From a virus: 36,403 nucleotides of DNA. The position numbers were made by a program, and so were the translations under genes. Each line of letters starts with the position of its first letter. Within the stretch, counting starts at the first letter, position 1. Shown in pieces: positions 1 to 36,403 of this stretch. The notes beneath the pieces are model-generated. The model searched no databases. It was not told the origin of the DNA and saw only the letters and a list, made by a program, of their open reading frames with translations. The stretch spans positions 1 to 36,403 of IMG/VR virus record IMGVR_UViG_3300009086_000844. One strand, written 5' to 3'.

Positions 1-1190
1 GTGTACTGACTTGCGATTAGCAATAAGACTGCTAGTGGATCAAATACAAAGATGATAACCATGATCAACCATGATACTGCTGTTTCTAATAATCCTGCAT
101 CAGCATCTTCTGTACCAGTAAAGAACTCAGCAATGTACCTGATCGGCCCTACTTCACTTTCAACTAATCTAACTGCTTGTTCAGACTCAAACTTTTCGCC
201 TTTAAGTTCATCGATTGTAGTATAGATACCATCGATTGTAAGGTTCCATTCATCTATCTGAGCAAGGTCATCATCTTGTGATGAATTGGATTGTTCTCTT
301 AAACGATTGATCTCTGATGTTGCGGCATCGACTGTTGATTGTGTTTGGGCACGATAATCATTGATGTTGCTTTGTGCTTCTCTAACTGCGACTGAGGCTT
401 CTCTACGTAACTCTGCTTCTCTGTTTCTCGCAACTTCATCTATGCGTTGTATCTCTGCGGCAATAGCATCACGTTCTGGTTTTTGGTCTAGTCTGGCCCT
501 TTCAGCCTCACCTCTGTTATCTGTTCTATTGATGAACCCAGTATCTTCTTGTCCACTATAACTTGCTACGAGTTCATCTAAGGGTATAAGTTTATCTGTT
601 TGTACTTTGATGTCTGCTGTACGAGAGGTTTCTAATGCTTGTAAGTCTCTATCTAATCTTTCATTGATAGCAGTAATCTGTGTTTGGTTGTAATCGATAT
701 CGGCTTGTACTGCGCCTCTAGCACCATTAATAATTTCTTGTTGTTGAGTAATAGAACTAGATACATCAAACCCATCACCAGAGTTCAATCCAGCAATACG
801 ATCTTCAAGTATTTCAATTCTGTTTTCTTCTCTAGCAATCTGCCCATCAATACGTTGTACAGTTGCAATGGCTTCTGTTGCGTTTCCTGATGCAGTATCA
901 TGTGCTTTAGATAAGAATCCAAAGATACCGATTGATGTGATCAACATTAGGACCAACACGGCAATACTGAGGTAAGTCTTTAACCACCATGTGGCTATTC
1001 CCCAATACTTATGTAACCAAACTGCTGTAACGAGTTTGCTTACCTCTAATACGCCTCCCATAATAATAATAGGGATAACGGCCGCTGAGAATATTGCGGC
1101 TAAACCTGATACTGAATAAAAAATTGCAACACCACTGATAGTAAGTGCTGTCAATAATGTCAGCCAGGCTATAAATGAATTTGCCTTCAT
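1..1190 (-). CDS. Partial membrane protein with long coiled coil (3' end beyond window)
   Basis: An uninterrupted minus-strand frame runs from an ATG at 1190 to the left edge, about 396 codons with no stop, so the C-terminus lies outside the window. Residues 1-50 and about 71-92 form hydrophobic helices (for example SIAVLVLMLITSIGIFGF). Residues about 95-360 are highly charged and rich in E, R, Q and A, with heptad-like spacing that suggests a coiled coil. Another hydrophobic stretch (WLIMVIIFVFDPLAVLLL) reaches the edge. The likely form is an inner-membrane-anchored protein with a large soluble coiled-coil domain. I do not recognise a named family; T4-like marine phages commonly carry hypothetical proteins of this architecture. 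A late-type motif lies at 1231-1238, and ACAGGAA is a plausible ribosome binding site. Confidence 0.8.
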   Translation of the reverse strand, partial: MKANSFIAWLTLLTALTISGVAIFYSVSGLAAIFSAAVIPIIIMGGVLEVSKLVTAVWLHKYWGIATWWLKTYLSIAVLVLMLITSIGIFGFLSKAHDTASGNATEAIATVQRIDGQIAREENRIEILEDRIAGLNSGDGFDVSSSITQQQEIINGARGAVQADIDYNQTQITAINERLDRDLQALETSRTADIKVQTDKLIPLDELVASYSGQEDTGFINRTDNRGEAERARLDQKPERDAIAAEIQRIDEVARNREAELRREASVAVREAQSNINDYRAQTQSTVDAATSEINRLREQSNSSQDDDLAQIDEWNLTIDGIYTTIDELKGEKFESEQAVRLVESEVGPIRYIAEFFTGTEDADAGLLETAVSWLIMVIIFVFDPLAVLLLIASQY

Positions 1191-1230
1191 ATAATTGGGT
1201 TCCTGTGTAATTACGCTATTTTACTATAGT

Positions 1231-1238
1231 ATTTAGCA
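1231..1238 (-). promoter_or_regulatory. Possible late promoter GCTAAATA
   Basis: The octamer GCTAAATA on the minus strand sits 40 bases upstream of the ATG at 1190. It differs at two positions from the T4 late consensus TATAAATA and resembles the GATAAATA copies elsewhere in this window. It overlaps the last codons of the upstream gene's neighbourhood, so chance is possible. Confidence 0.4.
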
Positions 1239-1514
1239 TTATTCTTGCTTGCCAGACATAGTAGGGAATAGATGTCCATACATTCCAAGGAAGTCATTAT
1301 ACGACATTTGATGCCTTCTAGGGATACCAGGGCCCTGTTGAATCTCATATGTAATAAAGGGAGTTATTCCTTCTACCCCTGCTCCCTCTATTAGTCTGTC
1401 TCTCATTTTGATCTCAAAGATCGTTATAGAGTCACCATCTGGAAAGGTATGTTTGGAACCTACTAATCCTTCTGGTATGTGTGGAAGGTTATTAGGCTCT
1501 GACCATTTACTCAT
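1239..1514 (-). CDS. Conserved phage hypothetical protein, 91 aa
   Basis: The chosen start is the ATG at 1514 (MSKWSEPNN). It overlaps the last codons of the upstream gene (AATGAGTAA) by 8 bases, a translational-coupling arrangement used throughout this window. The longer reading from 1562 would need a TTG start inside the neighbour. The protein is soluble with no membrane segment or recognisable catalytic motif. I cannot assign a function. It is the last gene before the membrane/coiled-coil gene, and the gap between them carries the late-type motif. Confidence 0.75.
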   Translation of the reverse strand: MSKWSEPNNLPHIPEGLVGSKHTFPDGDSITIFEIKMRDRLIEGAGVEGITPFITYEIQQGPGIPRRHQMSYNDFLGMYGHLFPTMSGKQE

Positions 1515-1875
1515 TGTTGTAATCCTTAAAGGCTTGTTTTGTTTCTTCAATTTTAGCAACAAACTCTGGATTATCTGAGATTGGTTCTGGCTTATCTATG
1601 ACCTCTTGATCATAGGTGACATCATATCCACCTTTTCTCATAGTCCACCAATCATCATCATCTTGGTATTCCCAGTCCATGCCAAACTGACCTACTTCTT
1701 CTAAGTCTTCTACTGACATTTCACCTGATTCTAATTGATCAAATATAACTTGGCATTCTTCGAGGGTTTTACTTTCCTCATGTAGATCAAAAATATATTG
1801 TACATCAATTTCTAATGCATATTTTCTTTGTACTTGATGCCACTCGTTCATTCTTGCTAGTATTACTTTCGCCAT
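1507..1875 (-). CDS. Acidic hypothetical protein, 122 aa
   Basis: The start is set at the ATG at 1875 (MAKVILARM), one base after the stop of the 52-aa ORF upstream. The longer reading to 1971 would cover most of that small gene. The product is strongly acidic, with a central run of aspartates (YQDDDDWW) and many glutamates. It has no membrane segment. Function unknown. It lies in a run of small acidic proteins (1507-2562) that probably form one transcript with DNA ligase upstream. Confidence 0.7.
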   Translation of the reverse strand: MAKVILARMNEWHQVQRKYALEIDVQYIFDLHEESKTLEECQVIFDQLESGEMSVEDLEEVGQFGMDWEYQDDDDWWTMRKGGYDVTYDQEVIDKPEPISDNPEFVAKIEETKQAFKDYNNE

Positions 1876-1876
1876 A

Positions 1877-2035
1877 TTAGTATCCTGATGTCCAATGAAC
1901 ATACTCTTCTTTACATTGATATTCACCACAACAACATTGTCCGTTGTCGCTATCAATGTAGTCACCATCACCTGGTTGTGCTGGTAGCACGTCCGCTAAG
2001 GACATGATTTCTTTTGTTTCTGCTTCTATTTGCAT
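1877..2035 (-). CDS. 52-aa cysteine-cluster protein
   Basis: This small ORF starts with the ATG at 2035 and ends with TAA at 1877-1879, directly before the next gene's ATG. It has a strong ribosome binding site (AAAGGAGAATAAT before ATG), better than most genes in this window, which supports real translation. The C-terminal half carries a CCCGEYQC cluster (four cysteines in eight residues), suggesting metal or Fe-S binding. The protein is otherwise acidic and soluble. I do not recognise a family. Confidence 0.65.
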   Translation of the reverse strand: MQIEAETKEIMSLADVLPAQPGDGDYIDSDNGQCCCGEYQCKEEYVHWTSGY

Positions 2036-2049
2036 ATTATTCTCCTTTA

Positions 2050-2562
2050 TTATTCGCCTTCAATCTCTTTTCGTAGTTCCTCAACTGCGTCTTCGATGAT
2101 TGATAGATCAGGTAGATCGTTAGAAACTTGTTCTACCTTTGGTTCTATTATTATTTGGCCTTGAAAGATACTGATACATTCATCAGAATCAAAGCCGTTA
2201 TCTAAAAGATAGCACTCGCCTTCGTCTTGTACTTCTTCTATAAATTCTTCTAGTTCTTCGCCTTCTTTAGACTTGAAACGTGACCAGTCCCAATCGTCCC
2301 AACAGCCGTCCCATGAGTCAATCATTTCTGCTTCAGAGAAATCATTCATCTCCAATTCATCTTCAAAATCGTCAGCCATTGCTTCGACTAACATTTCGAC
2401 TTCATGTTCCTCTTGTGGAGTAACAAACCAGTTACCACTTCTCCAGCCTGTTTCTATGCACACAATATCATCGGTGTCATAGTTTTTAAGATACTCATAC
2501 TCAACATAACGTTTTTTGTACTTGTTACTTACTTGATAAGTTTTTCCTATTTCTATATTCAT
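2050..2562 (-). CDS. Highly acidic hypothetical protein, 170 aa
   Basis: The gene starts immediately after the DNA ligase stop (shared boundary at 2562) and ends just before the ribosome binding site of the 52-aa ORF. The N-terminal third has mixed charge (KKRYVEYEYLKNY). The remainder is extremely acidic and tryptophan-rich (WDGCWDDWDWSRF). Such charge could mimic DNA or bind a basic partner, but that is inference only. No known domain is recognised. Confidence 0.75.
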   Translation of the reverse strand: MNIEIGKTYQVSNKYKKRYVEYEYLKNYDTDDIVCIETGWRSGNWFVTPQEEHEVEMLVEAMADDFEDELEMNDFSEAEMIDSWDGCWDDWDWSRFKSKEGEELEEFIEEVQDEGECYLLDNGFDSDECISIFQGQIIIEPKVEQVSNDLPDLSIIEDAVEELRKEIEGE

Positions 2563-3920
2563 TATTTGTCGTCCCTAAATCTTACGAATCTTGGGAATCG
2601 TAGACTATATGTTCCATCTTGGTTTTGAGATACTGCATCACATAATACTTCAACAGTCTCGCCTATTACATCATCAGATGCTGAGTAAAACTCGTCACGT
2701 TGTCCATCTGAAAATCCAGAGCCAACATTAACTTTGATTAGTTTGCCATCGTCTGTCCCTTGACAAACTAATGCACCCAATCTACCTTCATTACGTCCAG
2801 TGCCATCTTCGATAGCAATGACTTCTAAGTCTACAGTGATAGTAGGCTTCCATTTCATCCAGAAGAGATTACGTTTACACTCATATGGTGCCTCTAACTC
2901 TTTGATCATAATGCCCTCGAACCCTGCATTGACCATATCGTTAGAGTATGTTTTCATTTCTTGTTTGCCCTCATCAGTATCTAAGTCAACAATAATATGT
3001 GACATAGTTTCTACAGAACTGAGGTCTTCTAATAAAGGTCTTAAGTTGTTCATTGCAGTAATACGTTTTCTGAATTGTGCGTTACAATGTCCACGTTGAA
3101 AGTCTGCTAGTGGCATGACATCGAATACATGAAATACTGTATCATCAGCCTTAGCATCAGTTTTTCTACGTGCTTGTTTCATCAACTCATTGAATGATGC
3201 TCCAACAACTTCGCCATCGAATACAAAACCCTTAGAGCAATTACCAATCTCACTGCCTAGTAATGTAATGATTTTTCTTACATTAGCAGTTACTTGGTCT
3301 TCAATGTGAGTGAAGTTCTCAAAGACTTTGCCATTACGACTGTAACATGTTGCGACTGGCTCAGGATGATCATACATACCTGGCTCAAACGATACTACCA
3401 TCAGAACTCTAACGCCATCTAATTTAGGCTCAAGTCTTTTGGTGCCTGACATTTCAGGTCTGCCATCGCCATTTGTAGCAAGTTGGCATTTAAAGACTGG
3501 TACTTCGTAGTCAGTCTTCTTACAAACTTTGTTGATTGTGGATATAGAAAATCCAGCACGTAAATCTCTGCGAATGACTGGAGCACAAAAGTTGTTCCAT
3601 TCATCACTAGAAAATTGTAGTGACATTTTTGCTACTGCATCAATAGCATCATTACCAGTCAACTTACGTTCTTTAAGTTGTTCTAGTAATTCGATAAACT
3701 CTGGGTAAGGGTTGGCATAGTCCCTATCTGATTCCTGATTGTCTGGAATCTTTTTGATGCCAAATGTAACATATGGATTGTAACACATGCCAGCAAGTTT
3801 AAGGAATGTATCAGCATTCTCACTGCCTAAAGTAGCGGCTTCTAATGCTTGGGTCAAAACATCTTGCTTATGAAGTTTTGAATTTGATTCGTTAATTTTA
3901 TGTATCCAACTTGCACTCAT
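2562..3920 (-). CDS. ATP-dependent DNA ligase (T4 gp30-like)
   Basis: The enzyme seals nicks between Okazaki fragments and in repair, using ATP. All nucleotidyltransferase motifs are visible in order: motif I EPKLDGVR with the AMP-accepting lysine near residue 166; FDGEVVG at 234-240 (motif III); VFDV at 265-268; EGIMIK at 335-340 (motif IV); and WMKWKP at 354-359 (motif V). The N-terminal 150 residues match the helical DNA-binding region of T4-type ligases, and the length (452 aa) is close to T4 gp30 (487 aa). A consensus sigma70-type promoter (3944-3972) and an AGGAG ribosome binding site precede the ATG. It heads the run of small acidic genes downstream. Confidence 0.95.
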   Translation of the reverse strand: MSASWIHKINESNSKLHKQDVLTQALEAATLGSENADTFLKLAGMCYNPYVTFGIKKIPDNQESDRDYANPYPEFIELLEQLKERKLTGNDAIDAVAKMSLQFSSDEWNNFCAPVIRRDLRAGFSISTINKVCKKTDYEVPVFKCQLATNGDGRPEMSGTKRLEPKLDGVRVLMVVSFEPGMYDHPEPVATCYSRNGKVFENFTHIEDQVTANVRKIITLLGSEIGNCSKGFVFDGEVVGASFNELMKQARRKTDAKADDTVFHVFDVMPLADFQRGHCNAQFRKRITAMNNLRPLLEDLSSVETMSHIIVDLDTDEGKQEMKTYSNDMVNAGFEGIMIKELEAPYECKRNLFWMKWKPTITVDLEVIAIEDGTGRNEGRLGALVCQGTDDGKLIKVNVGSGFSDGQRDEFYSASDDVIGETVEVLCDAVSQNQDGTYSLRFPRFVRFRDDK

Positions 3921-3943
3921 ATGTGTCTCCTAAATATACTATT

Positions 3944-3972
3944 ATTATACAGCCAAACGTATTCAATGTCAA
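3944..3972 (-). promoter_or_regulatory. Sigma70-type promoter TTGACA-17-TATAAT
   Basis: On the minus strand a perfect TTGACA (3967-3972) is separated by exactly 17 bases from a perfect TATAAT (3944-3949), 23 bases before the ligase ATG. The -35 box overlaps the TGA stop of the 49-aa ORF. Host RNA polymerase should use this directly, which fits early expression of ligase. Confidence 0.9.
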
Positions 3973-4118
3973 CCGTCAATTGACTGTTTAAATTCAGAAA
4001 TCCACACACTTATTTGGGTGAATGCTTGACCGATAATTTCTGCTAATCCTTCTGTACCACCAAATTGGTATGTACAAAGTAAGTATCCTACAACAAAGCC
4101 TATTGCTAGATTTTTCAT
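3969..4118 (-). CDS. 49-aa small membrane protein
   Basis: The ATG at 4118 overlaps the TAA of the upstream gene (TAATG), and the ORF ends with TGA at 3969-3971. The N-terminus is hydrophobic (LAIGFVVGYLLCTYQFGG) and could form one membrane helix; the C-terminal half is amphipathic. The upstream gene supplies a purine-rich site (AAAGGAGGC) ideal for initiation. Function unknown. It fills the otherwise empty gap before the ligase promoter. Confidence 0.65.
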   Translation of the reverse strand: MKNLAIGFVVGYLLCTYQFGGTEGLAEIIGQAFTQISVWISEFKQSIDG

Positions 4119-4783
4119 TATGCCTCCTTTAGCACTCGATTAAGTTGAGTGACCATACCATTATCGTCCTTTCGGTAACTCTTTACTGTTCCTTTGATAG
4201 ACATGACTTCACCAACTTTGGTTACGATCTTTGATGATCCAAAGAATACAACCTCATCATTGTCAGTTACTGCTGTTATGAAGTAGCAGTTCCATTTGTG
4301 AGATAGGAAAGTTCTTAATACAGTAACATTAAGACTAACACGATCTTTTATCTTGCCAATAGTCTTGTCTGTAGTTACCTTAGCGATTTCTTTATCTTGG
4401 TCCTTACGAACGTTGGCTCTCTCAAATGACTGAGGAAGACTAGCAATGATAGCAACATCTAGTTTACTATCAATAGTGTCTTTGTCTGCAATTTCCATTG
4501 CAGTCTTTTCAAAGTCACTCATATGCGAATCAGTCAACAATTTGAATGTCAGAGCCTGAAAATGCTGACGTACCTTAACGCCTGCATTCTTGTCTGCAAC
4601 AGTCAAGTGCATTGGAGATTCGTCTAACAGACGGTACATGATTTCCCTGTTAGTCTCTTTTTTAGAATCTTCAGGTACAAACTTAATGTACTCTTTATTA
4701 AGACGTTGTGCCTTACATGCAACTGCCCAAACATCATTTGCTGAATAGTTTAGGCGATTGTTTGACATTTTTTTCTTAGACAT
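4118..4783 (-). CDS. Hypothetical protein with possible C-terminal OB-like domain
   Basis: The start is taken as the ATG at 4783 (MSKKKMSNN), which has AAGGA nine bases upstream; an in-frame ATG at 4792 would sit directly on that site. The N-terminal half is helical and charged. The last 80 residues alternate hydrophobic and polar residues like a small beta-barrel (CYFITAVTDNDEVVFFG, then GEVMSIKGTVKSYRKDD), a pattern seen in OB-fold nucleic-acid-binding proteins. That fold is inference only. It is coupled to the preceding gene (3 bases apart) and to the 49-aa membrane ORF. Confidence 0.75.
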   Translation of the reverse strand: MSKKKMSNNRLNYSANDVWAVACKAQRLNKEYIKFVPEDSKKETNREIMYRLLDESPMHLTVADKNAGVKVRQHFQALTFKLLTDSHMSDFEKTAMEIADKDTIDSKLDVAIIASLPQSFERANVRKDQDKEIAKVTTDKTIGKIKDRVSLNVTVLRTFLSHKWNCYFITAVTDNDEVVFFGSSKIVTKVGEVMSIKGTVKSYRKDDNGMVTQLNRVLKEA

Positions 4784-4795
4784 AATTGTCATTCC

Positions 4796-5206
4796 TTACG
4801 CACTCCAGTATGTTTCTGAAAGAGTTGACATGTAGTGAGGAGTATTGATTCCCTCAGTTACAGTGATTTGTTTGCCAGTACCTGGGCAGATGCCAGTCTT
4901 AGTAATCATTGGTTCAACGTAATCTTCAACAGCAACAATTGTATAAGATCCTGCAAACTGCTTGTGAGTAAGATTAAAATGTGACTCAGTAGCATCACGG
5001 TATGCATTGTGCATTGGAGCCGCATACTCAGGCTGACCATTTGCTACGCATTCAGCAACTTGATCATAAGCCTTTTGATAATACTTTACAGTACGGGTAA
5101 TGCCTGCTTTAGCGGCACCTACAGTCTTGTACTGAGTAGAAGCATAACTTCTTTTGTTAGGCTCTCTGTGGATTGCTTGATTAGTGTTGTCAATGATTAA
5201 GTACAT
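4796..5206 (-). CDS. Conserved phage hypothetical protein, 136 aa
   Basis: Two ATGs are possible. The one at 5206 (MYLIIDNTN) is preferred because AAGGAAACAAT precedes it; the one at 5227 lies only 11 bases after the -10 box, leaving almost no leader. The N-terminus resembles short phage proteins that begin with a beta strand. The C-terminus holds a conserved-looking block, TGKQITVTEGINTPHYMS followed by LSETYW. No catalytic motif is recognised. It is the first gene after a strong promoter, so it is probably expressed early together with the gene at 4118-4783. Confidence 0.75.
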   Translation of the reverse strand: MYLIIDNTNQAIHREPNKRSYASTQYKTVGAAKAGITRTVKYYQKAYDQVAECVANGQPEYAAPMHNAYRDATESHFNLTHKQFAGSYTIVAVEDYVEPMITKTGICPGTGKQITVTEGINTPHYMSTLSETYWSA

Positions 5207-5238
5207 ATTGTTTCCTTGTTTGTTCATAATATGTATAT

Positions 5239-5267
5239 ATTATAGCAAAATGGGTACCCAATGTCAA
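5239..5267 (-). promoter_or_regulatory. Sigma70-type promoter TTGACA-17-TATAAT
   Basis: A perfect TTGACA (5262-5267) and a perfect TATAAT (5239-5244) on the minus strand are 17 bases apart. The promoter serves the gene starting at 5206. Its -35 box lies in the loop of the hairpin at 5249-5282. Confidence 0.9.
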
Positions 5268-5282
5268 GCCTTTTTACCCATT
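5249..5282 (-). terminator. Hairpin terminator overlapping promoter
   Basis: The minus-strand arms AATGGGTA (5275-5282) and TACCCATT (5249-5256) pair over 8 bp around an 18-base loop, followed by TTG. The hairpin lies 13 bases after the stop of the gene at 5296-5634. The U-run is short, so termination may be partial. The promoter's -35 box is in the loop. Confidence 0.55.
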
Positions 5283-5295
5283 ATTTTCACTTTTT

Positions 5296-5634
5296 TCACT
5301 TTTTTTTGGGTTTAATTGGGACAACATTGCTACTTACGACAGTCAATTTGGGCTTATTTCTGATCTCTTTAGCGGCTTCATCTACCCCTCGTAGCCCAGG
5401 ACTTCTGACTTTTAGTGTTTTGACTGAGGGAGAATCATTTTCTTTGGCTTGTTCTGTGACCAACAGATTAGTCTCTTTAGCAAACAATGACATCATATAG
5501 ACTACATCAATTTGACGTGCCTCATCCTGTTCGATAAGCCAGTCAGTGAATTTGGTATACCCTCCTTCCAACAGCAATTTGCCGATGAATTCTAAGTTAC
5601 CCGCATATCTGCCTTCAAACAATGATGATTTCAT
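5296..5634 (-). CDS. Hypothetical protein, 112 aa, possibly leaderless
   Basis: The ATG at 5634 lies only 6 bases after a TATACT -10 box, so transcription would begin at or next to the start codon. No Shine-Dalgarno sequence is present, which fits leaderless translation. The N-terminal 60 residues look helical and globular (FIGKLLLEGGYTKFTDWLI). The C-terminus is basic and disordered, ending PIKPKKK. Function unknown. The gene forms its own unit, flanked by promoters and followed by a hairpin terminator. Confidence 0.75.
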   Translation of the reverse strand: MKSSLFEGRYAGNLEFIGKLLLEGGYTKFTDWLIEQDEARQIDVVYMMSLFAKETNLLVTEQAKENDSPSVKTLKVRSPGLRGVDEAAKEIRNKPKLTVVSSNVVPIKPKKK

Positions 5635-5640
5635 AGTTGT

Positions 5641-5669
5641 AGTATACTAAAAAATAGTACCAGTGTCAA
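5641..5669 (-). promoter_or_regulatory. Sigma70-type promoter TTGACA-17-TATACT (leaderless spacing)
   Basis: TTGACA (5664-5669) and TATACT (5641-5646) on the minus strand are 17 bases apart. Only six bases (ACAACT) separate the -10 box from the ATG at 5634. Confidence 0.85.
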
Positions 5670-5703
5670 GGGCAATATGCCCAAAACTTGCGTCTCGGGC
5701 ATA
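5670..5703. repeat. Competing inverted repeats upstream of the 5641 promoter
   Basis: On the plus strand, TATGCCC (5676-5682) can pair with GGGCATA (5697-5703) in a 7-bp stem, or TGCCC (5678-5682) can pair with GGGCA (5670-5674) in a tight 5-bp hairpin; the two are mutually exclusive. On the plus strand the longer stem is followed by a T-run at 5706-5711, like an antisense-direction terminator. A role on either strand is uncertain. Confidence 0.4.
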
Positions 5704-5733
5704 ATGTTTTTTGTGACGAATTGAGGAAATGCG

Positions 5734-5856
5734 TTACGGTGTTATTTGTGCAATTGAGTAAACCATAATGAAACAGCATGTAGAACCAATCAATGCGAAA
5801 CCTATAGTCTCACATAATTCTCCACGACCATCACATCCGAATAGTCTTTCTCCCAT
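5734..5856 (-). CDS. 40-aa small membrane protein
   Basis: The reading frame MGERLFGCDGRGEL... runs from the ATG at 5856 to TAA at 5734-5736. The C-terminal half is one hydrophobic helix (FALIGSTCCFIMVYSIAQI). Four cysteines are present. No strong ribosome binding site precedes this ATG; an upstream in-frame TTG could extend it by six residues. It is the only coding candidate in the 372-base gap between 5634 and 6006, and a late-type promoter with a 5' hairpin lies upstream. Confidence 0.45.
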   Translation of the reverse strand: MGERLFGCDGRGELCETIGFALIGSTCCFIMVYSIAQITP

Positions 5857-5907
5857 CTTACGAATAATTTTCAATTTTAATACTCCAGTGTGTGTAGATT
5901 GTGTTGC

Positions 5908-5922
5908 GTAGGACCCTCCTAC
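5908..5922 (-). other. 5' stem-loop of predicted late transcript
   Basis: GTAGGA and TCCTAC form a perfect 6-bp stem with a 3-base loop. On the minus strand it begins 7 bases after the GATAAATA at 5929-5936, that is, at the predicted first transcribed base. A similar stem follows the late motif at 20624-20631. Confidence 0.5.
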
Positions 5923-5928
5923 AAATTC

Positions 5929-5936
5929 TATTTATC
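5929..5936 (-). promoter_or_regulatory. Late promoter GATAAATA
   Basis: The exact octamer GATAAATA, one mismatch from the T4 late consensus, lies in a non-coding stretch upstream of the 40-aa membrane ORF. The 70 bases to its right, up to the gene ending at 6006, show no other feature. Confidence 0.6.
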
Positions 5937-6005
5937 CCTGTATTACGAAAACTTATAATTAGTTATCAAATCATAACTCAGATGCATAACCCATATGCAC
6001 ACTGG

Positions 6006-6419
6006 TCATACAGAGTCTAAAAAGTCTCTCAAAGTACCATGTAAGGTCAACATCATGGCTGTTTTATGATCATAGATTCTGATAAAAGGTTCTCCCTTTT
6101 CTCCCTTTTTTTGGTGGACGCCAAGGTAATATGGACATTTAATCTTTTTGATGATTTCTTGTACAAATGATTCTGGTGCAATGATTCTACGTTTGTGCAT
6201 TGACTTGGGATTAAGTCCCAAAGGAAAATCATAGTATTCAAGGTTAGCCATTTCAAATGCATCAAGTCCTGATAAGTTAAGTCTTAGTCCTTGACCACCT
6301 CTGCCTGTCAGCCACCATTCAAACATAACATTGTCAATTGGCATTGTGTGGTATTGTCCACGTGGTATTGCGTTGAGTATTGCTTCTGTGATTTCTTTTT
6401 TAGTCTTCGGAAATATCAT
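6006..6419 (-). CDS. Conserved phage hypothetical protein, 137 aa
   Basis: The ATG at 6419 overlaps the end of the upstream gene by 20 bases. The product is mixed alpha/beta with a glycine-rich WLTGRGGQGLRLNLSG segment near residues 36-51 and a basic central region (MHKRRIIAPESF). There is no membrane segment. I do not recognise the family. The gene ends a run of small co-directional genes beginning at the exonuclease (8405). Confidence 0.75.
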   Translation of the reverse strand: MIFPKTKKEITEAILNAIPRGQYHTMPIDNVMFEWWLTGRGGQGLRLNLSGLDAFEMANLEYYDFPLGLNPKSMHKRRIIAPESFVQEIIKKIKCPYYLGVHQKKGEKGEPFIRIYDHKTAMMLTLHGTLRDFLDSV

Positions 6420-6705
6420 CAGGGTACACTTTTCGCCCTGAGTTCATAAAGACAACTGTAAACTTATCTGTTTTGAATTGGGCATTTAACTTTCTGCATA
6501 AGTTTCTTGCGTGACCTGGATTAGAGAAACTTGTCTTTTTGTATTTGGGTGCGGCATCGTTAGTTAAATAATGAGAAGATTTTAAGTTGATAGGTTGCTC
6601 ATCATAGTAAACAGCCCAAATGCCTGATGCTTCAATAATTTGATCACATTTGTATGTTTCTTTATCTACATACTCTAATAATACAGATGGCTGGTTTCTA
6701 CTCAT
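6400..6705 (-). CDS. Hypothetical protein, 101 aa
   Basis: The start ATG overlaps the stop of the upstream gene (ATGA). The protein has an N-terminal beta-rich region (GIWAVYYDEQPINLK) and a basic C-terminal half (ARNLCRKLNAQFKTDKFTVVFM), which could suit nucleic-acid binding. This is only suggestive. It overlaps the following gene by 20 bases. Confidence 0.75.
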   Translation of the reverse strand: MSRNQPSVLLEYVDKETYKCDQIIEASGIWAVYYDEQPINLKSSHYLTNDAAPKYKKTSFSNPGHARNLCRKLNAQFKTDKFTVVFMNSGRKVYPDDISED

Positions 6706-6911
6706 TTGAAAGATCCGCCTTTAACCTGTATATCAATCGTTTCTTCATTTCTATTCTCAATTTCTTCTTTGCTTAACTCATGCAAGTCTGCCAACAGTAC
6801 ACTAATATCGTCTCGTAAACCTCGTGCATCATCTTTGGTCATTACCAAAGTATTAGATTGTTTACTTTCCATTACAGTCATTTTATTAAAAAACGATTTA
6901 ATATGTAACAT
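6702..6911 (-). CDS. Hypothetical protein, 69 aa, possibly leaderless
   Basis: The ATG at 6911 lies two bases after the upstream stop. It has no Shine-Dalgarno sequence, but an exact GATAAATA late motif sits 7 bases before it, so a late transcript would start at the initiator codon. Alternative ATGs at 6881 and 6872 also lack ribosome binding sites. The product is helical and charged (GLRDDISVLLADLHELSKEEIENRNEE, split here for description only as two helices). Function unknown. Confidence 0.65.
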   Translation of the reverse strand: MLHIKSFFNKMTVMESKQSNTLVMTKDDARGLRDDISVLLADLHELSKEEIENRNEETIDIQVKGGSFK

Positions 6912-6913
6912 GT

Positions 6914-7378
6914 CTATATATTTATCTGACTTTGTGCTTCAATTTTTGTTTTATAAGGTCCTGAATAAGGATAACGTTGAATGAAAATATACTTTGGACA
7001 GAAAATTACTTCTGTTGTGTTGTTATGTTCAACGACAAAATACCCTGCGGCATGAAAACATTTAGACTTTTCAGTCTTTGTAAAGACATGTAATCCTCGT
7101 GCTACGTCAAATACTGAATTAAACGTTTTGTTTGGACAAGGGTATTCAGGGTAAGGAACTTCTAAAGTTGTTTTAGATACTTCAGGTGTGACAAATTTAA
7201 TTTTAGTATTTTTTATGATCTCGTCAGTAGTACTGAATTGAAAACTTTGTCCAGCTAAATTAACACCATATCCTTCGATGTTTGCAGATACATTTCCTAC
7301 TTTGTTTTTACCGTCAGTCAATATCCAAAATTCACCGTCTGTGATTGGCTTTGCTGTTAATTCTACATCTAATATCAT
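6914..7378 (-). CDS. Conserved T4-like phage hypothetical protein, 154 aa
   Basis: The start is the ATG at 7378 (MILDVELTA), preceded by a strong AAGGAGAC; the reading from 7405 would place that site inside the gene. The protein seems largely beta. It has a distinctive C-terminal half, with YPCPNKTFNSVFDVARG, then KTEKSKCFHAAGYFVV, then a CPKYIFIQRYPYSGP block. I recall this pattern from T4-like marine phage hypotheticals, but no function is established. It is tightly coupled to the exonuclease gene upstream. Confidence 0.75.
   Translation of the reverse strand: MILDVELTAKPITDGEFWILTDGKNKVGNVSANIEGYGVNLAGQSFQFSTTDEIIKNTKIKFVTPEVSKTTLEVPYPEYPCPNKTFNSVFDVARGLHVFTKTEKSKCFHAAGYFVVEHNNTTEVIFCPKYIFIQRYPYSGPYKTKIEAQSQINI
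6919..6926 (-). promoter_or_regulatory. Possible late promoter GATAAATA inside upstream gene end
   Basis: The octamer matches the other late motifs exactly but overlaps the last codons of the gene at 6914-7378. Its distance to the ATG at 6911 (7 bases) matches leaderless spacing. Chance in AT-rich coding sequence cannot be excluded. Confidence 0.4.
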
Positions 7379-7397
7379 TTTGTCTCCTTTTGAGTTA

Positions 7398-8405
7398 TTA
7401 TTCATTTATTAATGCTCCTTGGTATGGTGTGTTCAACCATTTAGCATAACTATCTGCTTGATCACTGATTCTGTTAAGTTCATATTTCCCACAGAACCTC
7501 ATAAAATGCACACCAACTTGTGCTACTTCCTTCTTATCATTGACGCCTTTCTTTACAACAATGTCAGTATTATCTCTGAATAATTTAGGCTGTGCTGTAA
7601 GATCGATCAGTGTACGATTGCGTTCATAATCATCACGTACTCTGTGTTCGACTTCATTGTGATCAGTCCAACGTTGTAACATGATGTTATTCCAGTTGAA
7701 ACCACCTTTGTCTTTATCAGCAAATGCTTCTAACAAACCTGTCTTGTTCTTAGTACCCTTCTTACGTACACCAGGATATGCACTAAACACATTATCACTA
7801 GTGTCACCACGCATACACTTCTCAAACAATAGATACTGAGGGTCTTCTAGTGTCTTATGTTCTTTAGTCTTCTTGTCAATGACTGGACGACCTTTATCAT
7901 CAAAATAGCCATCAATAGTAATTAGATTCTTAGTAACACCATTGTACATATGAACAGACTCTGATAACAACTGTAGATAGTCAGTGTCAGTTGATATAAT
8001 TATATGTTCATCATTAGGGTGTAGAGCGGCGAATCGTGCTATGCAATCATCAGCCTCAGCCTGAGGATCACGTAAAACTGTTACATTAGTTTTCTCAGTT
8101 AAAAATTTAATCAATGACTCGTAAGTCTCCCAGAACATTTCGCTCTCTTCGACCTCAGCCTCAGTCATGTCTTGTTCTTTGACTTTACGTGTTGCCTTGT
8201 AAGGCGTGTAAAAATCCTTACGCCATGAACGACCTTCTAAACAAAAGACTACATGATCGACACCATAATTACGAACTGCTTGGTTGACTGACCCTAGAGT
8301 CAGATGCAATGCCATGCCTATCTTTTCCCAAGTATCTGCATTACGTGATGCAACATGCTTGGCACGAAAGAATGTATTCATTGTGTCTATTAGTGCGTAT
8401 TTCAT
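7398..8405 (-). CDS. RNase H / 5'-3' exonuclease (FEN family)
   Basis: The enzyme should remove RNA primers and 5' flaps during lagging-strand synthesis, as T4 RNase H does. Metal-binding acidic motifs of the FEN/PIN family are visible: an N-terminal LIDTMNTFFRA, AEADDCIAR around residue 116, STDTDYLQLL around 138, and CMRGDTSDNV around 197 followed by the helix-hairpin-helix-like VRKKGTKNKTG. The length, 335 aa, is close to T4 RNase H (305 aa). Both a sigma70-type promoter (8440-8468) and a late motif (8419-8426) lie upstream, so expression may span early and late phases. Confidence 0.9.
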   Translation of the reverse strand: MKYALIDTMNTFFRAKHVASRNADTWEKIGMALHLTLGSVNQAVRNYGVDHVVFCLEGRSWRKDFYTPYKATRKVKEQDMTEAEVEESEMFWETYESLIKFLTEKTNVTVLRDPQAEADDCIARFAALHPNDEHIIISTDTDYLQLLSESVHMYNGVTKNLITIDGYFDDKGRPVIDKKTKEHKTLEDPQYLLFEKCMRGDTSDNVFSAYPGVRKKGTKNKTGLLEAFADKDKGGFNWNNIMLQRWTDHNEVEHRVRDDYERNRTLIDLTAQPKLFRDNTDIVVKKGVNDKKEVAQVGVHFMRFCGKYELNRISDQADSYAKWLNTPYQGALINE

Positions 8406-8418
8406 ATACCAGTACTCT

Positions 8419-8426
8419 TATTTATC
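8419..8426 (-). promoter_or_regulatory. Late promoter GATAAATA
   Basis: The exact octamer lies 13 bases before the exonuclease ATG and downstream of the sigma70-type promoter, giving two stacked promoters for one gene. Confidence 0.55.
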
Positions 8427-8439
8427 ATAATATGAGTGT

Positions 8440-8468
8440 ATTATACGCAATAACTTAGCAGATTGCAA
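8440..8468 (-). promoter_or_regulatory. Sigma70-type promoter TTGCAA-17-TATAAT
   Basis: TTGCAA (8463-8468) and a perfect TATAAT (8440-8445) on the minus strand are 17 bases apart, upstream of the exonuclease gene. Confidence 0.75.
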
Positions 8469-8492
8469 GCCTTTATGGGTAAAAAGGGTAAA

Positions 8493-8813
8493 TTAAATAA
8501 TTGGGGGAGGGGTAGGCGGAATATATGCTTGTACACCAGAGTCTTTTGTAGGCTCGACAAAACCTTCTGCTTGTGCTACTTCTTTGTTATCAAAGAACTT
8601 ATACATTTCTTCTATCAAAAATGCCCTAGCCTCAGGGTTAGATAAGTCCATTCTACGTTCATTGATAAGAGTGGTTTGATGTGACTTCCATGCATCAAAT
8701 GCTTTCTGAGATACAGTTTCTAATAAGTCTTTACCTGCTTGTCCTGGTAAAGGTGGAAAGGACATTGCTGGTAATTCTTCTTGGTATTTTTTACAAAAGA
8801 CTACTGTTTCCAT
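8493..8813 (-). CDS. YggX-like Fe(II)-trafficking / oxidative-damage protection protein
   Basis: YggX proteins bind iron, protect Fe-S clusters from oxidation and aid iron delivery. This protein has the family's hallmarks: the N-terminal VFCKKYQEELPAM with the conserved Cys7, PLPGQAGKDLLETVSQKAFDAW, then LINERRMDLSNPEAR, then EEMYKFFDNKE. The order matches E. coli YggX (91 aa); here there is a proline-rich tail ending TPPPII. It is coupled by TAATG to the gene at 8813. A cellular iron-handling gene on a phage is unusual; with IscU at 14779 it suggests the phage supports Fe-S enzymes such as QueE. The family call is firm; the role is inferred. Confidence 0.88.
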   Translation of the reverse strand: METVVFCKKYQEELPAMSFPPLPGQAGKDLLETVSQKAFDAWKSHQTTLINERRMDLSNPEARAFLIEEMYKFFDNKEVAQAEGFVEPTKDSGVQAYIPPTPPPII

Positions 8814-9235
8814 TATTGTACCTCTGAGCGGCCATCGCCTAAATCTTTCTTTGTAACTACTCGCATTTCTGCACCTGTGATAGGATCAATATCTCTGTTT
8901 CTATTCTGAGGATCTGCTTGATCTTGTTCGTAGACTTCTAATGCAATGTTTCGACATACAGTCTGAAACCACCTATCTACAAGTTCTTCATCAGTATCGT
9001 CTTCTTTTACTTTGTATCCTTGCTTGATAAGATTCAATACAAACTTATCATTCCAATCCATTTCAAATGCACCGTTATTAATATCTTCAGGATCAAGTTG
9101 CATGTCTAAGATAGATACCCATGGTTCTCCAGCCCTAGTTGCCTTTTCCTTCTCACTAAGTTTAGGTACTGATTTCTTTTTCGGTGCTGGTTCGGGTTTT
9201 TTCTTACCGAACATATTTTTTATATTTTCAAACAT
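8813..9235 (-). CDS. Conserved phage hypothetical protein, 140 aa
   Basis: The gene lies between UvdE (stop directly before its ATG) and the YggX-like gene (TAATG overlap). The N-terminus is basic and proline/lysine-rich (KNMFGKKKPEPAPKKK) and looks like a flexible tail. The rest is acidic and helical (DTDEELVDRWFQTVCRNIALEVY). No membrane segment or catalytic motif is seen. I do not recognise a functional family. Confidence 0.75.
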   Translation of the reverse strand: MFENIKNMFGKKKPEPAPKKKSVPKLSEKEKATRAGEPWVSILDMQLDPEDINNGAFEMDWNDKFVLNLIKQGYKVKEDDTDEELVDRWFQTVCRNIALEVYEQDQADPQNRNRDIDPITGAEMRVVTKKDLGDGRSEVQ

Positions 9236-10261
9236 TTAATCCCTCTCTGTCATATACTTATCATGCAATTTGAATGACGCAAGATTTTTACCTTTAGACT
9301 CGCACATAATGTCAGCCCATGCTAGATGATCAAGTGCCCACTCGTTTGCTGGATTGTTCCAGAAGTATTCAGAATGAGCCCTGAGTTTTTGCTTCTTGTA
9401 GCCTGACTCTAGTAGTGTATCTAACTGGGGTAATTCATCAGCATTGTGACCTACAAGACAATCCTCACGTGATACTGAGTAATGAATGACAGGACGAACA
9501 CCACGCCATGAATCAATTATACGCTTACATCGATCATCGGTTGGTAGAATGTATTCTCCGTCTTTGACCCAGTGATGGTGTATGTCCAGTACGAGTGCAA
9601 GATGATCGGCGAGTTCGAGGCTGGCGTCAAGTCCCCAAGACATCTCATCGTTTTCGATTGTGATTGTGTTACGTGCCTCGGGTGAAAGTCTAGGTAAGAC
9701 ATCAATGATACCTTGGGGACCTTTCTTGCCCGAGATGTGTACATTGATCTTAAAGTCCTGAAATGATCGACCGTAGCCCATTGCCCTTGCCATATCAACA
9801 TGATACTCAAACTCCGTTATACTGTTATTTACTATGCCTTCACTGGCTGATGCAAGAACTGTAAACTGACCTGGATGAAACGATAGCCTGACATTGTTTG
9901 TACGTGCAACCTCACCGATAGGCGCACATAGTTGCTCCATACGATTACGAACGTCAGTCTGTTTGTAGAAGTATGCGAATTCAGGATGACTGTAGCCACA
10001 TAGCATGTCACTGGTTAGACGTACCATACGTAATGATTGGGGTAATGTAGCGACCTTAGATACAAGATTGTATGTATTAGTCAGATTACGCTCCATGATG
10101 TCCCACATTTTTTGCTCTGCGAGATCAGGATTGTTACGTAACCACGTGAGTGTAGTGGTACCCGTATTGAGTCCCTCTGTAGAAACCATTTGTTGCTTAT
10201 GATTGATTTCTGACCATTTACATGCGAAGCCAATCCTTTTAATATTATTATCTGTAAACAT
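9236..10261 (-). CDS. UV damage endonuclease (UvdE/UvsE family)
   Basis: UvdE enzymes are metal-dependent TIM-barrel endonucleases that nick 5' of UV photoproducts. The protein begins with the family-like RIGFACKWSEIN and contains RLSFHPGQFTVLAS, TIENDEMSWG and VLDIHHHWVKDG, the His/Glu/Asp metal-site segments expected in this barrel. The length of 341 aa matches bacterial UvdE. A repair enzyme fits a virus of sunlit surface water. It is transcribed divergently from the plus-strand GP88 gene, with a 38-base gap between the two. Confidence 0.92.
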   Translation of the reverse strand: MFTDNNIKRIGFACKWSEINHKQQMVSTEGLNTGTTTLTWLRNNPDLAEQKMWDIMERNLTNTYNLVSKVATLPQSLRMVRLTSDMLCGYSHPEFAYFYKQTDVRNRMEQLCAPIGEVARTNNVRLSFHPGQFTVLASASEGIVNNSITEFEYHVDMARAMGYGRSFQDFKINVHISGKKGPQGIIDVLPRLSPEARNTITIENDEMSWGLDASLELADHLALVLDIHHHWVKDGEYILPTDDRCKRIIDSWRGVRPVIHYSVSREDCLVGHNADELPQLDTLLESGYKKQKLRAHSEYFWNNPANEWALDHLAWADIMCESKGKNLASFKLHDKYMTERD

Positions 10262-10262
10262 T

Positions 10263-10270
10263 GATAAATA
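10263..10270 (+). promoter_or_regulatory. Late promoter GATAAATA (plus strand)
   Basis: The octamer GATAAATA, followed by CTC, lies 29 bases before the ATG of the GP88-domain gene. It is the only late motif seen on the plus strand, and it faces the only large plus-strand gene pair. Confidence 0.65.
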
Positions 10271-10299
10271 CTCTTATAAAGTGACGGAAAAATAAACCT

Positions 10300-12078
10300 A
10301 TGAGTGATATACGAAACATACTGAATATTATAAACGAAAGTGAGGGTGATGTCAAATCTAATTTACCCGAAGCTAATCCGGGTGTAACGTCAGATTTAGT
10401 AAAAACCACAGCAAAGTTTCAAGGACGCTCAGATGGTTCTAATGACGGCATGTCTAATGATTTTGAAGTAATGTCTTTAGAAGATTTCTTACTAGATAAT
10501 GGCGTAGAACCTGATGAAGATGCAGAAGAATTGGCTATCAAACAACAAGCCCGGGCTGATGGAGATGATGAAGCAGAAGATTTAGAAGAATTCTATGTAC
10601 CTCCCTACAATAATAACAAGAACATAAGACCAGCAAATCAGAGATCATCTGGTAGATGTGAAAAATGTAGAGGAGATGGAACAATACTCAATCCTCAAAG
10701 AACAGACGTTATGGTTTGCCCAGAATGTAGTGGAGCAGGATTCTTTGGAGATACAACGAATCGCAGAGAACCAGCAGATACATATACTGAGGGTTTAGGA
10801 AAGGATGGTAAAGGACCTGCTGTTAAGTATAAAGATAGCACTCAAGCAGATTTAGATCAAAGAATTGCAAATGCAAGTCCACCTAAAAGAGATAAGGAAG
10901 AGGCTTCAGCAGATGAAGGCGAAGTTGCTAGACATTTAAGACACATGAGACAACTCTCAGGTCAATCAAAAATCGATGAAGTACTTGATGCTCAATCTCG
11001 TAAATTAGGTGGTAAAGAATTAACTGATTACTTAGATAGAATTCTAGCAAAACAAAAAGGTAAGACAGATAAGTACAAACTTCCGTATGTACACAGATCA
11101 TTAGTCAAAGACCTTATTCCAATTGTTGACCAAGAAAAGAATCCATATGACTTAGATAAGTTAGCAAAAGACATTACAGTGCGTCCAACTAAGTTACTTA
11201 AGCAAAATGAAAAGATGCAACACAGTGATGGTACAACTAGTATCTTCTATAATGTGGGTATTCCTGCTTTAACCGGACTAGGTTATGATGAAGAAAAACA
11301 AGAATTTGCTATTGTAAATACATGCCCAGGAGCAGGAGAGTGTAAGACATTCTGTTATGCTTTAAAAGGTGGATATGTACAATGGAGAGCATCATCATTA
11401 AGTCAAACACGTATACTTAACTACTTATGGAATGACCCTGACGGATTCATGGAACAGTTATCTACAGAAATTGACAGAGAAAACAGAAAAGCAGATGCTA
11501 AACAAGGTAAACATAAAGTTACTATTCGTTGGCATGATGCTGGTGATTTCTTCTCAGACAAATATTTAGAAATGGCTTATAAACTAGCCGCAACTCATCC
11601 TACTGTAGACTTCTATGCATATACTAAAATAGCAGACGTTGCAGGTTCAGTTCAAAATAGACCACCCAACTTTAAGATTAACTTCTCAATGGGTGCTAGA
11701 AGAGGTGAAGAGAAACGTGTAGACTTCGGTGTAACAAAGCATTCTTCAGTTGTTCCTAAAGATATCTTTAATGATCTTATTCAGAAAGATGGTAACAAAA
11801 TTATCAAAGATAAAGACGGCAAAATTCAATGGAATAGTCCTGAAGATTGGGAAACATTCAAAGAAAGACTAGCAAACAAATATTCAATAAATCCACAGTC
11901 TATTATTAGTTATTCAGAAATGATGGATATACCATTAGGTTCTCGTACTAAAGGCGACAATGCAGATGGTGCAAGAGGATTTAAAAATGATTTATGGAAT
12001 GTTGTAGTTGCTCCAGGTGATGGAGATGATTCAGCCAATCGTGCAGACGTGCTTGGCACTTACTTGTTAATGCACTAG
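10300..12078 (+). CDS. GP88-domain protein with DnaJ-type zinc finger; possible internal virion protein
   Basis: The first 16 residues contain NIINES, similar to capsid-targeting leaders of T4 internal proteins. Residues 120-148 hold two CxxC-x-G pairs (CEKCRGDG, CPECSGAG) like a DnaJ zinc finger. Residues 340-355 read NTCPGAGECKTFCYAL and residues 408-419 TIRWHDAGDFFS, followed by FYAYTK; this set of motifs matches the phage 'gene product 88' (GP88) family, whose biochemical role is not established. Acidic linkers connect the parts. The gene is read from a late promoter and followed 8 bases later by the lipase gene, so late expression is likely. The GP88 call is fairly secure; virion location is inference. 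Confidence 0.75.
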   Translation: MSDIRNILNIINESEGDVKSNLPEANPGVTSDLVKTTAKFQGRSDGSNDGMSNDFEVMSLEDFLLDNGVEPDEDAEELAIKQQARADGDDEAEDLEEFYVPPYNNNKNIRPANQRSSGRCEKCRGDGTILNPQRTDVMVCPECSGAGFFGDTTNRREPADTYTEGLGKDGKGPAVKYKDSTQADLDQRIANASPPKRDKEEASADEGEVARHLRHMRQLSGQSKIDEVLDAQSRKLGGKELTDYLDRILAKQKGKTDKYKLPYVHRSLVKDLIPIVDQEKNPYDLDKLAKDITVRPTKLLKQNEKMQHSDGTTSIFYNVGIPALTGLGYDEEKQEFAIVNTCPGAGECKTFCYALKGGYVQWRASSLSQTRILNYLWNDPDGFMEQLSTEIDRENRKADAKQGKHKVTIRWHDAGDFFSDKYLEMAYKLAATHPTVDFYAYTKIADVAGSVQNRPPNFKINFSMGARRGEEKRVDFGVTKHSSVVPKDIFNDLIQKDGNKIIKDKDGKIQWNSPEDWETFKERLANKYSINPQSIISYSEMMDIPLGSRTKGDNADGARGFKNDLWNVVVAPGDGDDSANRADVLGTYLLMH

Positions 12079-12086
12079 GATTCTTT

Positions 12087-13376
12087 ATGATTCACTATCC
12101 AGAAGGACATGAATTTCCAAGAGTCGATAAACTAGAATACTTAAATCAACAACAAAAATGTAGTCTCTTAGTAGATGTTGGTAGTCAAATGGCAAAAGAC
12201 TGGGAGTATGCAGGGACGCCAGGCAATCGTAATGACAAGCCTTTTGCATGGACACCCAGATCAACATGCGAAGCCGACTCTGCGACAACACCTGTCGCAA
12301 TACCAGTCTATGGTGCAGAATACAAAAACTTTAATATTGATTACAACCTTATTTGGACCGTTTACTCAGGTGGATTAGGTCTAGTAAATTCAGGCCCAGC
12401 CGCATTTATTGCAACTGAAAATGGACATCCTCATACTGCTTACATAGTGTTCAGAGGAACTCTTGGTTTAACTGATCTTATTATCGATGGAAAGTTTCAA
12501 CTTGTTCCAAATCCAATTACTAAAGATCCAGCAGACGGATTCGCACATGAAGGCTTCAGTGAATACTTTGAAGGATTAGGAATTGTTGCTGGTGGGTATA
12601 GACCAAAAGAAGGTTCGAATGTACCTGCAGGACCTACATTATATGATGCATTAAATGCACTACCAGGCAAAGGTATCAAACATCTTGTAGTCACTGGACA
12701 TAGTTTAGGCTCTGCTGTCTCTACATTAGTAGCGGCTTTTGCAGTTCACTTAGATATCTTTGAAACAGTAAGAGGGTCTGTAAGTGCTAGTCCAAGAGTA
12801 TGCAATCCATTGATGAAAATTTGGTTTGAAGGTTTACAAGACAAACAAGGTAATGATCTTCAACATAGATTTTGGAGACTAACTAATACAAAAGACGGTG
12901 TCCCTGACTTACCAAGCGAATCAATGCCAGGTGGTATTGAATACAGAGATGTTGGTCGCTATGTTTGGTTTGAAGCAGACTATAATGCAGATGCTGATGG
13001 TGTCACTGTACCACCTGGACAAAAAATCGGAACAACTGTTAATGCAGGTAGTTTTGTTATCGGCACTTATTATGCAATTAAAACTCAAGGTCTGATTGGT
13101 AAAACAGATTTTACATTGATTGGTGCAGTAGAGAATGAACCTGGTGTTATCTTTAAAGCAACTGGTGTTGGAACAGGCAATGGTAAAGCAGATATTGCTA
13201 ACTTGTTACAAGCAAACCCTAATCATAATCCATGTTGTTGCTATAGTTATGCAATCAATCATCCAGAAGATACATATAACCGATCGTTCAACACACCCGG
13301 AGATGAGTTCGGTGGTGACTGTCATTTTCCTATTATTCCTGCTAGAACAAGCAGTGCTAGTAGCCCAACTGGTTAG
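12087..13376 (+). CDS. Class 3 lipase-like protein with an inserted phage structural domain
   Basis: A lipase/esterase alpha/beta-hydrolase: AYIVFRGT near 118-125, the nucleophile elbow GHSLG at 204-208 (Ser206), the likely catalytic Asp270 in TKDGVPDLP, and a likely His392 in INHPEDTY, in the order used by fungal-type class 3 lipases. Between Asp and His, residues about 305-367 form a separate module (NAGSFVIGTYYAI, TDFTLIGAVEN, ATGVGTGNGKA) that looks like a repeat common in marine phage tail and structural proteins. There is no signal peptide. It is in an operon with the GP88 gene under a late promoter, so a virion-borne enzyme acting on the host surface is plausible. It ends convergently, overlapping the epimerase stop. 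Confidence 0.82.
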   Translation: MIHYPEGHEFPRVDKLEYLNQQQKCSLLVDVGSQMAKDWEYAGTPGNRNDKPFAWTPRSTCEADSATTPVAIPVYGAEYKNFNIDYNLIWTVYSGGLGLVNSGPAAFIATENGHPHTAYIVFRGTLGLTDLIIDGKFQLVPNPITKDPADGFAHEGFSEYFEGLGIVAGGYRPKEGSNVPAGPTLYDALNALPGKGIKHLVVTGHSLGSAVSTLVAAFAVHLDIFETVRGSVSASPRVCNPLMKIWFEGLQDKQGNDLQHRFWRLTNTKDGVPDLPSESMPGGIEYRDVGRYVWFEADYNADADGVTVPPGQKIGTTVNAGSFVIGTYYAIKTQGLIGKTDFTLIGAVENEPGVIFKATGVGTGNGKADIANLLQANPNHNPCCCYSYAINHPEDTYNRSFNTPGDEFGGDCHFPIIPARTSSASSPTG

Positions 13377-14233
13377 AGTTTAAGCAGTTCCTCAAAACTA
13401 TACAGATTTGTCATATACGTTGATCTATCTTTAAGAACAGTCTCAATCAAATCGCCTTGTCTACGAGGTCCATACTTGATAGCAAAGTCAACGTTGTTAA
13501 CTTCTTTAAACTTCTCTGCAATCTCAGTAACACTTCTACCCACACCATGTCCTAGACATTCGATACTGTTTGAAGGCTTGTCAATTGCTTTTGATAATGA
13601 TTCACATATTTCCATAACATGTACATAGTCTCTAAGACATGTTCCGTCAGGTGTATCATAGTCATTGCCAAAGATTGTTAGTTCTTTAGTGTCAATAGCA
13701 TTAACAAGATTATACATTAGTCCATCAGGGTTGGTTGCAGGGAATCCAGCAGTACCAATCACGTTGTAGAATCTAAAGATTGAAAAGTCTTTTGGATTAC
13801 GTTTCATACAGTATTCTATAATACAGTCTTCTGCCGCACGTTTAGAGACACCATACGGGTCGTAACAATGTTCTGCTACACCAGTAGATGCAAAGATAAA
13901 ATTGTTAGTCTTTACTTTAGACAATACATTCATTGTGCCATTGACATTAGTAATGTAGTAACTGATAGGCATTTCTTTGCTTTCATTGACTCTTACTTTA
14001 CCAGCAAGATGTATGACTGCATCAAACTCCTCTTCGAAGTCCTCTGGAAAAGGTTGATTGATATCGAAAGGTAGATATTGAAAAAGATGATCTAAGTTAG
14101 ACTCATCAGGATTAGTAGCATGATGAGGGAAGTTAATATCTAAACACCATACTCTATGTCCTTGCGATTGCAATAGAGTTGTTAGATGTGATCCTATATA
14201 ACCTGCACCACCTGTAATTAATACTTTGCTCAT
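13373..14233 (-). CDS. NAD-dependent sugar epimerase (GalE-like SDR)
   Basis: This extended short-chain dehydrogenase acts on nucleotide sugars, probably as a UDP-glucose 4-epimerase or related enzyme. The NAD-binding GGAGYIGSH is at residues 7-15, an ASTGVAEH serine segment is central, and the catalytic YGVSK (Tyr-x-x-x-Lys) follows; RFYNVIG is typical of the family. At 286 aa it is shorter than GalE (about 338 aa), with a reduced C-terminal substrate lobe, so substrate is uncertain. The start overlaps the stop of the upstream gene (ATGA). It belongs with the other sugar-nucleotide genes here. Confidence 0.88.
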   Translation of the reverse strand: MSKVLITGGAGYIGSHLTTLLQSQGHRVWCLDINFPHHATNPDESNLDHLFQYLPFDINQPFPEDFEEEFDAVIHLAGKVRVNESKEMPISYYITNVNGTMNVLSKVKTNNFIFASTGVAEHCYDPYGVSKRAAEDCIIEYCMKRNPKDFSIFRFYNVIGTAGFPATNPDGLMYNLVNAIDTKELTIFGNDYDTPDGTCLRDYVHVMEICESLSKAIDKPSNSIECLGHGVGRSVTEIAEKFKEVNNVDFAIKYGPRRQGDLIETVLKDRSTYMTNLYSFEELLKL

Positions 14234-14454
14234 AGTTTGATCGCCAATAGTAAAAGGATTGCTACTAATAATACGTTAGTCATAAAAATACCTATTGCTA
14301 ATATTGTGTGATACCATATCCATCTTGTCTTGTATGCGTTTTCAATCGTTAGTTCAGCAGGATCTACATCATCCTTCATCATGTCTATAATGACCGTTTC
14401 TTTTTTGACCTCTGGTTCTGGCTTCTTCCAAAACGGTGTATCATACCACGCCAT
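14230..14454 (-). CDS. Small membrane protein, 74 aa
   Basis: The N-terminal 45 residues are polar and acidic. Residues about 49-72 form one hydrophobic helix (ILAIGIFMTNVLLVAILLLLA), suggesting a C-terminally anchored inner-membrane protein. GAGG lies a few bases before the ATG. It is the first gene after the promoter at 14486-14514 and is coupled to the epimerase. Function unknown. Confidence 0.75.
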   Translation of the reverse strand: MAWYDTPFWKKPEPEVKKETVIIDMMKDDVDPAELTIENAYKTRWIWYHTILAIGIFMTNVLLVAILLLLAIKL

Positions 14455-14485
14455 CTGCGTACCTCTTTCTTAGTTAGTAATTAGT

Positions 14486-14514
14486 ATTGTATATGGAAAA
14501 GGGCCTGATGTCAA
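14486..14514 (-). promoter_or_regulatory. Sigma70-type promoter TTGACA-17-TACAAT
   Basis: TTGACA (14509-14514) and TACAAT (14486-14491) on the minus strand are 17 bases apart. The -35 box begins inside the loop of the hairpin at 14498-14521. Confidence 0.85.
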
Positions 14515-14521
14515 GCCCTTT
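14498..14521 (-). terminator. Hairpin terminator overlapping promoter
   Basis: On the minus strand AAAGGGC (14515-14521) pairs with GCCCTTT (14498-14504) over 7 bp with a 10-base loop, followed by TCC after the T-run. It lies 14 bases past the stop of the gene at 14536. On the plus strand the same stem is followed by GTTT. The loop contains the -35 box of the next promoter. Confidence 0.65.
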
Positions 14522-14535
14522 GTTTACCAAATTGT

Positions 14536-14757
14536 TTAGACGATTGATTCTTTGTCTTTTGTAGTCCACTGAATCTTAACGCCTCTGCGTTCTAACTCTC
14601 TAATGCATTTTGCTCTGCGTTTTTTATTAGGTCTATCTGAATTGATTTCTTTGAATAAGTCTTCTTTAGATATTCCTTTGATATAGTAATTAGTTGTTAC
14701 TAACTTACCTGTTCCTCTTTCTCTAATCGTTTGCGATTTCTGATATTTCGTTGGCAT
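14536..14757 (-). CDS. Conserved T4-like phage small basic protein, 73 aa
   Basis: A short basic protein. The N-terminus (IRERGTGKLVTTNYYIKGIS) suggests a beta hairpin and the C-terminus a basic helix (KKRRAKCIRELERRG) suitable for nucleic-acid binding. I recall similar small proteins in T4-like phages, without known function. A GGAGAG ribosome binding site precedes the ATG. It follows IscU and ends the transcription unit at the hairpin 14498-14521. Confidence 0.75.
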   Translation of the reverse strand: MPTKYQKSQTIRERGTGKLVTTNYYIKGISKEDLFKEINSDRPNKKRRAKCIRELERRGVKIQWTTKDKESIV

Positions 14758-14778
14758 TTCTCTCCGTGGTTGTGTGTG

Positions 14779-15270
14779 TTAAATTTCGACTGTAGTAGTC
14801 GGCTCCTCTATTTGAAGTAATCCTGCTGGTGGGTTATTATGCCCAATCATGCTATCACTACTTCCAATAAACTCTTCTCGCTTTGAATCCCAATTCTTTA
14901 AAGCATCTTTGATACTTGCTTCTGCTAATACTGAACAATGCAGTTTAATTGGTGGCAACTCTAAGGCCGCCGCGATGTCTTTATCTTTAATAAGTTGTGC
15001 TTCTGCTACAGTTTTACCTTTTAACATTTCCACGAACATTGTTGAACTTGCTATTGCTGAACCACAGCCATATGTTTTAAACTTAACATCAACGATTTTC
15101 TCATTTTTGTCTAATTTGAGTTGTAGTTTCATAACATCACCACATGCTGGTGCGCCAGTCATGCCTGTTGCTACGTCTGCATCTTTAGGATCAAATCTTC
15201 CTACTGCGTGTTTTTCTGGATTGTTTAAAACGTCTTCGAATCTATCTACTACTTTTGTTGAATATGCCAT
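14779..15270 (-). CDS. iscU: IscU-type Fe-S cluster scaffold protein
   Basis: IscU assembles [2Fe-2S]/[4Fe-4S] clusters and passes them to target proteins. The three ligand cysteines and their contexts are intact: GAPACGDVMKL (Cys43, with Asp45), KTYGCGSAIASS (Cys69) and KLHCSVLAEASIKDAL (Cys112). The LPPIK motif at 105-109 matches the HscA-binding LPPVK of cellular IscU. The bacterial protein is about 128 aa; here a 30-residue tail is added (MIGHNNPPAGLL...). No IscS or HscA is seen, so host partners would be needed. It lies two genes downstream of QueE, an Fe-S enzyme, in the same direction. The scaffold assignment is firm. Confidence 0.95.
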   Translation of the reverse strand: MAYSTKVVDRFEDVLNNPEKHAVGRFDPKDADVATGMTGAPACGDVMKLQLKLDKNEKIVDVKFKTYGCGSAIASSTMFVEMLKGKTVAEAQLIKDKDIAAALELPPIKLHCSVLAEASIKDALKNWDSKREEFIGSSDSMIGHNNPPAGLLQIEEPTTTVEI

Positions 15271-15276
15271 GTTACC

Positions 15277-15471
15277 TTAATAATGTTTGCGAATTGTATC
15301 TATTTTCTCCTCTGCACCTGCGATCACTTCTATCTGTGATTCAATTGCTTGAACTACATCTGGATGTTCTCCAATCCCTACTGGGTTATCTTGGTATACT
15401 TGAATGTTGGCTTTTGCCATTGCGACTTCGCCTTCAAGTTTTTTGATTAGTGCTTCTAATAGATAATTCAT
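15277..15471 (-). CDS. Conserved small helical protein, 64 aa
   Basis: Nearly all-helical and acidic: LLEALIKKLEGEVAMAKANI, then a short loop containing GIGEHPDVV, then a second helix ending DTIRKHY. A two-helix hairpin is likely. AAGGGAAATCA precedes the ATG, and a late motif (15494-15501) lies just upstream. It is joined to IscU with 6 bases between stop and start. I recall similar small proteins in marine T4-like phages; function unknown. Confidence 0.75.
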   Translation of the reverse strand: MNYLLEALIKKLEGEVAMAKANIQVYQDNPVGIGEHPDVVQAIESQIEVIAGAEEKIDTIRKHY

Positions 15472-15493
15472 ATTGATTTCCCTTATACATGAG

Positions 15494-15501
15494 TATTTAT
15501 C
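15494..15501 (-). promoter_or_regulatory. Late promoter GATAAATA
   Basis: The exact octamer followed by CTC lies 22 bases before the ATG at 15471 and would drive the 64-aa protein and IscU. It sits in the 49-base gap after QueE. Confidence 0.6.
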
Positions 15502-15520
15502 ATGTTGAGAGTTGATTTTG

Positions 15521-16408
15521 TTATTTTCCTATTGCGTTCCCATATATGTGTACATGTACTCTGCTTGTGTAATAGTACCCTCGTCTGATTGCTTCATCTG
15601 CAATACTTGCTTCAGTTTGTACTAAGCCTTCATACGTTCCACCTACTCCCATAATCCATACAGGATAGTTGCAACCTGCTTCTCTGAACAGTTTAGTGTT
15701 TTCTTCTACTTCACGCCAACTCTCATCTGTACCATTGACTACATACTTTAGTTGACCTACTGGACTTACTTCTGCATATCTACCTATTACGTCAGGCTTG
15801 ATTGCTTTCTTAGATTGCTCACCAGCAGTTGCCCACAGTTTAGGACTTAGTGACCAATACCACTCTCTGTCAGTCCAATTAGAATACTCACGTTGTATGT
15901 ATTCAGCAAACTCATCTGTAATAGGTCTAGTGCCATTTGTTTCCACAGTAACGTTCATAGGCTGATTCTTTCTACGTTTGAACTCTTCTATAATGTTAAT
16001 CATGCCTGGCTGTGTGCCTTTGATCATTGGCTCGCCACCAGTAAACACCATGTGTGATGCTTGTCCTGTTGCTGGATGTATGAACTTACCATGAGGGAGA
16101 AGTGCTGTCAGTTCGTCTACTGCTTCTGTTACAGTCTTGTCAGTAATAAGATGCTTGTACTTCTTACTCCAGGTATAAGAACTATCACAACCTTTGTCAA
16201 ACACAGGAAGATCAAACACACTATCTATGTTTGTGATGTCAATAGTTTCATAAGGGAGTTCGTATGTTTCTGGATTAGTCGGATCCTTCTGACCAAAGCC
16301 ATTACATTGTAGATTACATAAAAAGAAACGCATCCACAACGAGGGAATGCCTACATACTGACCTTCGCCTTGTGCAGAAAAGAATGTTTCACTATACTTT
16401 AGTGTCAT
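15521..16408 (-). CDS. queE: QueE-type radical SAM enzyme, 7-carboxy-7-deazaguanine synthase
   Basis: QueE converts 6-carboxytetrahydropterin to 7-carboxy-7-deazaguanine (CDG) using an Fe-S cluster and SAM. The start FFSAQGEGQYVGIPS matches the family. The cluster cysteines appear as C31-x3-C35, then an insertion, and C74 in KGCDSSYTW; canonical QueE has the third cysteine directly in a CDTxYTW-like segment, so this copy looks like CX3CX38C. SAM-binding segments MVFTGGEPMI and VTVETNGT follow. The start overlaps the preceding membrane-protein gene by 17 bases. With FolE, QueD and DpdA in the window this points to DNA 7-deazaguanine modification. An NrdG-like activase is less likely given the FxxQGEG start and the pathway context. 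Confidence 0.88.
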   Translation of the reverse strand: MTLKYSETFFSAQGEGQYVGIPSLWMRFFLCNLQCNGFGQKDPTNPETYELPYETIDITNIDSVFDLPVFDKGCDSSYTWSKKYKHLITDKTVTEAVDELTALLPHGKFIHPATGQASHMVFTGGEPMIKGTQPGMINIIEEFKRRKNQPMNVTVETNGTRPITDEFAEYIQREYSNWTDREWYWSLSPKLWATAGEQSKKAIKPDVIGRYAEVSPVGQLKYVVNGTDESWREVEENTKLFREAGCNYPVWIMGVGGTYEGLVQTEASIADEAIRRGYYYTSRVHVHIYGNAIGK

Positions 16409-16601
16409 TAAGTGCCTGTTCTCTTGTTAATCCCATTTCTTTTAGTGCTTCATCTATTTCAAAGTCGTAGTAAGCACCTGTTATTTTTCTTAGTTTGTTT
16501 CTTTCACTTAACATAACGGAACTTTCCCAGCAACCCCATGCCATTGCAACGATCACAATTGACCCTGCAACATATATTAAGATATCATAAATCATAGACA
16601 T
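16392..16601 (-). CDS. Small N-anchored membrane protein, 69 aa
   Basis: The first 25 residues are a membrane helix (ILIYVAGSIVIVAMAWGCW); the remainder is a charged helical tail. Two starts are plausible. The ATG at 16601 has AAAGGAG at ideal distance. The ATG two codons later (16595) lies exactly where a transcript from the overlapping promoter (16602-16630) would begin. Function unknown. It sits between the phosphoribosyltransferase and QueE. Confidence 0.75.
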   Translation of the reverse strand: MSMIYDILIYVAGSIVIVAMAWGCWESSVMLSERNKLRKITGAYYDFEIDEALKEMGLTREQALNDTKV

Positions 16602-16630
16602 ATTATAACTCCTTTAAGGTTAAATGTCAA
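16602..16630 (-). promoter_or_regulatory. Sigma70-type promoter overlapping an RBS
   Basis: TTGACA (16625-16630) and TATAAT (16602-16607) on the minus strand are 17 bases apart. The -10 box touches the ATG at 16601, the spacer holds that gene's AAAGGAG, and the -35 box contains the upstream TGA stop. The sequence match is perfect, but activity is uncertain because of the unusual position. Confidence 0.55.
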
Positions 16631-17187
16631 TCCTGCCACCAAGATTCCCATGGGAAGTCTACCCAAAGGTCAGGTGTTTCAATTCTGTTAATAGTGTCAG
16701 CAAAATAATCTACATCATCGAATGAACTAGATTCATTATTAATAAGAGTGGCAAACTTAACGGTTTCATTCCAAACAGTCTCCCATGATGATTCATCAGG
16801 AAAGCATCCAGCCTGCCAATCTTGTTTGATCCAGTTAAGTGTCGCTCCTGAATCATTGATGTCTTCTACAATTAAAATCTTTTTACGTTTAGATACGTCC
16901 CAACGGCTTTTAGTTATAGCACGTTCTTCTTCGTCAACGTAACCAAACGCATCACTAGACATCCAACCGTTAGACTCTGGACCGTTTTGTGCATTATCTC
17001 TGAGTGAGACATCAAGTGAATGCATAGGAACTTTAAGATAATGAGACATCATTATCGCAGGAAGCAATCCACCTCGTGTGATGCCTACAATGTAATCAGG
17101 TCTAAAGTTGTCTAAATGCATTTGGCGCAGAATTTCTTGTACACTGTTTTTAACTTGGTGTAATGTTACCTTTTGTATGTCGCTCAC
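16627..17187 (-). CDS. Purine phosphoribosyltransferase (Gpt/HPRT-like)
   Basis: These enzymes attach ribose-5-phosphate from PRPP to guanine, xanthine or hypoxanthine. The diagnostic PRPP-binding motif ILIVEDINDSGATL is at residues 104-117. IVGITRGGLLPAIMMSHYL near 33-51 is a type I PRTase loop, and the C-terminal LWVDFPWESWW matches the base-binding end of xanthine/guanine PRTases. The start is GTG, overlapping the upstream TGA (GTGA). Its co-occurrence with GMP reductase and DpdA suggests reuse of guanine released from DNA; that is inference. Base specificity cannot be fixed from sequence. Confidence 0.88.
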   Translation of the reverse strand: MSDIQKVTLHQVKNSVQEILRQMHLDNFRPDYIVGITRGGLLPAIMMSHYLKVPMHSLDVSLRDNAQNGPESNGWMSSDAFGYVDEEERAITKSRWDVSKRKKILIVEDINDSGATLNWIKQDWQAGCFPDESSWETVWNETVKFATLINNESSSFDDVDYFADTINRIETPDLWVDFPWESWWQD

Positions 17188-17396
17188 TGCTCACTCCTAA
17201 TGGCATCAGCCATCGCTTCGTATTCATCATCAACAAAAGGAGATGGAATAATACCGTTCTCCCAATTCTCTGCACAATCTTCAGCATATCTGATAGATTT
17301 ACCATACATTGGACGTGTCTCTACGAGTTTACCGTCTTCATACATTTCTACAACATATACAGTAGATGCTTTAACTTTTGCTTTCCTATTTTCCAT
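17184..17396 (-). CDS. Hypothetical protein, 70 aa
   Basis: A small mixed-charge protein with a predicted beta hairpin (STVYVVEMYEDGKLVETRPMYG) followed by an acidic helix (IRYAEDCAENWENG). AGAGGTAAAG precedes the ATG. The stop overlaps the GTG of the phosphoribosyltransferase. No recognised family. Confidence 0.75.
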   Translation of the reverse strand: MENRKAKVKASTVYVVEMYEDGKLVETRPMYGKSIRYAEDCAENWENGIIPSPFVDDEYEAMADAIRSEQ

Positions 17397-17399
17397 TCT

Positions 17400-17585
17400 T
17401 TACCTCTTTTTTGTTGGTCCGTTTTCTAATAAAAAACTACCAAATTTATCACTGTTAACATAATCTTTAAAGACTTGTTTACATTTGTGTCCGTAACTTA
17501 TAAGTTCAGATTCGTGTGGGACTTCTAATTGCACTGTTATTCTAATAGTGTCTTCTGCAATCGGATTTGGATTTGGTGTTCCCAT
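17400..17585 (-). CDS. Hypothetical protein, 61 aa
   Basis: A small protein with an N-terminal proline/asparagine stretch (GTPNPNPIAED), a beta segment (IRITVQLEVP) and a basic helical end. Its ATG overlaps the TAA of the 44-aa membrane ORF (TAATG). Function unknown. Confidence 0.7.
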   Translation of the reverse strand: MGTPNPNPIAEDTIRITVQLEVPHESELISYGHKCKQVFKDYVNSDKFGSFLLENGPTKKR

Positions 17586-17719
17586 TATGTTCCTGCTATA
17601 GTAATAAGAAAACTACCGAATAACATGAATGCTGTTCCTATAACACCTAATATTATTTGTACTATGCCAAAGTGCCACAAGATAGCAAAAATAATAAGAC
17701 TAAATAAAAAATTCCACAT
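17585..17719 (-). CDS. 44-aa hydrophobic membrane protein
   Basis: The ORF begins MWNFLFSLIIFAIL and is almost entirely hydrophobic, enough for one long or two short membrane helices. Both ends overlap neighbours by TAATG (start with the stop of the 85-aa gene, stop with the start of the 61-aa gene), which strongly suggests a real gene in a coupled chain. No strong independent ribosome binding site is seen. Function unknown; small phage membrane proteins of this type can act in lysis control or host takeover, but nothing here decides that. Confidence 0.65.
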   Translation of the reverse strand: MWNFLFSLIIFAILWHFGIVQIILGVIGTAFMLFGSFLITIAGT

Positions 17720-17976
17720 TAGTTTAACCCCAATACATTTAATGCACTGCTTAATCCTGCGTTGTGTAATTCGATATGATCATCTACTTCTTTGATGATC
17801 TTATCAGACCCTTCTACTCCAGCACTCGTTAAACGTTCTACGATTCGTTCTCCATTGGCCTTAGGTTCTTCGTTCACAATTCGTTGAAAAACGTCTGCAA
17901 CTGATGAACTCTGGCAACATTGTACTAATCGATCTCTCGTTATCGTAGAGTAAGTTATCTGTTGTCCTACTGCCAT
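17719..17976 (-). CDS. Hypothetical protein, 85 aa
   Basis: A soluble, largely helical protein (ADVFQRIVNEEPKANGERIV) with paired cysteines (LVQCCQSSS). Its ATG directly follows the TAA of the 27-aa ORF, whose last codons (CCGAGG) supply its ribosome binding site. No family recognised. Confidence 0.7.
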   Translation of the reverse strand: MAVGQQITYSTITRDRLVQCCQSSSVADVFQRIVNEEPKANGERIVERLTSAGVEGSDKIIKEVDDHIELHNAGLSSALNVLGLN

Positions 17977-18060
17977 TTAAAACCTCGGTCTATTGTTATT
18001 GTTAAAAAGTATTACAGCCAACATATATATTATTATTATATAGAATATCCAATCTGGCAT
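17977..18060 (-). CDS. 27-aa tiny membrane peptide
   Basis: The ORF MPDWIFYIIIIYMLAVIL... is one membrane helix with a short polar/basic tail (NNNNRPRF). The ATG overlaps the QueD stop (TAATG), and its own TAA abuts the next ATG. The position, with coupling on both sides and no other use for these 84 bases, supports it, but it is short and could be a spacer. Confidence 0.5.
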   Translation of the reverse strand: MPDWIFYIIIIYMLAVILFNNNNRPRF

Positions 18061-18584
18061 TAGATTTCAAATCCTGCCGAATTAGCACCATGTTCAAAAC
18101 ACTCAACTGATCTTACTCTTACAGTAGGATTAAGTGATTTCTTCATGTACTTGGCTTTTTCTAAGATGATTGTCATTTGTTTGAATACTTCTTCAGCAAA
18201 CTTCTCTGATCCTACGTTATCCATTACGACAACTCTAGCAAGGCCACTTCTACCTAAGTCTTTGATAGCACCTAGTTGAGGGTCATTCTTTGCTACAACG
18301 ATTGTATGATCAAACTTATCTTCTAGCCAGTCTTTGAGTTCTTTCAAACCACCAAAGTCTTGTACCCAGTTGCGTTCGTCAAGGCTATCACATTCAAACA
18401 CAAGTTTGAATCCTAGTGAGTAACCATGTAGTAATGAACAATGAGAATGTTTTGCTTTCCATTGTCGGAAGCAACAACTAAGTCCTCTGTCATTACCATA
18501 CGTTTTAGTAGAGAAGAAGGTTCCCTGAGGGAAGTCTATTGCTTCTACTATTGACTTTTCTTTTTTCTTTAATAATCCAAACAT
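18060..18584 (-). CDS. queD: QueD-like 6-carboxytetrahydropterin synthase
   Basis: QueD turns dihydroneopterin triphosphate into 6-carboxytetrahydropterin. The core reads KAKHSHCSLLHGYSLGFKLVF at about 43-63: the catalytic Cys49 and His53 align with the CxxxHGH of E. coli QueD, with His46 as first zinc ligand candidate. VQDFGGLK (74-81) and FDHTIVV (91-97) match the DF-LK and DH segments, and VECFEHGANSA replaces the VxET-like end. The third zinc ligand appears as HGY rather than HGH, a visible deviation. At 174 aa it is longer than E. coli QueD (121 aa). It lies upstream of QueE and downstream of FolE in the same direction. Confidence 0.85.
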   Translation of the reverse strand: MFGLLKKKEKSIVEAIDFPQGTFFSTKTYGNDRGLSCCFRQWKAKHSHCSLLHGYSLGFKLVFECDSLDERNWVQDFGGLKELKDWLEDKFDHTIVVAKNDPQLGAIKDLGRSGLARVVVMDNVGSEKFAEEVFKQMTIILEKAKYMKKSLNPTVRVRSVECFEHGANSAGFEI

Positions 18585-18614
18585 AATGTATTTTGCTCTC
18601 TTTTAGTTTAATTG

Positions 18615-19055
18615 TCAATCAGATTGGGCAGATGCGACTCTTTTTCGCAAACTGCTTGAACTAAATGAATGATCTCTGCCGTTATATATGATTTTGCTAC
18701 CACGTTGTTTAGCAATATCTTTACCTGTAAATTCTTTATTCTTATATTCATCACCTAATACTCTCACATCTATTGGAAGTGTTAGTAAAAGGTCTATTAG
18801 GTCTTGTTCTGTGTTGTAGATAACTATCTCATCAACATACTTGACTGCCGCTAGTTGTATCTGTCTTTCAACTATGCTTTGTACTGGTTTGTTCTTTGTT
18901 GGTCTGTCTTCTGTAGGATCATTTTGTAGTCCTACGATTAAAAAGTCACAATGTCTCTTTGCTTCTTCAAGCATAGTAACATGTCCTGCATGTAGCAAGT
19001 CAAAAGTAGAACAAGTAAATCCTATTCTACCTGAATCCTTATAATGTAATTTCAT
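18615..19055 (-). CDS. Cytidylyltransferase-like nucleotidyltransferase
   Basis: A small nucleotidyltransferase of the TagD/RfaE-C family that activates a sugar or alcohol phosphate with CTP or ATP. It has IGFTCSTFDLLHAGHV with the HxGH signature near residues 22-25, VGLQNDPT, and the C-terminal SSSSLRKR matching the ISTS-x-x-R motif. The start is set at the ATG at 19055, which overlaps the upstream TGA (ATGA); an ATG four codons earlier is also possible. It belongs to the sugar-activation group. Substrate unknown. Confidence 0.85.
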   Translation of the reverse strand: MKLHYKDSGRIGFTCSTFDLLHAGHVTMLEEAKRHCDFLIVGLQNDPTEDRPTKNKPVQSIVERQIQLAAVKYVDEIVIYNTEQDLIDLLLTLPIDVRVLGDEYKNKEFTGKDIAKQRGSKIIYNGRDHSFSSSSLRKRVASAQSD

Positions 19056-19651
19056 TCTGTACCCCATCCTATAAAAAATAGCATTCTCTGATAGCCTTCT
19101 AAGTCATGTGTTATCTCATTGACTCTATGTGCTTCATCTCTGCTGTATATTAGTAATCTGTTTGGTTTAGGTAAAAATGTGCCTTCGTCTTTGCTAAACA
19201 CTATCTCACCTTTATAATTTTCTTCCCAAGTATCATGCATATACAAAATACTAGTAAACGATTGTTCCGCAGTGCTATTACCCAATGGTGGATCTGTATG
19301 TTCTTGTACATGTTGTGCTTTTGATTGATATTGAAACCACATGCTACGAACATTTGGCTTAGTCAAGTTGAGTTCGTTCATGCGTTCGTTGATATTCTTT
19401 GTTACTTGTGGCAATGAAGGAGAACGTAAGTACCATGCAACATTAACATATTCACTATCTATAGCACCATACTTTTCATGTGGGTATAGATATCTAATTG
19501 GACCAACTTCTGCAAAGTTATCACCTGACAATGCTTTGCCATATCTAGGATCATCATTCCATTTTTCATTAGGATCAAATCTGTTAAGCATTTCTTTATT
19601 CAATGATTCAAACAAATCATTGGAAAGAAAATTGTCAGTCACGCAATACAT
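19052..19651 (-). CDS. 2OG-Fe(II) oxygenase (prolyl hydroxylase-like)
   Basis: The iron-binding triad is visible: HTD in QEHTDPPLG and the distal His in SRDEAHRVNEI, followed by an arginine (GYQRMLFFIGW) suited to bind 2-oxoglutarate. WFQYQSKAQHVQEHTD is typical of P4H-like oxygenases. The start is taken at 19651 (MYCVTDNFLS), which overlaps the upstream TAA (TAATG); the longer reading from 19702 would overlap that gene by 52 bases. Substrate unknown; protein or nucleotide hydroxylation is possible. Confidence 0.8.
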   Translation of the reverse strand: MYCVTDNFLSNDLFESLNKEMLNRFDPNEKWNDDPRYGKALSGDNFAEVGPIRYLYPHEKYGAIDSEYVNVAWYLRSPSLPQVTKNINERMNELNLTKPNVRSMWFQYQSKAQHVQEHTDPPLGNSTAEQSFTSILYMHDTWEENYKGEIVFSKDEGTFLPKPNRLLIYSRDEAHRVNEITHDLEGYQRMLFFIGWGTE

Positions 19652-19881
19652 TACTTTGTCAACACCTGCATCATCTTTGCCTGAGATTGTTCTTTCAGCC
19701 AACTATCTTCTGATTCGCCAAATGTCGGTGCGTTTTCTATCACATTGTCCAACATAAACTTTAGTAGATACAAATCTTGTTTGACTCCCCAACGAACATA
19801 ACCATCATTGTGAGCAGAATTCATCTCTACGATTGCTTTACGAATTTCGCTTGTGCAATAAGGAACATCCATATTAGGCAT
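19651..19881 (-). CDS. Hypothetical protein, 76 aa
   Basis: A soluble helical protein (RWGVKQDLYLLKFMLDNVIENAP is the central helical region, described here in outline). It starts in a TAATG overlap with FolE and ends in a TAATG overlap with the 2OG oxygenase, so the three are translationally coupled. No known family recognised. Confidence 0.72.
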   Translation of the reverse strand: MPNMDVPYCTSEIRKAIVEMNSAHNDGYVRWGVKQDLYLLKFMLDNVIENAPTFGESEDSWLKEQSQAKMMQVLTK

Positions 19882-20555
19882 TACTGCATCCTTGCTATAC
19901 TTAAGAACTCTGCCCTTAGTGCAGGGTCTGATCTAAACCCACCACCTAATTTACTTGTTATAGTAGAACTACCTGCATCTTCAACACCCCTAGACTTAAC
20001 ACAGTAATGTTGTGCATCGATTAAGACTGCTACATCTTCTGTGTTCAGGATAAATGATAGTGCGTGATATACTTGCTCAGTTAGACGTTCTTGTATTTGA
20101 GGTCTTTTAGAAAAGTATTCTACAACTCTGTTAATTTTAGATAGACCTAATACAGTCTCGTTCGGAATGTATGCTACAGTTGCTAGACCATCGATTACTA
20201 CAAAGTGATGTTCACAATTAGATTGTACATTGATGTTTCTTTCTACAACCATTTCGTCATACTGCATCTTGTTATCAACGACAGTTGCTTTAGGGAAAGC
20301 ATCATAGTCTAGTCCCCAAAAGATTTCGTTGACATACATCTTAGCAACACGTTTAGGTGTGTCCATTAGACTGTCATCCTTAAGATCAAGTCCTAATGTT
20401 TCCATGATTGTATCAAATGACTTTTCGATTTTGTCGATTTTGTCTGTACGAGATAGACCATTGTCAATGACTGGAGTTTCTACTCCCATTGAGACTAAAT
20501 GATCGTGTACTTTTTGCCCTAGAACCGGGTCGGTTTTTGTTTTGTTATAAGACAT
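19881..20555 (-). CDS. folE: GTP cyclohydrolase I
   Basis: FolE converts GTP to 7,8-dihydroneopterin triphosphate, the first step to folate and to 7-deazaguanines. The zinc-site SNCEHHFVVIDG, the family's GLSKINRVVEYFSKRPQ and QERLTEQ, and the late zinc-ligand region AQHYCVKSRGV are all present. The length of 224 aa matches bacterial FolE. A late promoter (20624-20631) and a strong GGAAGGAGAA ribosome binding site precede it. With QueD, QueE and DpdA nearby it most likely feeds DNA 7-deazaguanine synthesis rather than folate. Confidence 0.95.
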   Translation of the reverse strand: MSYNKTKTDPVLGQKVHDHLVSMGVETPVIDNGLSRTDKIDKIEKSFDTIMETLGLDLKDDSLMDTPKRVAKMYVNEIFWGLDYDAFPKATVVDNKMQYDEMVVERNINVQSNCEHHFVVIDGLATVAYIPNETVLGLSKINRVVEYFSKRPQIQERLTEQVYHALSFILNTEDVAVLIDAQHYCVKSRGVEDAGSSTITSKLGGGFRSDPALRAEFLSIARMQ

Positions 20556-20601
20556 TTGTCTTTTCTCCTTCCTAACGCGGATAAATTAATTCAATTGTTT
20601 G

Positions 20602-20619
20602 TGTAGCCTTTGTGCTACA
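20602..20619 (-). other. 5' stem-loop of predicted folE transcript
   Basis: TGTAGC (20614-20619 read on the minus strand) and GCTACA (20602-20607) pair over 6 bp around a 6-base loop. The stem begins four bases after the late motif at 20624-20631, near the predicted first transcribed base. Confidence 0.5.
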
Positions 20620-20623
20620 TTAG

Positions 20624-20631
20624 TATTTATA
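20624..20631 (-). promoter_or_regulatory. Late promoter TATAAATA (exact T4 consensus)
   Basis: The exact T4 late promoter octamer on the minus strand, followed by CTA, lies about 70 bases before folE and overlaps the last codons of the SGNH-like gene upstream. Confidence 0.7.
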
Positions 20632-21637
20632 CATTATACGATGATATGTTATATTTTTCAAGTATAAAGGGTAATATAACTTGATCTACAAAGTCCTTGT
20701 GTTGTTCTGAACCTGGATGTGGATCACCTTTACGTGGAAAATCATGTTCTGACACGTGATTTACCCAATCATGCATGTGACGAACTGGCAAAAACGTATC
20801 TTTGTCAATCATCTTATAAAGGTAATTTACTTCAGGGTGTGTATCTTTAATTGCTATTTCTTCTAATTCTTTTTCGTGGTTATCGACTTGACCAATCCAT
20901 CTATTATGATGCACTGATGCTCCTTCCACATGATCATATTTGTCTACATAAAAATCTTTTATCGCCGGCCCATGCGGACCAACATATGTAAATACATCAA
21001 AATCATACTCAGTCATAAAAAAAGGTATCCCATGCATTTTTAAAAACCATTGTGTTCTTAAAATATGTTCGCATGTTTGCATAATTGCATATGTTGGATT
21101 CATATAGTTTGCAAAATATCCAACAGTCTTTTCATCTTCCCAATGAGCATTGAGTGAATAATGTCCCATATGATTAGGATTACGTATTGATGTAGGAGAG
21201 GCGCCATGCCATGCATGTGAGTTATCTCTTAGTCGTTCTTCATCGATACTAGCAACAAGTTTTCCTTGGTAATCGAATCCTGCCATGCCTCTTTCATCTC
21301 TTAAATGCCCTTCCATCATATCGATATGCGATTCACATACAGGAATCTTAGTTGTTGATTCATATGTTTCAGGCGTATCACTAAAATACAGCATTCGATC
21401 ACAACCAGACCACATAACTCCTACTAAAATATCTTTTGGATCATATCCTTCTGACAATGCAATCTCAACTGCACTAATAACAGAACGAGATATGAATTCA
21501 TTACCCTGAGAACCTTGTCCAGAGTAACTTATTTTTTCAGGATTTAATGCTTTGACCATCCAAACTGGCCATGGTGTATCTCGTGTTCTAAGTTGAGAGT
21601 ATGAACAGCCACCTGAGATAAAGACTTTTGGTTTCAT
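20627..21637 (-). CDS. SGNH-hydrolase-like protein, 336 aa
   Basis: The N-terminus VFISGGCSYSQLRTRDTPWP resembles SGNH block I with GCS in place of GDS. GQGSQGNEFISRSV fits block II (Gly) plus the Asn of a GxxN/GSxxN region. Near the end, GDPHPGSEQHKDFV resembles the DxxH block with catalytic Asp and His. The spacing and fold match SGNH esterases such as glycan acetylesterases, but catalytic activity is unproven. It overlaps the upstream gene by ATGA and is a distant relative of the second SGNH-like gene at 28257. Confidence 0.65.
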   Translation of the reverse strand: MKPKVFISGGCSYSQLRTRDTPWPVWMVKALNPEKISYSGQGSQGNEFISRSVISAVEIALSEGYDPKDILVGVMWSGCDRMLYFSDTPETYESTTKIPVCESHIDMMEGHLRDERGMAGFDYQGKLVASIDEERLRDNSHAWHGASPTSIRNPNHMGHYSLNAHWEDEKTVGYFANYMNPTYAIMQTCEHILRTQWFLKMHGIPFFMTEYDFDVFTYVGPHGPAIKDFYVDKYDHVEGASVHHNRWIGQVDNHEKELEEIAIKDTHPEVNYLYKMIDKDTFLPVRHMHDWVNHVSEHDFPRKGDPHPGSEQHKDFVDQVILPFILEKYNISSYNV

Positions 21638-22245
21638 TTAATATCTATCCATGTAAAAATTTGTACAATTCTAGCAGTATCATCTGTTGATCCAAAGCAA
21701 GGACCGATGCCATGAAACTTGTATGCTGGGTAGATAAGTAATCTATTGTAGATCACATTAGAACTTGTATGCATAGTCCATTGGTTTATATCTTTGTCTT
21801 CTTCATTTAATACCAGAGTATTTAGTTGGTCTATACTTAGCAACCGATCTAACCCAGTTGAGTTTTGCTTATAGAATAATGTTCCTGGTGTTGATTCTTG
21901 GTCTTTAGAAAGATACAAGACACCTGCATAATAGATATTTTCACTGCTATCTGCATGGACAACATTATCAAACATACCTTGCTGTCCTTCTTCCTTGCTT
22001 ATTCTAAATTTACCACTGTCTAGTTGTCTCATTTGTCTGAGATTCTTATGTAAGTGTTTAGATACTACTGCATCAATCCAAGCAGGACTGTGTGCATCTT
22101 TACTCATCTTGCCAGACCACGGCGCATTACCATTGGGAAATCCTTTTGATACCTTTTCAGGATAGTATTCGCAGGAGAGTGCAACCTCTCTTACAAGATC
22201 AGGTTCATCATAAAAATTATCAATGATAGTTAGACTGGCATCCAT
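21634..22245 (-). CDS. DUF6445-like / 2OG-oxygenase-like protein
   Basis: The N-terminus TIIDNFYDEPDLVREVAL, the VVHADSSENIYYAGVLYLS core with an HxD pair, the NRLLIYPAYKFHGIG segment with a distal His, and the final ARIVQIFTW with an Arg follow the layout of DUF6445 proteins, which look like 2OG-Fe(II) oxygenases. The role and substrate are unknown. It is coupled by TAATG to GMP reductase upstream and by ATGA to the SGNH-like gene downstream. Confidence 0.65.
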   Translation of the reverse strand: MDASLTIIDNFYDEPDLVREVALSCEYYPEKVSKGFPNGNAPWSGKMSKDAHSPAWIDAVVSKHLHKNLRQMRQLDSGKFRISKEEGQQGMFDNVVHADSSENIYYAGVLYLSKDQESTPGTLFYKQNSTGLDRLLSIDQLNTLVLNEEDKDINQWTMHTSSNVIYNRLLIYPAYKFHGIGPCFGSTDDTARIVQIFTWIDIK

Positions 22246-23348
22246 TAGTTATTTTCAAATACTTTATTATATTGATTATTTACTCTAACAAATGTAGTAC
22301 ACTTACTTAAATCTTTGAGCATACGTGCTCCTGCGTAAGTACAGGCGCTTCTAATACCCCCTAAGATGTCTTGTACTGTGTTTCTGACTGAGCCTTTATA
22401 TGGAATCTTTACAGTTCTACCTTCAGAACTTCGGTAGTTTTTGAGTCCTCCAAAATGCTTAGTATTAGCAGTATCACTACTCATGCCATAGAATTGTACA
22501 AACTTCTTTTCTTCAGTTTTATGTTTACGGTTTGTCAAATGATCTCTAACTTCGTACTCAATTTTATTTGTTTCATAAAACTCAGTGATTATGTCACCAC
22601 CGCCCTCATCATGTCCTGCTAACATGCCACCAAGCATAACAAAGTCTGCACCAGCACCAAATGCTTTTGCTACATCTCCAGAACTACTACAACCGCCATC
22701 AGCAATGATGTGTCCGCCAAGACCGTGAGCGGCATCGGCACATTCCATGATTGCCGAGAGTTGAGGATATCCAACGCCAGTCTTAATCCGAGTAGTACAA
22801 ACACTCCCAGGCCCAATACCCACTTTAACGATATCTGCTCCACTTAATATTAACTCCTCTGTCATTTCACCTGTTACTACATTACCTGCAATGATAATGA
22901 GTTCTGCATATTTGTTTCTGATTTGTTCTACGATTGTAGCAAATCTCTCTGAGTAACCATTAGCAACATCGATACATAGATACTTGACAGGGTTTGTTCC
23001 CATTACACGATCAAGTTTCTCTAAATCATGTTCAGCAATACCAACAGACATTGCTACATATTCTCGTCTTTTAGAGTCATTGCTAAAGTATTCTAGTAAA
23101 TCGGATGCAGAATATGTTTTAACTAAACATGTAAACATACCCTCTTTAAGAAGTGCATCTGCCATTTCAAATGTACCGACTCCATCCATATTCGATGCCA
23201 TGATAGGCACACCAATATATTCGCCTTCACTGTTTCTAAATGTGTAACTACGAAGTAAATCTACTTCTTTACGAGAACCTAATGTCGATCTTTTAGGTCT
23301 TATGAGTACATCTGAAAAATCTAATTTAACTTCAGATTCTATTCTCAT
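22245..23348 (-). CDS. guaC: GMP reductase
   Basis: GuaC reduces GMP to IMP with NADPH, letting guanine nucleotides flow back to adenine. Family hallmarks are clear: [42 protein letters not shown] (with the catalytic cysteine), [42 protein letters not shown] and [15 protein letters not shown]. The absence of CBS domains and the length (367 aa) favour GuaC over IMP dehydrogenase. A TAATG overlap couples it to the glycosyltransferase upstream. It probably acts with the phosphoribosyltransferase at 16627. Confidence 0.93.
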
Positions 23349-24535
23349 TAAAATTTTGCCTCTCTTGTGTGCTTTCTATAGTCAGTTGACATTCTCAACC
23401 ATTCTTCGCCTTTGCCATCCATGATGTCAATACAACGATCAATTGTTCCGTTAGTCCAATCAGAGATATCGCCTATCTTAGAATGTGGACCAACTAGTAA
23501 TGGATGTAATTTACCTATTGCATCTTCAAGTGACCATGGAAGATAAAGTCTGTCTATGTCATTAGCAAATGTTTCAGGGAAACTTCTATAAGCAGGGAAC
23601 AGAACATTACAACCTAATGCATCACCTTCTGAGACTGTATTGCTTACCCAGTCTTGCAATGCACAATTAAAGATAACTCTAGTATCATTTAGCAAACGAT
23701 AGTAATCGTTCTTAGATAGATTCTCGTGGATAACTAGTTTCTTTTGCTTCTGCAATTTCTTTGTACGTTTCATATATGAATCGTTATTGCTTTTTAGTTC
23801 TCCACCTGAGAATACACAGAATTCTATACCATGATCTTTACCGTATCTTTTATACCATTCTTCAATAAGGTCCATATAAAAGTCAGGTTGTTTCTCTTGG
23901 TCCCAACGAGCAGTAAATGCTACTCTCATTTTACGATCAGGAAAGTCTTTATATTCTTCTAATTCTAGTAAACGTCTGCGTACTTCGTCTTTGCCAAATG
24001 CAAGACCTGAGATGTTATATATGGGAGCAGTCCAACCTGCTATCTTCATGTGTGCAACCATTTCTTCGTTAGTTGCTAAGACACCAGTAACAAATTCATT
24101 GACCATCTTCTCGTAAAGACCCATCCACTTCTCCATGCCCCAGACATGTACGAAATCATCTGGGTCAACAGATTGTGCTAAACATCTTACAAAGACTTTA
24201 GGTCTGTGTTCTTCAGCAATTTGATCCATGATATAAGGAAGTGATTCGATACCAGGCTGAAACATATCTTCAAAAAAGATACAGTCTTCACTTGTTACTT
24301 CACCTTCTTTCATCAGTTTAACTAAAGACATCATCTGTGACATACCAAAGTATGAACGACCATGTGCATCTAACACTTGACCTGTTACAATAGATTGATC
24401 AGTTGATAATAGATCACCTGGGACAACTACATAATCAAGTTTGCGTTTATCAAAAGCCTCAGTACTCCAGTCTTGTAATTGCAAAGTGTATCTTGCTTCA
24501 TAGGGCTCAAGTCCCATATAATATAATCGTCTCAT
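23348..24535 (-). CDS. Glycosyltransferase (GT-B type)
   Basis: A two-domain GT-B glycosyltransferase. The C-terminal half has [28 protein letters not shown], and the donor-binding stretch [18 protein letters not shown] (with a Glu of the EALA-like region) followed by [12 protein letters not shown]. No membrane segment is seen. The start overlaps the nucleotidyltransferase-cupin stop (ATGA). It may glycosylate virion proteins, host lipopolysaccharide or modified DNA; sequence does not decide. Confidence 0.85.
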
Positions 24536-25347
24536 TTCTTATCTCCGTTTAAACTTATTCGTTCTATGTCACTTTCAACACAACTTTCACCGTATTGTAT
24601 TTCTATAATTTTTAGTGGTTCATCTGTCATGTTACGTAGTTGATGCCAACTCTTTTTAGGTATCCATGTCGAACCAAACTTATCAAACTTACCTAAATCC
24701 TTGTATGTCCCATCAGCATGTATGCTCCACACTGTTGCTATTCCTTCACTGACAAACCAAAACTCTGCTCGACTTTTATGTCGTTGCATACTTAGTGTTT
24801 TACCTGGGTCAACAGTAAGTTCTTTTACTTTAACATATTCTGATTCTTCATGCAACACACGATAGTAACCCCATTTACGTTGAGTCTTTGGAGCCTTCCA
24901 TTCTTGTAGAATCCATGAACTTGAATTCTTCTTGTCTTCGCCTCCTACACCAAACTCAAATGACACATTAGAATCATCTAAATCCATTTCAGGGATATTC
25001 GTTTTAGTTCTATCACCACCGTTTGCATAAATGATATGACTGTCAGGGAACTCTGCTCTCAATTTTACAATCGCATCCTTACCACTATCGTCACTATCAT
25101 CAAATGTCATTACACCATCAACAGAACCAAGTGCAAACAATATTGCTACACGTTCATCAATAGGCATGAACGACCTGCCCTTCTTACGAGCAAGCCATTC
25201 ATCACTGTTAACTCCCACGATAAGTTTTGATCCTAACTCTTTAGAAGCATCTATATAAGATAAATGTCCTTTGTGTATAGGATCAAACCCACCTGTGATC
25301 AATACGATATTATCGGCGTTGATAGCGTTTCTCAAATCGTCTTGCAT
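24532..25347 (-). CDS. Nucleotidyltransferase-cupin fusion (RfaE-C + ManC-type cupin)
   Basis: Residues about 15-150 form a nucleotidyltransferase: ITGGFDPIHKGHLSYI with HxGH, GVNSDEWLARKKGR and PIDERVAI, as in the heptose-1-phosphate adenylyltransferase domain of RfaE. Residues about 155-271 form a cupin like the C-terminus of mannose-6-phosphate isomerase/ManC: WGYYRVL, MQRHKSRAEFWFVSEG, and STWIPKKSWHQLRN. The two activities together suggest making an activated sugar. It overlaps the upstream 71-aa gene by 38 bases. Exact substrate unknown. Confidence 0.85.
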   Translation of the reverse strand: MQDDLRNAINADNIVLITGGFDPIHKGHLSYIDASKELGSKLIVGVNSDEWLARKKGRSFMPIDERVAILFALGSVDGVMTFDDSDDSGKDAIVKLRAEFPDSHIIYANGGDRTKTNIPEMDLDDSNVSFEFGVGGEDKKNSSSWILQEWKAPKTQRKWGYYRVLHEESEYVKVKELTVDPGKTLSMQRHKSRAEFWFVSEGIATVWSIHADGTYKDLGKFDKFGSTWIPKKSWHQLRNMTDEPLKIIEIQYGESCVESDIERISLNGDKK

Positions 25348-25525
25348 CTACGTCCCACATGTTGGTAACTTGCTTACCAGACAGAAATTTTTGGTTATAC
25401 AATCTCCAAACATAACTGCGATTGTTGTACAAGTCTGCGGGTTCATATCGAAACCCGAAGTCTTTTGTGAAGGCTCGGAAAGCCTCAAGGTCCTTAAAAA
25501 CTGCAAGAGTTTTAGGGTTTGCCAT
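25310..25525 (-). CDS. Conserved phage small basic protein, 71 aa
   Basis: A short basic protein: KTLAVFKDLEAFRAFTKDFG, then ADLYNNRSYVWRLYN, and a basic end (DARRFEKRYQRR). GAAGG lies 10 bases before the ATG. Its 3' end overlaps the nucleotidyltransferase-cupin start. I recall similar hypotheticals in T4-like cyanophages; function unknown. Confidence 0.75.
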   Translation of the reverse strand: MANPKTLAVFKDLEAFRAFTKDFGFRYEPADLYNNRSYVWRLYNQKFLSGKQVTNMWDVDARRFEKRYQRR

Positions 25526-25557
25526 TGTAATATTCCTTCTCTCATATTACCTTAGTG

Positions 25558-25953
25558 TTATGCATCCGAGTTATTCGGATACTCCATTTCGCAACCGTTT
25601 TCATTATCTTCGGCTACAGAAATCTTTATGTAACGATTTGGATACTTTGTTTGTATTTCTAATGCCAAATCGTCTGCTATCATTTCACAACTCTTATGAT
25701 TGAGTTGTAATACACTTGTACTGCTTTCTACTTCTGCGTACAAACGTTCTAACCATCTTTTAAACTGTATGAATTCGATATCTCTATCATCATGGAAGAC
25801 TTCAATCCATACTTTAAAATGAAAGATGTGTCTGTGAGGATAACCCAAGAATGATACATCGTCCCAGTCACCTGTTGCTAACTTAGGATCAGTGTCAGCA
25901 CCTGGATACTTGTGAATACCTTCTTTGGTAAATGTTACCCAAATACTCCTCAC
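25558..25953 (-). CDS. PTPS/QueD-fold-like protein, 131 aa
   Basis: The start is the GTG at 25953, overlapping the upstream TGA (GTGA) with GGAGG six bases before it; a TTG two codons earlier lacks good spacing. It resembles 6-pyruvoyltetrahydropterin synthases: a lone His in EGIHKYPGA (near residue 14) and a PHRHIFHF pair could be the zinc triad, HDDRDIEFIQFK resembles the DF-LK segment, and HKSCEMIADDLA resembles the PTxExIA helix. The lengths agree (about 120-130 aa). It may be a second pterin enzyme of the deazaguanine pathway or a relative with another role. Moderate confidence in the fold, low in function. Confidence 0.55.
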   Translation of the reverse strand: MRSIWVTFTKEGIHKYPGADTDPKLATGDWDDVSFLGYPHRHIFHFKVWIEVFHDDRDIEFIQFKRWLERLYAEVESSTSVLQLNHKSCEMIADDLALEIQTKYPNRYIKISVAEDNENGCEMEYPNNSDA

Positions 25954-26135
25954 GACCAACCTCCGTCAATGCCTTCCATGACTTCATTCATGTGACCTAA
26001 CAGTTGTGTGATCGCTTCATCGTAGTCACCAATCTCATAATCAACATCATCTTGTTCTTTAAACATTGCCTTTACTTGGTCACCGTACTGAACAATCATT
26101 TCAAGTTGTTCTCTCATTTCATCTGATATTGCCAT
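25950..26135 (-). CDS. Acidic helical protein, 61 aa
   Basis: The start is the ATG at 26135 (MAISDEMRE), which overlaps the upstream TAA (TAATG) with GGAGG in the preceding codons; the longer reading is rejected. The product is acidic and helical (EMIVQYGDQVKAMFKEQ; YDEAITQLLGHMNEVMEG). Function unknown. Confidence 0.72.
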   Translation of the reverse strand: MAISDEMREQLEMIVQYGDQVKAMFKEQDDVDYEIGDYDEAITQLLGHMNEVMEGIDGGWS

Positions 26136-26545
26136 TACGCCTCCTTGCTCGGATCCCATATTGTTAAGTTCTTTCTTTTAAGTCTGTTAGCAACAATGGT
26201 ATACCTATTTTGCTCTTCTTTCCATTCTTTCAACCAGTTATGCCCATCACGTTCTGCATCGATAAAGATTGCGTTAGTGAATGCTAGGGGCAATAATATA
26301 GCACAATGTATAATAATACTTGCTACTGTGCTGTAGTTAAAGAAGCCTAAGTAATTAGATGCTAAGAAGCCAAACCATACACTCCATATAGTAAACAACA
26401 CTAACATAAAGTAAGTCTGCAAACTAGGGTCTGGAATATACTTTAATGGATTGTATCTTACATCCATTACACGTCTCCAGCCACTTACAAGACTCATTAC
26501 AGTTCGTCTAAATAAACTTGGCTTTTGTACATTTGGTTCTATCAT
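26135..26545 (-). CDS. Membrane protein with two helices, 136 aa
   Basis: Residues about 45-68 (YFMLVLFTIWSVWFGFLAS) and 75-95 (VASIIIHCAILLPLAFTNAIF) are hydrophobic helices joined by a short loop; both termini are charged and probably cytoplasmic. GGAG precedes the ATG. It is coupled to the gene downstream. Function unknown. Confidence 0.75.
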   Translation of the reverse strand: MIEPNVQKPSLFRRTVMSLVSGWRRVMDVRYNPLKYIPDPSLQTYFMLVLFTIWSVWFGFLASNYLGFFNYSTVASIIIHCAILLPLAFTNAIFIDAERDGHNWLKEWKEEQNRYTIVANRLKRKNLTIWDPSKEA

Positions 26546-26554
26546 TTCTTACTC

Positions 26555-26650
26555 CTACTCTGTGTGATTTCTAATGTATTCTTTGATTACATGCATACCA
26601 TATGATAACCATGTTACAACTACTAAACTCCATAACAATATTTCTATCAT
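26555..26650 (-). CDS. 31-aa membrane peptide, possibly leaderless
   Basis: MIEILLWSLVVVTWLSYG is a single membrane helix followed by a polar tail. There is no ribosome binding site, but the ATG is 7 bases after a TATTAT -10 box, so a transcript would begin at the start codon. It ends just before the GGAG of the next gene. It is the first gene after the promoter at 26658-26686. Confidence 0.6.
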   Translation of the reverse strand: MIEILLWSLVVVTWLSYGMHVIKEYIRNHTE

Positions 26651-26657
26651 ATTACTT

Positions 26658-26686
26658 ATAATACTCGATTTTAGTGTTAAAGTCAA
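26658..26686 (-). promoter_or_regulatory. Sigma70-type promoter TTGACT-17-TATTAT (leaderless spacing)
   Basis: TTGACT (26681-26686) and TATTAT (26658-26663) on the minus strand are 17 bases apart. The -35 box is inside the palindrome AAAGTCA/TGACTTT (26679-26693) that follows the dpdA stop at 26696 by 2 bases. Confidence 0.75.
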
Positions 26687-26693
26687 TGACTTT
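26679..26693 (-). repeat. Palindrome following dpdA
   Basis: AAAGTCA and TGACTTT flank one base, a near-perfect 15-base palindrome directly after the dpdA stop. It overlaps the -35 box of the next promoter. No U-run follows, so it would be a weak terminator or an operator. Confidence 0.5.
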
Positions 26694-26695
26694 GG

Positions 26696-28264
26696 TTAAT
26701 CAATTACTGCCTGAATGGCTTCGTCACTGTCTTCCATGTCTTCATCATTGTTTACTTCAACAGTTTCGTCTACTGAAAAAAGTTGATCAAACATAGTGCC
26801 TGCATTGACAGCCCTTTTACCCGAATTTCCTTGTGAACCTGATTGTATTTGCATCCATAGTTTGCTGTGTTGATCGATCAAGTCTAATGACTTTTGTCTA
26901 TCATTAAGTGAGAATATTTCTTCGACAATTTCTCCGAATCTGATACGATCAAAAGTTTCATTCATCAACATCTTAGGGATATTGCCTTGCTCATACTGTC
27001 GATTTGCTTCTTGTACTGCAAACATGTGTCGATACACATTATGTGCCTGAAGCATAGTATAACTCAATGTGTCCCAACTAGTCTTAGTTTCTTTACCATG
27101 TTGACCTAAGAAACCATGTCCTCTATAACATAAGTCTTTTAATACTAATGCTTTTGTAACAGGAGATTCAGCAAACTTTTCATGTATACCATCTGCTAAT
27201 ACTGCGTCTGTAAAGGGTCTATTGTCGTTTGCGTAGTCTTTGTTCTCAGCAGTCTTCTCCATAGAGTAAGTCCACTTAGTATTGTGTTCCATTGTTGAGT
27301 TATTGTATGCTAATCCTTTTGCCGCCGCAAAGAAAGGTGATGCACAATCAAACGTAATCTTTAACTTAGGATTGTGATACTTTCTTACTGCTTTTTGAAT
27401 ATCTGTAAACAATACTGCATACTCTAAAATAGATGTTCCTAGACAATGAATAAGATCATGCTTACCTTCTTCTAATAAGCCATCATGTATAATATGTACA
27501 ATACGTTTTAGTGTTAGATGTATGTCAATCTTGTTTTGACCACCGAATGCCCAACCATTAAAGTGATTGTCTGGATATGCATTAGGATCGCAATACATTT
27601 TCATTTGCTCATACCATTCATCTGACTGAGAATGATTTCCACCTTGCAATACATTAAGAAACTTACAAGCACCACTTCGATTATGAATAAAATAATCATT
27701 ATTGATATGTGTGGCAATCATTGCATCTTCGATTGTTTTGATACCATGTACTGATTTACCATCTTTACCTTTAACATGATATGTACCTAATGACATTGAC
27801 GGTATATCTAAACACATACCATAGTCCATATAAGCATCCATCCACTTTAGAACCTTGATACGTTGTTTCATTGCACGTGGGCAATTAGGATCTTTCCAGT
27901 CTGCGGGCCACTGACACTTTAGGATCTGAAAACCGCCAGAGTCTCCTAACATGAATGTGCCTTCTTCCCGCTCTCGGATAATAGATTCACTAGGAATGTC
28001 TTTAGTGATGTCCAAGTCGGCATGACCCGCAGAATACAACCCCCATTTATAAGTGTATAATCCTTCTTTAGAATTCAAAAAGTTAAGACGTTCAACATCT
28101 CCGTTGAAGCCTGCTGGGATACGGTCTTGTGGAAAGTATTCTTCACCTTTGCGTTGCTTACCTAAACCAGCAATAAAGAAACTACTAACAGCAGGTAAAA
28201 ACAATGCCCAATCATCATCTTGTTGTGCTGAAAGATTTACTTGTTCTACCATATTTTTATCCAT
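26696..28264 (-). CDS. dpdA: DpdA-type DNA guanine transglycosylase (TGT fold)
   Basis: DpdA proteins exchange guanine in phage DNA for a 7-deazaguanine base. The tRNA-guanine transglycosylase motifs appear in order: GDSGGFQ (Asp108, base recognition), NVLQGG (204-209), WAFGGQ (238-243), HCLGTS (273-278) and ITFDCASP with Asp306 aligning with the TGT nucleophile in its FDC-x-x-P block. The protein (522 aa) is longer than cellular TGT (about 375 aa) and lacks the C-terminal CxCxxC zinc site of tRNA enzymes as far as I can see, as in phage DpdA. FolE, QueD and QueE in the same window make a DNA-modification role likely. The subfamily cannot be settled by eye. It overlaps the SGNH gene upstream. 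Confidence 0.85.
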   Translation of the reverse strand: MDKNMVEQVNLSAQQDDDWALFLPAVSSFFIAGLGKQRKGEEYFPQDRIPAGFNGDVERLNFLNSKEGLYTYKWGLYSAGHADLDITKDIPSESIIREREEGTFMLGDSGGFQILKCQWPADWKDPNCPRAMKQRIKVLKWMDAYMDYGMCLDIPSMSLGTYHVKGKDGKSVHGIKTIEDAMIATHINNDYFIHNRSGACKFLNVLQGGNHSQSDEWYEQMKMYCDPNAYPDNHFNGWAFGGQNKIDIHLTLKRIVHIIHDGLLEEGKHDLIHCLGTSILEYAVLFTDIQKAVRKYHNPKLKITFDCASPFFAAAKGLAYNNSTMEHNTKWTYSMEKTAENKDYANDNRPFTDAVLADGIHEKFAESPVTKALVLKDLCYRGHGFLGQHGKETKTSWDTLSYTMLQAHNVYRHMFAVQEANRQYEQGNIPKMLMNETFDRIRFGEIVEEIFSLNDRQKSLDLIDQHSKLWMQIQSGSQGNSGKRAVNAGTMFDQLFSVDETVEVNNDEDMEDSDEAIQAVID

Positions 28265-28907
28265 ATACTTTATCTATTTGTTTGATTAGTGTGTCTGCTA
28301 CTAACCTGTTACCGTTAATGTTAAGATGTCCTATCGATCCGCCTGTTGTATGCTGTCCCTTAAAACATCCATGTTCATAACCTGCCGCTTCGACCAAAGA
28401 TTGATCACATGTTTGATCTTCGTAAGTCAATGGTTTATGAAAATGTATTGAATCCTGTGCTGTGAATATCTCTACAAAATCATATCCCAAGTATTTTAAC
28501 AAAAAACGACATGCATTCATATGATATTGGGTAACCTTAATAGAATGTTCGTTATTATAACCATCTACGATCCAATCTTTATACCAAGATTGATCAGGAT
28601 TGCATGTCATTGGCTGTCCATTCTTTTCGTCCCATGATTCATGTCTATTAACATCAGTATAAGATACTATAACTAAAGGATTTACATCATTTATATGATA
28701 ATCTATCATATCATCCTGAAGTGTTCTTGCAATAAATTCATTGCTACTGCCTGCTATAGCATGATTGACATGCTCTAACTTGTAATGATCTGCAACCAGT
28801 TGACTGAACCTATTATGTACAGTTACTTCACCTTTGAGATCATCTGATTGACCTATTCCAAGTGTGTAACTATCTCCCACAGCATAGAGTAGGTCATATG
28901 GTTTCAT
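28257..28907 (-). CDS. SGNH hydrolase-like esterase, 216 aa
   Basis: SGNH esterases remove acyl groups from carbohydrates or lipids. Block I YAVGDSYTLGIG with the catalytic Ser, NHAIAGSSNEFIAR with Gly and Asn residues of blocks II/III, and GSIGHLNINGNRLVADTL, where a His near the end would complete the triad, support this. There is no signal peptide. It overlaps DpdA by 8 bases and follows the sliding clamp. Substrate unknown. Confidence 0.75.
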   Translation of the reverse strand: MKPYDLLYAVGDSYTLGIGQSDDLKGEVTVHNRFSQLVADHYKLEHVNHAIAGSSNEFIARTLQDDMIDYHINDVNPLVIVSYTDVNRHESWDEKNGQPMTCNPDQSWYKDWIVDGYNNEHSIKVTQYHMNACRFLLKYLGYDFVEIFTAQDSIHFHKPLTYEDQTCDQSLVEAAGYEHGCFKGQHTTGGSIGHLNINGNRLVADTLIKQIDKVYG

Positions 28908-28910
28908 TAA

Positions 28911-29642
28911 CTACTTCGCTTGTGCAGGAAGTAGATATTCGTAAACTGTGTAACCACTGTCTACAGTAATTTGTGCCGCCCCTTGATCAGAGATACGCAC
29001 AGTCTTGTCACCTGGAAGATCCATGATTGACAAGAATACTTTAACAGGCCACTGCCATGTTCTACTTAATGTTCCAGTAACACCTGGTTGAAATACAAAG
29101 TTACCTGAGTGAGTTGAAGGATCACCAAAGAAGATTTTAAGATCGCCATTGTCTGTCTTAGTTGTGAAGTTTAGTTCTTCAGAGTTTGCTTGTGCTTGTT
29201 TCTTAAGACGCAAGATACCTGCAATAGTAGGTTCAAACTCAATGTCCCATGCCGCACCTTTAAACGTAACGTTTCTGACTTTTTCTTCGATTAATGCTTT
29301 TGACATCAAACGATAATCATTAACAAAGTCACCTGCTTTAGTAGCAAAGTGAACTGCTGTAGGGATATCTTCTCCATCTACATCTTTACGAGTCATATCA
29401 ATAGTAGCACTTGCATCATAATCATCAAAACTTAGAATAGTTTTGAGTTTGCCTAGATTAGGCATGCCAAATGTACCGATAAACTCAGCGACAGGAGTCT
29501 TTGTCTTGCCACTAACGACAACAGACTTGTCTTCAGCGATTGCACCAATCTCTGTTTCTTCTGCTGTACCTACGATTTTGACTAGATCAATGATGCCTAG
29601 TCCGTAAGTGTATTCAATTAAATCTAATAAATTATCTTTCAT
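28911..29642 (-). CDS. DNA polymerase sliding clamp (T4 gp45-like)
   Basis: The trimeric clamp tethers polymerase to DNA and, in T4, activates late transcription. The length (243 aa, T4 gp45 228 aa), the two-domain beta-rich pattern and the position directly after the polymerase gene support this. TPVAEFIGTFGMPNLGKLKTIL matches the inner helix region of gp45-like clamps (described in outline), and NYRLMSK-like and FFGDPSTHSGNFVF segments follow. Sequence identity to T4 is low, so the call rests on pattern and context. It has its own promoter (29681-29709) and an AGAGGAAAC ribosome binding site. Confidence 0.83.
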   Translation of the reverse strand: MKDNLLDLIEYTYGLGIIDLVKIVGTAEETEIGAIAEDKSVVVSGKTKTPVAEFIGTFGMPNLGKLKTILSFDDYDASATIDMTRKDVDGEDIPTAVHFATKAGDFVNDYRLMSKALIEEKVRNVTFKGAAWDIEFEPTIAGILRLKKQAQANSEELNFTTKTDNGDLKIFFGDPSTHSGNFVFQPGVTGTLSRTWQWPVKVFLSIMDLPGDKTVRISDQGAAQITVDSGYTVYEYLLPAQAK

Positions 29643-29680
29643 GTGTTTCCTCTTAATGTATTTAGGTAGATATACTGCGT

Positions 29681-29709
29681 ATTATATCTGGTTTTATTGG
29701 GTAATGCAA
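29681..29709 (-). promoter_or_regulatory. Sigma70-type promoter TTGCAT-17-TATAAT
   Basis: TTGCAT (29704-29709) and a perfect TATAAT (29681-29686) on the minus strand are 17 bases apart. It drives the clamp gene. A weaker late-like CCTAAATA lies downstream at 29659-29666. The -35 box lies at the edge of the hairpin loop at 29697-29734. Confidence 0.8.
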
Positions 29710-29734
29710 GTGATTTGGTCACCAACTTACCCAA
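29697..29734 (-). terminator. Hairpin at polymerase gene end overlapping promoter
   Basis: TTGGGTAA (29727-29734, including the polymerase TAA) pairs with TTACCCAA (29697-29704) over 8 bp, around a 22-base loop that contains a nested TTGG/CCAA mini-hairpin. It is followed by TAAAA, not a U-run, so it may attenuate rather than fully terminate. Confidence 0.5.
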
Positions 29735-32438
29735 AACTGAATAACTCATCAAATGTTGAGTTTGTGTCTGTGTTGGCTCTTAAGTCCCATTTAAGAACAC
29801 CTAAGAGATTACTAATCTTTTCATCAACAAGTGTTGACTCCATTAGATTATCGTCAAAGGGAAGATCCTTAAACCATTGTGGAAGTCTAAGTTGATCTGT
29901 AGGGTATGCAATACTTGTGTAGCCTAAAGGATTTTGCTTTAGTTTACATACGACAACTTTAAAGCCATCCATGATCTCCATTGAGTAATTGTCTCCATGA
30001 ACACGTTTAAGTGTATTCCAGTTCATTGCCGCTCTCACATGACCAGGCATGTTTGCTCGACCAGTCTTAGATTTCTTTTCAAGCATTGTATAAGAAGTCA
30101 GTTTGTTGACTCCCTTAGGCGAACCTTTTGTCCAAGAATCCTGTTGACCTAATGTGATCTTAAACTCTTTGATCTTTTCAATGATATCTTCTCGTTCTTT
30201 ACCAGACAAAGCCATCTCTAATACTTCCATTAAGAATTCTTGTATATACTTAGGAGTATCTGCTCTTTTTAAGTCTAAGCCCATTGCTTTAACTTTCATT
30301 GCATTGTTAATATCAGTACGTTTGCCTTCGTTATCATAGATATTGATTGCATATCGTTTTTTAGTGATGAACAAACCTCTGTCGCCACAAACTTCTCTAC
30401 CACCTTTGATTATCTCGCCTTTACTGCGAGGACAATGAAATGCCTTCTCCATAAAGCCTGGGAATGATTCATTACATTGATCAGACATACTCTCGTATAA
30501 GTCAATGAACATCTGTTTCTTTTCATCAATAGACATGTCTTTGGGAAGTTCATCTTTTAGCATAGGCCAAGCAGAGAAATAACATGAGTCAGTATCACCA
30601 TAGACCATTGAGTCTCCTACGTGATCATACACGCCAGTCATTATTTCATTGACATATGCAGACATGTGTTTAGTAACACTACGTCCAGTCAATGTTACAG
30701 ACTGTCCTATACGTTTGTCATAGAATCGACAATGCTCATTCAAAAGTGCGCCATATGCTGAGTTCAATAGAATCTTACGAACTAACTGTCGTTTGTCCCA
30801 ATACTCAATGTCTTCTTTTGTTTTAGACTCTCTGAGTTTAGCCTGCATAATCTTACGATCAGAATACCATTTAGACAACAGTCCAGGAATCACACCCTCA
30901 ACATCTGATCTAAAGATTGTACCATTCGCACTAAGAATATATGGATTATTAGAATCATAAATCATCTTCCATATCTGTGCCGCACTCATGTCATCCGAAC
31001 GCCCATCTTCATAATCAATCGTTAGCATTGTGCCACGTTCCTGATTTTGAATAGCAGTATACTCTAATGAACTAAACAGACCCTCCCATAGTATGGGACC
31101 TTCTACTGATGCATCACCTTTCTTGTAACGAGATTTCTTTTTAGCAAGTTCAAGTCCTCTTTCATCCATGTACTGACTAGTAAGAGCCTGTCTTACTTGA
31201 CCGACAATAGTCTCTGGCGCCATGTTCAATGCTCGTATCACTGAAGGATACAGCGAGTTGATATCAATAGAGCCTATCCAGTCATGCAATCCTTTCTTGG
31301 GATTCATAACATATGCTCCTGCCGCCTGACCTTGTGAACCTTCGTCTCTATTACGTTTTTTGTCTGGAACAACAAACCCTCGTTCATGTGCTTCGTTCAT
31401 AATAGCCATTTCGATCATAGCCACAGAACCCATAACAGTTGGAAGTAGTACAGTATTTTCATGTGCCATCTGATTAGCAAGTTCCATGAACTGTAACTTA
31501 TCATCTAGTTTTTTGAGTAGTAGAGTATCCTGTCTGTTATACTCAATGAACTTCTTAAAGTCTTTGTTGTATAACTGATCAAGTGACCCTTCGTACTCAG
31601 TCTTCTTTTCACCTACTTCTAACTCACCAATCGCATCTAGTTTATAACTATGACGAGATTCGTAGTTGTACTTTTTGTAGAGTGCTAGATAATCTAAATG
31701 AATACGACCTACTAAGTCGAATGTTTCTTCTTCTTTACCAAATCGTTCGTATGTTCTCTTCTTAGGAAACTGACCTAATAGACAAAACTTACGAGTGTCA
31801 TCTTTCGACATCACACGTGTAACACGATTGACCATGTAAGGAATATCATAACCTTCTGAGTTCCAACCAGACATTACATCTGCATCTTCGATCAAAGTAA
31901 AGAATACATCAAACAACTCTTTCTCTGTCCTAAACAACATTGTGTCAGGGAAGTCTTTGATAGCCTCCTGTGCAGTCTCATATGTCATATGAGAGGGAGG
32001 AACAGCCAAGCATATCAGTTGATCAAGCCAGTCTAAATATAAACTGACAGCAGTAACTGGATTGAAAGGATCACTCGGAGGAGAGAATCCTTTTGCAGGA
32101 TCAAAGTCTACTTCAATATCGAAGAAACATGTATGCAGTTTAGGAGCATCTATCTTTAGATAGTTTTCACTAAGACAACGAAAGACAGGATTGATATCGC
32201 TTTCAAATAATTTCTTACCTGAATGCATTCGTTTTTCCCTCTCAAACTCTGACTTCTTTAGAGTAGAGAAACGACTGACCCTATCATTATAGATACTATG
32301 CGATTTACCTTTGTTATCCTCAAAGTACATAATGTAATTTGTAGGATACTCTTTGAACTCACGTTCGCCAGTTGGTGTTCGCTCTATAACATGAATCTTG
32401 TCATTGCTTTTGTCGTGTACTGCATCAACGTATGACAT
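29727..32438 (-). CDS. Family B DNA polymerase (T4 gp43-like)
   Basis: The phage replicative polymerase with proofreading. Exonuclease motifs: FFDIEVDF (Asp107, Glu109), SGWNSEGYDIP (190-200) and YNRQDTLLL (300-308). Polymerase motifs: IDINSLYPS (motif A, Asp392), KILLNSAYGAL (motif B, about 555-565) and YGDTDSCYF (motif C, about 613-621). All catalytic residues are intact, and the length, 903 aa, matches T4 gp43 (898 aa). It is coupled by TAATG to the DsbA-like gene upstream and followed by the clamp. Confidence 0.97.
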   Translation of the reverse strand: MSYVDAVHDKSNDKIHVIERTPTGEREFKEYPTNYIMYFEDNKGKSHSIYNDRVSRFSTLKKSEFEREKRMHSGKKLFESDINPVFRCLSENYLKIDAPKLHTCFFDIEVDFDPAKGFSPPSDPFNPVTAVSLYLDWLDQLICLAVPPSHMTYETAQEAIKDFPDTMLFRTEKELFDVFFTLIEDADVMSGWNSEGYDIPYMVNRVTRVMSKDDTRKFCLLGQFPKKRTYERFGKEEETFDLVGRIHLDYLALYKKYNYESRHSYKLDAIGELEVGEKKTEYEGSLDQLYNKDFKKFIEYNRQDTLLLKKLDDKLQFMELANQMAHENTVLLPTVMGSVAMIEMAIMNEAHERGFVVPDKKRNRDEGSQGQAAGAYVMNPKKGLHDWIGSIDINSLYPSVIRALNMAPETIVGQVRQALTSQYMDERGLELAKKKSRYKKGDASVEGPILWEGLFSSLEYTAIQNQERGTMLTIDYEDGRSDDMSAAQIWKMIYDSNNPYILSANGTIFRSDVEGVIPGLLSKWYSDRKIMQAKLRESKTKEDIEYWDKRQLVRKILLNSAYGALLNEHCRFYDKRIGQSVTLTGRSVTKHMSAYVNEIMTGVYDHVGDSMVYGDTDSCYFSAWPMLKDELPKDMSIDEKKQMFIDLYESMSDQCNESFPGFMEKAFHCPRSKGEIIKGGREVCGDRGLFITKKRYAINIYDNEGKRTDINNAMKVKAMGLDLKRADTPKYIQEFLMEVLEMALSGKEREDIIEKIKEFKITLGQQDSWTKGSPKGVNKLTSYTMLEKKSKTGRANMPGHVRAAMNWNTLKRVHGDNYSMEIMDGFKVVVCKLKQNPLGYTSIAYPTDQLRLPQWFKDLPFDDNLMESTLVDEKISNLLGVLKWDLRANTDTNSTFDELFSFG

Positions 32439-32701
32439 TAAATAGTTCTACCAACTGTCTCCAAGATGTCGTTTAGTTGTTCGTGGTCAGCATTTGTATC
32501 AGTTAGTTTGCTTTTGTATGCTACTCTGATTGCTTTTTTAAGAATTGAAGGTTTGATCTCAAGTTCTTCTGCGATTGCTTTCACAGTATCACTTAGACCA
32601 CCGTTAAGTGTTTCTACTTCTTGCATTACTGCCATACCTTCATTGACAAGTTGCTTTAATTTATTAACCTGCTCTGGGTTAAAGTATTTTGCTCCGGACA
32701 T
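32438..32701 (-). CDS. Possible DsbA-like double-stranded DNA-binding protein, 87 aa
   Basis: A helical protein with VKAIAEELEIKPSILKKAIRVAYKSK, given here as the core DNA-binding-like region, resembling T4 DsbA, an 89-aa late-promoter DNA-binding protein. The start is the ATG at 32701 (MSGAKYFNP) with AGGAG spaced correctly; a GTG two codons earlier is less suitable. A sigma70-type promoter lies upstream. The DsbA assignment is tentative. Confidence 0.6.
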   Translation of the reverse strand: MSGAKYFNPEQVNKLKQLVNEGMAVMQEVETLNGGLSDTVKAIAEELEIKPSILKKAIRVAYKSKLTDTNADHEQLNDILETVGRTI

Positions 32702-32736
32702 AATCACTCCTATTAATTAATTTTGATTGTCTGCAT

Positions 32737-32765
32737 AGTATATAGTACTTACAGGCCGGAGTCAA
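32737..32765 (-). promoter_or_regulatory. Sigma70-type promoter TTGACT-17-TATACT
   Basis: TTGACT (32760-32765) and TATACT (32737-32742) on the minus strand are 17 bases apart, upstream of the DsbA-like and polymerase genes. The plus strand has a T-run (32768-32775) beside it without a convincing stem. Confidence 0.8.
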
Positions 32766-32782
32766 TCTTTTTTTTGGAGCGT

Positions 32783-33007
32783 TTACCCGTTTCTGCTATC
32801 GATATCTTTGCAGATATTTCTTGCTAGGTCGCCGCCAGTATTGACGAATAAGAACGGAAACACAGCATGAATAATGACTGCAAATCCGGTAAAAATCATA
32901 AGTACACCATAGGATAAGGCGTAGCATAAATGGGCAAAATAACTTTCGCCTAGGGAGTGAGGATGTTCAGTAAATTTACTGAAATATGTGTGGATTCTCT
33001 TTGCCAT
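32783..33007 (-). CDS. DUF6356-like small membrane protein
   Basis: FTEHPHSLGESYFAHLCYALSYG and a following hydrophobic stretch ending HAVFPFLFVNTGG match the DUF6356 pattern (TxHPxSVGESYxEH...HALxPFLF) found mainly in alphaproteobacteria and their phages; described here in outline. The start is the ATG at 33007 (MAKRIHTYF), overlapping the protease gene end; the longer reading would run deeper into it. One long hydrophobic helix region is seen. Function unknown. It hints at an alphaproteobacterial host. Confidence 0.78.
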   Translation of the reverse strand: MAKRIHTYFSKFTEHPHSLGESYFAHLCYALSYGVLMIFTGFAVIIHAVFPFLFVNTGGDLARNICKDIDSRNG

Positions 33008-33515
33008 AGATTTTAATATACTTTCCAGCAACCATATCAGCCGCCGCTTCAATTGGTGAGCCAGGATAACTATCGCCGGCTTTTATTAAATCCTTTTCAC
33101 CTTGTCTAATGTGGACCAATTCATGGAATACAGTTCGCATAATATCAATCAAGTTTCTGTTGCCATAGACCCAAATTTCATCAGAACCCATTTCATGTCT
33201 ACCTGTATGATGACCTTCTTGGGCTTCTTCAGTATCATAACTGATCACAATTTTAGGCATGTTTTCTATCTGTAGACGTTCGCCCATCCAATCAGCACCT
33301 TTCTGTGCTTCGTCTTCGATGTTTAAACCATCATCAAACATTTGATCAGATGCAGTTAGTTCTTGTCTTGCTTTGTGTGCTTGTTTAGATGCACTTTTGG
33401 CATTGCGATAAATCTTGCCTTTCTCGTCTACATCATACTGGTCGCTTTTAATCTTAGGAAGTCTATTTTCTAAGTCTTTAAGCGGGGATTCATTGATAAA
33501 TTGTGAGGCTCTCAT
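32976..33515 (-). CDS. HELVH zinc metalloprotease-like protein; possible internal virion protein
   Basis: Residues 131-135 read HELVH, the zinc-binding HExxH motif, and IEAAADMVAG at 155-164 provides a likely third ligand (Glu156). The protein begins MRASQFINES, matching capsid-targeting leaders of T4 internal proteins, with a possible gp21-type cleavage after INE. The start is the ATG at 33515; the longer frame runs through non-coding sequence. A late motif sits 5 bases upstream with no ribosome binding site. Possible roles are processing within the capsid or acting on host proteins after injection. Confidence 0.78.
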   Translation of the reverse strand: MRASQFINESPLKDLENRLPKIKSDQYDVDEKGKIYRNAKSASKQAHKARQELTASDQMFDDGLNIEDEAQKGADWMGERLQIENMPKIVISYDTEEAQEGHHTGRHEMGSDEIWVYGNRNLIDIMRTVFHELVHIRQGEKDLIKAGDSYPGSPIEAAADMVAGKYIKIYGKENPHIFQ

Positions 33516-33520
33516 AGTAT

Positions 33521-33528
33521 TATTTATC
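33521..33528 (-). promoter_or_regulatory. Late promoter GATAAATA (leaderless spacing)
   Basis: The exact octamer lies only 5 bases (ATACT) before the protease ATG at 33515, so the predicted transcript begins at or beside the start codon. Confidence 0.6.
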
Positions 33529-33555
33529 AAAAAATGCTTTTGGGAAATGTTTTGC

Positions 33556-33584
33556 TTGACATTTGCCGCATTAAATATTATGAT
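33556..33584 (+). promoter_or_regulatory. Sigma70-type promoter TTGACA-17-TATGAT (plus strand)
   Basis: TTGACA (33556-33561) and TATGAT (33579-33584) on the plus strand are 17 bases apart. It is divergent from the protease promoter and serves the gene pair at 33613-34622. AAATG/CATTT arms flank the -35 box. Confidence 0.8.
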
Positions 33585-33612
33585 AAACAGTAACAAATTT
33601 AATGGGAACAAC

Positions 33613-33834
33613 ATGATACTACCACATAGTGAAAAAGCAGAACACATAATATGGGAACTTGAATACGAGATGAAGAATCCTCGTAACGATGGTTGGACTG
33701 GCAGAGACATGAAACGTAGACTGTGGGATATCAAAATGAAAGTAGATAAAGCATTAAAAGATGCTCCTACATATGTTGATGAACCTGAATACGAAGACCT
33801 CTACCTAATCGAAAAACTGAAGGACACAGTATGA
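33613..33834 (+). CDS. Small helical protein, 73 aa
   Basis: The start is the ATG at 33613 (MILPHSEKA), about 22 bases after the predicted transcription start with GGGAA nearby; the longer upstream reading would begin before the promoter. The protein is helical and charged (EHIIWELEYEMKN; MKRRLWDIKMKVDKAL). Its TGA overlaps the start of the UDP-glucose dehydrogenase (ATGA). Function unknown. Confidence 0.72.
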   Translation: MILPHSEKAEHIIWELEYEMKNPRNDGWTGRDMKRRLWDIKMKVDKALKDAPTYVDEPEYEDLYLIEKLKDTV

Positions 33835-34622
33835 AGTTAGGCATCATTGGATCAGGATTTGTTGGTTCAGCAGTAGCAAATGGTTTTAGTGTAGACACTG
33901 AGCAAGTGATAGTTGATCCAAAGTTTACTGACAATACACTTGAAGACTTAGAAGATACTGAGATTGCATTTGTATGCGTTCCTACTCCACAGCAAGATAC
34001 ACACTTAGATGTAGACACATCTATTGCACGTGGCGTACTAACAGAATTAAATAAGTTAGAGTACAAAGGTGTCGTAGTTGTCAAATCCACTATCACTCCG
34101 CATCACCTAAAGCAGTTTAAGACACTTTACAGCAACTTACGACTAGTATACAACCCTGAGTTCTTAACTGAAGCAAATAGCAAACAAGAATTTATCAACC
34201 CACATATGCAAATACTAGGTGGAGATTTACAAGACTGTATTGAAGTAGAACAAGCATACATCAATCATAGCAAAGTTAAAATTGTGCCTACGTTTAAGAC
34301 AGACTTGACATCAGCAAGTCTAATCAAATATACAATCAACAGTTGGTTAGCAACTAAAGTAACATTCTTTAATGAGTTATTTCATTTGCATCAATCAAGT
34401 CATGCCGAAACATCATGGGAACAGTTTACAGATATGTTAAAACGTGATCCAAGAGTAGGCAATACTCACATGCAAGTGCCTGGACCCGATGGCGAGTTTG
34501 GCTTTGGTGGACATTGTTTGCCTAAGGACACAAAGGCATTGCTTTACTATTCTAAACTAGAGGGTGCGCCACTAGACTTACTAGACGAAGTAGTTAAAAG
34601 TAATAGTGGTATTCGCAATTAA
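33831..34622 (+). CDS. UDP-glucose/GDP-mannose dehydrogenase-like, short form
   Basis: The enzyme oxidises a nucleotide sugar to its uronic acid. GIIGSGFVGSAVA (Rossmann NAD site), VCVPTP, VVVKSTITP, YNPEFLTE, LIKYTINSWLATKVTFFNEL and GFGGHCLPKDTKAL with the catalytic Cys229 are all present. At 263 aa it lacks the C-terminal UDP-binding domain of the roughly 430-aa cellular enzymes, so activity or specificity may differ. It ends convergently, overlapping the stop of the next minus-strand gene by 4 bases. Confidence 0.9.
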   Translation: MKLGIIGSGFVGSAVANGFSVDTEQVIVDPKFTDNTLEDLEDTEIAFVCVPTPQQDTHLDVDTSIARGVLTELNKLEYKGVVVVKSTITPHHLKQFKTLYSNLRLVYNPEFLTEANSKQEFINPHMQILGGDLQDCIEVEQAYINHSKVKIVPTFKTDLTSASLIKYTINSWLATKVTFFNELFHLHQSSHAETSWEQFTDMLKRDPRVGNTHMQVPGPDGEFGFGGHCLPKDTKALLYYSKLEGAPLDLLDEVVKSNSGIRN

Positions 34623-35287
34623 GCAGAGTTTGCTCTTAATTTCTTAATAAAATCAATCGATTTTTGAGTACGAACACCTGTTACTTGTAAAGTAACTCGT
34701 GGGTGATGCCCTGCATTTGCTGTACAGTGAGGAACGTCTTGCCACTTGAATGTAGTAACATCTCCTGCTTTCCAATGAGCAAAGTTATAGTTTCCGTACC
34801 CCCAGAACTGTCCAGGTTGCCAATCTGTTAGTTGAATCATATATCTTTCTACAGTGCTTGGGTCTTCAGGGTTCCATTTCTCTAACTTGTCCATGTGTAA
34901 GTTCCATACTTGACCAGGATGCTGTACATGAACTCTAGTCATCATGTCATCTAAGCCAAATGCATCTGCAATCATTAGTAGGTTTTGAGGGACTTCCCAA
35001 TTAAGATTGCTAACAACATAATCAATGCCATAACCAGTCTTTTCTAAGTCATAGTCTTCTGTTTTAAACTCTTCTTCACCTCTAACTTTAGATTCTTTCT
35101 TGGGATTGCCTCTTGTACGCCAAGTTGCTTTATGCGATCCTTTAACAAGTTCATCAATATCTTTATCATTCCAGCCTATCTGTATAACACCTACTTGTTC
35201 TACAGTATCGTATTCGTTGTCAAAACAATCATTTTTAAAATGATAGTTGCTTCGTAATTTTAATGATTCCCAACTGCTTTGTGTCAT
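34619..35287 (-). CDS. 2OG-Fe(II) oxygenase / cupin-like protein, 222 aa
   Basis: The C-terminal half looks like a double-stranded beta-helix oxygenase: NLHMDKLEKWN with an HxD pair, WGYGNYNFAHWKAGDVTTF, and HCTANAGHHPRVTLQVTG with a distal His and an Arg, as in aspartyl/asparaginyl hydroxylases. The substrate is unknown. It is coupled by ATGA to the sulfotransferase gene upstream. Confidence 0.7.
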   Translation of the reverse strand: MTQSSWESLKLRSNYHFKNDCFDNEYDTVEQVGVIQIGWNDKDIDELVKGSHKATWRTRGNPKKESKVRGEEEFKTEDYDLEKTGYGIDYVVSNLNWEVPQNLLMIADAFGLDDMMTRVHVQHPGQVWNLHMDKLEKWNPEDPSTVERYMIQLTDWQPGQFWGYGNYNFAHWKAGDVTTFKWQDVPHCTANAGHHPRVTLQVTGVRTQKSIDFIKKLRANSA

Positions 35288-35904
35288 ATTACTTTTACTC
35301 TAATGTCTTTTGATGCATAATCTTGTTGATATGTATCGTTTGGTTTTTCAATATCTAATGCAACTGCTAATTCTGTGTTGCTTTTTGGAGTAACGCCGTC
35401 ATATCTTTCCCAAGCATCTAAGATATCTTTATTTTGACTGTCTACGATCTTACTCATTCTTTTCAAGTTCTTGTAGTATTTATGATATAGAGGGTATGTG
35501 ATGTCAAAATGTCCACACTTTACCCACCAACCTAAACATGCATCATTATCTCTGTGAACTAAAACAATAGGACAGTTAGGCCAGTTCTCTTTAAGAAAAT
35601 CTATATGATGTGCGAACACATGACTCTTAATAATACGCACACCTACGCCTACGAAAGGACTGTCAAACTCTGCTTCACAAACTTCTTTTGAATAGTTTGA
35701 TAGTTCGTCAAAGAAACCACCGAACTCCATACCTGGATCAAAATATGCACCCAAATGCATTAATTCTTTTTCTCCACTAGCATCATGCCAATATAATCTA
35801 TCTGTATTATAATCAGATGTATCAATGTCCCCACTGAAGTAAATGTTTTTACACACACTGCTCCACTTAGAACCTGGGGCACCTGCTACAAATATATATT
35901 TCAT
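35284..35904 (-). CDS. Sulfotransferase-like protein
   Basis: Sulfotransferases move sulfate from PAPS to sugars or other acceptors. The 5'-phosphosulfate loop AGAPGSKWSSV is at residues 7-17, IIKSHVFAHHI and IVLVHRDNDACLGWWVKCG match the 3'-phosphate region. The length, 206 aa, is short for the family but typical of phage forms. It is coupled to neighbours by ATGA on both sides. The acceptor is unknown; a surface glycan is a reasonable guess given the other sugar genes. Confidence 0.8.
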   Translation of the reverse strand: MKYIFVAGAPGSKWSSVCKNIYFSGDIDTSDYNTDRLYWHDASGEKELMHLGAYFDPGMEFGGFFDELSNYSKEVCEAEFDSPFVGVGVRIIKSHVFAHHIDFLKENWPNCPIVLVHRDNDACLGWWVKCGHFDITYPLYHKYYKNLKRMSKIVDSQNKDILDAWERYDGVTPKSNTELAVALDIEKPNDTYQQDYASKDIRVKVI

Positions 35905-36403
35905 ACGTTTCTCTCTTTTTTAGTTTTAATACCGTCTAACACTTCTTTGTCAAGCCAATATTCTTCTACATACTTGACATACTTGTGATTTGCATCTTCA
36001 TCAATGAACTTCATCATATCTGGATTGTCATGTGCAATTGGAAAGTCTAACACTTTGCTAATATACTTTAGATAATGACTCTTATGTAAGAAGAATGCTT
36101 CATGGTCTAAGAAATGCGTGTCATAGTCTAACAGATTGTTATAATAATAGTCAAGTGCTATAGGCATAGTGACTTCTTTTCTGACTCTGAGTTGTTGTGC
36201 TTCGTTGATGTTCTTGTCTCTAACAATGATACCGATAGTAACATCAATGCCTAGTCGAATACATTCATCTGCAAACTCTTTGATCTTGGGAACATAACGT
36301 ACACCGTCATACATGAACGGACAACTAACGTTTGCTACCCAATAGTCATATTCACTGAAGTCAAAGTCTTTTAGTTTCTCTGGATGCACCCAATACTCAG
36401 CAA
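35901..36403 (-). CDS. Partial hypothetical protein (5' end beyond window)
   Basis: The frame is open to the right edge: codons before the apparent GTG at 36389 read ...AEYW without a stop, so the true start lies outside the window. The visible 167 residues include YDYWVANVSCPFMYDGVRYV and IRLGIDVTIGIIVRD, given here in outline, an alpha/beta pattern. I do not recognise the family. The stop overlaps the sulfotransferase start (ATGA), suggesting a shared glycan-related role. Confidence 0.6.
   Translation of the reverse strand, partial: AEYWVHPEKLKDFDFSEYDYWVANVSCPFMYDGVRYVPKIKEFADECIRLGIDVTIGIIVRDKNINEAQQLRVRKEVTMPIALDYYYNNLLDYDTHFLDHEAFFLHKSHYLKYISKVLDFPIAHDNPDMMKFIDEDANHKYVKYVEEYWLDKEVLDGIKTKKERNV

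Follow-up and report, generated by a model that had tools for sequence, protein, structure and literature searches.

The first ten residues of the bacteriophage T4 internal protein IPIII are sufficient for its packaging, with positions 4 and 7 serving targeting and positions 8 and 10 serving processing (PMC9026906). The T4 prohead protease gp21 cleaves after L/I-X-E, and an IPIII variant with Asp at position 10 retains targeting and loses processing (PMC9026906). Another T4 protein, the ADP-ribosyltransferase Alt, is packaged and injected (PMC9026906), and the internal proteins IPI-III block type IV restriction enzymes (PMC12373910).

The stretch of DNA analysed in this work (the window) comes from an uncultured virus, of which it is a 36-kb fragment, and has T4-type genes, including those of a family-B DNA polymerase and an ATP-dependent ligase. 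The original prediction held that two late proteins of the window, one of the GP88 family and one with a HELVH motif, share an INES leader similar to the T4 capsid-targeting sequence (CTS), and that both could be effectors packaged in the capsid. The features of the two genes are the following:

10263 to 10270, plus strand: T4-type late promoter GATAAATA, 29 nt upstream of the GP88 ATG.
10300 to 12078, plus strand: GP88-family protein with the N-terminus MSDIRNILNIINES.
10300 to 10338, plus strand: GP88 leader MSDIRNILNIINE, followed by S, with a predicted prohead-protease site after E13 (between E and S).
32976 to 33515, minus strand: leader-bearing HExxH (HELVH) putative zinc metalloprotease of 179 aa.
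33489 to 33515, minus strand: leader MRASQFINE of the HExxH protein, class MRAxEFIxE, with a predicted site after E9 (between E and S).
33521 to 33528, minus strand: T4-type late promoter GATAAATA, 5 nt upstream of the HExxH-protein ATG.

The sequences and coordinates of both N-termini, MSDIRNILNIINES and MRASQFINES, were confirmed, as were the late promoters announced directly upstream of both genes. The ATG of the HExxH protein is placed at 33515 on the minus strand, the mechanically called open reading frame (32976-33734) running too far upstream. Of the seven [GT]ATAAATA sites in the window, five are followed within 40 nt by a gene start on the same strand, compared with 3% of random positions; in T4-like cyanophages, NATAAATA has been described as the late promoter (PMC2984593). 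Judged by these promoter motifs, GP88 and the HExxH protein would both be expressed late by a T4-like phage.

The two leaders are 9 (HExxH protein) and 13 (GP88) residues long, with starts placed by alignment of relatives, compared with about 7-19 for T4-type CTS. Both end in the L/I-x-E of the gp21 logo (FINE in the HExxH protein and IINE in GP88), which is kept across both families. T4 IPIII starts with MKTYQEFIAEA, and the EFIxE of the MRA class is identical to its residues 6-10. The critical IPIII residues F7, I8 and E10 have in-register F, I and E in the HExxH leader and I, I and E in that of GP88, and for residue 4 (Tyr) no clear equivalent is seen in the window leaders. The predicted likeness to T4 capsid targeting holds in the EFIxE identity, the strongly kept Glu and the presence of the leader on many unrelated late proteins. 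What is shared by the two window proteins is the [L/I]-x-E end; the leaders themselves belong to two classes, MRAxEFIxE and MDIRNILxIIxE, so that their mutual likeness had been overstated.

As in the T4 CTS of IPI, IPII and IPIII, the leader is short and N-terminal, with the core EFIxE and the L/I-x-E end, and is found on unrelated small late proteins. However, the MRA leader is one residue shorter and has its MRA start, its cleavage is predicted, and in relatives it is carried by large enzymes (up to 756 aa) and by many more families. Alt and gp24 (MAKINELLRES, cut between E and S) also have a short propeptide ending in x-E, and leader-bearing ADP-ribosyltransferases occur in the relatives, the resemblance established here being limited to the leader; the gp24 segment INELLRES resembles NIINES of GP88. 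In the phiKZ/SPN3US ejection proteins, many head-packaged proteins have propeptides cut after Glu, but the phiKZ motif is S/A-x-E (PMC9026906), whereas it is L/I-x-E here, with leaders of 9-13 residues.

Both proteins most likely bear T4-type capsid-targeting propeptides that would be cleaved by gp21, and would be packaged and injected, a reading that is stronger for the HExxH protein and weaker for GP88. The propeptide, 9 N-terminal residues in the HExxH protein and 13 in GP88, would be a short helix docking the protein on the prohead core, and the gp21-type prohead protease of the phage would cut at its terminal [L/I]-x-E. Inside the head, the mature proteins would be retained beside the DNA and reach the next host upon infection, like T4 IPI-III and Alt, the HExxH protein acting as an injected metallopeptidase and GP88 as a further injected protein. 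From the sequences we infer docking, cleavage, packaging, injection and the presence of gp21 in the window virus.

Three INES tetrapeptides are present among the 53 called proteins of the window, all within the first 14 residues; when residues 2-31 were shuffled 5000 times, the mean was 0.012 and no shuffle reached two. Apart from the two leaders, the search for further INES-leader proteins in the window yielded only the following gene:

2562 to 3920, minus strand: DNA ligase starting MSASWIHKINES, with an INES judged not to be a leader.

This INES is not conserved: a close relative has LNES at this place, and the distant relative G003 has LNKS (WIKELNKSESRLHK); it was rejected as a leader and looks like a coincidence, and the tetrapeptide alone is thus an unreliable mark. 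The generic hydrophobic-x-E motif showed no enrichment at the window N-termini (16/53, Fisher p 0.37) and therefore proves nothing by itself; genome by genome, N-terminal [FILMV]xE was not significantly enriched, except weakly in G003 (p 0.0009). The ligase and this lack of enrichment would suit an INES common to both proteins by chance in AT-rich N-termini, but such a coincidence is extremely improbable given the shuffling result, the conservation of the leaders in both families and the fact that 29 families carry the MRA leader, and it is refuted for the HExxH leader because the MRA leader is modular. The evidence is the specific leaders and their relatives, rather than the bare motif. A short protein at 6702-6911 (MLHIKSFFNKMTVMES), with a late promoter 7 nt upstream, was considered as a third leader and rejected, its Glu varying to Asp and the HHxE form being absent.

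The distribution of MRAxEFIxE was analysed by scanning IMG/VR at the DNA level with free codon choice, which gave at least 120 stretches. Among the matches listed, 79 of 95 were gene starts (80 loci), and the sequences following the motif formed at least 22 mutually unrelated clusters. The pattern had 119 matches in bacterial genomes, of which only 17 were start-like (viral versus bacterial odds ratio 30, p 2e-25); among these 17, at least L605 and L700 match a viral family from a second, promoter-selected scan. In this second IMG/VR scan, in which a late promoter was required and position 9 was left free, 108 unique MRAxEFI proteins were obtained, with Glu at position 9 in 89 and another residue in 19; those of at least 45 aa formed 29 mutually unrelated clusters. 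The form with Gln replacing the last Glu was found in only 24 stretches of the whole IMG/VR collection, 11 of them start-like. The prevalence of E9, the rarity of the Gln form and the many clusters indicate that the Glu is selected, that position 8 is free and that the leader is transferable. These sequence comparisons support MRAxEFIxE as a modular tag that resembles the T4 CTS and stands at the N-terminus of many late proteins without mutual relationship. Three phage-like MRAxEFIxE genes with a late promoter (L608, L605 and L700) were located in contigs binned as bacteria, the L608 bin being Candidatus Pelagibacter and that of L605 Rickettsiales, a possible hint of the host.

In most of the 108 promoter-plus-leader genes TAAATA lies 4-8 nt before the ATG, as it does in the window (33516-33528, minus strand), so that such mRNAs may begin at or beside the AUG (leaderless). 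The MRA start could then reflect initiation rules of translation or transcription in leaderless late mRNAs instead of the protein. This is extremely unlikely, since the conserved residues are kept despite free codon choice and, among the matches listed, a late promoter ([ATG]ATAAATA within 45 nt) adjoins only 9 of the 95 genes found without promoter selection.

A leader that serves only for docking, to the prohead core or another virion part (tail, baseplate), and is not cut, [L/I]-x-E being only part of the docking helix, would agree with the 19 proteins that lack E9 and with the Asp10 variant of IPIII, which is still targeted and unprocessed (PMC9026906). It is nevertheless rather unlikely, because Glu is strongly preferred at position 9, in contrast to the free position 8, and because the sequence after the Glu matches that behind the presumed gp23 cut in relatives. 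In several large relatives gp23 reads ..KENASAGSTSAGNIATLN or ..AESSAGTTTAGNIATLN, with xASAGxTxxGNIATL after the presumed maturation Glu, and a family of about 60-aa proteins (33 unique) reads like MRAxEFIxENASAGATSSGSIATVA. An example is MRAQEFIKE followed by NASVGATSSGSVATVA, to be compared with YLKE followed by NASAGSTSAGNIATLN in gp23. As these strings are alike, the Glu of the leader and the Glu at which gp23 is presumed to mature would be equivalently placed, the gp23 cut in relatives being placed by alignment to T4, where the spacing differs. In these small proteins (L269, L422, L526-L574; MRAxEFIxE-NASAGATSSGSIATVA) the residues just behind the leader mimic the N-terminal arm that gp23 has in this phage group.

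The large relatives have a T4-type gp21-gp22-gp23 cluster with similar N-terminal sites (YLREN, PLLES, LLAES), and gp21 is encoded by all six leader-bearing contigs of 151-524 kb, a count taken over leader-bearing contigs only. Five of the gp21-positive genomes have GP88 and six have HExxH relatives, and the relatives having both families encode gp21. For the window itself the search was negative: neither gp21 nor gp23 was found among the genes of the 36-kb fragment or, with PF03420 and PF07068 searches, in its closest long relatives, all of them fragments, the longest of 128 kb. The window's clade (G001) and G003 have a common gene content in similar order until shortly before the gp21-gp23 cluster, which no contig of the clade reaches.

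In the HExxH family MRAxxFIxE is kept and the sequence downstream varies. The H, E and H of HELVH are invariant across 36 aligned sequences. In alignment A1, the first row of this protein is without the initial Met, and its positions are therefore one lower than in the protein. No Pfam hit was obtained with this protein, and its fold matches were weak (E 0.03-0.2), to abylysin/selecase and IrrE/PprI-type metallopeptidases. Behind the leader, freshwater-type relatives have either the SPATELAKKLPSL domain at once or first an insert, after which the protein resumes; the insert is basic, contains YFFPGFAYYGG, is rich in Gly/Asp and ends in a second hydrophobic-x-E (SMYES, SVNES, SINEG). This module, RKKKRR-GRYFFPGFAYYGG-(GGD)n-ES(M/I/V)xE, lies between two hydrophobic-x-E sites in L226, L265, L125, L148 and others; the arrangement resembles a two-site propeptide, and the module occurs once more, in another protein (L471). 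Among cultured phages, Synechococcus phage S-SRM01 has an HExxH-like match that spans 60 residues only, and its paper is without mass spectrometry; the largest leader-bearing family had no match among cultured phages.

GP88 consists of the leader, an acidic/disordered N-terminus, a Zn-ribbon-like CxxC..CxxC and the Pfam GP88 core (residues 302-486, PF17338, 2.2e-31), which carries CPGAGECKTFCYA; a CPGAGxCKTxCYA segment is conserved. The core was modelled with low confidence as an alpha/beta barrel-like structure, and a structural search with GP88 gave no significant fold match. Most of the window's clade has the leader MxDIRNILxI(I/L)xE. In the family as a whole [L/I]-x-E is present in 74 of 75 complete N-termini, a count affected by some start codons having been picked with the motif in mind. 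The leader types are MDIRNIL..E, MDIRKLIKLVTE, MKTFKQHLNE, MKTFTQHINE, MKIHEIITE, MRYYELLE, MNIIELME and MKIKHLME, and they require five changes on the core-domain tree. In the first 220 residues only E13, L60 and F63 are nearly invariant (alignment of leader-bearing members). Outside the GP88 family, essentially no MDIRNIL leader was found, and the GP88 relative in the gp21-positive genome G004 has no visible leader.

The DNA of the GP88 leader also contains the following element:

10327 to 10355, minus strand: perfect sigma-70 promoter TTGACA-N17-TATAAT, antisense within the GP88 leader codons.

It points, from 10355 to 10327, at the divergent endonuclease gene 9236-10261. Among 35 relatives, at least 10 of 12 promoter positions are matched in 18 (4.0 expected under synonymous recoding) and at least 11 of 12 in 10 (0.6 expected). 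The promoter covers the conserved II and VK residues and therefore explains their conservation, and hence part of that of the leader. If it explained everything, the GP88 N-terminus would be conserved for DNA reasons, as the early promoter of the endonuclease gene, and would be no packaging signal. This is partly true, but as a full account it was rejected and is very unlikely: E13 lies in the 17-nt spacer, where its codon is GAA or GAG, and it is kept, within [L/I]-x-E, in promoterless relatives with other leaders (MKTFKQHLNE, MKIHEIITE). Because of this antisense promoter the GP88 leader is a weaker case than that of the HExxH protein. The proposal of capsid-packaged effectors keeps its footing in the modular T4-CTS-like tag, the plausible effectors and the gp21-encoding relatives, and loses some of it where GP88 conservation is partly due to the promoter.

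Among the proteins on which relatives carry a leader are ART-PolyVal ADP-ribosyltransferases, GH19 chitinase-like enzymes, Fe/Mn superoxide dismutase, an NT5C-like phosphatase and a methyltransferase, and some are kinase-like as judged by eye. ART-PolyVal domains, and the idea of effectors co-delivered with DNA, are also known from the polyvalent phage proteins (Iyer et al., PMC5512222), but the leader-bearing proteins are mostly single-domain, each with its own tag. It is about evenly balanced whether uncultured T4-like phages of up to 524 kb use MRAxEFIxE and its variants as a general delivery tag, with which a large and rapidly changing arsenal (metallopeptidases, ADP-ribosyltransferases, kinase-like proteins, superoxide dismutase, phosphatases, chitinase-like enzymes and GP88) would be loaded in the head and injected, together with two-site propeptides with the basic/YFFPG/Gly-rich insert and the 60-aa mimic of the gp23 arm. 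If so, a nine-residue tag in raw sequence would list the proteins that these phages carry into their hosts, many unannotated late genes would become testable effector or counter-defence candidates, and the T4 internal-protein principle would no longer be confined to a few E. coli phages but include very large environmental ones. Systems of this kind have been described before; what appears to be new is the MRA form, together with its breadth and its presence in very large uncultured phages, and no description of the MRA tag was found in the open-access literature, with subscription journals outside the scope.

The Fe/Mn superoxide dismutase genes L168 (12141-12719, G001) and L176 (5455-6009, corresponding to 24455-25009 of the G003 contig) have an N-terminal hydrophobic-x-E leader and an upstream GATAAATA promoter. 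Directly 3' of GP88, the window contains a class 3 lipase gene (PF01764, 12087-13376, plus strand) with no leader. In the window's clade, L487 (9097-9723) encodes a 208-aa MKSLKHYIAES protein with a near-canonical T4 leader and no PHROG match, located beside tail genes.
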